A stretch of DNA of 48,002 nucleotides from an uncultured Clostridia bacterium (GTDB lineage: Bacteria; Bacillota; Clostridia; Oscillospirales; Ruminococcaceae): positions 1 through 48,002 of the forward strand of contig CALZUA010000024.1 of NCBI GenBank assembly GCA_945829235.1, read 5' to 3'. Positions 1 through 48,002 of the stretch are shown here, piece by piece; the stretch's first letter is position 1, and the number at the start of each line of letters is the position of its first letter. The notes beneath the pieces are model-generated. The model was not told the DNA's origin and ran no database searches. It worked only from the letters and a program-made list of their open reading frames with translations. Position numbers and translations under genes: made by a program.

Positions 1-2
1 AA

Positions 3-1022
3 ATCGCGAAGTGGTGCGATGCGGATATTATCGTGTACATCGGTTGCGGCGAGCGTGGAAACGAAATGACGCAGGTTCTCGAGGAATTCAGCGAGCTGAT
101 TGACCCGAAGTCCAACCGCCCGCTCACCGACAGAACCGTCCTCATCGCGAACACCTCAAATATGCCCGTGGCGGCGCGCGAAGCGTCTATTTATACGGGA
201 ATTACGCTCGCTGAGTATTACCGAGATATGGGTTATCACATCGCGATAATGGCGGATTCCACGTCACGCTGGGCTGAGGCACTGCGCGAGATTTCGGGAC
301 GACTTGAGGAAATGCCCGCTGAGGAGGGTTTTCCCGCGTATTTGCCGTCAAGATTGTCGGAGTTTTACGAGCGCGCGGGCTATGTCAAGAATTTGAACGG
401 CACCGAAGGCTCGGTTACCATAATCGGCGCGGTTTCGCCGCAGGGCTCGGATTTTTCTGAGCCGGTTACGCAGAACACAAAGCGTTTCGTGCGCTGTTTC
501 TGGGCGCTGGACAAGTCGCTTGCCTATGCGCGTCACTATCCCGCGATTGACTGGAACAGCAGTTACTCCGAGTATGTCGAGGATTTGGCTGATTATTACA
601 ACAACATTGCGCCCGATTATATGGCGCTTCGGCAGGAAATTTCCAACATTTTGCAGGAAGAAGCCAAGCTGATGGAGATTGTAAAGCTGATTGGCGCGGA
701 CGTTTTGCCCGATGACCAAAAGCTGACGATTGAAACGGCGAGGGTTGTGCGCGTTGGTTTTCTGCAACAAAACGCGCGACACACCGAGGACACCTATGTT
801 CCGCTGATGAAACAGCGGCTGATGATGAAGGTAATTTCCGTGCTTTACCACAAGTCGCTTGACGCGCTGAAAACGGGCGTGGTGCTCTCGGACATCTTCT
901 CGCTCGGGCTGTTTGAAAAGGCAACGAAGGTGAAATACGATATCCCGAACAACCGGCTTGACTTGTTTGACGAGCTGATTTCGGAGATAAACGAGAAGAT
1001 TGACGCGCTTGCCGCGGGTTGA
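3..1022 (+). CDS. ntpA: V-type ATP synthase/ATPase subunit A, 3' part
   Basis: C-terminal 339 codons of the catalytic A subunit; the reading frame is open to the left window edge, so roughly 250 N-terminal residues including the Walker A loop lie outside. The visible part opens with IAKWCDADIIVYIGCGERGN and continues through DSTSRWAEALREISGR, typical of the nucleotide-binding core of V/A-type A subunits, then the helical C-terminal domain ending IDALAAG. It hydrolyses or makes ATP in the V1/A1 head and drives H+ or Na+ transport. ntpB and ntpD follow on the same strand, the usual A-B-D order. Oddity: after its TGA stop the last 140 bp are repeated once more (separate entry). Identification is secure; the coupling ion cannot be read from this subunit. 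Confidence 0.95.
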   Translation: MAKWCDADIIVYIGCGERGNEMTQVLEEFSELIDPKSNRPLTDRTVLIANTSNMPVAAREASIYTGITLAEYYRDMGYHIAIMADSTSRWAEALREISGRLEEMPAEEGFPAYLPSRLSEFYERAGYVKNLNGTEGSVTIIGAVSPQGSDFSEPVTQNTKRFVRCFWALDKSLAYARHYPAIDWNSSYSEYVEDLADYYNNIAPDYMALRQEISNILQEEAKLMEIVKLIGADVLPDDQKLTIETARVVRVGFLQQNARHTEDTYVPLMKQRLMMKVISVLYHKSLDALKTGVVLSDIFSLGLFEKATKVKYDIPNNRLDLFDELISEINEKIDALAAG

Positions 1023-1214
1023 TAAAAGGGAACGAACGTGCGGTTGATGAAGCGGCTCAACGCGAGCGCAACTCTCTCGGACATCTTCGCGCTCGGGCTG
1101 TTTGAAAAGGCAACGAAGGTGAAATACGATATCCCGAACAACCGGCTTGACTTGTTTGACGAGCTGATTTCGGAGATAAACGAGAAGATTGACGCGCTTG
1201 CCGCGGGTTGATAA
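885..1214 (+). repeat. Tandem duplication of the ntpA 3' end
   Basis: Bases 885-1025 recur at 1074-1214 with an offset of exactly 189 bp and, by eye, one mismatch in the main block (T/G near 900/1089) plus changes at the very end. The offset is 63 codons, so the second copy stays in the ntpA frame and ends in the same ...IDALAAG stop. It is separated from the first by TGA-TAA at 1020-1025. About 30 bp at the left of the second copy resemble ntpA more loosely. The second copy lies just before ntpB and appears to be an untranslated gene-end remnant. Confidence 0.93.
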
Positions 1215-1225
1215 GAGGTTTGAAA

Positions 1226-2620
1226 ATGAGTGTACAGTATGTTGGATTGACGGATATAAACGGCCCGCTGGTTGCGCTTGACGGCGTAAAGGGCGCGGCG
1301 TTTGACGAGATTGCGAAAATTCGCCTCGACGACGGCTCGGAGAGAATCGGGCGCGTTGTGCAGATGGAGGGCGAGAAGGTTATTTTGCAGGTGTTCGAGG
1401 GAACGAACGGAATTTCTCTCAAGAACACGCGCACGATTTTTTCGGGAAAACCGCTTGAAATCCCGCTCTCGCCCGAGATACTCGGAAGAGTGTTCAACGG
1501 TGCGGGAAAGCCTATCGACAACCTCGGCGATGTGTTCCCCGAGAAGATGGGCGATGTCAACGGGCGCGCGCTGAACCCCTATTCGCGCGATTATCCGAAA
1601 AACTATATCCACACGGGCATAAGCTCGATTGACGCGCTTATGACGCTGATTCGCGGTCAGAAGCTGCCGATATTCTCGGGCTCGGGTATGTTGCATAACA
1701 AGCTCGCCGTGCAAATCGTAAAGCAAGCGAAAATCACCGGCGAGGGCGCGAAGGATTTCGGCGTTGTTTTCGCGGCAATGGGCGTACAGAACGATGTTGC
1801 CGACTATTTCCGCCGTTCGTTCGAGGACACGGGCGCAATCGAGCGCGTTTGTATGTTCCTCAACCTTTCGAGCGACCCGATTATCGAGCGTCTGCTCACG
1901 CCGCTTTGTGCGCTGACCGCGGCAGAGTACCTCGCGTTCGAGAAAAATATGCACATTCTGGTTATTATGACCGATATGACGTCCTACGCCGAGGCACTGC
2001 GCGAGTTCTCGTCATCGAAGGGTGAAATTCCCGGCAGAAAGGGTTATCCGGGCTATTTGTACTCGAACTTGGCGGCAATTTACGAGCGTGCGGGAATTAT
2101 CAAGGGCAGTTCGGGTTCGGTTACTCAAATTCCGATTTTGACAATGCCGAACGATGACATCACTCACCCGATACCCGACCTCACGGCGTATATCACAGAG
2201 GGGCAGATTGTTTTTGACCGCGAACTTGACCGTAAGGGAATTTACCCGGGCGTATCGGTTTTGCTGTCGCTGTCGAGATTGATGAAGGACGGCATCGGCG
2301 AGGGCTTTACGCGCGGCGACCACGCGGCTGTTTCCAACCAGCTTTTCGCGGCTTACGCGAGAGTTCAGGAAGCGCGGAGCTTGGCATCGGTTATCGGCGA
2401 GGACGAGCTTTCCGAGGCAGACCGCGCGTATATGAAATTCGGCAAGTTGTTCGAGGAGAATTTCCTCAACCAAGGCTTTGACGAGAACAGAACTCTTGAT
2501 GAAACGCTGGATTTGGGCTGGGACTTGCTTTGCGCGCTACCGAGAAGCGAGCTGGACAGAGTAGACGAGAAGTTGCTTGACGAGAAGTACAATCCCGACA
2601 GAGCGCTGAAATTTATGTAA
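1226..2620 (+). CDS. ntpB: V-type ATP synthase/ATPase subunit B
   Basis: A 464-residue non-catalytic B subunit of the V1/A1 head, which alternates with A subunits in the hexamer. It starts [20 protein letters not shown] and contains ...[12 protein letters not shown]..., [13 protein letters not shown] in place of a true P-loop (as usual for B), and [20 protein letters not shown]. Length is normal for the family. The ATG at 1226 is preferred because a purine-rich AAGAGG lies 8-13 bases before it; an upstream in-frame start at 1208 would fall inside the duplicated ntpA tail. ntpD follows after 39 bp. Confidence 0.96.
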
Positions 2621-2659
2621 TTGTTGACGAAAAATCCGCGGAAAAGTAGGTGAAAAACG

Positions 2660-3274
2660 GTGGCGGAGCAAATTTTTCCCACAAAGGGCAATCTGATTAA
2701 GGTGAAGCGGTCGCTGATGCAGGCGATGCTTGGCTACGAGCTGATGGACAGGAAGCGGAGCATACTGGTGCGCGAGATGGTTGCGCTGACGGACGAAGCG
2801 CGGCGGTTGCGCTCGAGCATTGACGGGACGTTCTCCGAGGCGTACACGGCGCTCAGAAACGCGAATATAACGCTCGGTGTGGTTGCGACAGCCGCCGACT
2901 GTATTCCCGTGGAAAACTCGTTGTCGTTGTCATCGCGGTCGGTTATGGGCGTAGAGTTGCCGAAAGTGAACGCGGAAATCCGCCCGCCCGAGGAGCCGTG
3001 TTACCCGATGACCGAAACCGGCTCGGAGTTCGACAAGGCTTATATTTGCTTTAACAAGGTAAAGGAGCTTACGGTGCGGCTGGCGGAGCTTGAGAACAGT
3101 GTTTATCGGCTTGCGGTGGCAATCAAGAAAACGCAGAAGCGGCGAAACGCGCTCAAGAATATTATGATACCGAAGTTTGAGCAACAGGTTCGGTTTATCA
3201 CGAATGCGCTTGAGGAGAAGGAGCGCGAGGAGTTCTCGCGGCAAAAGGTTATCAAGAAGCGCAAAATCAGTTGA
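2660..3274 (+). CDS. ntpD: V-type ATP synthase/ATPase subunit D
   Basis: A 204-residue central-stalk subunit that couples rotation of the head to the membrane rotor. It begins MAEQIFPTKGNLIKVKRSL, the conserved N-terminal pattern of subunit D, and is mostly helical and charged, consistent with the antiparallel coiled coil that enters the A3B3 hexamer. The start is GTG at 2660 with AGGTG 8 bases upstream. It is the last gene of the operon here; repeat material and a terminator hairpin follow. Length and position support the call strongly. Confidence 0.95.
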   Translation: MAEQIFPTKGNLIKVKRSLMQAMLGYELMDRKRSILVREMVALTDEARRLRSSIDGTFSEAYTALRNANITLGVVATAADCIPVENSLSLSSRSVMGVELPKVNAEIRPPEEPCYPMTETGSEFDKAYICFNKVKELTVRLAELENSVYRLAVAIKKTQKRRNALKNIMIPKFEQQVRFITNALEEKEREEFSRQKVIKKRKIS

Positions 3275-3280
3275 AAATTT

Positions 3281-3410
3281 TCGCGAAGTTGTAATTGAGC
3301 ACCGCGAAGCGAAAAAAGTCTTTTTGAAATGTCCCCGAGAAACCTTCGGTTTCCCTAACCTTTTTCTTCAGAAAAAGTTTTCTGGCCGCCGGAGGCACTG
3401 GAGCGAAGCG
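3281..3410 (+). repeat. Dispersed repeat family A, copy 1
   Basis: Intergenic element sharing the order GAGCACCGCGAAGCG, an A-run plus GTCTTTTT, a long hairpin around CTTTTTCTTCAGAAAAAG, GCCGCCGGAGGCACT and GCGAAGCG with copies at 3771, 6127, 9933 and 25565. This copy and copy 2 also carry a small GAAACC/GGTTTC hairpin. It lies just after the ntpD stop in sense orientation. Confidence 0.88.
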
Positions 3411-3549
3411 TAAAAATCCAAAAAAAGAACAATTTCGCAAACTTATTGTATACAAACCGTCTTAAAAATCAGTTTCGCGACCATTGCCAAAATTTTTTTG
3501 CGAACGCAAAAAAATTCGCAAATCCCATTTATCAAAGTAATCATAACGG

Positions 3550-3579
3550 AAAAACTCGGAGTTAGCGCCCCGAGTTTTT
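3550..3579 (+). terminator. Rho-independent terminator after the V-ATPase operon
   Basis: AAAAACTCGG and CCGAGTTTTT pair around a 10-base loop, with TCTC after the T-run. The A-run on the left makes it potentially bidirectional, so it could also stop relA transcripts. Confidence 0.75.
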
Positions 3580-3770
3580 CTCTTATTCAAAGTTTGGTTT
3601 ATGGGAGAGATTTCGATGCATTTCAAATTTTCCTCTTAAGCTTGATTTGTTGAAAGGGATTTGCTATTTTTTTGACGTTCGTCAAAAAAATTTGGCAATG
3701 GTTGTGAAACTAGAGGATAAGTCGGCTTGATTATGCATAGTTTGCGAAATCGTCCTTTTTTGATTTTGCG

Positions 3771-3905
3771 GCTTCGCCTTCAGTGGTCGCTTCGCTTCAG
3801 TCTTGGAACCTTTTTCTGAAGAAAAAGGTTAGGGAAACCGAAGGTTTCTCGCAAACACTCCAAAAAGACTTTTGTACGCTTCGCGGTGCTCAATTACAGC
3901 TCTGC
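3771..3905 (-). repeat. Dispersed repeat family A, copy 2
   Basis: Reverse-strand copy of family A, directly downstream of relA and in the same orientation relative to relA as copy 1 has to ntpD. Read on the minus strand it runs GAGCACCGCGAAGCG, GTCTTTTTGG, the GAAACC hairpin, the CTTTTTCTTCAGAAAAAG hairpin, then two GCGAAGC modules. It forms the right arm of the large inverted repeat. Confidence 0.88.
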
Positions 3906-3910
3906 AAAAA

Positions 3911-6082
3911 TCACTGCTTTCCAGTTCTATCCGCCGAAATAACGCCCGGTATCTTCCGCAAACGCAGAATAACATTCCCGAGCTGTTCCACGCCCGCAAT
4001 CTCAATGGTTATAACAAGGTTGGTATTGCCGTTCTTCAGGCGGTGCATATTCATCTCGTGCATCGGGATATGATTCGCCGCAATCGCCGCCGTAATATCC
4101 GCGATAACCGACGACGTCTGCTCCGCGATAATGTCAATCGTAGCGCGGTACGACGCGTCATCCGCGCCCGCCCACGACGCCTTAATCCAACGCTCGCGGT
4201 TCTCCTCGCTGTCCATATTGTTCAGCACGTTCACGCAGTCCTGCTTGTGTATCGAAACACCGAAACCGCGCGTCACAAAGCCGATTATCGGGTCGCCGGG
4301 AAGCGGATTACAGCATTGCGCGAATTTTATCAGACAGTTGTCCACGCCCTCGACAATAACGCCTTTTTTGCGGCTTCGCTGGTTGGTTTGCTCGATATTT
4401 TCCTCGCTCGTCATCAAAACGGGCGGTGCCGCTTGAGCACGAGCTTGGCTGTCCTTAATTCTCTGGATAATTTTGGTTGTGGCAACACCGCCGTAGCCGA
4501 CAGCCGCGTACAAATCGTCAACCGAGTCAACGTGCGCCCGCAACGCGGCTTCTTTCAGAATATCCTCGTCAAGCGGGATTGCGTTGCGCTTAAACTCGCG
4601 CTCAAGCTCTTCCTTGCCGCGCTCAATGTTCTCGTCACGGCGCTCGCGCTTGAACCACGAGCGGATTTTCGCCTTCGCTTCGGTTGTTTTGGCGATGTTC
4701 ATCCAGTTTCGGTTCGGACCGTAATTCGGTGAACCGCTGGTGAAAATCTCGACAATATCGCCCGTCTTGACCTGATAATCAAACGGCACCATACGCCCGC
4801 CAACCTTCGCGCCGGTCATTTTGTTGCCGACCTCGGAGTGCACGGCGTAAGCGAAATCGATAACATTTGCGCCGAGCGGGAGCGTGAAAATATCGCCCTT
4901 CGGCGAGAACACAAACACCTCGTCCTGCGACAAATCGTTCTTGATAGCCTCGGTAATTTGTTCAACATCATCGCTTTCCTGTTGACGCTCGAGAAGCTGT
5001 CTAATCCAATCAAAGCGCTTTTCACCCGCAACGTTTCCTTTAAGACCGGCTTTGTACTTCCAGTGTGCCGCGATACCGTACTGCGCGGTGTTGTGCATCT
5101 CAACGGTTCTGATTTGCACCTCAAACGGAATTCCCTCTTTGCCGATAACGGTTGTGTGAAGCGATTGATAACGGTTAGGCTTGGGGGTTGCGATATAGTC
5201 CTTGAAGCGGTAGGGGAGCGGGTTGAAGAGGTCGTGGATAACGCCGAGCACGTTGTAGCACTCGATGACGGTCTGCACGATAATCCGCACCGCGTAGATA
5301 TCATAAATCTCATCAAACGGCTTGTTCTTGACGTACATTTTTTTGTAGATACTGTACACCGACTTGACGCGTCCCTCGATAACAGGCGGTGGGTCGATAT
5401 CGGTGATACGCTCGCGGATACGCGCGATAATCTTGCCGATAAAGGTGTCGCGCTCCTCTTTATGCAAGTCGAGCAGCCGTTCAACCTCCTGCGCACCGTA
5501 AGGGTCGAGGTAGTGAATGGCAATAGTTTCCATCTCGTCCTTGACGTCGCTCATACCGAGGCGGTGCGCGATAGGCGCGTAGAAGTTCATCGTTTCGAGA
5601 GAGGTTTTGCGTTGTTTTTCGGGAGGGCGCGCGTAAAGTGTGCGCATATTGTGGAGACGGTCGGCGAGCTTGATGATGATAACGCGGATATCCTTGCTCA
5701 TCGCCATGAGGATTTTGCGGATATTTTCGGCGTGCTGTTCCTCCTTGGAGTTGAGGGGGACTTTACCGATTTTTGTTACACCGTCAACGAGCAGAGCTAC
5801 GTCATCGCCGAACTTTTTGCGGATTTCGTCCAAATCGATATCGGTGTCCTCAACGACGTCGTGGAGGAGGGCGGCGCAGATGGTATCGGTGTCCATAAAA
5901 TAGTCCATCAAAATCATCGCGACGGAGAGCGGGTGAGTGATGTACTTTTCGCCCGAGGAGCGCATTTGACCGTCGTGGGCTTTGTCGGCGAGGTCGTAGG
6001 CGCGGCGGATTTTGTCGGCGTCGTATTGCTTGTCGGCGTCGATGACGCGCTTCATTAAGACATCGATTGTTACATTTTCCAT
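3911..6082 (-). CDS. relA: Bifunctional (p)ppGpp synthetase/hydrolase (Rel/SpoT family)
   Basis: A 723-residue long RSH protein controlling the stringent response by making and degrading (p)ppGpp. Domains in order: HD hydrolase with His50 and His74-Asp75 in ALLHDVVEDT; synthetase with GRVKSVYSIYKKM (about 237-249) and TPKPNRYQSLHTTV (about 299-312); TGS (about 387-448); and a C-terminal ACT domain (about 650-723). The intact HD motif and complete synthetase motifs suggest both activities are kept, as in Gram-positive Rel. The ATG start has GGAAGTG upstream. recJ lies 181 bp upstream on the same strand with a family A repeat between, so an operon is possible but not shown. Length is normal. 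Confidence 0.96.
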   Translation of the reverse strand: MENVTIDVLMKRVIDADKQYDADKIRRAYDLADKAHDGQMRSSGEKYITHPLSVAMILMDYFMDTDTICAALLHDVVEDTDIDLDEIRKKFGDDVALLVDGVTKIGKVPLNSKEEQHAENIRKILMAMSKDIRVIIIKLADRLHNMRTLYARPPEKQRKTSLETMNFYAPIAHRLGMSDVKDEMETIAIHYLDPYGAQEVERLLDLHKEERDTFIGKIIARIRERITDIDPPPVIEGRVKSVYSIYKKMYVKNKPFDEIYDIYAVRIIVQTVIECYNVLGVIHDLFNPLPYRFKDYIATPKPNRYQSLHTTVIGKEGIPFEVQIRTVEMHNTAQYGIAAHWKYKAGLKGNVAGEKRFDWIRQLLERQQESDDVEQITEAIKNDLSQDEVFVFSPKGDIFTLPLGANVIDFAYAVHSEVGNKMTGAKVGGRMVPFDYQVKTGDIVEIFTSGSPNYGPNRNWMNIAKTTEAKAKIRSWFKRERRDENIERGKEELEREFKRNAIPLDEDILKEAALRAHVDSVDDLYAAVGYGGVATTKIIQRIKDSQARAQAAPPVLMTSEENIEQTNQRSRKKGVIVEGVDNCLIKFAQCCNPLPGDPIIGFVTRGFGVSIHKQDCVNVLNNMDSEENRERWIKASWAGADDASYRATIDIIAEQTSSVIADITAAIAANHIPMHEMNMHRLKNGNTNLVITIEIAGVEQLGNVILRLRKIPGVISADRTGKQ

Positions 6083-6126
6083 AAAATCACTTCCAAAAAA
6101 CAGTTTAGGGTAATGCTGAAAAAACT

Positions 6127-6263
6127 TCTCGCAAAGCCGTAATCGAGCACCGCGAAGCGAAAAAAGTCTTTTTGGAGGTCAAGGAACCTTTTTCTTCAGA
6201 AAAAGGTTCTTTGCCGCCGGAGGCACTCGGCGCGAAGCGCCGCTACTCGCGGCGAAGCCGCGC
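6127..6263 (+). repeat. Dispersed repeat family A, copy 3
   Basis: Fills the recJ-relA gap and abuts the recJ stop codon. The long hairpin here has outer pairs AAGGAACC/GGTTCTTT instead of CAGAAACC/GGTTTCTG in copy 5, so pairing is kept while sequence differs. It ends with two GAA-loop mini-hairpins, GGCGCGAAGCGCC and GCGGCGAAGCCGC. Relative to the flanking minus-strand genes it is antisense. Confidence 0.88.
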
Positions 6264-8279
6264 CTACTCGGCAAGCCTCGCCAAAATCCCCTCTTTGAAC
6301 AAATCCCGTTTCTCCTTCGCGGGAACAATTCGCGCGCGCTCGCCGTCAAATTGCGCCAAATTCGCTTCACAGAAGGCGGTGACGGCGATTTTGAGCATAC
6401 AGTAGTTGACCGAGCCGTCAAAAACCGCGAGCTGTTCAAGGGTGAGCCGACCGTTGTTTTGGCGCAACAAGTCGTAGATTTTCATCAAGTCTTGGCGGCT
6501 CTGCGGGACAATCCTCGGCAACAGCCGCTTGTCAAATCCCTCGCCGCGCAAAATCGCATCGGAAACCCGCCTTGCCGCAAAAAATCTGTCCTCGCGGAAG
6601 CCTGTCGGGCGGTAGTCGATGAGCTTGAGCTGAACGCTTTTCGTGTCGTTGTACTCGTTGATTTCGGCGTGCGCGATGATGTCGATTTTATCGCCCGTTT
6701 CCGCGGCAAAATCGCTGTAGCTTATCTTGAACGAGAGCGCGCGCAAATTCGCGTTCCCGCACTTGATGTCGAGCGATATGTACTTGCCGTCCTTGAGCGC
6801 GCGCTTTGCCTTAATTTCGCAGTTCTCGAGCAGGAACACGGGCTTCGCAAAGCCCTCGCCGAGCGGCTCCAGACGGTTCAGCGCCTCGATATTTCCAACG
6901 CTCAGCATATCTCCCGTCACGCGCAAATCCGCATAAAGCTCCGTTTCGGGCATTGTCGGGTAATGCGCCGCGGCGTACTCCTCGATTTTGCGCTTGAACT
7001 CGTTAATCTCGTCAACTTTTACGGAGAAACCGCCCGCCATCGGGTGCCCGCCGAACTTTGTGAGATACGCGGAGCAGTGGTTGAGCAGACCGTAAATCGA
7101 GAAATTCCCGACGCTTCGGCACGAGCCGCGCCCCTCGCCGTTTTCGATTGCGACAACGATTGTCGGCTTGCCGTATTTCTCGACAATTCTCGCGCAGACG
7201 ATGCCGATAACGCCCGCGTGCCAGCCCTCGCCCGCGAGGAAAATCACGCGTTTCGCGAGAATAGACGGGTCGGCTTCGATTTGCTTTTGAATATCGTCGT
7301 AAATTTTCTGCTCGATTTCACGCCGTTTTGCGTTCGTTTGAACAATATTTTCGCACAACCGAGCGGCTTCACCCGCGTCCTTTGCCAACAACAGCCGCAC
7401 CGCTTTTTCAGCGGACTCAACACGTCCCGCCGAGTTTATCGCTGGGCAAATCTTGAACGCGATATCGGTCGCGGTGAGGTTTTTCGTGGAAAGTCCCGCG
7501 GAAGAAATCAGCCTTTTCAAGCCCTCGTTGCCCGCGTTTTTGAGCACCTCAAGCCCCTTTTTCACGATAAACCTGTTTTCATCGCGAATCGGCATTACAT
7601 CGCCGATTGTGCCAACCATAGCCAAATCCGCGTAGTTATCGAGAATATAATCCGTGTCCTCCTCAAGCGCGCAGAGAAGCTTCAGTACAACTCCCGCTCC
7701 GCACAAATCCTTGAATTGCGAGTAATCATCGGCGCGGTTCGGGTTAACGCACGCATCGCACGCGGGGAGCGTTTCCCCGGGCTGGTGGTGGTCGGTGATA
7801 ACGAGCTTCACGCCTTGGCTCTTGATAAACTCGGCTTCCTCGAGCGCATTCACGCCGTTGTCAACCGTGATGATAAGCCCCGTGCCGCTTGCGATGATTT
7901 TTTTCAACGCAGGAATGTTCATACCAAACCCCTCGGAGCGTTCGGGAATGTAGAAGTCAACCTCCGCACCAAGCGAGTCAAGGTAGTTGTACATCATAAC
8001 CGTGCTGGTTACGCCGTCGCAGTCGTAGTCGCCGAAAATCGTGATTTTGTCGCCGCTTTCGAGCGCCTCCGTGATAACCTCAACCGCCTTCTCGATATCG
8101 GCAGGCAATGGTTCTTCCATAAACTTACCCTCGGAGCTTGACAGGTCATCGAACAGCTTCTCGGCAACTTTTTTCGTGTGAATACCGCGCGCGGACAGAA
8201 TTTTCCCGAGGAAGCTTCCGTATTCCGCGCAAATTTCCTCATCGGCAAATTCTGCCGCGGGAACAATCCATTTTCTCAA
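6264..8279 (-). CDS. recJ: Single-stranded-DNA-specific exonuclease RecJ
   Basis: A 671-residue DHH-family 5'-3' single-strand exonuclease used in recombination and repair. The metal-binding motifs are visible: GDYDCDGVTST (Asp84, Asp86), TVDNG (about 149-153), and the signature TDHHQPGE (Asp163-His164-His165). The DHHA1 motif GGHPMAGGFSV lies near residue 395, followed by the RecJ OB region. The start is TTG at 8279, chosen because AAGGAG is 7 bases upstream and no better start is nearby. purB lies 159 bp upstream, separated by a degenerate copy of the purB 3' end. Length is somewhat above the classic 570-residue enzyme, with extra C-terminal sequence as in other clostridial RecJ. Confidence 0.95.
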   Translation of the reverse strand: MRKWIVPAAEFADEEICAEYGSFLGKILSARGIHTKKVAEKLFDDLSSSEGKFMEEPLPADIEKAVEVITEALESGDKITIFGDYDCDGVTSTVMMYNYLDSLGAEVDFYIPERSEGFGMNIPALKKIIASGTGLIITVDNGVNALEEAEFIKSQGVKLVITDHHQPGETLPACDACVNPNRADDYSQFKDLCGAGVVLKLLCALEEDTDYILDNYADLAMVGTIGDVMPIRDENRFIVKKGLEVLKNAGNEGLKRLISSAGLSTKNLTATDIAFKICPAINSAGRVESAEKAVRLLLAKDAGEAARLCENIVQTNAKRREIEQKIYDDIQKQIEADPSILAKRVIFLAGEGWHAGVIGIVCARIVEKYGKPTIVVAIENGEGRGSCRSVGNFSIYGLLNHCSAYLTKFGGHPMAGGFSVKVDEINEFKRKIEEYAAAHYPTMPETELYADLRVTGDMLSVGNIEALNRLEPLGEGFAKPVFLLENCEIKAKRALKDGKYISLDIKCGNANLRALSFKISYSDFAAETGDKIDIIAHAEINEYNDTKSVQLKLIDYRPTGFREDRFFAARRVSDAILRGEGFDKRLLPRIVPQSRQDLMKIYDLLRQNNGRLTLEQLAVFDGSVNYCMLKIAVTAFCEANLAQFDGERARIVPAKEKRDLFKEGILARLAE

Positions 8280-8292
8280 ATTTATTCTCCTT

Positions 8293-8380
8293 AAACGCTA
8301 AGCTCTGCTTTTTCGCCGAGCGGTACTTTTGTCGAGAACGCGCTTGGTGAAATTGCAAAGTCTGTTCAACAAACAACGCG
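8293..8380 (-). pseudogene. Degenerate second copy of the purB 3' end
   Basis: On the plus strand, 8293-8320 matches 8441-8468 (the reverse complement of the purB C-terminal codons EKAELSV and stop) with one mismatch in 28 bases. Weaker similarity continues for another 50-60 bases: GGTGAAATTGCAAAG here against GAATGAAATCGCGAAG in purB. Read on the minus strand it gives the same ...GEKAELSV end with a TAA stop. It has no start of its own, so it is a gene-end echo rather than a gene. Confidence 0.8.
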
Positions 8381-8438
8381 CCATTTCAAATGCTTCCGCG
8401 ATAACCGAAACCGTTTTCGATAACCGCCGAACGCTTCA

Positions 8439-9875
8439 TCAAACGCTAAGCTCCGCTTTTTCGCCGAGCAACTCCTTGTTCTCATCAAGAATGGGTTGAA
8501 TGAAATCGCGAAGGTACTCCTCAACCTGCTCGGGAGCACGTCCGACATAAAGCTCGGGACGCAGAACAGCTTCGATTTCCTCTTTTGTGATGTTGAACAT
8601 CGGGTCTGCGGCAATTCTGTCCACAAGGTCGTTTTCGCCGCCCTCTCTCATCTTCTGAGCCGCCGCCTGCGAGTGGGTGCGAAGCTCCTCGTGAAGCTGT
8701 TGGCGGTTTCCACCGTTCTCGACAACTTTCATCATGATATTCTCGGTCGCCATAAACGGGAGCTTGTTCATCAGACGGCGCTTGACCATCTCGGGATAAA
8801 CCTCGATACCATCGGTAACGTTCATCATAATATTGAGGATTGCGTCAACACCGAGGAAGCTCTCGGCAACGGAAATGCGCTTGTTTGCGCTGTCGTCAAG
8901 CGTTCTCTCAAACCACTGCGTGCCCGCGGTGAAAGCGGGGTTGAGCGAGTCAATCATAACATAGCGGGCAAGCGAGGTTATTCTCTCGGAGCGCATAGGA
9001 TTGCGCTTATAGGGCATTGCCGAAGAACCGATTTGGTTCTTTTCAAACGGCTCGCCCATTTCCTCAAAGCTCTGCAGGATACGCATATCGTTGGAGAACT
9101 TAGAACAGCTTTGCGCGATGCCCGAAAGGGTTGCGAGAATTTGCGAGTCAACCTTGCGCGAGTAGGTTTGTCCGCTAACGGGAACGCACTCGGTGAAGCC
9201 CATTTCCTCGGCAATCATCTTTTCGAGCTGCTTGATTTTCGCGGAATCGCCGTGGAACAGTTCAACAAACGAGGCTTGTGTGCCGGTCGTTCCCTTTTGA
9301 CCGAGGAGTTTGAGGGACTTTATGCGATAATCAACCTCCTCGTAATCCATCAAAAGCTCGTTTATCCAAAGTGTTGCGCGCTTGCCGACAGTGGTGGGTT
9401 GAGCGGGCTGGAGGTGGGTGTAAGCCATGCAGGGCATATCCTTGTACTGCTCGGCAAATTTCGCGAGATTTGCGATGACGTTGACGAGCTTTTTCTTGAC
9501 GAGGAGGAGGGCGTCGCGCATGATAATGATATCGGTGTTGTCGCCGACGTAGCAGGAGGTTGCGCCGAGGTGGATTATGCCGGCGGCTTTGGGGCACTGC
9601 TGACCGTAGGCGTAGACATGGGACATAACGTCGTGGCGGACAACCTTTTCGCGCGCTTCGGCAACGTCATAGTTGATGTCGTTGATGTGGGATTCAAGCT
9701 CCTTGACTTGGTCTTCGGTGACGGAAAGACCGAGCTTCATTTCACCGCGGGCGAGGGCAACCCAGAGCTTGCGCCAAGTGGTGAATTTCTTGTCAGCCGA
9801 GAAGATGTATTGCATTTCGGGGCTGGCGTAGCGGGTGCAGAAGGGGCTTTCGTAGGAATTGTAATTTTTTGACAT
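8439..9875 (-). CDS. purB: Adenylosuccinate lyase
   Basis: A 478-residue fumarase/aspartase superfamily enzyme that splits adenylosuccinate to AMP plus fumarate and SAICAR to AICAR in purine synthesis. The superfamily signature is clear: GSSAMPYKRNPMRSE near residues 278-292, with the catalytic-loop serines. TSCYVGDNTD and QKGTTGTQASF are also family-typical. The ATG at 9875 (MSKNYNSYESPF) is preferred over an upstream in-frame extension to 10049, because AAGGAG sits 9 bases before it and the extension would read into a family A repeat. It precedes recJ on the same strand; its 3' end is partly duplicated downstream. Confidence 0.96.
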   Translation of the reverse strand: MSKNYNSYESPFCTRYASPEMQYIFSADKKFTTWRKLWVALARGEMKLGLSVTEDQVKELESHINDINYDVAEAREKVVRHDVMSHVYAYGQQCPKAAGIIHLGATSCYVGDNTDIIIMRDALLLVKKKLVNVIANLAKFAEQYKDMPCMAYTHLQPAQPTTVGKRATLWINELLMDYEEVDYRIKSLKLLGQKGTTGTQASFVELFHGDSAKIKQLEKMIAEEMGFTECVPVSGQTYSRKVDSQILATLSGIAQSCSKFSNDMRILQSFEEMGEPFEKNQIGSSAMPYKRNPMRSERITSLARYVMIDSLNPAFTAGTQWFERTLDDSANKRISVAESFLGVDAILNIMMNVTDGIEVYPEMVKRRLMNKLPFMATENIMMKVVENGGNRQQLHEELRTHSQAAAQKMREGGENDLVDRIAADPMFNITKEEIEAVLRPELYVGRAPEQVEEYLRDFIQPILDENKELLGEKAELSV

Positions 9876-9932
9876 AGGTTTTATCTCCTTAAAAAAATTG
9901 ACGATGTGGAATAAGCGCGGAATTGGCGCGAA

Positions 9933-10070
9933 CTTCTCGCAAACTTGTGGCGAGCACGCGAAGCCTAAAGTCTTTTTGGAAGTCCAGAAACCTTTTTCTT
10001 CAGAAAAAGGTTTCTGGTCGCCGAAGGCACTCGGCGCGAAGCGCCGCACTCGCGGCGAAGCCGCGCAAAC
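9933..10070 (+). repeat. Dispersed repeat family A, copy 4
   Basis: In the spacer upstream of purB, antisense to it. It shows the long hairpin CCAGAAACCTTTTTCT with its perfect partner, then GGCGCGAAGCGCC and GCGGCGAAGCCGC mini-hairpins as in copy 3. The left end is shorter or diverged (GAGCACGCGAAGCC). Confidence 0.88.
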
Positions 10071-10087
10071 GCGTTAGCAAGCGCTAA

Positions 10088-10198
10088 AGGGGTTCAAGGG
10101 GGAAAACAAGAGTTTTCCCCCTTGAGGAAAGGGGTTTGGGGGAAACCCCGAGGGGTTTCTCCCAAGCATTTTCGTTGGCTAAACGCCAACGAAAATGC
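10088..10198. repeat. Cluster of strong hairpins, ending with a CATTTTCG-type hairpin
   Basis: Consecutive inverted repeats: AGGGGGAAAAC/GTTTTCCCCCT, GGGGGAAACCCC with AGGGGTTTCTCCC, then GCATTTTCGTTGGC/GCCAACGAAAATGC at 10166-10179 and 10185-10198 (14 bp stem, 5-base loop). The last belongs to hairpin family B, also found at 25728, 25870 and 42739. No open frame with coding character is present, and no transposase is nearby. Confidence 0.8.
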
Positions 10199-10378
10199 AC
10201 GGAGTTCTCGCGGAGTAAGTTATAGAGCGCGAAACTCGGCAGCCAAACGCGCCGAAAAGCCGATAGTCCCGCAAAGCGTGCATTTTCACAAAAAACGAGC
10301 CAAAAACACTCTTTTTTATTTTACCACAATCGACACATTATTACAAGTAAGATTTCGCGCGTTTGGTAGAAATACACA

Positions 10379-10407
10379 AAAAACTCCGCGTATCTGGCGG
10401 AGTTTTT
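10379..10407 (-). terminator. Rho-independent terminator for the amidase gene
   Basis: AAAAACTCCGC and GCGGAGTTTTT pair around a 7-base loop, 28 bp past the amidase stop. It is symmetrical, so it may act in both directions. The rest of the 9876-10434 spacer is repeat material. Confidence 0.78.
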
Positions 10408-10434
10408 GTGACGATTTTCAACATTTCCCAAGAA

Positions 10435-11238
10435 TTATTCCTCGGAAAGCTCGGGTTTTTCGGCAAATTCCTCATCGGTTTCACCAAAATCGTTCTCGTC
10501 GGAGGAGTCGGCAAATTCATCGGGCTTCTCGGCGATAGCATCAAGATATTCCATAACACCGCCGTAAATGGTGAAAGCAACCTTCTGCTGATATTCCTTC
10601 GTGGAGAGCTTCTGCTCCTCATCGGGGTTGGAGAGGAAGCCGCATTCTATCATCAGCGAGGGATTTTTGTTGGATTTGAGCAGGAACAGTTCCTCGCCCG
10701 AGAGCTTGATTTCGCGGTTATTGCCGGGCTGTAAATCCGCGAAACGGCGTTGCATAATCTGCGCGAGAGTGCGGTTGTCGGGGTGATTGTTGTTGTAGAA
10801 CATCTGCCCGCCGAAGTACTGCGGGTCGGTGAAGTTGTTTTGGTGAATACACAGGAAAATGCTGTCGGGGTGGCTTTGGATAATCTTGAGGCGGTTATCC
10901 ATATCGTTGAGCTTTTGGTTGCGGATACCCTCGACGCCGGCGTCGTAAATCGAGATGTCCTCGTCACGCGTGAGGACAACCTCAAACCCCGACATCTCCA
11001 GCATATCGCGCAAATCCAGCACTACGGCAAGGTTTACGTCCTTTTCGAGCACGCCGTTTTTCCCGACAGCGCCCGAGTCCAAGCCGCCGTGACCCGCGTC
11101 CAGCACGATAACCGGCTTTTGCGCCGCGGGCGCGGCAACGGGGAGCGCGCTCTCGGTAATTCTCGCGCTGACGGCGAGAAGCGCGAAACAGCCTATCATA
11201 GAAAGCGTGAGCTTCAGGGATTTTTTGTTAAGTTTCAT
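10435..11238 (-). CDS. cwlD: N-acetylmuramoyl-L-alanine amidase, CwlD-like
   Basis: A 267-residue Amidase_3 protein that cleaves the amide bond between muramic acid and the stem peptide. An N-terminal signal or anchor segment (about 9-28) is followed by the catalytic domain with zinc ligands His in VLDAGHGG, Glu in GVLEKD and His in LCIHQNNF, and the catalytic Glu in IECGFLSN. Size and single-domain form match CwlD, which in sporulating bacteria makes muramic-delta-lactam in spore cortex. The C-terminal 30 residues are a highly acidic tail, not a usual part of the family. The ATG start has AAAGGAG 9 bases upstream. It is divergent from alaS. The CwlD role, rather than a general amidase, is inference. 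Confidence 0.85.
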   Translation of the reverse strand: MKLNKKSLKLTLSMIGCFALLAVSARITESALPVAAPAAQKPVIVLDAGHGGLDSGAVGKNGVLEKDVNLAVVLDLRDMLEMSGFEVVLTRDEDISIYDAGVEGIRNQKLNDMDNRLKIIQSHPDSIFLCIHQNNFTDPQYFGGQMFYNNNHPDNRTLAQIMQRRFADLQPGNNREIKLSGEELFLLKSNKNPSLMIECGFLSNPDEEQKLSTKEYQQKVAFTIYGGVMEYLDAIAEKPDEFADSSDENDFGETDEEFAEKPELSEE

Positions 11239-11354
11239 ATAAAAACGCTCCTTTGCGGTACTTTTTGTCCTATTTTATTAGAGCTTTTCCGATTTTAGAA
11301 CAAGTTGGCGTAATTTTTCACCAAAACAACCGTAACCGAGATTGCAAAAACCCC

Positions 11355-11382
11355 TTGACTTTTTCCCAAAATAAGTTATAAT
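11355..11382 (+). promoter_or_regulatory. Sigma-A-type promoter for alaS
   Basis: TTGACT and TATAAT separated by 16 bp, 48 bp before the alaS start. The implied leader is only about 40 nt, too short for a T-box. Confidence 0.8.
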
Positions 11383-11430
11383 AGAAGTGTATGTTTTTTT
11401 ACAAATTTATTTGATTGTGAGGACAAAAAA

Positions 11431-14079
11431 ATGAAATGGACGGGATTAAATGAACTTCGCGAGAAGTATCTTTCCTTTTTTGAGAGCAAAGGGCATCTGC
11501 GGTTGCCGAGTTTTCCGCTTGTGCCGCCTGCCGATGATAACTCAATCCTGCTGATAAACGCGGGAATGACGCCCCTTAAAAAGTACTTTCAGGGCATCGA
11601 GGAGCCGCCGCGCCACCGTGTTACCACTTGCCAAAAGTGCATAAGAACGCCCGATATCGAGAATGTCGGAAAAACCGCTCGTCACGGCACTTATTTCGAG
11701 ATGCTGGGCAATTTCTCGTTCGGCGATTATTTCAAGCACGAGGCTATCGCGTGGGCTTGGGAATTTCTGACAAAGGTGCTCGAAATCCCCGAAAATCTGC
11801 TCTGGGTAACGATTTATGAGCAGGACGACGAGGCTGCCGATATCTGGGCAAACGAAGTCGGAGTGCCGCGCGAGAGGATTATTCGTCTTGGCAAAAAGGA
11901 CAATTTCTGGGAGCACGGAAGCGGTCCTTGCGGGCCTTGCTCGGAAATCCACTATGACCGCGGCGAGAAGTACGGCAAGTTCGACCACATCGGTCAGGAC
12001 AACTTCGAGGAAGTCGGCGACTGCGACAGAATTATCGAAATCTGGAACAACGTTTTCACGCAGTTCGACAACGATGGCAAGGGCAACTACACTCAGCTCG
12101 CTACCAAAAACATCGATACGGGAATGGGCTTGGAGCGCCTTGCTTGCGTTATGCAGGACGTGGACAACCTGTTCGAGGTTGATACCGTGAAGAATATTAT
12201 GGGCAAAATCTGCTCAATTCTCGGCGTGAACTACCACGACGATGACAAAAAGGACATCTCAATCCGCGTTATCACAGACCATATCCGTTCCACAACCTTT
12301 ATGGCGGGTGACGGAATTCTCCCGTCAAACGAGGGACGCGGCTATGTTATGAGAAGACTGCTCCGCAGAGCCGCGCGTCACGGCAGACTGCTCGGCTATC
12401 ACAAGCCGTTCCTCTATGAAGTCTGCGATACCGTTATTGACGAGAATTTGTCGGCTTATCCCGAGCTTGTCGAGAAGCGCGCTTACATCAAGAAGGTTAT
12501 CCAGACCGAGGAGGAGAGCTTCGGCAAGACTATCGACAACGGCTCGGCTATTCTCGACGAGATGATTGAGGAGCTTGGCAAAAACGGCGAGAAAACGCTC
12601 TCGGGTGAAAACGCGTTCAAGCTTCACGATACCTACGGCTTCCCGCTTGATTTGACCAAGGAAATTCTCGGTGAAAAGGGACTTTCGGTTGACGAGGAAG
12701 GCTTTGCCGAGTGTATGAAAAACCAGAAGGAAACCGCGCGCAAGAACAAAAAGCTCGGCGGCGGCTGGGACAACGCGAAAAACTCCGCGCTTGACGCGTT
12801 TAAGACGGAATTTGTCGGCTATGATACGCTTGAAACCGAGGCGAAAATTCTCGCTATCACAAAAGACGGCGAGTGCGTGGATTTGTGCGGCGCAGGCGAT
12901 GAAGTCGGCGTTGTTATTGACAAAACGCCGTTCTACGCGGAAATGGGCGGTCAGGTCGGCGACAAGGGCGTGATTTTCCACGGCTCGGACGAGATGGAAG
13001 TTCTCGACACGCAGAAGCTCGGCGGAGGTCAGTTTGTGTGCCGCTGTGCGGTGAAGAAAGGCGGCTTCGAGGTCGGCGATACGGTTACGGCAAAGGTTGA
13101 CGAACAGCTTCGTCTTGCCACTCAGAGAAACCACACCTGCTGTCACATCTTGCAGGCGGCTTTGCGGAAGGTTCTCGGCGACCACGTTCACCAGTGCGGT
13201 TCTTACGTTGACGCGAATCAGTGCCGCTTCGACTTCAGCCATTTCAGCGCTATGACTCCCGAGGAAATCCAGCAGGTTGAAAATTACGTCAACAGCGTGA
13301 TTATGGCGGCGGTTCCCGTAAACACCGAGGTTCTGCCTATCGAAGAAGCGAAGAAAAAGGGCGCAATGGCGCTGTTTGGCGAGAAGTACGGCGATGTTGT
13401 GCGCGTGGTATCGGTCGGCGATTATTCGACAGAATTCTGCGGCGGTACGCACCTCAAAAATTCCTCGCAGGCGGGACTTTTCAAGATTGTCTTTGAAACG
13501 TCCGTGGCAAGCGGCGTAAGACGTATTCAGGCGATAACCGGAATGGCGGTTATGTCGATGCTCTGCGATTACAAGGACACGCTCGACAAGGCGTGCGCGG
13601 TGCTCAAGGCGCAGAATACGGACGATTTGGTTCAACGCGCGGAGAGCGTTGTCGCGCAGCTTCGCGAGCGTGACAGAAAAATCGAGAGTATGGAGCAGGC
13701 GGCGGCAAACGCGAAGCTCGGTGATATTTTCGAGAACGTTCCCGAGGTTAACGGCGTGAAGCTGGTTTGCGCGAAGCTTGACGGAATGGGCGCGGACGGT
13801 CTGCGTAAGACCGGCGACAGCGTTGCCGATAAGTTTGACTGCTTCGTTGCGGTGCTCGCGGGCACTGCCGACGGCAAGAGCAACATTTTGTGCAAGTGCT
13901 CCAAGAGCGCGGTTGAAAAGGGCGCAAACGCAGGCACGCTTGTTCGTGAAATTGCGGCGGTTGCCGGCGGTAAGGGCGGCGGAAAGCCCGATCAGGCGAT
14001 GGCGGGAGTTCCCGACGCGGCAAAGCTCGGCGCGGCTCTTGACGCGGCTAAGGAAATTGTTGCCAAGTATATTAAGTAA
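11431..14079 (+). CDS. alaS: Alanyl-tRNA synthetase
   Basis: An 882-residue class II synthetase charging tRNA-Ala. N-terminal catalytic core with motif 1/2 features (INAGMTPLKKYFQG; RHGTYFEMLGNFSFGDYFK) and ...NIDTGMGLERLAC. The editing domain has the HxxxH zinc site as NHTCCH (His568, His572) and FCGGTHL downstream. A C-terminal C-Ala/DHHA1-type domain ends with the glycine-rich GGKGGGKPDQAMAG. Length is normal. The ATG start has a GAGGAC purine stretch upstream. It heads a run of closely spaced plus-strand genes. A weak hairpin lies downstream. Confidence 0.97.
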   Translation: MKWTGLNELREKYLSFFESKGHLRLPSFPLVPPADDNSILLINAGMTPLKKYFQGIEEPPRHRVTTCQKCIRTPDIENVGKTARHGTYFEMLGNFSFGDYFKHEAIAWAWEFLTKVLEIPENLLWVTIYEQDDEAADIWANEVGVPRERIIRLGKKDNFWEHGSGPCGPCSEIHYDRGEKYGKFDHIGQDNFEEVGDCDRIIEIWNNVFTQFDNDGKGNYTQLATKNIDTGMGLERLACVMQDVDNLFEVDTVKNIMGKICSILGVNYHDDDKKDISIRVITDHIRSTTFMAGDGILPSNEGRGYVMRRLLRRAARHGRLLGYHKPFLYEVCDTVIDENLSAYPELVEKRAYIKKVIQTEEESFGKTIDNGSAILDEMIEELGKNGEKTLSGENAFKLHDTYGFPLDLTKEILGEKGLSVDEEGFAECMKNQKETARKNKKLGGGWDNAKNSALDAFKTEFVGYDTLETEAKILAITKDGECVDLCGAGDEVGVVIDKTPFYAEMGGQVGDKGVIFHGSDEMEVLDTQKLGGGQFVCRCAVKKGGFEVGDTVTAKVDEQLRLATQRNHTCCHILQAALRKVLGDHVHQCGSYVDANQCRFDFSHFSAMTPEEIQQVENYVNSVIMAAVPVNTEVLPIEEAKKKGAMALFGEKYGDVVRVVSVGDYSTEFCGGTHLKNSSQAGLFKIVFETSVASGVRRIQAITGMAVMSMLCDYKDTLDKACAVLKAQNTDDLVQRAESVVAQLRERDRKIESMEQAAANAKLGDIFENVPEVNGVKLVCAKLDGMGADGLRKTGDSVADKFDCFVAVLAGTADGKSNILCKCSKSAVEKGANAGTLVREIAAVAGGKGGGKPDQAMAGVPDAAKLGAALDAAKEIVAKYIK

Positions 14080-14089
14080 TAGCTCACGG

Positions 14090-14118
14090 AATGCTGTTTT
14101 CGCTCAGGAAACAGCATT
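14090..14118 (+). terminator. Hairpin after alaS, weak or partial terminator
   Basis: AATGCTGTTT pairs perfectly with AAACAGCATT around 9 bases, but only TTC follows instead of a T-run. It may allow read-through into the HIT gene. Confidence 0.45.
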
Positions 14119-14175
14119 TCGGGTAAATAACGAAACCTTTTGAAAAAAATGTTGTTATAATAAATGGAGGTCATT

Positions 14176-14517
14176 ATGGAAAATTGTTTGTTTTGCAAGA
14201 TAATCAAAGGCGAAATCCCCTCGACAAAGGTGTACGAGGACGACAAAATTCTGGCGTTTCGCGACATCAACCCGCAGGCTCCCACGCACATTTTGGTTAT
14301 CCCGAAGGAGCATATCGGCGGCGTTGACGAGCTGGGCGAGAGCAACAACGCCGTGGTTTCGCACATTTTTGTGAAAATTGCCGAAATCGCGAAAAACGAG
14401 GGACTCACGAACGGCTACCGCGTTGTATCAAACGTTGGCGAGGACGGCGGACAAACCGTGCGTCATCTGCATTTCCACATCATCGGCGGCGCGAAGCTGT
14501 CCGAGAAAATGTCCTGA
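14176..14517 (+). CDS. HIT family nucleotide-binding protein
   Basis: A 113-residue histidine-triad protein, Hint-like, expected to hydrolyse nucleoside phosphoramidates or acyl-adenylates. The triad is RHLHFHIIGG with His97, His99 and His101. N-terminal CLFCKII gives two cysteines of the zinc site typical of bacterial HinT. Length is normal. The ATG at 14176 is preferred over 14164, because GGAGG at 14166-14170 is then correctly placed; a TATAAT-like box at 14156 hints at a local promoter but lacks a good -35. holA follows 15 bp later. Confidence 0.93.
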   Translation: MENCLFCKIIKGEIPSTKVYEDDKILAFRDINPQAPTHILVIPKEHIGGVDELGESNNAVVSHIFVKIAEIAKNEGLTNGYRVVSNVGEDGGQTVRHLHFHIIGGAKLSEKMS

Positions 14518-14532
14518 TAAGGTCGGTGCGTG

Positions 14533-15576
14533 ATGCCTAAAATAACCGAGAGCGAGTTGAAAAAGGAGCTTGGCGGCGAGCTTTCGCGGGTGTATTTTTT
14601 GTACGGCGAGGAGGATTTTCTCGTGAGAACCTACGCCGAGAAAATTGTCGCGGCGGCAACAGGCGAGGAGCGCGATATGAATTTCGTGAAATACACGGAC
14701 GCGCCGTCTACCGATGAGCTTTCGGACTACCTCGACAGTATGCCGTTTCTCGCGGATTACAAGTGCGTTCTTATCGAGGATTTGGACTTTGAGGCAATGC
14801 CAACAGCCGAGCAAAACGCTTATCTGAAGCTCCTCGATAACATTCCCGACACGTCCGTGCTGGTAATTGCTCAGCTTCACATTGACCCGCTGGTTTACGA
14901 TATCAAAAAAGGTAAATCAAAGTCGAAAAAGTTGCTCGAAGCGGCGGCTAAAAACGGCTCTGCGTGCGAGTTCAAGTATCTTTCTGCGGCAAAGGTGAGC
15001 GGGCTTGTGATACGGCGGTTTGAGCGCGCGGGTTGCTCGATTTCGGAGGAAAACGCGTTTTATCTTGCGGAGGAATGTGGTTATTCCTTGACAATGCTGG
15101 GTTGTGAAATCGACAAGCTCACCGCTTACGCCGAGCACCGTGAAATCACCCGCGATGATATCGAAATGCTTGTCCCGAAGCGGGTTGACGCGGGAATTTA
15201 CACGCTCTCCGATGCGATTTTTGCCGGCAATATCAACCGCGCCTATGAAATTCTTGACGAGCTGATAATACAAGGCTACAAGGTAAACGAGGCGTTTTTG
15301 GTGCTGGCGGGGCATATCACGGATTTGTACAGAGCGCGGCTTGCGATAAACGCGGGCAAAAACTACACTCAGGCGGCGACCGCGTTCAACTACCCGCCGA
15401 ACCGCTCTTTTGTTATGAGAAACGCGTTTGGAAAAGCGTCAAAGCTCCCGCTTCGCTACCTCGCGGACTGCGTTTATATCATGTACAACACGAACAAGCT
15501 GCTCAACTCGTCAAAAGCGGACAGCAGACTGTTGGTTGAAAAGGCGATAACGGAGATTTCGCGTTTACAGAAATAA
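14533..15576 (+). CDS. holA: DNA polymerase III subunit delta
   Basis: A 347-residue clamp-loader subunit that opens the beta sliding clamp. The N-terminal pattern YFLYGEEDFLVRTYAEKI is the degenerate nucleotide-binding fold of HolA. ALKLLDN-like AYLKLLDNIP, the helical middle domain, and the C-terminal LARLAINAGKN-type collar region follow the family. Overlapping GTG (14530) and ATG (14533) starts are both possible; ATG was chosen, with AAGG 10 bases upstream. It ends 1 bp before rnmV, suggesting translational coupling. Confidence 0.92.
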   Translation: MPKITESELKKELGGELSRVYFLYGEEDFLVRTYAEKIVAAATGEERDMNFVKYTDAPSTDELSDYLDSMPFLADYKCVLIEDLDFEAMPTAEQNAYLKLLDNIPDTSVLVIAQLHIDPLVYDIKKGKSKSKKLLEAAAKNGSACEFKYLSAAKVSGLVIRRFERAGCSISEENAFYLAEECGYSLTMLGCEIDKLTAYAEHREITRDDIEMLVPKRVDAGIYTLSDAIFAGNINRAYEILDELIIQGYKVNEAFLVLAGHITDLYRARLAINAGKNYTQAATAFNYPPNRSFVMRNAFGKASKLPLRYLADCVYIMYNTNKLLNSSKADSRLLVEKAITEISRLQK

Positions 15577-15577
15577 T

Positions 15578-16171
15578 ATGAGTAAAATCAAGGTAAAACA
15601 GGCAATAATAGTTGAGGGGAAATACGATAAAATTCGTTTGTCCTCGCTGGTTGACGCGGTGATAGTGCCGGTCGGGGGATTTTCCGTGTTCAAGGACAGG
15701 GAAACCGCCGAGCTTATCCGCGCGCTTGCCGAGAAAAACGGCGTGATTATCCTCACGGACAGCGATGGCGCGGGTTTTCTTATCAGGAAGAAAATCCGCG
15801 AGATAACGCGCGGGTGCTCGGTCATCAACGTCTACACGCCCGATATTGTCGGCAAGGAAAAGCGCAAGCGCGAGCCGTCAAAAGAGGGACTTCTCGGCGT
15901 TGAGGGAATGAGCGCGGAGATTTTGCTCGAGGCGTTCGAGAAAGCGGGTGTTTTCGCCGAAGCTGTTCCCGAGCACAAAAATCCCGTCACAAAAGCAGAT
16001 TTGCTGGAGCTGGGGCTTTGCGGGAGCGAAAATTCCTCGGTTAAACGGAGAGATTTTCAGCGCGCTCTCGGGCTTCCCGAAAAGCTGTCGGCGAATATGC
16101 TTTTGGAAGTTGTAAATTCAATGTACACAAAAGACGAGTTTTTCCGCGAGTGCGAAAAGCTCGGAATTTAG
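15578..16171 (+). CDS. rnmV: Ribonuclease M5-like Toprim protein
   Basis: A 197-residue protein with an N-terminal Toprim domain: acidic motif IIVEGKYDKIRL (Glu13) and ILTDSDGAGFLIRKKI (Asp60, Asp62), followed by a C-terminal helical region as in RNase M5. In Bacillus RNase M5 makes the final cuts on 5S rRNA precursor with ribosomal protein uL18 as cofactor. Size and the Toprim order fit. The ATG is 2 bases after the holA stop and lacks its own clear ribosome-binding site, so coupled translation is likely. A different Toprim nuclease cannot be excluded. Confidence 0.85.
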   Translation: MSKIKVKQAIIVEGKYDKIRLSSLVDAVIVPVGGFSVFKDRETAELIRALAEKNGVIILTDSDGAGFLIRKKIREITRGCSVINVYTPDIVGKEKRKREPSKEGLLGVEGMSAEILLEAFEKAGVFAEAVPEHKNPVTKADLLELGLCGSENSSVKRRDFQRALGLPEKLSANMLLEVVNSMYTKDEFFRECEKLGI

Positions 16172-16192
16172 AAATAGAAAGGATAAATTCGG

Positions 16193-17626
16193 GTGGTTTT
16201 TTCAAGTTTGACGTTTCTTTTCTTCTTTTTTCTGCCGGCAACGCTGATTGTTTACTATCTCGTGCCGAAAAAAGCGAAGAATATTGTTATTCTCATAAGC
16301 GGGCTGGTGTTCTACGCGTGGGGCGAGCCGATTTACGTTCTGGCGATGATTTTGTCAACGTTTATCGATTACACCGCGGGCAGACTTATCGCGAAATACG
16401 ACGATAATCCGAAAATCCGCAAAGCGTGCCTGATTGTATCGCTGGTGATGAATTTGGGGTTGCTCGGCACGTTCAAGTACCTCGGCTTTATCATCGAGTC
16501 GGTCAACGGTTGGTTTGGCTGGACAATACCGAACCCGAACCTGCCGTTGCCGATAGGAATCAGCTTTTTCACGTTCCAGTCGATGAGCTACACGATTGAC
16601 CTGTACCGCCGCAACATCAAGGTGCAGAAAAGCGCGGTGAATTTTATGGCGTTCGTGACGCTTTTCCCGCAGATTGTTGCGGGACCGATTGTGCGCTACG
16701 AGGACGTTCAGCACGAAATTGACGACAGAACGGTCACCGAGAGTATGCTCGCGGACGGAATTTCGCGCTTTATCACGGGACTTGGCAAAAAGGTGCTGAT
16801 TGCCAACAACATCGGCGAACTATGGACGCAAATCAAGGCGATGGAGTACTCAACGCTGTCGGCGGGCACGGCTTGGCTCGGTATCCTCGCGTTCACGTTC
16901 CAAATCTATTTTGATTTCTCGGGTTACTCCGATATGGCGATAGGCTTGGGCAAGATGATGGGCTTCAACTTCCCCGAAAACTTCAACTACCCGTTCCAGT
17001 CAAAAAGCATCTCGGAATTCTGGCGGCGCTGGCACATGACGCTCGGCGCGTGGTTCAAGAGCTACGTCTATATCCCGCTCGGCGGCAACCGCAAGGGAAC
17101 TGCGCGAACTATCATAAACATTTTCATCGTTTGGACAATCACGGGAGTGTGGCACGGCGCGGCGTGGAACTTTATGCTCTGGGGCGCGTTCTTCGGAATA
17201 TTGATAGTGCTTGAAAGGCTGTTTCTTGGGAAAATTCTGGAAAAAATCCCCGCGTTTTTCAGCTGGCTTTACACGTTTGTGTTGGTGGTAATCAGCTTTG
17301 TGATATTTGACGGAGTAACTCCCGGTACAACGAATTTCGGAGAAATTTTCTCGCAGATATTCACCTATATCGGAGCAATGTTCGGAGCAAACGGCGTTGG
17401 AATTGACGATTTTGCGATATATTCTTTCGTGAATTACAGCGTGATTTTCGCAGTTTGCATTATCGGAAGCACGGATATTCTCAAAAATCTTCACACGAAA
17501 ATCAAGGAAAAAGCGCCGCAGTGGGTTATGTACGGATTTCCCGTTTTGCAGGGCGGCGTGATGCTGGCGAGCGTTGCGTTTGTGGCGACAAGCTCCTACA
17601 ACCCGTTCCTTTACTTTAACTTTTGA
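16193..17626 (+). CDS. MBOAT family O-acyltransferase (AlgI/DltB-like)
   Basis: A 477-residue polytopic membrane protein with about 10-12 hydrophobic segments. MBOAT hallmarks are present: PIGISFFTFQSMSYTIDLYR, FDFSGYSDMAIGLGKMMGF, FWRRWHMTLGAWFKSYVYIP (His281) and the catalytic-type GVWHGAAWNFMLWG (His321). It should move acyl, probably acetyl, groups across or onto an extracytoplasmic glycan. The next gene, 11 bp away, is its usual DHHW/AlgX-like partner. The start is GTG with AAAGGA 9 bases upstream. The glycan substrate is unknown: no polysaccharide synthase is in the window, though a c-di-GMP block begins two genes later. Confidence 0.93.
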   Translation: MVFSSLTFLFFFFLPATLIVYYLVPKKAKNIVILISGLVFYAWGEPIYVLAMILSTFIDYTAGRLIAKYDDNPKIRKACLIVSLVMNLGLLGTFKYLGFIIESVNGWFGWTIPNPNLPLPIGISFFTFQSMSYTIDLYRRNIKVQKSAVNFMAFVTLFPQIVAGPIVRYEDVQHEIDDRTVTESMLADGISRFITGLGKKVLIANNIGELWTQIKAMEYSTLSAGTAWLGILAFTFQIYFDFSGYSDMAIGLGKMMGFNFPENFNYPFQSKSISEFWRRWHMTLGAWFKSYVYIPLGGNRKGTARTIINIFIVWTITGVWHGAAWNFMLWGAFFGILIVLERLFLGKILEKIPAFFSWLYTFVLVVISFVIFDGVTPGTTNFGEIFSQIFTYIGAMFGANGVGIDDFAIYSFVNYSVIFAVCIIGSTDILKNLHTKIKEKAPQWVMYGFPVLQGGVMLASVAFVATSSYNPFLYFNF

Positions 17627-17637
17627 CGGAGGGCAAG

Positions 17638-18852
17638 ATGAAAAAATTCAAATTCACCCCGAACAAGCTGATGATAGGGCTGTTCGCGGTTATAATTCTC
17701 GGAATTTCGATTTCAACACTTGCTCTCCCGAAGCTGGAACGCAGTGAAAACGAAAACCGTTCGCTTGCGAAATTCCCTAGCCTTGTCGATGAAAAGAAGC
17801 TGGAGAAAGCGGAGAATTTCGGCGATGTTCTCGGCGCGGTCAAATGGGGCTATATCACAGAGCGCGAAAAAGCGAGCTTTATGGACGACTTTGAAACCTA
17901 TTTCTCCGACCACTTGGTTGGACGAGATTTGTGGGTTGAGGGCGCGAATTTTCTGTCACGGTTGTCGGGAAAGCGCGAGATAAACGGCGTTTACACGGTT
18001 GACAATCAGATGATACAGACGTTCAGGAAGTATGACGCGGAGGAAGTCGCAAAGTCGCTTGACGCGATGGAGAAATTTGCGGAGCGCTATCCCGATATTC
18101 AGATGAATTTTATGCTCGTTCCGACATCGCAGGAGTTGTTCAAGAACAAAATTCCGTCCTACACGGGACTTTTGAGCGAGAAGGATTTTATTGACGAGTG
18201 CTATTCAAAGCTGGAAAAAATTGGCACAATCGACGCGCTTTCCTACCTCTCCGAGCACAAAAACGAGTATATTTATTATCGTACAGACCACCACTGGACA
18301 AGTCTGGGCGCGTATTACGCGTACTGCGCGGCGGCAAAATCGCTCGGCTACGGCGCTTACGGTCTGAACTCGTTCAACGTTGAAACGGTAAGCTCGGATT
18401 TCCGCGGCACGCTCTACTCCAAGACGCTTGACAGCAGTGTTCCCCCCGATACGATGGACTATTATATTCTCGCAAACGGCGAGCCGAAGGTCCACATGGT
18501 ATCGATTGACGACAGCAAGACAACCGAGTACGACAGCCTTTACGTCCGCGAATATCTCGATGTTAAGGACAAGTACTCGTCGTTCACGGGTGAAAACGCG
18601 CCGATTGTTCATATAACAACGGACGTTGAAAAGGGCAAAAACCTGCTCTTAATCAAGGACAGCTACGCGCACTCGCTCGTGCCGTTCCTGTCGAAGCATT
18701 ACTCGAAAATCACGATGGTTGATATGCGCTATATCAACACAAATTTGAACAATTTCATTGATATGAACGAATATGACCAAGTGTTGTTTATGCAAAACGC
18801 GATTACGTTCACCGAGGACAGCAATATGAAAAAACTGGCATTAACGAAATGA
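17638..18852 (+). CDS. DHHW family (AlgX/SGNH-like) acetylation partner protein
   Basis: A 404-residue protein with one N-terminal membrane segment (about 9-31) and an extracytoplasmic domain carrying YYRTDHHWTSLGAYYAY (Asp217-His218-His219-Trp220), the motif that names the DHHW family and supplies Asp/His catalytic residues. LLIKDSYAHSLVPFLSKHY resembles the serine-containing nucleophile region of AlgX/AlgJ-type domains. Such proteins accept acetyl groups from an MBOAT partner and pass them to a polysaccharide. The ATG at 17638 is chosen for GGAGGG 4-9 bases upstream. It overlaps the next gene by ATGA. Confidence 0.9.
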   Translation: MKKFKFTPNKLMIGLFAVIILGISISTLALPKLERSENENRSLAKFPSLVDEKKLEKAENFGDVLGAVKWGYITEREKASFMDDFETYFSDHLVGRDLWVEGANFLSRLSGKREINGVYTVDNQMIQTFRKYDAEEVAKSLDAMEKFAERYPDIQMNFMLVPTSQELFKNKIPSYTGLLSEKDFIDECYSKLEKIGTIDALSYLSEHKNEYIYYRTDHHWTSLGAYYAYCAAAKSLGYGAYGLNSFNVETVSSDFRGTLYSKTLDSSVPPDTMDYYILANGEPKVHMVSIDDSKTTEYDSLYVREYLDVKDKYSSFTGENAPIVHITTDVEKGKNLLLIKDSYAHSLVPFLSKHYSKITMVDMRYINTNLNNFIDMNEYDQVLFMQNAITFTEDSNMKKLALTK

Positions 18853-19763
18853 GAACGGTTGAGTTTGAGGTAACCGAGAGCGAAAACGGAATAACCGCGC
18901 TGAGTTTTCTGAAAAGGCGCGGTTTTTCGCAACGCGCGGTTGTTGACCTGAAGAAAAACGGCGGTCTTACGCGAAATAACGCGATTTTACGGACGGTTGA
19001 CCGAGTGTATGCGGGCGAGAAAATCCGAGCGGAAATTGCCGAGGACGGGCAGGCGTTGGAGCCGGATTTTTCGGTTAACGCGCGGGTTGTGGCGGAGAGC
19101 GAGGATTTTGTGCTTTTCGACAAGGGCGCGGGAGTGCCTGTTCACCCGTCAATCTGCCACCGCACGGGAACGCTCGGAAACCTCTTTTCAGTGCTTTACC
19201 CTGACAGAGCGTTCCGCCCCGTTCACCGTCTGGACAACAACACCTCGGGCTTGTGTCTTTGCGCGAAAAACGCGGCGGCGGCACCAGCTCTTGCGCGGAC
19301 AGCCGAGAAGGTGTACTTTGCGGCGGTTTCGGGGGAAATCATCGACTCGGGCGAGATTAACCTGCCGATAGCCCGCGCGCCCGACAGCATAATCAAGCGT
19401 GAGGTTTGCGAGGACGGCGCGCCCGCGGTTACGCTCTACAAGCCGATTTTGGTGAAAAATGGGCGGACTCTTCTTGAAATCACGCTGAAAACGGGCAGAA
19501 CTCACCAAATCCGCGTGCATTTCGCGCACATCGGTCACGCGCTTCTCGGCGATGATTTGTACGGCGGCGACTGCTCGGAAATATCGCGCCACGCTCTCCA
19601 CTGCGGGAAAATCCGCTTTGCTGAGCCGTTTTCTGACAATTTTGTGCAATTTGACAGCGCGCTCCCCGAGGATATCGCGGGGCTGTTTATCGAGAAGAAC
19701 CAACCGTTCCCAAAAATGGATTCATTCACCAAGCCGTTAAATAAAATTCAGCCGAAAAAATAA
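18849..19763 (+). CDS. RluA family rRNA/tRNA pseudouridine synthase
   Basis: A 304-residue pseudouridine synthase. Catalytic motif PVHRLDNNTSGLCLCAKN contains the invariant Asp of HRLDxxTSG; ITLKTGRTHQIRVHFAHIGH and GDDLYGG are further family motifs. The N-terminal about 80 residues look like a weak S4 domain (FLKRRGFSQRAVVDLKKNGG). Target uridine is not determinable from sequence alone. The start ATG overlaps the upstream stop (ATGA), so it is coupled to the DHHW gene. The C-terminal tail is short and basic. Confidence 0.92.
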   Translation: MRTVEFEVTESENGITALSFLKRRGFSQRAVVDLKKNGGLTRNNAILRTVDRVYAGEKIRAEIAEDGQALEPDFSVNARVVAESEDFVLFDKGAGVPVHPSICHRTGTLGNLFSVLYPDRAFRPVHRLDNNTSGLCLCAKNAAAAPALARTAEKVYFAAVSGEIIDSGEINLPIARAPDSIIKREVCEDGAPAVTLYKPILVKNGRTLLEITLKTGRTHQIRVHFAHIGHALLGDDLYGGDCSEISRHALHCGKIRFAEPFSDNFVQFDSALPEDIAGLFIEKNQPFPKMDSFTKPLNKIQPKK

Positions 19764-19815
19764 CCAAAAAACGCAGAAAAAAACTGTGCAATTTTTAGAA
19801 ATTTTGCAATAATAC

Positions 19816-19844
19816 TTGATTTATTTTAGTGAATAATGTATAAT
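19816..19844 (+). promoter_or_regulatory. Sigma-A-type promoter for the PilZ-cyclase block
   Basis: TTGATT, 17 bp spacer, TATAAT, ending 20 bp before the PilZ gene GTG start. AT-rich surroundings. It separates the c-di-GMP block from the alaS-rluA run. Confidence 0.8.
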
Positions 19845-19864
19845 GTTAGAAGGGTTATTTTGCG

Positions 19865-20590
19865 GTGACGAGCGTTTTCGGTTGCCGGAAAAAATTGTAC
19901 ATAAAGGGTTTGGTGCGGTTGCTGTTCGGAGGAAAGGTTATAAAGGTCGAGTTGCTCGATGATAAGGGCAAGCTCATTTTCACGGCTGAGAAGAATTTCG
20001 TGTTGCCGAAGAATATGGACGATGACGACAGCATCGTCATTTTCAAAGGTAAAAACCTTCCCGATTTGGAGCGCAACGCGATTGTTTCCGTCGTTACCAC
20101 GACAAAGGCGAACGACAGAATAAGGTACACGGGCGCGGTTTCCATGTCGATGGATACCCAGCTTAACGTAAAAATCCTCAAAAACAACGAAACTCAGGTT
20201 CTTCAGGAACGCAGGCGGTTCTTCAAGATAAAGATTAACGAAAAGGGCAGGGCGCTTTTCTATGTGCGCGGTGAACAGACCGTGCGCTACGACGAGCCGC
20301 CCGAGATTCAGGTGCTCGACATCAACGTCGGCGGCATTTTCTTCTCGTGTGAAGCCGAGGAGTTTATGGAGGGCGACCTCGTGTGCGTGGACGTTGATTT
20401 GTTCATCGACAGCCCGCTTAACACCGCCGTTAAAATTCTCCGAGTTCAGCGCAACGAGGACGGCTCAATCAAGGGCTACGGGTGCTTGTTTGAGAGCCTC
20501 ACGGGCGCTCAGGAGGATTACATTGGCAGATTTATAATGAAGGTTCAGTCCGAGCAACGCAGAAAAGAAGCGGCAAAGGACGAAATTTGA
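19865..20590 (+). CDS. PilZ domain protein, YcgR-like (candidate c-di-GMP receptor)
   Basis: A 241-residue soluble protein with an N-terminal YcgR-N-like beta domain (about 20-105) and a C-terminal PilZ domain. The ligand motifs are recognisable but altered: QERRRFFKI at 114-122 (RxxxR with Lys121 for the second Arg) and LDINVGGIFF at 151-160 (D-x-N-x-x-G where S is usual). Family knowledge says these positions bind c-di-GMP; the substitutions are conservative, so binding is likely but unproven. The GTG start has AGAAGGG about 10 bases upstream. The diguanylate cyclase gene begins 38 bp later, supporting a shared signal. Confidence 0.87.
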   Translation: MTSVFGCRKKLYIKGLVRLLFGGKVIKVELLDDKGKLIFTAEKNFVLPKNMDDDDSIVIFKGKNLPDLERNAIVSVVTTTKANDRIRYTGAVSMSMDTQLNVKILKNNETQVLQERRRFFKIKINEKGRALFYVRGEQTVRYDEPPEIQVLDINVGGIFFSCEAEEFMEGDLVCVDVDLFIDSPLNTAVKILRVQRNEDGSIKGYGCLFESLTGAQEDYIGRFIMKVQSEQRRKEAAKDEI

Positions 20591-20628
20591 TTTAAGGATA
20601 TAATTTATTTCATTTAGGGGGAAGAACG

Positions 20629-22629
20629 ATGAAAAAATCCACAATGAAGTATGTGCTGGTAGTTGTTTTGGCTATCTTCGCGCTGGTTCCCGCGATAATT
20701 CTCGGAGTTGTCGGCTCTCTGTCGTATTCGGGATTCAGCAATGACGCGAGGCAGGAAGAGTTCAACACGGTCACTATGTCCAAGGCAGGTACCGTCGGCA
20801 CGGTTTTTGCAGGGTATCTGGGTGACGCAACGATGCTTTCAAAGCTGGATGCGGTTGCCGAGGCGGCTAAAACGGGCGGCGACGGCGCAAGTGCGATTGT
20901 GAAATCCTACGCCGAGAGCAATCCCGATGTTGCCGATGCGCTTGTTCTCAACGCTTCGGGTACGGTTGTGGCATCTGCGGCGGGCGCTGAAAAGGGCGTG
21001 TTCGAGCATTTCTCTTCCGATATGCCCGCGGTTTCCACTCTTTTCTCTTGGGATAAGTACCAGAGCGATGGATTTTTCGTTTCTCGTGAGATAAACAACG
21101 GCTCGGTTGTGGGCTATGTTTGCCTTGTGGTTACACCCGCTTCCGACAGCGCGCTTTCTCAGGCACTTGCCGGAACTTATGTCAACAAAAAGGCGAACCT
21201 CGCGCTTATCGACAGCGAGGGCAACACCATCAATTTTGACGGCAAAGGCACTACAATGAAGGCAGGACAGCTTGACGGCGCGATTGCCGGCAAGAAGGGC
21301 GATTTCTTCAAGAATAACGTGTCGGGCGTTACCGCGCGCGATAATCAGGTTTCCGGTACCGCCGGCAAATATCGCTACATAAGCGGAGTTATCCCTGAGG
21401 TAACAAGTTGGAGATGGCTTGCCGTATGCGATAGCGGCGAGTTTGGCGCGGCTTCTTCGCCTATTGTTCCGCTGATTGTTCTTGCGGTTGTTGCGCTTGT
21501 TATGTGCGCGCTCGGTTTCCTCATCATCACCAAGTTTGTCGGCAAAATGCACGATATGCTCAAGACGATGGACGGAATCACACACGAAAACGGCATTTCC
21601 TCCACTCGTTTCACGGTCAAGAAAAAGGAAGAGAAGAGCGAGCTTGGCGAAATCCAGATCTCGTTCAACGAGTTCCTTGACGAGGTTAAAATCAACTCCG
21701 ACCGTTACCGTACAATTGCAAACTTGTCCGACAATATGCTGTTCGAGTGGGATTTCCACAAGGAACTGATGTACATTTCGGACAATATGCTCCAGAAATT
21801 CGACCTCAAGCCCGATGGTGCAACACTCTCGAACGGACGCTTCCTCGACAGCCTGATGACACCCGAGGACGCGGATAAGTACAAGCGTGATATCAGCGCG
21901 ATGTTGAAAAATCAGAAGGGCTACAACACGCAGTACCAGCTTATGACCAAGAGCGGCACACCGATTTGGGTATCGTTCCGCGCGAACTGCATCACCGACC
22001 GTATCGGTGAACCGCTTCGTGTAATCGGCGTCCTCACCGATATCGATAACGAGAAAAAGGCTGAGATGCAACTCTCCGAGCGTGCTTCGATTGACTTCCT
22101 CTCACAGCTCTACAACCGTAGCACCTTTATCAGAATGCTTACTCAGGAGCTTGACAGACGCGGCCCGAACAAGGTTGCGACAATGTTCATCGACGTCGAT
22201 GACTTCAAGTTCATCAACGACCGCTACGGACACAGCTCGGGCGATGAAGCAATCAAGTTTGTTGCCGATAACATTCGCAAGAAGGTTGATGGACGCGGCG
22301 GTTTCGCGGGACGTTTCGGCGGCGATGAGTTCGTGTTGTGCTACACAAATCAGGAGGATATCGCAAATCTTGAGCAGATTGCGATGGATATTATCGACGA
22401 GCTGTACGTTGGCTTCACGACAGTGGAAGGTACGCTTATCAACGTCAGAGTTTCGATTGGTATTTCTTACTGCCCGCAGCACACAGAGGACGTAAACGAG
22501 CTGATTTCCTTCTCGGATACGGCAATGTACTTCGTAAAGAAGAACGGCAAGACCAACTATCATATTTATATGCCTGAGGACAGCGAGAGCGGCGAATATA
22601 TCGACCCCGAGGGATATCAGGCGAATTGA
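20629..22629 (+). CDS. Membrane diguanylate cyclase with extracellular sensor, PAS and GGDEF
   Basis: A 666-residue protein: membrane segment 8-30; extracytoplasmic sensor about 31-275, Cache-like in form; second membrane segment about 277-298; linker; PAS about 358-478 (...IWVSFRANCITDRIGEPLRVIG...); GGDEF about 485-650. Active site GRFGGDEFVLCY has intact GGDEF at 564-568, and MFIDVDDFKFINDRYGH supplies metal and base-binding residues, so it should make c-di-GMP from two GTP. The inhibitory I-site RxxD normally just upstream reads RGGF, so product inhibition at this site is probably lost. ATG start with AGGGGGAAG upstream. Ligand of the sensor is unknown. Confidence 0.94.
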   Translation: MKKSTMKYVLVVVLAIFALVPAIILGVVGSLSYSGFSNDARQEEFNTVTMSKAGTVGTVFAGYLGDATMLSKLDAVAEAAKTGGDGASAIVKSYAESNPDVADALVLNASGTVVASAAGAEKGVFEHFSSDMPAVSTLFSWDKYQSDGFFVSREINNGSVVGYVCLVVTPASDSALSQALAGTYVNKKANLALIDSEGNTINFDGKGTTMKAGQLDGAIAGKKGDFFKNNVSGVTARDNQVSGTAGKYRYISGVIPEVTSWRWLAVCDSGEFGAASSPIVPLIVLAVVALVMCALGFLIITKFVGKMHDMLKTMDGITHENGISSTRFTVKKKEEKSELGEIQISFNEFLDEVKINSDRYRTIANLSDNMLFEWDFHKELMYISDNMLQKFDLKPDGATLSNGRFLDSLMTPEDADKYKRDISAMLKNQKGYNTQYQLMTKSGTPIWVSFRANCITDRIGEPLRVIGVLTDIDNEKKAEMQLSERASIDFLSQLYNRSTFIRMLTQELDRRGPNKVATMFIDVDDFKFINDRYGHSSGDEAIKFVADNIRKKVDGRGGFAGRFGGDEFVLCYTNQEDIANLEQIAMDIIDELYVGFTTVEGTLINVRVSIGISYCPQHTEDVNELISFSDTAMYFVKKNGKTNYHIYMPEDSESGEYIDPEGYQAN

Positions 22630-22639
22630 CAGAATTTTG

Positions 22640-22680
22640 GTGCGGCGCTTGCAACGCTTTAAAGCGGCAGAGCGCCGCAC
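22640..22680 (+). other. Long hairpin in the cyclase-parA gap
   Basis: GTGCGGCGCT (22640-22649) pairs perfectly with AGCGCCGCAC (22671-22680); an inner CGCTTTAAAGCG can also pair. It lies 10 bp after the cyclase stop, and GGGTATTTTATAG follows, too weak a T-run for a confident terminator. It could be an mRNA processing or partial termination signal. Confidence 0.55.
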
Positions 22681-22710
22681 GGGTATTTTATAGTTCGGAG
22701 GTTTGTTGTT

Positions 22711-23505
22711 TTGGCGAAAATAATTGCAGTGACAAATCAAAAGGGCGGTGTTGGAAAAACCACAACCTGCGCGGCACTTTGCGGCGGACTGTCGCAAATG
22801 GGTTACAAGGTGCTGGCGGTTGACCTCGACCCGCAGGGAAACCTGAGCTTCAGCCTTGGCGTTGAGGTTGAGGACAACTACACGATTTACGATGTGCTGA
22901 AGGACAACTGCGACATTGACGAGGCGATAATTCACGGCGAGCATTGCGATGTTGTGCCGTCGAACATTTTGCTGTCGGGCTTGGAGCTTGAGATGACGGG
23001 CGTTGGCAGAGAGTACGTTCTTCGCGAACAGCTCAATTATGTCAAGAAGGAGTACGATTACATCATTCTTGATACGCCGCCGGCGCTGTCGGTGCTCACG
23101 ATAAACGCGTACACGGCATCGGACGAGCTGATTATCCCGATGTTGTGCGAAATCCTGTCATTACAGGGCATCGCTCAGCTTAAACAGACTATTTTCGCTG
23201 TAAAGCGTTACTACAATAAATCGCTTTGCGTGCGCGGAATACTATTAAATAAGTACAACGGTCGGTACACGCTCACGAAAGAAGTCGAGGAGCTGGCGGA
23301 GATGATTGCCAAACAGCTCGACACCACGATTTTCAACACGAAAATCAGCGCGTGCGTGTCGATAGCCGAAGCGCCCGCTCACGGCGAGAGCATTATCACC
23401 TATTCGCCGAAATCAAAAGGTGCGCTCGAGTTCAAATCGTTCATCAACGAGCTGATTGAGCCGCATAAGTTGAATAAAACCAAGAAAACTGCCGAGGAAA
23501 AATAA
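22711..23505 (+). CDS. ParA/Soj-type ATPase without ParB
   Basis: A 264-residue P-loop ATPase of the ParA/MinD group. The deviant Walker A KGGVGKTT (Lys11, Lys16) with the signature first lysine, VDLDPQGN (about 37-44), and YIILDTPPALSVLT (Walker B region) are intact, so ATP-dependent dimerisation is expected. Such proteins position DNA, protein clusters or surface machines. No parB or parS-like site is seen nearby, and the flanking genes are a c-di-GMP cyclase and a ComFB-like protein, so a cargo role is more likely than chromosome segregation (inference). The start is TTG with GGAGG 9 bases upstream. Confidence 0.9.
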   Translation: MAKIIAVTNQKGGVGKTTTCAALCGGLSQMGYKVLAVDLDPQGNLSFSLGVEVEDNYTIYDVLKDNCDIDEAIIHGEHCDVVPSNILLSGLELEMTGVGREYVLREQLNYVKKEYDYIILDTPPALSVLTINAYTASDELIIPMLCEILSLQGIAQLKQTIFAVKRYYNKSLCVRGILLNKYNGRYTLTKEVEELAEMIAKQLDTTIFNTKISACVSIAEAPAHGESIITYSPKSKGALEFKSFINELIEPHKLNKTKKTAEEK

Positions 23506-23519
23506 GGGAGCTGAAAAAT

Positions 23520-24389
23520 TTGCCGCCGAAAAAGAGTTCCAACGGTTCAGCCAGCCGTGGCGTTGCCGAAACTAAAAATCATTCGACTACCGCCTTTGAG
23601 CAATCGGGGGCGGCGGATTTGACGAGAAAAGCGAGGCGTTCGGACAATGCGGTGAAGAGCGGGAAAAGTTCCGCGAAAGATTCCCCAAAAAGTGTTTCCA
23701 AAAGTTCTGCGAAAGGGGCTTTGAGTTCAACGAACGGCGCTTCGGGTTCAACGAAAGGCGAATCAAGTTCAACAAAGAGCGCTTCTAGTTCAACAAAAAG
23801 TTCACCAAAAGCAGAGAAGGCGAAAACCAATAAATCCGCGAAGTCTTCGGAAAAGGATAAATCTGCAAGCAAACCGATGGTTGCGCTGAAAAAGTCGGGT
23901 GCGGTTTCCAAAAAATACCACAAAGAGCCGAGCGATGACAGCGGAATTTCCTGTAAAACTCCGCAGGTGATGAAGCTTGTTGCCGAGGACAACGGTGAAA
24001 ACGCGGTTATCGCGGCGGGCAAAAGTCGAATTCCCGCGCGGCTCAAGGGCAGAGAACCGCTTTCAAAAATGGTTAAACGGGAAATGCACGGCGATATTTA
24101 CGAGCCGAACGAGGTCGAGGTCGTAAACCTTACGGAACTCGCCGTTCAGTACGAGGCACCGCAGATTTTGGACAGGTTCAACGCGTGCTCGTGCGAAAAA
24201 TGCGTGGCGGTGTTCTCGGAAATGGTGCTGAAAAAAGTTCCCGCGCGGTTCGCGAGGATAACCAAAACCAAAATGGGTATTCGCTCGCGTGAGCTGAACG
24301 GGCGGGTTGAGCCGGTGCGGAAAATGGTTCAGATTACGATGATAAGGGAGCTTATCGGGAGCAAAAAGCGTATTTTTCATGATGAATAA
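23520..24389 (+). CDS. ComFB-like protein with a long Ser/Lys-rich N-terminal region
   Basis: A 289-residue protein. Residues 1-150 are low complexity, basic and built from SSTK-like repeats (about 70-95), probably disordered. Residues about 180-270 resemble the ComFB family: NLTELAVQYEAPQILDRF, then CSCEKC (Cys223, Cys225, Cys228), then a helix and LKKVPARFARI. ComFB-family proteins in cyanobacteria have been reported as c-di-GMP receptors, which fits the neighbouring cyclase and PilZ genes. The start is TTG with AAGGGAG about 9 bases upstream, 14 bp after the parA-like stop. The ComFB assignment rests on pattern recognition and needs a profile search. Confidence 0.72.
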   Translation: MPPKKSSNGSASRGVAETKNHSTTAFEQSGAADLTRKARRSDNAVKSGKSSAKDSPKSVSKSSAKGALSSTNGASGSTKGESSSTKSASSSTKSSPKAEKAKTNKSAKSSEKDKSASKPMVALKKSGAVSKKYHKEPSDDSGISCKTPQVMKLVAEDNGENAVIAAGKSRIPARLKGREPLSKMVKREMHGDIYEPNEVEVVNLTELAVQYEAPQILDRFNACSCEKCVAVFSEMVLKKVPARFARITKTKMGIRSRELNGRVEPVRKMVQITMIRELIGSKKRIFHDE

Positions 24390-24394
24390 ATTTT

Positions 24395-24437
24395 GCAAAA
24401 TCACGCAAAATAATATAGCGTATTGTAAAAATTTTGC
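24395..24437. promoter_or_regulatory. Possible operator: three GCAAAAT boxes before the MreB gene
   Basis: GCAAAAT at 24395-24401 and 24405-24411 (10 bp apart, same face of the helix) and inverted ATTTTGC at 24431-24437. No convincing promoter hexamers were found between the ComFB-like stop and the MreB start, so the meaning is uncertain. Confidence 0.3.
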
Positions 24438-24461
24438 CTTAAAATACAGGGAGTAATACAA

Positions 24462-25478
24462 ATGTCACTTGATATCGGAATAGATTTGGGAACTGCAAAT
24501 ATTATCATCACGATTGCGGGACGCGGAATTGTGCTGAACGAGCCGTCGGTTGTCGCGTATGACCGCAAGAAAAAAGCGGTCGTGGCGGTCGGTACCGAGG
24601 CGTACAAAATGATTGGCAGAACGCCCGAGTATATCGTCGCGGTGCGCCCGCTCAAGGACGGCGTGATTTCGGACAACGATATGACGCAGGCGATGATTAA
24701 GGAGTTCATCAACATCGTAAACGGCGGTTTTATGGTGAAGCCGCGGGTTGTGCTTTGCGTGCCGAGCTCGGTCACGGACGTTGAGCGCAGGGCGGTTGTC
24801 GAGGCGGCGGTTTCGGCGGGTGCAAGAAAGGTGTACCTTATCGAGGAGCCGATTGCGGCGCTTATCGGCGCGGGCGTTGATATCTCGAAGCCGAACGGGA
24901 CGATGGTTGTTGACATCGGCGGCGGCACGTCGGACGTTGCGATTGTTTCGTTCAACGGCATCGTGCAGTCAAGATCGGTGAAGATGGCGGGAAATAAGTT
25001 TGACGCGGCGATAATTCGCCTGATAACGCAGAAATACAAGATTTTAATCGGTGAAAAAACCGCGGAAAAGGCGAAGAAGGAAATCGCAAACGTTTTTAAC
25101 CCGACCGGCGAAAAGAAGATGACAATTCGCGGCAGACACCTACTGAAAGGGCTTCCCGAGAGCGTTGAGATATCGGACATCGATATGTATGAGGCGCTTC
25201 ACGAGAACGCGATGGAGATCGTGGAGCAGGTGAAGCTGACGCTGGAGTCAACGCCGCCGGAGCTGGTTGGCGATATTTTGTCGAACGGGATTTTGCTCAC
25301 GGGCGGAGGAGCGCTGTTGGGCGGGCTTCCGGAGCTGATTTCGGAGAACGTTGGGGCACCGTGTTTTGTTGCCGAGAACCCGATTGAGTGCGTGGCGAGG
25401 GGCGTTGACCTGTCGTTCAATATGTCGAGCAAGTTGCTTGATGGGTTTGAGCAGGTGTCGCTGTACGGATTTAAGTGA
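24462..25478 (+). CDS. mreB: MreB/Mbl family actin-like protein
   Basis: A 338-residue bacterial actin. Nucleotide-binding motifs are intact: DIGIDLGTANIIIT (phosphate 1), MVVDIGGGTSDVAIV (phosphate 2), IEEPIAALIGAG, and LLTGGGALLGGLPELI (adenosine). It should polymerise on the membrane and guide cell-wall synthesis. It is an orphan: mreC, mreD and rodA are not adjacent, and its upstream neighbours are the ParA-like and ComFB-like genes, so it may be Mbl/MreBH-like or specialised. ATG start with AGGGAG upstream. A strong terminator follows 45 bp after the stop. Confidence 0.93.
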   Translation: MSLDIGIDLGTANIIITIAGRGIVLNEPSVVAYDRKKKAVVAVGTEAYKMIGRTPEYIVAVRPLKDGVISDNDMTQAMIKEFINIVNGGFMVKPRVVLCVPSSVTDVERRAVVEAAVSAGARKVYLIEEPIAALIGAGVDISKPNGTMVVDIGGGTSDVAIVSFNGIVQSRSVKMAGNKFDAAIIRLITQKYKILIGEKTAEKAKKEIANVFNPTGEKKMTIRGRHLLKGLPESVEISDIDMYEALHENAMEIVEQVKLTLESTPPELVGDILSNGILLTGGGALLGGLPELISENVGAPCFVAENPIECVARGVDLSFNMSSKLLDGFEQVSLYGFK

Positions 25479-25523
25479 CTTTTAGCAATATTTTGCACGA
25501 TTATTACAGTTTGTATAACTTCT

Positions 25524-25553
25524 GGGTAGCTTCGGCTACCCGATTTTGTTTTT
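25524..25553 (+). terminator. Rho-independent terminator after mreB
   Basis: GGGTAGC-TTCG-GCTACCC followed by GATTTTGTTTTT: a perfect 7 bp stem with a stable UUCG tetraloop and a T-rich tail. It closes the c-di-GMP/ParA/MreB block. Confidence 0.93.
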
Positions 25554-25564
25554 GGGGGAATAAT

Positions 25565-25695
25565 TGCAAAGCGATAATCGAGCACCGCGAAGCGAAAAAA
25601 GTCTTTTTGGAAGTCCAGAAACCTTTTTCTTCAGAAAAAGGTTTCTGGCCGCCGGAGGCACTGGAGCGAAGCGACCACTAGGCGCGAAGCGCCAA
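25565..25695 (+). repeat. Dispersed repeat family A, copy 5
   Basis: Downstream of the mreB terminator in sense orientation. It has the best formed long hairpin: 25615-25630 pairs with 25633-25648 over 16 bp without a mismatch. It ends with GGAGCGAAGCG and GGCGCGAAGCGCC modules. Confidence 0.9.
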
Positions 25696-25727
25696 AATCA
25701 AAATTAAACACGAACAACCTCCCCAAA

Positions 25728-25754
25728 CATTTTTCGGTTCAATACCGAAAAATG
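25728..25754. repeat. Hairpin family B, short copy
   Basis: CATTTTTCGGT and ACCGAAAAATG pair perfectly around TCAAT. Flanking CCTCCCC and GGAGGGG extend the pairing with one mismatch. It resembles the central hairpin of the element at 25806-25920 but with different inner base pairs. Confidence 0.7.
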
Positions 25755-25805
25755 GAGGGGATAAGTTTTCACAAAGCAAGCCAGAGGTAGAAACTTGTAC
25801 ATCAG

Positions 25806-25920
25806 GCGGGTGCAGTCACGCCGAACAAACTTGAGATTTTATCTTTCAATGGTGCTTGACTGCACCCGCGCATTTTCGCCGGTTCGATGCCGGCGAAAAT
25901 GCCAAGGCTTCGCAGAAGCC
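25806..25920 (+). repeat. Multi-hairpin element, family B copy
   Basis: Three stems in a row: GCGGGTGCAGTCA (25806) with TGACTGCACCCGC (25857); GCATTTTCGCCGG (25870) with CCGGCGAAAATGC (25890) around TTCGATG; then GGCTTC/GAAGCC. The same three-stem order, inverted, occurs at 42720-42834 with paired base changes in the first two stems. Confidence 0.85.
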
Positions 25921-25930
25921 CGTGGCTGTT

Positions 25931-26289
25931 CGCAAAGTCAACCAAAATTCATCGCAAAGCTCTGTTTTTCCGCCGAACACCTCTTGTTGACAAGCAGTAA
26001 TGTTAGCAATTGATATTACATTCTGTAAAAAACGCCAAGCGGTTTTCAACAACCCGATAGAAAAATCCCGCCGCAAAAATCTTTCAACAAGTTGTCAACA
26101 ATTCAATCAAATTAGTACTGTGAACAAATTGTTGAAAATTTCGCGAAAATCCCCAAGATATAGTTTTCAACCGATTTTTTAATCAATATGTTGTGAAAAA
26201 TCACAATTTTTTCGCCGTTTTAAGCGGAAGAATTAGCTCTCTTTTGTATAAATTGCACAAAAATATGAACTTATTTTTATTCTGATTTT
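25931..26289. other. AT-rich gene-free stretch before the mraZ promoter
   Basis: No coding frame with coding character. It holds short inverted repeats such as CTTGTTGACAAG (about 25983-25994) and TTGTGA-AAAA-TCACAA followed by TTTTTT (about 26190), which may be a weak terminator. No cluster of DnaA boxes was seen. Confidence 0.6.
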
Positions 26290-26437
26290 TGGGGAAAAGT
26301 TGTTAATATGCTCTTGAAATATTTTTAGATTTGTTTTATAATAAGATTGTGGGGAAAAGTGGTGTATAATTTCACTATTTTGGGGAATATTTCATAACAT
26401 TACAACAAAAGCCACTTAATTCACAAATGGGGAAAAT
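26290..26437 (+). promoter_or_regulatory. Candidate MraZ boxes (TGGGGAA repeats)
   Basis: TGGGGAAAA begins at 26290, 26350 and 26428, and TGGGGAATA at 26381. The first lies just upstream of the -35 box and the others in the early transcribed leader. MraZ represses its own dcw cluster by binding direct TGGG-containing repeats in Escherichia coli, so these are good autoregulation candidates, though spacing here is wider (60, 31 and 47 bp). Confidence 0.6.
26314..26342 (+). promoter_or_regulatory. Sigma-A-type promoter for the dcw cluster
   Basis: TTGAAA, 17 bp spacer, TATAAT. It predicts a leader of about 175 nt before the mraZ ATG. A second TATAAT at 26365-26370 lacks a matching -35. Confidence 0.82.
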
Positions 26438-26524
26438 AAAAAAATCTACGAAAAAACCGTCTGAGGAGGACGGAATAGGTGTCTTTTCGAGGGGATTGAA
26501 GCGGACGGAAAGGGGGGAATAGAA

Positions 26525-26944
26525 ATGTGCGGCGAGTACGAGCATACGGTTGACGCAAAGGGAAGAATGAATTTTCCGGCGAAACTGCGCGAGGAGTTCG
26601 GCGAGCATTTCTATATTTCCAAAAGCTTCAACGAAAAGTGCCTTACTGTTTACACGAAGGAAAGCTGGGAGGCTCTTCGCGAGAGCCTGAAAGGTCAGCC
26701 TTCCAAAATCGCGCTCCCGATAGAGAGATTTATTTTCGGAAGCGCTTGCGAGGCGGAACCCGACAAGCAGGGCAGAATTGCTATTGCGCCTGCGCTTCGG
26801 GCTTACGCAGGGATTACGGCGGAGGTTGTCGTTGTGGGAATGAGCGACCGCGCTGAAATCTGGGACAAGGCTCGCTGGGAAGAGTACAATAATAACATTT
26901 TGCCCGAGGATATCGCGGCAATGGCTCAGGAGCTGAGAATTTGA
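26525..26944 (+). CDS. mraZ: Transcriptional regulator MraZ
   Basis: A 139-residue protein with two AbrB-like half-sites: HTVDAKGRMNFPAKLREEFG (about 7-26) and EPDKQGRIAIAPALRAYAGI (about 79-98). It forms a DNA-binding ring and controls the division/cell-wall cluster it heads. ATG start with AGGGGGGAA upstream. Its stop overlaps the rsmH start (TGATG), so the two are coupled. Possible target boxes lie in its own promoter region. Confidence 0.95.
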   Translation: MCGEYEHTVDAKGRMNFPAKLREEFGEHFYISKSFNEKCLTVYTKESWEALRESLKGQPSKIALPIERFIFGSACEAEPDKQGRIAIAPALRAYAGITAEVVVVGMSDRAEIWDKARWEEYNNNILPEDIAAMAQELRI

Positions 26945-27876
26945 TGGAGTTTTCGCATATTTCCGTGCTGTTGAAAGAAACGGTGGACGGCGCTTTTGGG
27001 GAAAAGTCGGGTGTCTACGCGGATTTGACGACAGGCGGCGGCGGTCACTCCTACGAGCTTGCAAAACGGCTCGACAAGGAAAAAGGCAGGCTTATTTGCT
27101 TTGACCAGGATGAAGAAGCGCTTGAAGCCGCGGGGAAACGGCTTGAGGGACTTCCGGTAACTTTGGTGAAAGAGAATTTCAGAAATCTCGCGGCGGTTCT
27201 GGACAGGCTGGGTATTGACCGGCTTGACGGGATAATCGCGGATTTGGGTGTTTCGTCACACCAGCTCGATGACGCGGCAAGAGGTTTTTCCTACAAAGCT
27301 GACGCGCCGCTCGATATGCGTATGAGTAGCGAGGGGCTTTCGGCGAGAGATGTCGTGAACGAGTACGAGCTTGGTGAGCTGAAACGTATACTCTACGAGT
27401 ACGGAGAGGAGAAATTCGCTCCGAAAATCGCGGCGGCGATTGTGTCCGCGCGTGAAAAATCGCCGATTGAAACAACGGGCGAGCTTGCGGAAATAATCAA
27501 AAACAGCGTTCCCGCGGCGTATCGCAGGGATAAAAATCCCTGCCGAAAGAGTTTTCAGGCGATAAGAATTGAGGTTAACGACGAACTTTCTGCGCTCGAC
27601 GAGGTCCTTTGTGCGGGATTTGAACGGCTGAAAATCGGCGGCAAAATGTCGGTTATCACGTTCCACTCGCTCGAGGACAGAATTGTCAAGGAGCGTTTTC
27701 GGGAATTTTGCACGGGCTGTACCTGCCCGCCGGAATTTCCGGTCTGCGTTTGCGGGAAAAAACCGCGCGCGGAGCATATTGCCAAAAAGCCGATTACGGC
27801 TGGGGAAACCGAGCTTGCGGAAAATCCGCGTTCAAGAAGCGCAAAGCTCAGGGTTATAAAGAAAATCGCGGATTAA
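26944..27876 (+). CDS. rsmH: 16S rRNA (cytosine-1402-N4)-methyltransferase RsmH
   Basis: A 310-residue SAM-dependent methyltransferase acting on C1402 of 16S rRNA. SAM motif I region YADLTTGGGGHSYELAKRLD (about 24-43), IIADLGVSSHQLDDAARGFS, and C-terminal KMSVITFHSLEDRIVKERF are all typical. The ATG at 26944 is chosen over the adjacent TTG at 26941, since CAGGAG is about 10 bases upstream and the overlap with the mraZ stop is the common arrangement. Length is normal. A 92 bp gap follows before ftsL. Confidence 0.96.
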   Translation: MEFSHISVLLKETVDGAFGEKSGVYADLTTGGGGHSYELAKRLDKEKGRLICFDQDEEALEAAGKRLEGLPVTLVKENFRNLAAVLDRLGIDRLDGIIADLGVSSHQLDDAARGFSYKADAPLDMRMSSEGLSARDVVNEYELGELKRILYEYGEEKFAPKIAAAIVSAREKSPIETTGELAEIIKNSVPAAYRRDKNPCRKSFQAIRIEVNDELSALDEVLCAGFERLKIGGKMSVITFHSLEDRIVKERFREFCTGCTCPPEFPVCVCGKKPRAEHIAKKPITAGETELAENPRSRSAKLRVIKKIAD

Positions 27877-27968
27877 CTCGGGTTGTTGAAACGATTTTGG
27901 CAACTTGATTTAAAAAGAAAAACTCGGTTTGCGGTTAACGCAGACCATAATTGAAGGGGATGGAACCG

Positions 27969-28475
27969 ATGGCTTATACGGAGATACCGATAGACAACAC
28001 AAACCTTGCTTATGACTTGTCGCGATTTGACAGGTCGGAGCGTGAACAGCGCGAGAAGGAAGCGCCAAAGAGCAAAATGCATCTTGCGCCCGCGTTTTCC
28101 GTATCGAAAAGTGGTTCAAAGCTGAAGGTTGTTGCGGTTGCGCTTTTGTTTTTGGGAGCATTTACCGCGGTCAACTGTTCCAACACCCGTAGAGATGACG
28201 CGGCGCGGCTTGTTGAACAGCAACAGGCTGAGCTTCAAAGCGCGCTCGACGATAACGCGCTCCTCAAGAGCCGCCTCGACAGCAAGGTGAACACGGCGTA
28301 CATCGAGAAATACGCGGTCGAAAAGCTGGGAATGGTCAAGGTTTCCGCATCGCAGAAAAAGTACATCAGCGTGAACACGGAGAGCTTGGTTGAGGTTGGC
28401 GCAGAGGACAGCGGCGGCGTGGTGGATTCCGTAAAGTCGTGGTTTGACGGCTTCGTGGAATACATCGGCTTATAA
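27969..28475 (+). CDS. ftsL: FtsL-like divisome protein
   Basis: A 168-residue bitopic protein: cytoplasmic segment of about 45 residues, one membrane segment (LKVVAVALLFLGAFTAVNCS, about 47-66), then an extracytoplasmic coiled coil (ARLVEQQQAELQSALDDNALLKSRLDS, given here only in part as QQQAELQSALDDNALLKSRL) and a YAVEKLGMVK motif as in FtsL/DivIC proteins. FtsL links DivIB, DivIC and the septal synthase. Sequence conservation is low, so identity rests on topology and the slot between rsmH and the PBP gene. The ATG at 27969 is preferred, with AGGGGATGG 5 bases upstream; 27960 is an alternative. Confidence 0.82.
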   Translation: MAYTEIPIDNTNLAYDLSRFDRSEREQREKEAPKSKMHLAPAFSVSKSGSKLKVVAVALLFLGAFTAVNCSNTRRDDAARLVEQQQAELQSALDDNALLKSRLDSKVNTAYIEKYAVEKLGMVKVSASQKKYISVNTESLVEVGAEDSGGVVDSVKSWFDGFVEYIGL

Positions 28476-28540
28476 CGGCATAATATAGAGATGAACAAGC
28501 TCTTGCCGTTTGTTTCGGGCATTTTTTTACAGCGTGTTAT

Positions 28541-28575
28541 GGGGGCTTGTTGATACTTTCAGCAAGCCCCGTTTT
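28541..28575 (+). terminator. Strong hairpin with short T-tail between ftsL and spoVD
   Basis: GGGGCTTGTTGA pairs with TCAGCAAGCCCC (12 bp with one G-T) around TACTT, followed by GTTTTA. It has the form of an intrinsic terminator inside the dcw operon, so it may act as an attenuator or partial terminator. Confidence 0.65.
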
Positions 28576-28605
28576 ACAGTTTACGGCGTTTATGGAGGAA
28601 TAACT

Positions 28606-31050
28606 TTGTCAGGCAACGAAAAGAAAAACCAGAGCGGTTTTTACAATGTAATGAAGAAGAGTTATCTCTTTTTCAAGAAAAAGGACGATGAAGAGCTTAC
28701 AAAAAAGCCCGTTTTGGGTTATCGCGGACGTCAGCTTGTGATTTTGCTGATGGTGATTGCGTTTGCGATTTTTGTGGGCTATCATCTGCTCAAATTCACC
28801 GTTCTTGACGGCGACAAATGGCGTATGCTCGCTTATAATCAGCAGACAACCGAGCTTACCATTATGGCGAACCGCGGCTCAATTTACGATGCGAACGGTA
28901 CTGTTCTCGCACAAAGCTCGACCGTGTGGAACGTGGTTATCGCGCCGCAACCGATTTATATGGCGGAGCAGGAGCGCTCAAAGGCTTATCAGGAGAAGCA
29001 GGCGAAGTGGCTTGACGACAACAATCCCGACAAGGAGCCGCTCGGCGAGTACAAGCCGCTGAAAAATCTGATTGCGGAGAAACTGTCGGCGTTGCTCGGC
29101 GTGAAGCAGGACGGAATGCTCAAAGCCTGCGAGGACATCGAGAGTTATTATTACATAGTAAAACGCAAGGTTGACAAGCCTGTTGTTGCGGAAATTCAGA
29201 AGTTTATGCTGGACAACAACATTCCGTCCAACTGCATCGAGCTTGAACAGGCAAGCAAGCGTTATTACCCGAACGGTTCGCTCGCCGCGAACGTTATCGG
29301 CTTCACCAACTTTGACGGCGAGGGCGTTTACGGGTTGGAAGCGTACTACGACGAGTACCTCAAGGGCACGGACGGCAAGGCGTTTTACACAACCGACGGT
29401 CTTGGTCAGGGCGTTCAGTACGCGAACGACAACTATTTCTCGGCTGTTGACGGGTACAGCTTGGTGCTCACGATTGACGAGGTTATGCAGCACTATCTCG
29501 AGAAAAATCTCGAGGCGTGCGTTTCACAGCACTCGGTTGTCAACCGCGCTTGCGGAATTATTATGAACTGCAAAACCGGCGGAATTGTCGCGATGGCAAC
29601 CTCGCCCTCCTACGATTTGAACAACCCGTCCGAGCTTACGAGCGTTTACGATTTGCAAAAGCTCGCTGAGGCAAAGGAAAAGGGCGCGTCCGAGGAGGAG
29701 CTTGACGCTCTTGAGGCAACGCTCCGCGAGGGACAGTGGAAAAACAAGGCGGTTACTGAGCTGTATTATCCCGGTTCGGTTTTCAAATCGGTAACCTGCG
29801 CAGCCGGTCTTGACACGGAAGCAATCAGTATGGAGTCTGAATTTTCCTGCTACGGCTCGATGAATGTTGCGGGAACGGATATCCACTGCTGGTATTGGTA
29901 TGGCGGCGGTCACGGTGAGCTCACGCTTCAGCAGGCGCTCACAAAGTCCTGCAACCCGAGCTTTATGCAGATAGGCGCGGCGCTCGGTGCAGACAATTTC
30001 AGCAATTATTTCGAGAGCTTCGGCTTCACCGAGCAAACGGGAATAGACCTCCCCGGCGAAGCGCTCTCACTTTACGTTCCGCGCTCGAGAATGGGTCCGG
30101 TTGAACTCGCGACGTCGGCTTTAGGTCAGACGAACAAAATCACGCCTATTCAGATGTGTACGGCATACTGCGCGCTGGTAAACGGCGGCTATCTTGTGAC
30201 GCCGCACGTTGTCGATAAGATTATCGACAGCAACGGAAATGTTGTTGAAACGAAGGAAACCGAGATTAAACGACAGGTTATCTCGAAGGAAACGTCCGAC
30301 CAGATGCGGCAGCTTCTCGAAACGGTTGTCGCGGACAATGGCGGCACGAACGCGTATATTCAGGGTTATCGCATCGGCGGAAAGTCGGGAACGGCGGAGA
30401 AAATCGATGAATACAACCAAGCGAAGCTCACCGACCCGAACGCGAAAATGACGTATATTTCAACGTTTGCGGCGTGTGTGCCGATGGACGACCCCGAGAT
30501 TGTGATGCTGGTAATGGTTGACACGCCGACAGGTCCCGAGTATTACGGCTCGGCGGTTGCGGCGCCTATCGTTTCGCTTGTGTTCAGCGAGGGCTTGGAG
30601 CACCTCGGAATTTACCCGACCTACACCGCCGAGGAACAGGCGAAAATGGACAGCACCGTGCCTTATGTAATGGGTTACCTCTCGATGAAAGCGGAGGCTC
30701 TTATCAAGTCGGCGAACTTCAATGTGAAGATTGTCGGCGATGACACGGGCGAGGCGGTTGTCACTCAGCAGGTGCCTTATTCGGGAATCAGCATACCGAA
30801 AGGCTCGACGATTATTATTTATTTCAACGACATCGAGCCCGAGTACGGCACGGTTCCGAACGTCATCGGAATGAGCGTTGACAAAGCGAATGAAACGCTC
30901 ACGAACGCGGGCTTCAACATCAAAATTTCGGGCGGTGCGGCGAATAATGCCGATGCAAAGGCGACTCAGCAAAGCTTCGGCGAGGGCGCAGTTCTCGCTA
31001 AGGGAAGCGTGATTGAGGTCACGTTCAGCGTCACAATTCAGGACGGATAA
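28606..31050 (+). CDS. spoVD: Class B penicillin-binding protein with PASTA domains (SpoVD/FtsI-like)
   Basis: An 814-residue transpeptidase. A cytoplasmic tail and one membrane segment (about 50-70) precede a dimerisation domain (ANRGSIYDANGTVLAQSS) and the transpeptidase with catalytic Ser391 in GSVFK, SCN at 448-450 and KSGT at 593-596. Two C-terminal PASTA domains follow (VPYVMGYLSMKAEALIKSA; VPNVIGMSVDKANETLTNAG). It crosslinks septal peptidoglycan with its SEDS partner FtsW. The start is TTG at 28606 with GGAGG 7 bases upstream; an upstream in-frame start at 28510 would translate through the hairpin. Whether it serves vegetative division or spore cortex synthesis cannot be decided; only one such gene is in the cluster. 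Confidence 0.93.
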   Translation: MSGNEKKNQSGFYNVMKKSYLFFKKKDDEELTKKPVLGYRGRQLVILLMVIAFAIFVGYHLLKFTVLDGDKWRMLAYNQQTTELTIMANRGSIYDANGTVLAQSSTVWNVVIAPQPIYMAEQERSKAYQEKQAKWLDDNNPDKEPLGEYKPLKNLIAEKLSALLGVKQDGMLKACEDIESYYYIVKRKVDKPVVAEIQKFMLDNNIPSNCIELEQASKRYYPNGSLAANVIGFTNFDGEGVYGLEAYYDEYLKGTDGKAFYTTDGLGQGVQYANDNYFSAVDGYSLVLTIDEVMQHYLEKNLEACVSQHSVVNRACGIIMNCKTGGIVAMATSPSYDLNNPSELTSVYDLQKLAEAKEKGASEEELDALEATLREGQWKNKAVTELYYPGSVFKSVTCAAGLDTEAISMESEFSCYGSMNVAGTDIHCWYWYGGGHGELTLQQALTKSCNPSFMQIGAALGADNFSNYFESFGFTEQTGIDLPGEALSLYVPRSRMGPVELATSALGQTNKITPIQMCTAYCALVNGGYLVTPHVVDKIIDSNGNVVETKETEIKRQVISKETSDQMRQLLETVVADNGGTNAYIQGYRIGGKSGTAEKIDEYNQAKLTDPNAKMTYISTFAACVPMDDPEIVMLVMVDTPTGPEYYGSAVAAPIVSLVFSEGLEHLGIYPTYTAEEQAKMDSTVPYVMGYLSMKAEALIKSANFNVKIVGDDTGEAVVTQQVPYSGISIPKGSTIIIYFNDIEPEYGTVPNVIGMSVDKANETLTNAGFNIKISGGAANNADAKATQQSFGEGAVLAKGSVIEVTFSVTIQDG

Positions 31051-31061
31051 CGGGAGAAATT

Positions 31062-32513
31062 ATGGATTTAGGCGAGCTTTTTTCGGGAATTGCGGAGATA
31101 CCCGCGGAATATCGTTGCAAAACGGTTTCGGGCGTAACGTCGGACAGCCGCGAGGTGCGGGAGAATTTTGTTTTCGTGTGCATCAAGGGCGGTTCGTTTG
31201 ACGGACACTCGGCGGCGGGAGCGGCTCTGCAAAATGGCGCGGCGGTTGTTGTTACACAAGAATTGCTCGGGCTTGACGGTGAAATTAACGTCAAAAACAC
31301 GCGCGAGATTTACCCCGAGCTGTTGGCGAATTTTTACGGAAATCCCGAGAAAAAGCTGAAAATCTGCGCGGTAACCGGCACGAACGGCAAAACAACAACG
31401 GTTGGTATTTGCGCGGGAATTACGCGCGCGCTCGGTCACAAAACCGGCACAATCGGCACTCTTGGCGTTGACGCGGGCAACGGACTTGTGTACTCGCACG
31501 ATGGCCCGCCGACTGTTCCCGAGCCGAAAAAGCTCGCGGAGATTTTTGCCGAAATGGTGCAAAACGGCGTGGAATACTGTTTCGTGGAAGCGTCCAGCCA
31601 AGCGCTCGCACAACATCGTTTCCCGAGAAATTGCTTCAAGGCGGCGGCTTTCACAAATCTCACGCGCGACCACCTCGACTATCACGGCACGATGGAAAAC
31701 TATTTCGCGGCGAAGCGAATGTTGTTCGATAATTGCGGGACTGCGGTTGTGAACATCGATGACGAGTACGGCAAGCAAATCGCGGAGTATTGCCGCGCTA
31801 AAAATATACCGCTGAAAACAGCTTCGGCGGCGGCAAAAGCCGATTATTATGCGGAATTTGTGCGGTGCTTTCCCGACAAAAGCGAGTTTGTCCTCACCGA
31901 TGAACGGCGCGAAAAAAGCTATCCCGCGCGGTTTTCGCTCACGGGTGAATACAACGTGCTGAACGCGCTTCTTGCCGCAGTTTTATGCGAAACGCTGGGC
32001 TTTTCGCTCGGTGAAATTGTTGACGCGCTGGGAAAAATCAGCGGTGTTGCGGGGCGGTTGGAAACGCTGTACACGGGCAATTTTACGGTAATCCGCGACT
32101 ACGCGCATACCGAGGACGGCTTGTTGAAACTACTCGGCACGCTGAAACCGCTGACGAAAAACCGCTTAATCTGCGTGTTTGGAGCGGCGGGCGAGCGTGA
32201 TGCGGGCAAGCGCCCCGATATGGGCAGAGCGGCGGCGGAGTACGCGGACTATCTGATTGTGACGACCGACAGCCCGCGCCACGAAAACCCGCAGGACACG
32301 ATTGACGGGGTTGTGCGCGGGATACCGCACGGCAGGATTTTTGAGACGTTCATCGACCGCGAGAAGGCGGTTATCCGAGCGCTTGAAATTGCCAAAAACG
32401 GCGATGTTGTGGCGCTTTGCGGCAAGGGACACGAGGACTATCAGGCTATCGGCGACGAGTATTTTCACTTTGACGAGCGTGAGATTGTCGAGAAATATTT
32501 TGCGAACAAGTGA
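31062..32513 (+). CDS. murE: UDP-MurNAc-tripeptide synthetase MurE
   Basis: A 483-residue Mur ligase adding the third residue to the UDP-MurNAc peptide. ATP-binding VTGTNGKTTT (about 104-113), EASSQALAQHR, TNLTRDHLDYHGTMENYF and RDYAHTEDGL follow the family. The amino-acid selectivity motif reads DSPRHENP (403-410); the usual meso-diaminopimelate form is DNPRxEDP, and keeping Arg406 suggests diaminopimelate, with Ser for Asn as a deviation. ATG start with GGGAG upstream, 11 bp after spoVD. The spacer after it contains an echo of its 3' end. Confidence 0.95.
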   Translation: MDLGELFSGIAEIPAEYRCKTVSGVTSDSREVRENFVFVCIKGGSFDGHSAAGAALQNGAAVVVTQELLGLDGEINVKNTREIYPELLANFYGNPEKKLKICAVTGTNGKTTTVGICAGITRALGHKTGTIGTLGVDAGNGLVYSHDGPPTVPEPKKLAEIFAEMVQNGVEYCFVEASSQALAQHRFPRNCFKAAAFTNLTRDHLDYHGTMENYFAAKRMLFDNCGTAVVNIDDEYGKQIAEYCRAKNIPLKTASAAAKADYYAEFVRCFPDKSEFVLTDERREKSYPARFSLTGEYNVLNALLAAVLCETLGFSLGEIVDALGKISGVAGRLETLYTGNFTVIRDYAHTEDGLLKLLGTLKPLTKNRLICVFGAAGERDAGKRPDMGRAAAEYADYLIVTTDSPRHENPQDTIDGVVRGIPHGRIFETFIDREKAVIRALEIAKNGDVVALCGKGHEDYQAIGDEYFHFDEREIVEKYFANK

Positions 32514-32620
32514 CTTCGTTCAACCAAATCCGCTTTTAACAAAACGTACAAACCCGCTCAGCAAGCCGCTTGAGAGCAATCAACAAGTGTTTTCACTTTG
32601 ACAAAATATGTCGAAGATTA
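32514..32620 (+). repeat. murE-murF spacer with murE 3' echo and dcw spacer repeat
   Basis: TTTTCACTTTGAC occurs in the murE end (about 32462) and again at about 32590; both are followed by a GTCGA...TATTTT or GTCGA...TTATTTT segment. The middle part, ACCCGCTCAGCAAGCCGC to GAGCAATCAAC, aligns with the murA-divIB spacer near 39530-39575. Confidence 0.55.
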
Positions 32621-32643
32621 TTTTAAGGATAGAAGTGATTTTT

Positions 32644-33984
32644 ATGTTTACAACCGAAGAAATCGCGAGAGTGACGGGTGGACGGCTCGAGGGCGAAAAC
32701 TGCGCTGTAACAAGCGTTTCCACGGACACGCGTTCAATCGGCGCGGGCGCGCTTTTTGTCGCGGTTAAGGGCGAGAGCTTTGACGGAAACGATTTTCTCG
32801 AAAATGCGTTCCAAAACGGCGCTGCGGCGGTTATGACCGAGCGCGATGAGCTGAATTTCACGACCGATAAGCCCGTGATTTTTGTCAGGGACACGCGCGC
32901 GGCACAGCTTGCTCTGGCGCGTTATTACCGCGATAAATTCAACCTGAAATTGTGCGGAGTGACCGGCTCTGTCGGCAAAACCTCAACCAAAGATATGATT
33001 TTCGCGGTGTTGTCGGCGCGGTTTAACACGCTGAAAACCGAGGGCAATTTCAACAACGATATCGGTCTGCCGCGCACGCTTTTTGGCTTGAACAACAGCT
33101 TTGACGCGGCTGTCATCGAGATGGGAATGAGCGACCTCGGCGAAATCAGCGCGCTGTCGAAAGCCGCGCACCCGAATGCTGCGGTTATCACGAACATCGG
33201 TTTCTGCCACATCGAGAACCTCAAAACGCAGGAAAATATCCTCAAAGCGAAGCTCGAAATCCTTGACGGAGCGGACGAAAATGCACCTCTTATTCTTTGC
33301 GGCGAGGACGAGCTTTTGAACACCGTGAAGCTTGACAGAAAGCTGATTCGCTACGGTTTCGGCAAGCAAAATGATGTGTACGCAGACGATATTTCTTCAA
33401 CGGAAAACGGCGAGAAATTCACCCTGCATTACGGAGGGAAAGCGTACTCGGCTCAAGTACCCGTTGTCGGTGAACACCACATTTTAAACGCTCTCGCGGC
33501 GTTTTGCGTTGGTATCGAATTTGGTTTGACACCCGAAGAAATCGTGCCCGCGTTTATGAATTACAGCGCCTCGGGAATGAGGCAGAAAATCGAGCAACGC
33601 GGCGATGTGACGGTAATTCTCGACTGCTACAACGCTTCGCCGACCTCGATGGAAAGCTCGCTCGGAGTTCTCGGACGAATGAACGGACGGAAAATCGCGG
33701 TGCTCGGGGATATGCTGGAGCTTGGCGCGATGTCAAAACAGCTTCACGCGGGGGTTGCGGAGTTTGTCGAGAAAAACGCGGATTTGTGCTTCTTGTTCGG
33801 CACGGAGATGAAAGCATTGCGCGACGAGCTGTTCAAGCGGGAATTTCCCGTGTTCCACAGCGAAAACAAGAGCGAGCTAACACAGCTTCTGTTGCAGAAT
33901 TTGAAGAGCGGCGACGCGGTTTTGTTTAAAGGAAGCCGCGGAATGAAGATGGAAGAAATCGCGGAAAAGGTTGGTAAAAGATGA
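32644..33984 (+). CDS. murF: UDP-MurNAc-tripeptide-D-Ala-D-Ala ligase MurF
   Basis: A 446-residue Mur ligase that attaches D-Ala-D-Ala. GVTGSVGKTSTKDMI is the P-loop, FNNDIGLPRTLFGLN and IEMGMSDLGEI are MurF-typical, and DCYNASPTSMESSLG is the C-terminal domain signature. The ATG at 32644 (MFTTEEIARVTGG) is chosen over 32608 because homologues start at the same residue; the upstream option lies in repeat-derived spacer. Its stop overlaps mraY by ATGA. Confidence 0.95.
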   Translation: MFTTEEIARVTGGRLEGENCAVTSVSTDTRSIGAGALFVAVKGESFDGNDFLENAFQNGAAAVMTERDELNFTTDKPVIFVRDTRAAQLALARYYRDKFNLKLCGVTGSVGKTSTKDMIFAVLSARFNTLKTEGNFNNDIGLPRTLFGLNNSFDAAVIEMGMSDLGEISALSKAAHPNAAVITNIGFCHIENLKTQENILKAKLEILDGADENAPLILCGEDELLNTVKLDRKLIRYGFGKQNDVYADDISSTENGEKFTLHYGGKAYSAQVPVVGEHHILNALAAFCVGIEFGLTPEEIVPAFMNYSASGMRQKIEQRGDVTVILDCYNASPTSMESSLGVLGRMNGRKIAVLGDMLELGAMSKQLHAGVAEFVEKNADLCFLFGTEMKALRDELFKREFPVFHSENKSELTQLLLQNLKSGDAVLFKGSRGMKMEEIAEKVGKR

Positions 33985-35012
33985 TTTTAACGAGTTCAAT
34001 AGCGGCGGCTGCGGCGTTTCTGATAACGTGGCTTGTGGGGATTTTTCTGATACCGCTTCTGCACAAGCTGAAGTACGGACAGACAATCCTCGATATCGGA
34101 CCCAAATGGCACAAAGCGAAAAAAGAGGGCACGCCGACAATGGGCGGAATTTCGTTTATTTTCGCGGTGAGCGTCTGCTTTGCTGTGGGAATGATAGTTT
34201 TCGCGTTCACCGGCGCGGATTTTACGGGCGCGGGAAAACGCGAGCTTATCGTTTCGGTATCGGGAATGATAATGGCGGTTTTGTTCGGATTTGTGGGATT
34301 TCTCGATGACTTCATCAAGGTTCGCAAAAAGCGCAACGAGGGCTTAACGCCGATACAGAAAATCATCTTGCAGGTAATGATAATCGCGGCTTATTTTACG
34401 ACAATTTACATCAGCGGCTTTGCAAGCACGGTGATATCATTCCCGGGCGGCGCGCAGTGGGATATGGGCTTGTTCTATTACCCGGTTATGGGACTCGGCA
34501 TTTTGTACATTGTAAACGCGGTTAACCTCACGGACGGAATTGACGGGCTTTGCTCATCGGTGACGGTAATTTACGCGGCGGCGTTTGCGGTGATTTCGGG
34601 ATTGCTCGGAATGTTCGGCGAAACGCTGATTGCTTTCTGCACGGCGGGCGCGCTGTTGGGCTTTCTTATGTGGAATTTCCCGCCTGCAAAGGTGTTTATG
34701 GGCGACACCGGCTCTATGTTTTTGGGAGGAGTTGTGTGTGCGCTGGGAGTTGGGTGCAAGACGGAATTTCTGATGGTTATCGCGGGAATTGTGTATATTC
34801 TCGAAGCGCTCTCGGTGCTGATACAGACGACCGTGTTCAAGATAACGAAGAAAATTCACCACACCAAAGAGGGCAAGCGCCTGTTCAAGATGACGCCCAT
34901 TCACCATCATTTCGAGATGAGCGGTTGGAGCGAGCTGAAGATTGACGCGGTGTTCACGTTTACGGCGGTGCTTTTCGGAGCTTTGGCGGTAGTTTTTGCA
35001 ATGATGATGTAG
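33981..35012 (+). CDS. mraY: Phospho-N-acetylmuramoyl-pentapeptide-transferase MraY
   Basis: A 343-residue, ten-helix membrane enzyme transferring phospho-MurNAc-pentapeptide to undecaprenyl phosphate to form lipid I. Motifs seen: KEGTPTMGGISF, FLDDFIKVRKKRNEGLTP with the Asp pair, AVNLTDGIDGL, FMGDTGSMFLGG and the His-rich TPIHHHFEMSGWSE. Length is normal. The usual next gene, murD, is missing: ftsW follows after 21 bp. Confidence 0.96.
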   Translation: MILTSSIAAAAAFLITWLVGIFLIPLLHKLKYGQTILDIGPKWHKAKKEGTPTMGGISFIFAVSVCFAVGMIVFAFTGADFTGAGKRELIVSVSGMIMAVLFGFVGFLDDFIKVRKKRNEGLTPIQKIILQVMIIAAYFTTIYISGFASTVISFPGGAQWDMGLFYYPVMGLGILYIVNAVNLTDGIDGLCSSVTVIYAAAFAVISGLLGMFGETLIAFCTAGALLGFLMWNFPPAKVFMGDTGSMFLGGVVCALGVGCKTEFLMVIAGIVYILEALSVLIQTTVFKITKKIHHTKEGKRLFKMTPIHHHFEMSGWSELKIDAVFTFTAVLFGALAVVFAMMM

Positions 35013-35033
35013 TTTACGCGAAAAGAGGTAAGT

Positions 35034-36356
35034 ATGGGGCAACAAATCAGACCAAATTCCGCGGCAAGACAGGTTAGCGCGAATGGTTCGCACGGGCAAA
35101 AAGTTGCCAAAAAGCCGCCTGTTAATCAGCCGAAAGCGACCGAGAGCGCGAAAAAGCTGACGGGAAAGCAGGTCAAAAAGAAGACCGACGACCCGAACAA
35201 AATTCGCTTTTTCAGCTTTCACGGGCGAGTGGATATGCCGATGACGGTTATCATTTTCGTGCTGTTGGTGTTTGGGATAACGATGATGTTTTCCGCAGGA
35301 CACGCGCAGTCGTGGCTTGACAACGAGGGCGACAGCTACGCTTACACGGTGAAGCAGATAATCGCCGCGGGAATCGGACTTGCGGGAATGTTTGTGTTGT
35401 GTTTTATGGATTACCGCGTGCTGAGGCGGGAATTTTCGGCATTTGGCGGGAAACTCAAGTTCACGCTCGCGCATTTAATTCTCGCCATAACAATGTTCCT
35501 GAATTTCCTCTGCCTGCCGTTCGGAGTGGCGGCGGAGGGCGACCAGAAGCGCTGGCTGAAAGTACCGGTTTTCGGTACATTCCAGCCGTCGGACTTTTTG
35601 AAAGTCGGGCTGATAATCTTTATGGCGTACTATATCCACAAAAATTTCGACAAAATCCGCAGTTTTTGGGTTGGAATAGTGAAGCCGGGAATTTTGTTTC
35701 TGGCGATAGTTTTCATAATGATTGTCATTCAGTCGCATATGTCGGGATTGCTGATAATGACGGCGGTGTGCGCGGTTATGCTGTTTGTGGGCGGGATAAA
35801 TATGAAGCCTGTCATACCGGTTGCGATTGCGCTTGTGGTTATCGTCATCATCGGCGTATCGCTTTCGGGATTTGACTATTTCGGCGACCGAGTAAAGTTT
35901 ATGGACCCGCTTTCCGAGCCGGGCGACCGCTCTTATCAGAACTACCAGTCGGCGCTGGCAATCGGTTCGGGCGGAATTTGGGGCAAGGGCTTCGGCAACT
36001 CAACCCAAAAATACTTCTACCTCCCCTTCGCGCAGAACGACTTTGTTTACGCGGTTTTGTGCGAGGAATTCGGGCTGGTTGGCGGCGCGGTTGTAATTTT
36101 GCTGTTCGTGATTTTTGTAATGCGCGGCTTCACGATAGCATCGCACGCGGAGGACCGCTTCGGCTGCCTTATGGCAACGGGAATTACATTTCACATCGGT
36201 TTGCAAGCGCTGCTGAATATCGGCGTAAACCTGTGCTGTGTGCCGAACACGGGCATTTCGATGCCGTTTTTCAGCTATGGCGGCACGGCGCTGATGATAC
36301 AGCTGTGGGAAATGGGGCTGTTGCTCGCGGTGAGCAAGCGCGCGAAGCTGAACTAG
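35034..36356 (+). CDS. ftsW: FtsW/SpoVE-type SEDS peptidoglycan polymerase
   Basis: A 440-residue SEDS glycosyltransferase with about ten membrane segments, expected to pair with the SpoVD-like PBP. The conserved PNTGISMPFFSYGGTALM lies near the C-terminus and AILCEEFGLVGG-type YAVLCEEFGLVGG precedes it. Residues 1-60 form an extra basic, disordered tail containing AKKPPV, a hexapeptide that also occurs in the DivIB tail. The ATG start has AAGAGGT upstream. FtsW is preferred over RodA from its dcw location. Its 3' end appears to be the first unit of the repeats that follow. Confidence 0.92.
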   Translation: MGQQIRPNSAARQVSANGSHGQKVAKKPPVNQPKATESAKKLTGKQVKKKTDDPNKIRFFSFHGRVDMPMTVIIFVLLVFGITMMFSAGHAQSWLDNEGDSYAYTVKQIIAAGIGLAGMFVLCFMDYRVLRREFSAFGGKLKFTLAHLILAITMFLNFLCLPFGVAAEGDQKRWLKVPVFGTFQPSDFLKVGLIIFMAYYIHKNFDKIRSFWVGIVKPGILFLAIVFIMIVIQSHMSGLLIMTAVCAVMLFVGGINMKPVIPVAIALVVIVIIGVSLSGFDYFGDRVKFMDPLSEPGDRSYQNYQSALAIGSGGIWGKGFGNSTQKYFYLPFAQNDFVYAVLCEEFGLVGGAVVILLFVIFVMRGFTIASHAEDRFGCLMATGITFHIGLQALLNIGVNLCCVPNTGISMPFFSYGGTALMIQLWEMGLLLAVSKRAKLN

Positions 36357-36610
36357 CGCGAACCCGCTCCACGAGCGGATTTGTGGCAACATTGAACGCT
36401 CGATAATAAGCAAGCAAATTCCCGCGAACTCGTTGCCGAGCAATGCGAACCCGCTCCACGAGCGAATTTGCGGTAACGTTGAACTCGCTCAGAAAAATAG
36501 GCGAAAACCCGTTTCGTGCAACGTTAAACTCGGGACAACGAGCAAGCAAATTCCGCGAACTTGGTTCTCGAGCATCGCAAACCCGCTCCACGAGCGAATT
36601 TGCGGGTTGA
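36331..36610 (+). repeat. Degenerate repeats in the ftsW-murG spacer
   Basis: AACCCGCTCCACGAGCG occurs at 36361 and 36448 and again at 36580, each preceded by GAGCAAGC-like and GAACT-like blocks; the first unit begins inside the last ftsW codons. Between them AACGTTGAACTCGCTC and CAACGTTAAACTCG resemble blocks in the murG-murA spacer. No gene is seen in 36357-36668. Confidence 0.8.
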
Positions 36611-36668
36611 ACAAAACGTCAATTTGACAAAAACCACAAGGTTGAAAATAAACAAAAAAGGTGATAAG

Positions 36669-37805
36669 ATGAGAGTACTTTTTGCGGCAGGCGGAACGGC
36701 GGGGCACATAAACCCGGCGCTTGCGATTGCGGATAAGCTCACGGCAACGTTTCCCGAAACGCAGGTGTTGTTTGTTGGCAAGCCCGATGGTATGGAGAAA
36801 AAGCTCGTGGGGAAAGCGGGCTATGATTTCGTTGGCGTGGATATGTACGGCTTTGAGCGCGGTTTTTCGCCGAAAAGTCTGGTGCACAACGTCAAGGCGG
36901 CGTATTGCTATTTTATCTCGGCAAAGCGCTCTGTAAAGCGGATTATTAAGGAGTACAAGCCCGATTTGGCGATAGGAACGGGCGGTTACGTCACGGCAAC
37001 CGTGCTGTCGCAGGCAAGCGCGATGAAGATTTTGACGATAACGCACGAGAGCAATTCTTACCCCGGAATGGCAACAAAAATGCTGTCAACGCGCGCGGAT
37101 AAGGTGCTCTTGGCAACCGAGGACGCAAAAAAGCACCTGAAGGACGCGTCGCGGTGCATTGTGACGGGAAACCCGCTTCGCACGAACATACCGATTGAGG
37201 AGCGGACGGCCGCGAAAAAGCGGCTTGGCTTGTCGGACGATTTCACGGTGCTGTCGTTCGGGGGAAGCCTTGGCGCAAACCGCATAACAAACGCGGTTGC
37301 CGAGCTTATTGCGTGGGAAAACAAGACCGGCAAAATCAACCACATTCACTCCTACGGGAGCAAAAACAAGGAGATTTTTGCCGAAGCGCTTGACAAAAAC
37401 GGCGTTGCAAAGGACGAGAAGCGGCACATTTTCCGCGATTACATCGACAATATGTACACTTGTATGAGCGCGGCGGATCTGATAATATCGCGTGCGGGCG
37501 CGATGACGATAACGGAGCTTACGGAAATCGGCAGGGCATCGATACTTGTGCCGTACCCTGCGGCGGCGGAAAATCACCAATTCTACAACGCGAAAACGCT
37601 TGCCGACAAGAACGCGGCGATAATAATCGAGGACGCGGAGTTGACGGGCGAGAGCCTTATCAAGACGGTTTCCGAGTTGTATGAGAACCGCGCACGGTTG
37701 CTTGAAATGGAGCAAAACGCGCACAATCAGAGGAAGTCGGACGCGGCGGGAAAAATTCTCGGCGAGATAATTGATTTGGTTGGCGAGGAGAAGTTGCTGA
37801 AGTAG
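36669..37805 (+). CDS. murG: Lipid II-forming GlcNAc transferase MurG
   Basis: A 378-residue GT-B glycosyltransferase adding GlcNAc to lipid I on the inner membrane face. FAAGGTAGHINPALAIAD is the N-terminal glycine loop, FGGSLGANRITNAV the second loop, and ISRAGAMTITELTEIGRAS with PYPAAAENHQFYNA the UDP-GlcNAc site. The ATG at 36669 has AAGGTG upstream; an in-frame extension to 36561 reads through the spacer repeats and is rejected. Length is normal. Confidence 0.96.
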   Translation: MRVLFAAGGTAGHINPALAIADKLTATFPETQVLFVGKPDGMEKKLVGKAGYDFVGVDMYGFERGFSPKSLVHNVKAAYCYFISAKRSVKRIIKEYKPDLAIGTGGYVTATVLSQASAMKILTITHESNSYPGMATKMLSTRADKVLLATEDAKKHLKDASRCIVTGNPLRTNIPIEERTAAKKRLGLSDDFTVLSFGGSLGANRITNAVAELIAWENKTGKINHIHSYGSKNKEIFAEALDKNGVAKDEKRHIFRDYIDNMYTCMSAADLIISRAGAMTITELTEIGRASILVPYPAAAENHQFYNAKTLADKNAAIIIEDAELTGESLIKTVSELYENRARLLEMEQNAHNQRKSDAAGKILGEIIDLVGEEKLLK

Positions 37806-37838
37806 CTTTGCATATCCCGCCAGCTTGCGGCTTTTTGG

Positions 37839-38118
37839 CAACGCGGGGAGTTCTCGACAATCAAATTGGCGTTTTTCCGTACAACGTGGGGAGTTCCCGA
37901 CAACCAAATCAGTGCGGATTTTCGTGCAACGTTGCTCGCTCCCGATAACCAACCTCGCGATTTTGGGTGCAACTCGGAACGTGATTTTGTGCAATTTATC
38001 GCGTGTTTTTGTTGCCAACTTGCCCAACCGCTAACCGCAATCGTGAATTTCACGATAAGGCGTGTTTTCGGCAATTTGAAGCAGATTTTCGCGCAACGTT
38101 GCTCGCTCCCGACAACCA
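37839..38118 (+). repeat. Degenerate 43-45 bp repeats in the murG-murA spacer
   Basis: Units start with CAACG at 37839, 37882, 37927 and 37970, with another good match at 38094. The core is CAACGTTGCTCGCTCCCGAC followed by AACCA; two units contain the palindrome GCAACGTTGC. No gene is seen in 37806-38259. Confidence 0.8.
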
Positions 38119-38259
38119 CCCCCGCAAGTAAATCGGCGCAAGCTGATTGAACGAAAAAGACTTCCCGATTACAGGCGGTCAAAATCCGCACGAAAAATTT
38201 TCACCCAATTCAGCGATTCGACATATATTGCTGTATGCGAACGCTGAAAGGGTGATTTT

Positions 38260-39525
38260 ATGGACAATCGGCAAAGGCTGATAATAAACGGCGGAAAAAG
38301 GCTGGAAGGTGAATTGCGGGTACAGGGCGCGAAGAACAGCGCTCTTCCGCTTTTGTCGGCGGCGGTTCTGGCGCACGGCGAGAGCGTGTTCCACAATTGT
38401 CCGCAGTTATCGGACGCAGATGCCGCGTGCCGCATTCTGACAAAGCTTGGGTGCAAGTGCCAGAGAAACGCGGACACGGTTATCGTTGACGCGACAAATG
38501 TTGTGGGAAACGAGATTCCCGATAATCTGATGCGGGAAATGCGCGGGAGCATTGTTTTTCTCGGGTCAATTCTCGGGAGAACAGGGCGGTGCCGACTGTC
38601 GTTTCCGGGCGGCTGCGAGCTGGGTGCAAGACCGATTGATTTGCACCTGTCGGCGTTGCGGCAAATGGGCGCGGAGATTACCGAGGAGCACGGTTATCTT
38701 GACTGCAAAGCGCCATCGGGATTGCGCGGGGCGAAGATAACGCTCTCGTTCCCATCGGTTGGGGCAACCGAAAACATTCTGCTTGCGGCGGCAACGGCGA
38801 AGGGTTACACCGAAATCCACAACGCCGCGCGAGAGCCTGAAATCATTGACCTTGCGGATTGCCTGAACAAATTCGGCGCGAAAATTCGCGGCGCAGGGGA
38901 AAGTGTGATTGAGGCAGAGGGCGTGGGGCGGTTGTCGGCGGGTGAACACACGGTGATTCCCGACAGAATTGTCGCGGGAACTTACCTTTGTGCGGCGGCA
39001 ATAACTCGCGGCGAGATTATTCTGACGAATTGCACTCCGCAACACATGAACGGCTTCACACCAGTGCTTGAGGCAATGGGCGCGAGCATTTACAGCTACG
39101 GCGGCGGGAAAATGTACCTGAATTGCAAGAAGCGGATACAAGCGCCGCCGACGATAAGGACGATGCCGTACCCGGGCTTTCCAACGGACATTCAGGCACC
39201 GTTCACCGCATTGTGTTCAACAGCGGAAGGAACGTCTGTGTTCGTGGAAACAATCTTCGAGAACCGTTTTCGGCACATCTCGGAACTGGTGCGGTTAGGC
39301 GCATCGATAAAGGTTGAGGGCAGGGTATGCGTGGTTGAGGGCGTGAAAACGTTGTCAGGAGCGAAGCTGAGGGCGGCGGAGTTGCGCGGCGGCGCGGCGC
39401 TTGTGATAGCGGCGTTGGCGGCGGAAGGCACGAGCGAAATCTCCGGCGTGAGCTACATCGAGCGCGGCTACGAGAGCATCGAAACGGCTTTGCGGTCGGT
39501 TGGCGCGGACATCAAGAAGGTTTAG
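38260..39525 (+). CDS. murA: UDP-GlcNAc enolpyruvyl transferase MurA
   Basis: A 421-residue enzyme for the first committed step of peptidoglycan synthesis. It starts MDNRQRLIINGGKRLEGELR, with the PEP-site lysine and asparagine in RVQGAKNSALPLL. The catalytic, fosfomycin-reactive cysteine is present in FPGGCELGARPIDLHL, so the enzyme should be fosfomycin sensitive at this position. RTMPYPGFPTDIQAPF is another conserved segment. ATG start with AAAGGGTG upstream. It occupies the place where murB often sits. Confidence 0.96.
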   Translation: MDNRQRLIINGGKRLEGELRVQGAKNSALPLLSAAVLAHGESVFHNCPQLSDADAACRILTKLGCKCQRNADTVIVDATNVVGNEIPDNLMREMRGSIVFLGSILGRTGRCRLSFPGGCELGARPIDLHLSALRQMGAEITEEHGYLDCKAPSGLRGAKITLSFPSVGATENILLAAATAKGYTEIHNAAREPEIIDLADCLNKFGAKIRGAGESVIEAEGVGRLSAGEHTVIPDRIVAGTYLCAAAITRGEIILTNCTPQHMNGFTPVLEAMGASIYSYGGGKMYLNCKKRIQAPPTIRTMPYPGFPTDIQAPFTALCSTAEGTSVFVETIFENRFRHISELVRLGASIKVEGRVCVVEGVKTLSGAKLRAAELRGGAALVIAALAAEGTSEISGVSYIERGYESIETALRSVGADIKKV

Positions 39526-39715
39526 AAACCGCATTGCCAAGCGGTTTGAGAAACTCGCGCCGAGCAATCAACCGAGCGTTCTCACAACAACGTTTGAGAA
39601 GTCGCAACCCGCGCTAAAAAGCGGTTTTGAACAACAATCACGTTTTGCAATCAACCGAGCAAAGTCGCGTTGCAATCTTGCAAAAAGCCAACAACCTGCG
39701 CTACCAAGCGGTTTA
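39526..39715 (+). repeat. Degenerate repeats in the murA-divIB spacer
   Basis: AAGCGGTTT-like blocks recur (about 39540, 39616, 39706), as do CAATCAACCGAGC (about 39566 and 39651) and GTTTGAGAA (about 39545 and 39590). The left part aligns with the murE-murF spacer. No gene is seen. Confidence 0.75.
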
Positions 39716-39754
39716 CAACGATAACATAACAAGATATTTTGAGGAAGTGAAACG

Positions 39755-41167
39755 ATGATAGGGAAGAAAAAAACGGAGCAAAAACCGAGTGCCGTAAATA
39801 ACAGCAAGCGTGTGGGAAATTCTCGGAAAAGCGCTCCACAAAGCGGTTTGCGGGGCGCTGAAAAGGGCGCAGTTTCCACAAATTCCGCGAAAAAGCCACC
39901 TGTCAAAAGTGAGCAAAATCCTCAAAATCCGAGCAAGAATTTGCAGAATAATCGCGTTTCGCAAAATCGTGTAAATCCCGCTCAAAATCGAGATGCCCGT
40001 GGATTGTCAAATCCTCCCAAAAGCACGCAAAGCGGCTCTGCAAGCGGGAAGAAACGACTTAAACTTGGCAAGAAATCCAAAAAAATAGCAAAAGCCCCGA
40101 TGAACAGGCAGACCTCGTTGAACGGAAAAAACGGCAACACAACGCGCGTTACTCCGAACAGCACCTCGAACAGTCGCACTGCGAACGCTCAAAACCGTCC
40201 TGCCGCGCAACCTCCGCGTAGCCCCGCAAAGCCCGTGAATGAGCAGGCGCGCAAGGCGGTCGACAGGGCGGCACTCGCGAAAACGAGCGCGGGTGCTTCG
40301 GAAAAGAAGCGTCCTTATCGCGGCGGAAATTACACGTTGTATTTCGTTTTGGCGGCAATTGTTGTCGGCATTGTGATGGCGATTTTGTCGAACACCGTGC
40401 TGTTCAAGTGCGGCACAATCGAGGTTACCGGCACAACCCGCTACACCGCCGAGGAAATTATTGCCGCAACCGGCGTTAAAACGGGCGACAATCTTCTGCA
40501 CGTTGACGCGAAAAAGGCTGAGAACGGCGTGATGAACGCGTTTGCGTTTGTGGACAAGGTTGCCGTCAAGAAACAATACCCGACGAAAATTGTCATCGAG
40601 ATAACCGAAGCTCAAAACTGGTTCGCGCTCAATCAGGGCGGGAAAAATGTTGTTATATCGCGCGGTGGGAGGGTGCTCGGGGCAATTCCTGCGGACGGGC
40701 TGGTTGTTGTCAAGGGATTTGAGGCGGAGAGCCTTGAAACGGGCAGTCGGCTCAACTCAAAGGTTGATGCGAAAAACAAAATTATAATGGAAATTTTTGA
40801 AACTGCTGAGAAGGTTGGCTTGGCGAACGTCACCGAAATCGACCTCATGGACCGTTTTTCCATCAAGATAACCGTTGATAACAGAATTGTCCTCAACCTC
40901 GGCTCGTCCGTTCAGCTTGAGAGCAAGCTCCGCGTCGGACAAGCGCTGATTGAGAAGGAAATCGCCGAGGACGAGCACGTTTCGGTGCTGTTGAGCAATC
41001 CGGAGAAGGTTGCCGTGGAGAGCCTTTCGCGCGGTCAAAAGCCGGTTCACTCGACAACCGAGAGTTCTGCTCAATCGACCGAGAATCCCACTCAATCGGA
41101 AAGCTCTGATAACGAGCAAAATTCCGCTGAAGCTCAACCCGATTCGCAATCTTCGACAGCTGAATAA
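39755..41167 (+). CDS. divIB: DivIB/FtsQ-type division protein
   Basis: A 470-residue bitopic protein. A very long basic, Asn/Gln/Ser-rich cytoplasmic region (about 1-192) precedes one membrane segment (about 194-215), a POTRA domain (GTIEVTGTTRYTAEEIIAAT, about 220-240), a beta domain and an acidic, Ser/Gln-rich tail (about 425-470). DivIB stabilises FtsL-DivIC at the septum. The cytoplasmic part is much longer than the roughly 30 residues of Bacillus DivIB. It carries AKKPPV, shared with the FtsW tail. The ATG start has GAGGAAGTG upstream. It is the last gene before the ftsZ promoter. Confidence 0.9.
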   Translation: MIGKKKTEQKPSAVNNSKRVGNSRKSAPQSGLRGAEKGAVSTNSAKKPPVKSEQNPQNPSKNLQNNRVSQNRVNPAQNRDARGLSNPPKSTQSGSASGKKRLKLGKKSKKIAKAPMNRQTSLNGKNGNTTRVTPNSTSNSRTANAQNRPAAQPPRSPAKPVNEQARKAVDRAALAKTSAGASEKKRPYRGGNYTLYFVLAAIVVGIVMAILSNTVLFKCGTIEVTGTTRYTAEEIIAATGVKTGDNLLHVDAKKAENGVMNAFAFVDKVAVKKQYPTKIVIEITEAQNWFALNQGGKNVVISRGGRVLGAIPADGLVVVKGFEAESLETGSRLNSKVDAKNKIIMEIFETAEKVGLANVTEIDLMDRFSIKITVDNRIVLNLGSSVQLESKLRVGQALIEKEIAEDEHVSVLLSNPEKVAVESLSRGQKPVHSTTESSAQSTENPTQSESSDNEQNSAEAQPDSQSSTAE

Positions 41168-41185
41168 AAAAATTTAAAAAAGAGG

Positions 41186-41214
41186 TTGCAATTTGGTTTT
41201 AAATGTGTTATAAT
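41186..41214 (+). promoter_or_regulatory. Sigma-A-type promoter for ftsZ
   Basis: TTGCAA, 17 bp spacer, TATAAT. It predicts a leader of about 135 nt, in which AAACAG (about 41259) and CTGTTT (about 41288) can pair. Allows ftsZ expression independent of the upstream operon. Confidence 0.82.
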
Positions 41215-41356
41215 GAATAGTAGTGCTTTATATTAGTTTTGAAATATGTTGTCCTAAAACAGTTTGGTTCAACGATATTTGGATTGGCTGTTTCACGGAT
41301 ATTGTTTAAATGCGTCATCAGGCGCGGCTATATAAAATTCGGGGAGGAAAAAAGCA

Positions 41357-42586
41357 ATGAGTTTTGAAGTGGATAGTTTTGATGATGGATTTGAAGTGAA
41401 CGATGATTTTAAATATACGACGAAAATTATGGTTTTCGGCGTTGGTGGCGGCGGCGGAAACGCTGTTGCTCACATGGTAAAGTCGGGCGTGGGCGATGTT
41501 GAATACGTTATCGCAAACACGGACGTTGATGCTCTGAGAAACAAGGACGGAAGCCAGATGAAGCGCATTCAGATTGGCAGAAAAACCGCCGGCGGTAGGG
41601 GTGCGGGCAACGACCCGGAAAAAGGTCGCAAGTCCGCTGAAGAGAACAGCGATGACATTGCGGCGGCTCTCGATGGCGTTTCAATGCTCTTTGTTGCCGC
41701 AGGTATGGGCGGTGGCACGGGTACGGGTGCGGCTCCCGTTGTTTCGGCGATTGCCAAGGAAAAGGGTATCCTCACGGTTGGCGTTGTCACAAAGCCGTTT
41801 GACTGGGAAGGACCGCAGAAGATGCGGGAAGCGCTCAAGGGCATTGCTGAAATGAAGCAGAACGTGGACGCGCTCATAATTATCCCGAACGACAGAGTCA
41901 GAATGCTCAAGGGTGCCAACGGCAGTAAGGGCGGCGGCGTGTCCTTCGGATACGCATTTGAGAAGGTTGATGAAATTCTCTGCAAGGCGGTTACGGGTAT
42001 TATCACGTTGCTCCACAGCAGTGGCTACATAAATGTTGATTTCGCGGACGTTTGTATGGCGTTGAGCGACAGCGGCATTGCACACATGGCAATCGGCTCG
42101 GGCAAGGGCGACAACAAGTTCGACGATGCGCTCGATGAGATTTTGAACAGCCCGCTTCTCGAGACTTCCATTACAGGTGCAAGAAGAGGCTTGCTCAATA
42201 TCAGAATTCCTGCATCGGATTCCATTGGATTTGAAGAGTTTGATGTATTTTCAAAGAAAATTGCGGAAAAATTCAATCCCGATGCGAAATACAAGATTGG
42301 TGTGGAGTTCGACAACACGCTTGCCGAGGACGAGATTTCGATTGTTGCAATTGCGACGGATTTTATCGAGGAGCCTGTTAAACAGCCCGCTCAGCAACCG
42401 AAGAAGGTTGCTCCCGCGGCGCAGACGGAGGCTTCACCGAACGTTGCTCCCGAAGCAACCGAGAGCCCTGTTCCCGAAGCGAAGCCAAATCCTGCTCCCA
42501 CGGGAATTGGCTCGAATATGGGCTACAACGAGTCGCAGGATATTGAACTGCTCCTCAGAAAGTTCCAGCAGAACAAAGACAACTGA
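41357..42586 (+). CDS. ftsZ: Cell division protein FtsZ (divergent)
   Basis: A 409-residue tubulin-like GTPase that forms the Z ring. The tubulin signature GMGGGTGTGAAPV (118-124 core), N-terminal VFGVGGGGGNAVAHMV, ANTDVDAL and T7-loop NVDFADVCMAL are intact, so GTP binding and hydrolysis are expected. Differences: a Gly/Lys-rich stretch after IPNDRVR (LKGANGSKGGGVSFGYAF) about six residues longer than usual, TKPFDWEG where TKPFxFEG is normal, and a C-terminal peptide DIELLLRKFQQNK instead of the usual DIPxFLR-type FtsA/SepF/ZipA dock. No ftsA precedes it. ATG start with GGGGAGG upstream. Confidence 0.94.
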   Translation: MSFEVDSFDDGFEVNDDFKYTTKIMVFGVGGGGGNAVAHMVKSGVGDVEYVIANTDVDALRNKDGSQMKRIQIGRKTAGGRGAGNDPEKGRKSAEENSDDIAAALDGVSMLFVAAGMGGGTGTGAAPVVSAIAKEKGILTVGVVTKPFDWEGPQKMREALKGIAEMKQNVDALIIIPNDRVRMLKGANGSKGGGVSFGYAFEKVDEILCKAVTGIITLLHSSGYINVDFADVCMALSDSGIAHMAIGSGKGDNKFDDALDEILNSPLLETSITGARRGLLNIRIPASDSIGFEEFDVFSKKIAEKFNPDAKYKIGVEFDNTLAEDEISIVAIATDFIEEPVKQPAQQPKKVAPAAQTEASPNVAPEATESPVPEAKPNPAPTGIGSNMGYNESQDIELLLRKFQQNKDN

Positions 42587-42594
42587 TTTTCCGC

Positions 42595-42623
42595 AAATCC
42601 GAGTCGAAAGGCTCGGATTTTTT
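42595..42623 (+). terminator. Rho-independent terminator after ftsZ
   Basis: AAATCCGAG and CTCGGATTT pair around 8 bases and run into TTTTTT, 8 bp past the ftsZ stop. Confidence 0.92.
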
Positions 42624-42719
42624 GTGCAATTTTTGGGATTGTGGGAATTTCGGGATATTGTTTTCGCATAGTAACCAACCTTTGCGAGAATTATTTGCCG
42701 GCTATTGCGAACAGACACG

Positions 42720-42834
42720 GGGCTTCTGCGAAGCCTTGGCATTTTCGGCGGCATCGAACCGCCGAAAATGCGCGGGTGAAGCCACGCTCAAAGCTTGATG
42801 AAATCGCGGATTTGCAAAGCGTGGCTTCACCCGC
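42720..42834 (-). repeat. Multi-hairpin element, family B inverted copy
   Basis: Reverse-orientation counterpart of 25806-25920. Stems: GGCTTC/GAAGCC; GCATTTTCGGCGG (42739) with CCGCCGAAAATGC (42759); GCGGGTGAAGCCACGC (42772) with GCGTGGCTTCACCCGC (42819). Differences from the other copy occur as matched pairs on both arms. Confidence 0.85.
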
Positions 42835-42903
42835 CTTTGAGCCGAGTTGTACCGTTGGGCTTGGCAAAAATTTACCAAGAGCAAACAAATTTGCAAAAAG
42901 CTC

Positions 42904-42932
42904 TTGCATTTTTCCGCATTTTGTTATACAAT
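42904..42932 (+). promoter_or_regulatory. Likely promoter for the membrane protein gene
   Basis: TTGCAT, 17 bp spacer, TACAAT, about 50 bp before the start codon in an AT-rich stretch. Confidence 0.65.
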
Positions 42933-42985
42933 ATATTATAAGTAGTAATATGCTCAAAACAATTTCCATCAAAAGAGGTTAAAAT

Positions 42986-43900
42986 ATGGACAAACTCACG
43001 GCATTCTTCAAAAACGTGTGGTTCAGACGCGGCGTTGCGGCGCTCTGTTGGGGCTACACGGCGTTTCTGATATGGGTTGCGTGGCTGTGCTTCGGCTATC
43101 ACTTCGAGTTCGAGAACCCCACGCCGCTTTTCGTGCTCTACCTTTTCATCAACATCGTGGCATTCGGTCTGCTTATATTCACGCGAAAACAGGTTATTAC
43201 GCAGGTAAACGCCTACGTCTTGCCGATTGTCGCGTTTCTGATACTGATTTTCGGGTTCGGGAAATGGTACATCACGACACCGCCGCTGGTTGTCGTCATC
43301 GCGTTTTTCTTCATCAACAGGTCAAACGAAACGCTTAAAACGGTGCTTGGAACAATGTATCTGCTGATGTACGTCATCGGCACTGTAGGGTTTATTGCGA
43401 TGCGTATGTTTATGGGCAACATTATGTTCACGCTCGATGAAAACGGAAGCCCCTCGATAAGCGAGCTTGACCTCAGCCTCCGCGATGCAAATTACGAGAA
43501 CATCTCGGAGTCGGGTGATTACCGCGTCGTGCGATATATCTCGAAAACGGGCGACCGCGAGATGGTTTCTTATTATGTTGAGGACGCGCGTGGGGACGTG
43601 AAGATACCGCTCGGTATCTGCAAAAAGGTTGCGGGTTGCCGCCACCTCCACACTGCTGTTTTCACAAACAAATCCTACGACCATATTCGTTGGTCAACGC
43701 AAAAGGTTGACGGGAAAACGGTTGACGTGCTTTATGTGGAGGGAATTTTGCGCGAAAATCCCTACCTTATCAAGAAAATCGAAACCGACAGCTCGGACAG
43801 TTCCAACAGCTCGTCCGTTAAATCAAGTTCAACTTCATCAAACGATGACAGCGAGAGTAGTTCAGCCGATGAAAGCAGTACTGTTGACGAGCGAAGCTGA
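42986..43900 (+). CDS. Unrecognised five-segment membrane protein with Ser-rich tail
   Basis: A 304-residue protein I do not recognise. About five hydrophobic segments (roughly 17-38, 46-65, 74-91, 98-112, 117-141) are followed by a soluble domain (about 150-265) with two cysteines (in GICKKVAGC) and a low-complexity Ser/Asp/Glu tail (about 270-304). ATG start with AGAGG upstream and its own likely promoter. It ends 30 bp before the next gene, also unrecognised, so the two probably form an operon. Its place right after ftsZ hints at an envelope role, which is only inference. Confidence 0.8.
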   Translation: MDKLTAFFKNVWFRRGVAALCWGYTAFLIWVAWLCFGYHFEFENPTPLFVLYLFINIVAFGLLIFTRKQVITQVNAYVLPIVAFLILIFGFGKWYITTPPLVVVIAFFFINRSNETLKTVLGTMYLLMYVIGTVGFIAMRMFMGNIMFTLDENGSPSISELDLSLRDANYENISESGDYRVVRYISKTGDREMVSYYVEDARGDVKIPLGICKKVAGCRHLHTAVFTNKSYDHIRWSTQKVDGKTVDVLYVEGILRENPYLIKKIETDSSDSSNSSSVKSSSTSSNDDSESSSADESSTVDERS

Positions 43901-43930
43901 TGACGGAAACAAAAACGGGGGAGGATTGTA

Positions 43931-46438
43931 ATGGAAGATACGTTAAAGCTTGTGGGACGCACCTCCAATGAGATTTTTTTGTTGCGCTATCCGTCGTCCG
44001 TGCTGGATTTTTGCGGGTTTGATTTGTCGTATTTTGCAAAAAATGCAATTGACGCGTGCAGTGAGGCGCAGAAAACCGGCAAAATCAACCCCGATGTTTT
44101 CGCGGAGTTGCGCCGTGATATACAGAGCGCGCATTGCTACATCGAGCACAACATTCGCACAACCTACGAAAAGGTTGCCATAGATTGCTGGATTGACTAC
44201 CTCTGCCGCCGTGACAACATCGGCACCGGAACGCTCTGGAACCGCTATATAACCTGCCGCACGCCGTTTGACAAGCTGGTTTTCTCGCGGCTTTGCGAGT
44301 TCCGTTACAACCGCGCGATAAACGAGTGGCTGAACATTGTGCGTGTTCAGGACTACGCCAAAAGCAAGATTGATTTCGTGTTCACCAAGGACGTGAAAAA
44401 CGCGAAGGAAGCCGCTTCGCGCAGAAATTATTTTGATTTGATGTTCAGCGTAACCGCGCAGGAAATGGGTTGTCGGATTGAGGATTTGGGTGAAGTCAAG
44501 GTGTTTTCCGTTGGGAGAACGCCCAGCTCGCCGTTTATGTTCTCGGCGATATCGAAGGACATCGTGCGGCACGTTCTCGCGGATTTTGACTACTCGGACG
44601 ATTACTCGGACATCGGCGACTACCGCGAGATATCCGACCAAATCGCAATGGACGCGTTCGCGAAGATGAAAGCGGGGTTGCCCGCGGAGCTTTCGAGCTA
44701 CAACATCGTTCGCGGGAAAATGGAAAATTACACCGAAAAAATCTATATGCCGTGCAGTCTGAAGGCGGTTGTTGACCTTGAGATTGACGCGATAATCGAG
44801 AGCGGCGGGATTTTGTGCCCGTGCAAGCGTTGCGGGCGGCTGTACCTCAGAAACGAGGCGTACAACGAGGATTATTGCCGAACTATGCAAAACGGCAAGA
44901 CCTGCCTTGAAATCTTCCGCGAGGAACACCCGATTCAGCGCATAACACCAACGCTTGAGGAGAAATGCCGAAGCGTGACCGACGAGATTTATTCGCGCGT
45001 GGGAACAACGATGAGCACGAAGGAGTACGAAAACTGGTACACCTATATGAGCGCGATGAAAAACAAGGTTGACACGGGCGAAATTTCCGCAGAGGAGCTG
45101 AACTCGTTCCTTGATTATTCGCTGAGCGTGGATATATCGCGTTCCAAGCCGATTGTTGAGGTGCCGAAGCGCGAGGAGCGACCGTCACGAGAGCGCGTTG
45201 TGAAGCCGTTTGTGCCGGAGAGGATTTCGCGCAGTGAGTTAACCCCGCCGAAACCCGAGCCGAAAAAGCCCGAGGAAGAGGAACTGCCGAAGGACGGATT
45301 TTTCACCTCGCCGACAGTGTTCCGCCGCAAAAACGAGGGACAGCAGATTTCGCACATTATTCGCGGCGGTGAACCGCGCGGTGACAGTTACACGAGAAAC
45401 CCGAATCCGCGCGATTTTCAGCCGTTTGCGGGTTCACAGCAACCCGAGTTTCCCGAGCGCAGAATTGAGGAGGAGAACCGCGTTCGCGCGAATTACCCCG
45501 AAGCTTTTGAGCAACCGAAATTCGGTGGTGATTTCGTGCCGTTTTCGTCTGACAACGAGAGCGCGTTCACCGAGGATTTCACGCACGAGCCAGCTCGTTC
45601 CATGAACAACAATTTGGTTCCCGAACAACACGCGGATTTTGGTCAACCGGCAGAGGTTTTCGATAAACACGCAAGTTCCGCGCAAAATTCAGCCGCAGTG
45701 TCCTATAAACAAGCAGATTTTGGTCAACCGGCAGAGGCTTCCGATAAATTCACAAATGTTGCGCAAAACTCAGCGGGAGTTTTGGAAAAATACGCAGGTG
45801 TTGCACAAAACGCAACGGAGGTTTCGGAAAAAGCAACAGCTGTTCCCGAGAAACCGACAGAAAAACGTGAGCAAAAGCCGAAGGTTATCAGGAAAAACGC
45901 GGCGGCGATATCGGCTTACGGGAAGATGTCGGGAGTTGCCGTCACGACAACGCCCGATGATTTGGTATCCGCGAGAACCGATAACGAGAGATTCACGCAA
46001 AGTGTTCCCGAGGAAACAACTGTTCCCAAGGAAACACCGGTTCCCGAGAAAACGCGCGCGGTTGAGCCAAATCCGCCGATTGAACAGGATTTCCCCGATG
46101 ACGAGCCGTTTCGCGATATCGGAAGCATTTTCGATATTCTCGAGCAGTCGGAGAGCGATATGAGCGGAAAGCCGCGCAAAAACAGGTATATTGATGAGAA
46201 CGAGCCGTCGCCCGAGTGGGAGAGGAAGCCGCGCGAGAGTGTTCCGAAAGAGGTCACGAAGGAGAACGCGCCGAGCGGAATCTGGACGGAGGACAGGAAC
46301 CTTTTTGGCAACGACACGCAGTCCGAGCTGGATATGCTCAAGGAGAAAAAGCACGCCAAGACCAACAAAACGCGCCGTTTGTACGATGTTATAATGCGCG
46401 AGCCGGACGACAACCCGAATTTCCGCCGCAAAAACTAG
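43931..46438 (+). CDS. Unrecognised 835-residue protein with a Cys cluster and repetitive C-terminal half
   Basis: I do not recognise the family with confidence. Residues 1-290 look globular. Then CPCKRCGRLYLRN (Cys296, Cys298, Cys301) with EDYCR (Cys316) and KTC (Cys325) suggests a small zinc-binding module; CGRLY/YC/TC patterns of this kind occur in DUF6076-type proteins, a tentative link. A helical stretch runs to about 400. The remaining 430 residues are Pro/Glu/Lys-rich and probably disordered, with a 27-residue repeat containing ADFGQPAE. The C-terminus is basic. No signal peptide or membrane segment is seen. ATG start with GGGGGAGG upstream; partner of the preceding membrane protein gene. 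Confidence 0.8.
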   Translation: MEDTLKLVGRTSNEIFLLRYPSSVLDFCGFDLSYFAKNAIDACSEAQKTGKINPDVFAELRRDIQSAHCYIEHNIRTTYEKVAIDCWIDYLCRRDNIGTGTLWNRYITCRTPFDKLVFSRLCEFRYNRAINEWLNIVRVQDYAKSKIDFVFTKDVKNAKEAASRRNYFDLMFSVTAQEMGCRIEDLGEVKVFSVGRTPSSPFMFSAISKDIVRHVLADFDYSDDYSDIGDYREISDQIAMDAFAKMKAGLPAELSSYNIVRGKMENYTEKIYMPCSLKAVVDLEIDAIIESGGILCPCKRCGRLYLRNEAYNEDYCRTMQNGKTCLEIFREEHPIQRITPTLEEKCRSVTDEIYSRVGTTMSTKEYENWYTYMSAMKNKVDTGEISAEELNSFLDYSLSVDISRSKPIVEVPKREERPSRERVVKPFVPERISRSELTPPKPEPKKPEEEELPKDGFFTSPTVFRRKNEGQQISHIIRGGEPRGDSYTRNPNPRDFQPFAGSQQPEFPERRIEEENRVRANYPEAFEQPKFGGDFVPFSSDNESAFTEDFTHEPARSMNNNLVPEQHADFGQPAEVFDKHASSAQNSAAVSYKQADFGQPAEASDKFTNVAQNSAGVLEKYAGVAQNATEVSEKATAVPEKPTEKREQKPKVIRKNAAAISAYGKMSGVAVTTTPDDLVSARTDNERFTQSVPEETTVPKETPVPEKTRAVEPNPPIEQDFPDDEPFRDIGSIFDILEQSESDMSGKPRKNRYIDENEPSPEWERKPRESVPKEVTKENAPSGIWTEDRNLFGNDTQSELDMLKEKKHAKTNKTRRLYDVIMREPDDNPNFRRKN
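45632..45855 (+). repeat. In-frame repeats inside the 835-residue protein gene
   Basis: GATTTTGGTCAACCGGCAGA recurs at 45635 and 45716, an 81 bp (27-codon) period, with weaker further units of the form (E)K-x-A-x-V-AQN. It lies in the region predicted to be disordered. Confidence 0.75.
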
Positions 46439-46604
46439 GCGAGAGTTGCAAAAGTCGGTGTTTGTCGAAAAGCGCCGAGCCGTGCAAAATCAACAGGCAG
46501 AACAGCGTTATTCCGCGTAAGCCGCGTAAAAAGCCGAACAAGGCAACGTAACTAAACCTGCGCTCAGCCCAACCAAAATCGTGCGCGAGCCGAATACAAA
46601 ACAA

Positions 46605-46649
46605 ATGCCGCGAGGTGATTTTTCGTCACCGCGCGGCATATATTTTTTT
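46605..46649. terminator. Terminator between convergent genes
   Basis: ATGCCGCG-A-GGTGA pairs with TCACC-G-CGCGGCAT (13 of 14 pairs) around TTTTTCG, followed by ATATTTTTTT. On the minus strand TTTGTTTTG follows, so it can serve both the plus-strand gene and abrB. The rest of 46439-46604 shows no gene. Confidence 0.88.
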
Positions 46650-46670
46650 AGGAACTTTTGGGAAATCGCA

Positions 46671-46934
46671 TTACTCAGCGCTTTTGCCGGTCATCTGCGA
46701 AATTTCGGCAAGGCAGTTTTTGCAGATATTTTTGCCCTTGAAAGTTGTGATTTCACCGGCGTTTGAGCAAAACGCACACGCAGGCGAGTACTTTTTCAGG
46801 ATAATGTGGTCGTCCTCAACGTAGATTTCGAGACTGTCCTTTTCATCTATGTCAAGATTTCTGCGAAGTTCAATGGGAATAACAATACGCCCGAGTTCGT
46901 CCACCTTGCGAACAATTCCTGTTGATTTTACCAT
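46671..46934 (-). CDS. abrB: AbrB-family regulator with C-terminal zinc ribbon
   Basis: An 87-residue protein. Residues 1-50 are a swapped-hairpin AbrB DNA-binding domain (GIVRKVDELGRIVIPIELRR, then LEIYVEDDHIILKKY). Residues 51-80 contain CAFC and CKNC (Cys53, Cys56, Cys71, Cys74), a probable zinc ribbon found in clostridial AbrB proteins but not in Bacillus AbrB. Expected to act as a transition-state type repressor. The ATG has a perfect TAGGAGGT 6 bases upstream. Upstream DNA is AT-rich and holds the near-palindrome ACCCAAATGGGT (46970-46981), possibly an operator. Confidence 0.93.
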   Translation of the reverse strand: MVKSTGIVRKVDELGRIVIPIELRRNLDIDEKDSLEIYVEDDHIILKKYSPACAFCSNAGEITTFKGKNICKNCLAEISQMTGKSAE

Positions 46935-47198
46935 TTCGTTACCTCCTAATTTTTATACTTTATTTGACAACCCAAATGGGTTTCATATCTCCTTTGCTAC
47001 CTTATTTTACCATATTTCGATATTTTTGTCAATAACAATTAACAAAATTTAACAGAATTTTAATGTATATGGAAATTATAGAAATAATTGGTATCTGGCT
47101 GGCAACAAACGGACATTTGCGTTTTTCAACACATTATCCGAGGGCTTCATGCGGTCTGATTTGTTTATAATTGACGCGTGAAAACAACAGGAGCATCT

Positions 47199-47783
47199 AT
47201 GAAAATTATACTGATAGTAATACCCGTCATTTCGTTCATATTCGCGGCAATAAACGGGCGAATGGGCGAGATGTCGGAAAGCATTCTCGCGAAATCGGGT
47301 GAAGCGGTGGAACTGGTTATCTCGATATGCGGGGTGATGTGCTTTTGGTGCGGGCTGATGAAGGTTGCTGAGAAAGCGGGGCTTTTGGAGAAACTGTCGC
47401 GGCTGTTGTCGGCACCGATAAGCTGGCTTTTTGGCGGGATTAAGAGGGGCGGGAAAGCCGCGGGGCTGATTGCGATGAACCTTGCGGCGAATGTGCTGGG
47501 GCTGGGAAATGCGTCAACGCCGCTTGGGATTGCCGCAATGAAGGCGATTTCCGAGGAGGATGGAGCGGGCGAAAGCGCGACCGATGATATGATAATGTTG
47601 GCGGTGCTGAACACAGCAAGCCTTCAGATTATCCCCGCAACTGCCGCCGCGCTTCGTGCCGCGAACGGCGCTGAGAAGCCGATGGACATTTTGCCGTGCG
47701 TGTGGATTGTGACGGCGTACTCGGTTTTCATCGCGGTGTTTACCGCAAAAATGTGCGCGAAATTCTCGAAAAAACGCGTGTAA
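47199..47783 (+). CDS. spmA: Spore maturation protein A
   Basis: A 194-residue membrane protein with a nucleoside-recognition (Gate) domain. NLAANVLGLGNASTPLGIAA is the family hallmark; several hydrophobic segments follow. In Bacillus SpmA works with SpmB in spore core dehydration, so this supports a sporulating ancestry. The ATG at 47199 is chosen because CAGGAG lies 6 bases upstream; a GTG at 47178 lacks that. spmB is expected next but the window ends in repeats of the spmA 3' end. 46935-47198 holds only AT-rich DNA. Confidence 0.93.
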   Translation: MKIILIVIPVISFIFAAINGRMGEMSESILAKSGEAVELVISICGVMCFWCGLMKVAEKAGLLEKLSRLLSAPISWLFGGIKRGGKAAGLIAMNLAANVLGLGNASTPLGIAAMKAISEEDGAGESATDDMIMLAVLNTASLQIIPATAAALRAANGAEKPMDILPCVWIVTAYSVFIAVFTAKMCAKFSKKRV

Positions 47784-48002
47784 ATCGGCTGTACAAGCGG
47801 CATTGTGCGCTTTGCCGAGCGTGCGGCTGTTAACCGAGAATGCGCGCGAAATTCTCGAAAAAACGCGTGTAAATCGGCTGTACAAGCGGCATTGTGCGCC
47901 TTTCCGAGCGTGCGATTGTTCAACAAAAATGTGCGCATAATTCACGAAAAAAACGCGTGTAAATCGGCTGTACAAGCGGCATTGTGCGCCTTGCTGAGCG
48001 TG
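47737..48002 (+). repeat. Tandem 89-90 bp repeats containing the spmA 3' end
   Basis: Three units, with ACGCGTGTAAATCGGCTGTA at about 47774, 47863 and 47953. The first unit includes the last spmA codons and stop; units two and three are untranslated. The third runs off the window edge, so more may follow. Units are about 85-95 percent alike by eye. The even spacing is not a CRISPR array, since the whole unit is repeated. Confidence 0.93.

Follow-up and report, generated by a model that had tools for sequence, protein, structure and literature searches.

The window analysed here is a stretch of 48,002 nucleotides from an uncultured Clostridia bacterium. Its PilZ, GGDEF, ParA and ComFB-like genes form what is, on balance, a c-di-GMP-tuned flagellar control operon, in which the ParA-ComFB pair would have an FlhG-like positioning or counting job. 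This reading draws on the conserved gene order and promoter, the co-occurrence with flagella, the linkage to flagellar genes, the joint loss with flagellin, the absence of above-cut-off FlhF from the 148 family genomes searched and a ParA distinct from FlhG. That ParA and ComFB are associated with flagella is itself well supported. FlhF and FlhG set flagellar placement and number elsewhere; to our knowledge, how bacteria without them place and count flagella is an open question. The pair is a conserved two-gene candidate for this task, its natural deletion in one clade coinciding with flagellum loss, and may be an alternative control of where or how many flagella are made in a gut bacterium and its relatives without FlhF. 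No ComFB paired with ParA in flagella, or with FlhG, was found in the open-licence literature, as represented mostly by titles and the beginnings of abstracts.

Organization and conservation of the gene block

All five open reading frames lie on one strand, with intergenic gaps of 38, 81, 14 and 72 nt, and the block begins with a promoter and ends with a TTCG-loop terminator, in agreement with the preliminary description (Table 1).

Table 1. Features of the gene block and their positions in the window
Feature	Position	Strand	Basis
Promoter TTGATT-N17-TATAAT	19816..19844	+	Pattern scan; heads the block
PilZ protein	19865..20590	+	Pfam PilZ 1.8e-9; likely start GTG 19913 by eye, behind AAAGGG
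PAS-GGDEF diguanylate cyclase, membrane (segments by eye)	20629..22629	+	Pfam GGDEF 9.2e-35
ParA ATPase, Soj/ParA type	22711..23505	+	Pfam AAA_31/ParA 1.7e-57
ComFB-like protein: Lys/Ser-rich tail, KTPQVMKL motif, C-terminal ComFB domain	23520..24389	+	Profile, Zn ligands
KTPQVMKL codons, candidate ParA-contact peptide	23955..23978	+	Invariant T, P, V, M, L
MreB/Mbl-type actin	24462..25478	+	Pfam MreB_Mbl 3.4e-128
TTCG-loop intrinsic terminator	25523..25542	+	Scan; downstream of MreB

The order extends beyond the window genome. The search covered 43 genomes of the genus, and 20 of the 37 with a ParA ortholog were taken with their flanks. PilZ-GGDEF-ParA-ComFB was present in all 20 and was followed by MreB in 14. 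The 36 named loci, which overlap these 20, contained the four genes in 33 cases and all five in 23; the remaining three were cut at the left by contig ends. All are from uncultured Clostridia, Oscillospiraceae or Ruminococcaceae bins, several of which point to deer colon or rabbit.

Taken alone, the pattern scans are near chance, with 13 promoters in the window against 8.5 in shuffles and 13 terminators against 17.0. The block promoter scored 10 of 12, equal to the 95th percentile of shuffles, but TTGAT-N18/19-TATAAT recurs ahead of PilZ in 33 of the 34 loci searched (the window and 33 named relatives), the sole miss being L180 with just 91 searchable bases. A sigma-28 promoter at this position was rejected, as scores of 7-9 of 12 were no better than those of shuffles of the window's upstream sequence (mean 8.1, 95th percentile 9).

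Conservation continues past both hexamers (window 19816-19870; L139-L142), in the promoter TTGATTTATTT...ATATTGTATAAT and a leader near AAGGATTATTC, also where PilZ is lost, and a regulator may bind in this region. The sequence between the terminator and mraZ (window 25600-25700) contains an inverted-repeat-like sequence and GCGAAGCG runs.

Co-occurrence with flagella and joint loss

The family set comprised 148 genomes, in which ComFB was identified with the profile of alignment A1 and FlhA by matches above the cut-off. A search with the single ComFB sequence reached just 12 of them, including that of the window, and the profile was used instead. It matched 49 genomes and FlhA 50, with both in 47 and neither in 96 (Fisher 2e-32, kinship ignored). 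ComFB occurred without FlhA in G047 and G060, and FlhA without ComFB in G064, G068 and G087. FlhA differs within seven of the 25 genera sampled twice, and in all seven ComFB and the pair follow its presence or absence (sign test 0.008), two of these contrasts resting on genomes 64% and 78% complete. A ParA gene on the same strand and within 900 nt lies directly upstream of the ComFB match in 44 of the 49 genomes, the exceptions being G015, G016, G023, G053 and G060.

Twenty family neighbourhoods, drawn from the 30 best ComFB matches, were examined. Fifteen contained flg or fli genes, one an flhB-like gene with che genes, one a receptor gene alone and three none of these. The commonest neighbours, in 15 of the 20, were basal-body or hook genes (flgB/flgC/fliF or flgK/flgL), and flgB-fliF-fliG or flgK-flgL often lie beside the pair.

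A ParA ortholog of at least 76% identity was found in 37 of the 43 genus genomes, two of them with fragments. Those without it are G157 and G170 (76% and 73% complete) and G094, G177, G186 and G187 (96-99% complete). Flagellin_N matched 38 of the 43, 37 above the cut-off; eight had weak matches only (E 7e-8 to 1.5e-5), which are perhaps hook proteins. The five genomes with no Flagellin_N match are G148 (75% complete) and the same four nearly complete genomes. In these four the locus reads rluD-GGDEF-MreB, with PilZ, ParA and ComFB gone and the promoter and leader kept upstream of GGDEF. They group together on the MreB tree, and one loss is therefore sufficient.

FlhF and FlhG in the family and class

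The FlhF profile (TIGR03499, cut-off 174 bits) gave no match above the cut-off in the 148 family genomes, the best scoring 93 bits. Matches below the cut-off were also found in all 14 control genomes, two of which pass it, and such matches are presumably related SRP GTPases. The class set of 391 genomes contained FlhF above the cut-off in 133, while 134 matched at 1e-32, of which 133 were among the 147 with FlhA. The 14 FlhA-bearing genomes without FlhF are the family genomes G000 and G015 and twelve others. In three of these twelve (G306, G347 and G430) the ParA-ComFB pair lies close to flagellar genes.

The pair was not seen in the regions looked at in the other nine, and a general role as FlhF stand-in was rejected: G199, G237, G343 and G558 have no ComFB match, and G278, G371, G375, G481 and G532 have short ComFB genes with no adjoining ParA. 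Within what was examined, flagellar placement in these nine is accounted for by neither system.

The flanks of 29 of the best non-family ComFB matches in the class showed an adjoining ParA in G347 and G430 only. The other 27 genomes have short ComFB genes and an FlhF match at 1e-32, slightly below the cut-off in G549. Short ComFB genes of other Clostridia (L204-L232) adjoin, by eye, pilus-type, aroK/aroQ-like or rpsB-like genes, which suggests other roles. The order flhA-flhF-flhG was present in all 13 FlhF-bearing Clostridia examined; flhA adjoins fliA, with no flhF-flhG slot, in G000, G051, G140, G306, G347 and G430.

The ParA ATPase

The window ParA has the deviant Walker A motif KGGVGKT. 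In a tree of 52 ATPases it groups with Soj-like ParA and is separated from FlhG and MinD (100/99), and its closest solved chains are ParA/Soj, with McdA more distant. The pair ParAs do not form a supported single clade against Soj (41% of bootstraps). The two arginines found in all seven Soj-like rows are replaced by residues other than R or K in all 29 pair rows, with some other basic positions kept. FlhG of 13 other Clostridia begins with an (M)DQAxxLR-type motif and in most cases has an amphipathic end; compared with these, the window ParA has neither the start motif nor the amphipathic C-terminal end. It also has no flhF neighbour and lies outside the FlhG clade. A relocated FlhG was rejected on tree position and termini. 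No ParB partner was found beside it, the downstream gene being ComFB-like in 44 of the 49 genomes, and the protein is therefore taken to work in a ParA-like way and is not classed as a chromosome-partition ParA.

The ComFB-like protein

The ComFB match claimed in the preliminary description did not hold for the single sequence, at 14.9 bits (0.028), or 16.4 bits (0.0093) for the trimmed domain, against a Pfam cut-off of 25. Support for it comes from the profile built on relatives and from the zinc ligands. Thirteen of the 30 aligned rows, the window included, match ComFB at E<=0.01 (best 3.2e-18), and the profile of all family rows retrieves the solved B. subtilis ComFB (4WAI) at 9.7e-5. The presumed zinc ligands of the window protein are C223, C225, C228 and H287. 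The corresponding positions (C82, C84, C87 and H146 in alignment A1) are invariant in 30 of 30 rows and correspond to C25, C27, C30 and C88 in B. subtilis ComFB. The ComFB zinc site consists of three close Cys and a distal Cys or His (excerpt of PMC4381287). The ComFB fold is a four-helix dimer, and ComFB and CdgR were the best rows for the structure model, with modest scores.

The tail of 145 residues contains 30 K/R and 12 D/E and is followed by K-T-P-Q-V-M-[RK]-L, whose T, P, V, M and L are the same in every row examined (20 of 20 and 37 of 37). In more distant members the start is short and basic and carries either of two related motifs, found by regex in 71 of 84 rows (K-T-x-x-V-M in 51 and D-K-x-x-M-F-x-K-I-M-P in 20); the 84 include some genomes twice, and the 13 missed include L240 and L241, in which the motif is visible by eye. 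Many ParA partners have a basic peptide at the N-terminus that stimulates ParA, and by this analogy the tail and motif are a candidate ParA-binding peptide, offered as a lead.

Cyanobacterial ComFB/CdgR binds c-di-AMP and c-di-GMP (excerpt of PMC12313861), two c-di-GMP being bound per CdgR dimer (excerpt of PMC13075795). The roles given in these two excerpts are competence, pili or cell size.

The window genome has a second, ordinary short ComFB gene (L152:7627-7944, G000:C17), by eye near recR- and dnaX-like genes. In G126 (L283) the ComFB domain lies towards the end of a 610-residue open frame behind ParA, an enlarged version of the candidate adaptor.

The PilZ and GGDEF proteins

The PilZ structure model (mean pLDDT 80, pTM 0.51) has a two-domain MotI/YcgR-type fold. 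Its best solved match is 5vx6, MotI/DgrA (Foldseek E 5.3e-7, probability 1.00, 11-12% identity), followed by VCA0042, MrkH and YcgR. Superposition of both domains on MotI gave TM 0.37-0.42 and rmsd 12.7, the domain orientation being uncertain. A PDB search with the sequence found nothing up to 0.1. R117xxxK121 and D-I-N-[VI]-G-G are present in 34 of 34 rows; the usual c-di-GMP motifs of PilZ are RxxxR and [DN]xSxxG, from which the binding motifs thus appear to deviate slightly. MotI is the motility inhibitor of B. subtilis, and the predicted likeness suits a motor-brake role for PilZ. The GGDEF motif is intact in the window cyclase and also in the four flagellum-less genomes, and the GGDEF protein therefore has other work besides.

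Proposed function and alternative explanations

In the proposed operon the GGDEF enzyme would make c-di-GMP and the PilZ protein would act on the motor, as MotI does. ParA with ATP would form a gradient or polar patch, and the ComFB-like protein would be its dimeric partner, making contact through its basic tail and K-T-x-x-V-M-x-L motif and sensing a cyclic dinucleotide with its ComFB domain. ParA and ComFB would jointly determine where flagella (or basal-body or chemoreceptor units) are placed or how many are made, with a cyclic dinucleotide as input, MreB being a co-located passenger. The preliminary description had proposed that PilZ, GGDEF, ParA and ComFB form a c-di-GMP-type unit serving a surface machine; this part is supported, and the machine, which it left unnamed, would be the flagellum.

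We infer a spatial mechanism gated by a cyclic dinucleotide and a replacement of FlhF-FlhG. Stated in full, the suggestion is a tentative one: the ComFB-like protein may be a cyclic-dinucleotide-gated ParA adaptor that combines a ParA-stimulating basic N-terminus with a c-di-GMP/c-di-AMP receptor domain, and in most flagellated family members and a few relatives the pair may have taken over flagellar placement and number from FlhF-FlhG. If true, a second messenger would be tied directly to a ParA positioning ATPase, and ComFB would gain a role beyond those already described.

ParC of Vibrio and PpfA of Rhodobacter are ParA-type proteins that position chemoreceptor arrays or cytoplasmic chemotaxis clusters, and the pair could likewise position these and not the flagellum itself. 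The co-occurrence with flagella would then look identical, and cheA-cheW-cheR-cheB lie near the L120 copy, receptor genes in L118, L119 and L133 and che genes in L233. The prevalence of basal-body or hook genes among the neighbours and the lack of above-cut-off FlhF in the family make this unlikely.

A non-spatial role of ComFB and ParA, in which they regulate the expression of flagellar genes or late export, is rather improbable. ATPases of the ParA type usually serve in positioning, and the basic tail and conserved motif resemble a ParA-partner peptide. In its favour, ParA-ComFB and flgK/flgL run divergently in 8 of the 20 family neighbourhoods, with flgM too in L118, and CdgR acts through the transcription factor DevH in Anabaena (excerpt of PMC13075795).

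The model of the preliminary description, one machine of c-di-GMP receptors, ParA and MreB that places wall synthesis, is very improbable. It agrees with the tight gene order, seen in the window and also in 14 of the 20 genus genomes, and with the division and wall cluster that follows the block in the window. However, among the fetched loci mraZ lies behind MreB only in G156, the nearest relative of the window (L037, L158). MreB is also unlinked in 6 of the 20 genomes, and the four that have lost flagellin, PilZ, ParA and ComFB still carry it at 91-92% identity. It was rejected as a working part and seems to be a co-located neighbour. The window genome encodes another MreB, 54% identical, at a different site. 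Chance assembly of unrelated genes under a shared promoter, compatible with the window order taken alone, is largely refuted by the recurrence of ParA just upstream of ComFB in varied surroundings and is scarcely credible.

Comparison with known systems

The proposed flagellar control operon resembles the FlhF-FlhG system in having a deviant-Walker-A ATPase tied to flagella. It differs in having no above-cut-off FlhF and a Soj-like ParA without the MDQAxxLR start and amphipathic end, and the gene beside ParA encodes a ComFB-like protein, not an SRP-type GTPase. With the ParA cargo systems (Soj, McdA, ParC, PpfA) it shares a ParA ATPase with an adjoining candidate adaptor gene, but here the adaptor has a domain of the cyclic-dinucleotide-receptor type and the cargo would be flagellar. 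The ComFB/CdgR receptors have the same zinc ligands, C-x-C-x2-C with a distal His or Cys, and gave the best structural rows, at modest scores, whereas the window protein has in addition a long basic tail with a conserved motif, a ParA neighbour and a flagellar link. The motor brakes MotI/DgrA and YcgR share the two-domain architecture with the window PilZ, MotI being the best structural match; the window protein differs in being only 11-12% identical and in having RRRFFK and DINVGG where RxxxR and [DN]xSxxG are usual.
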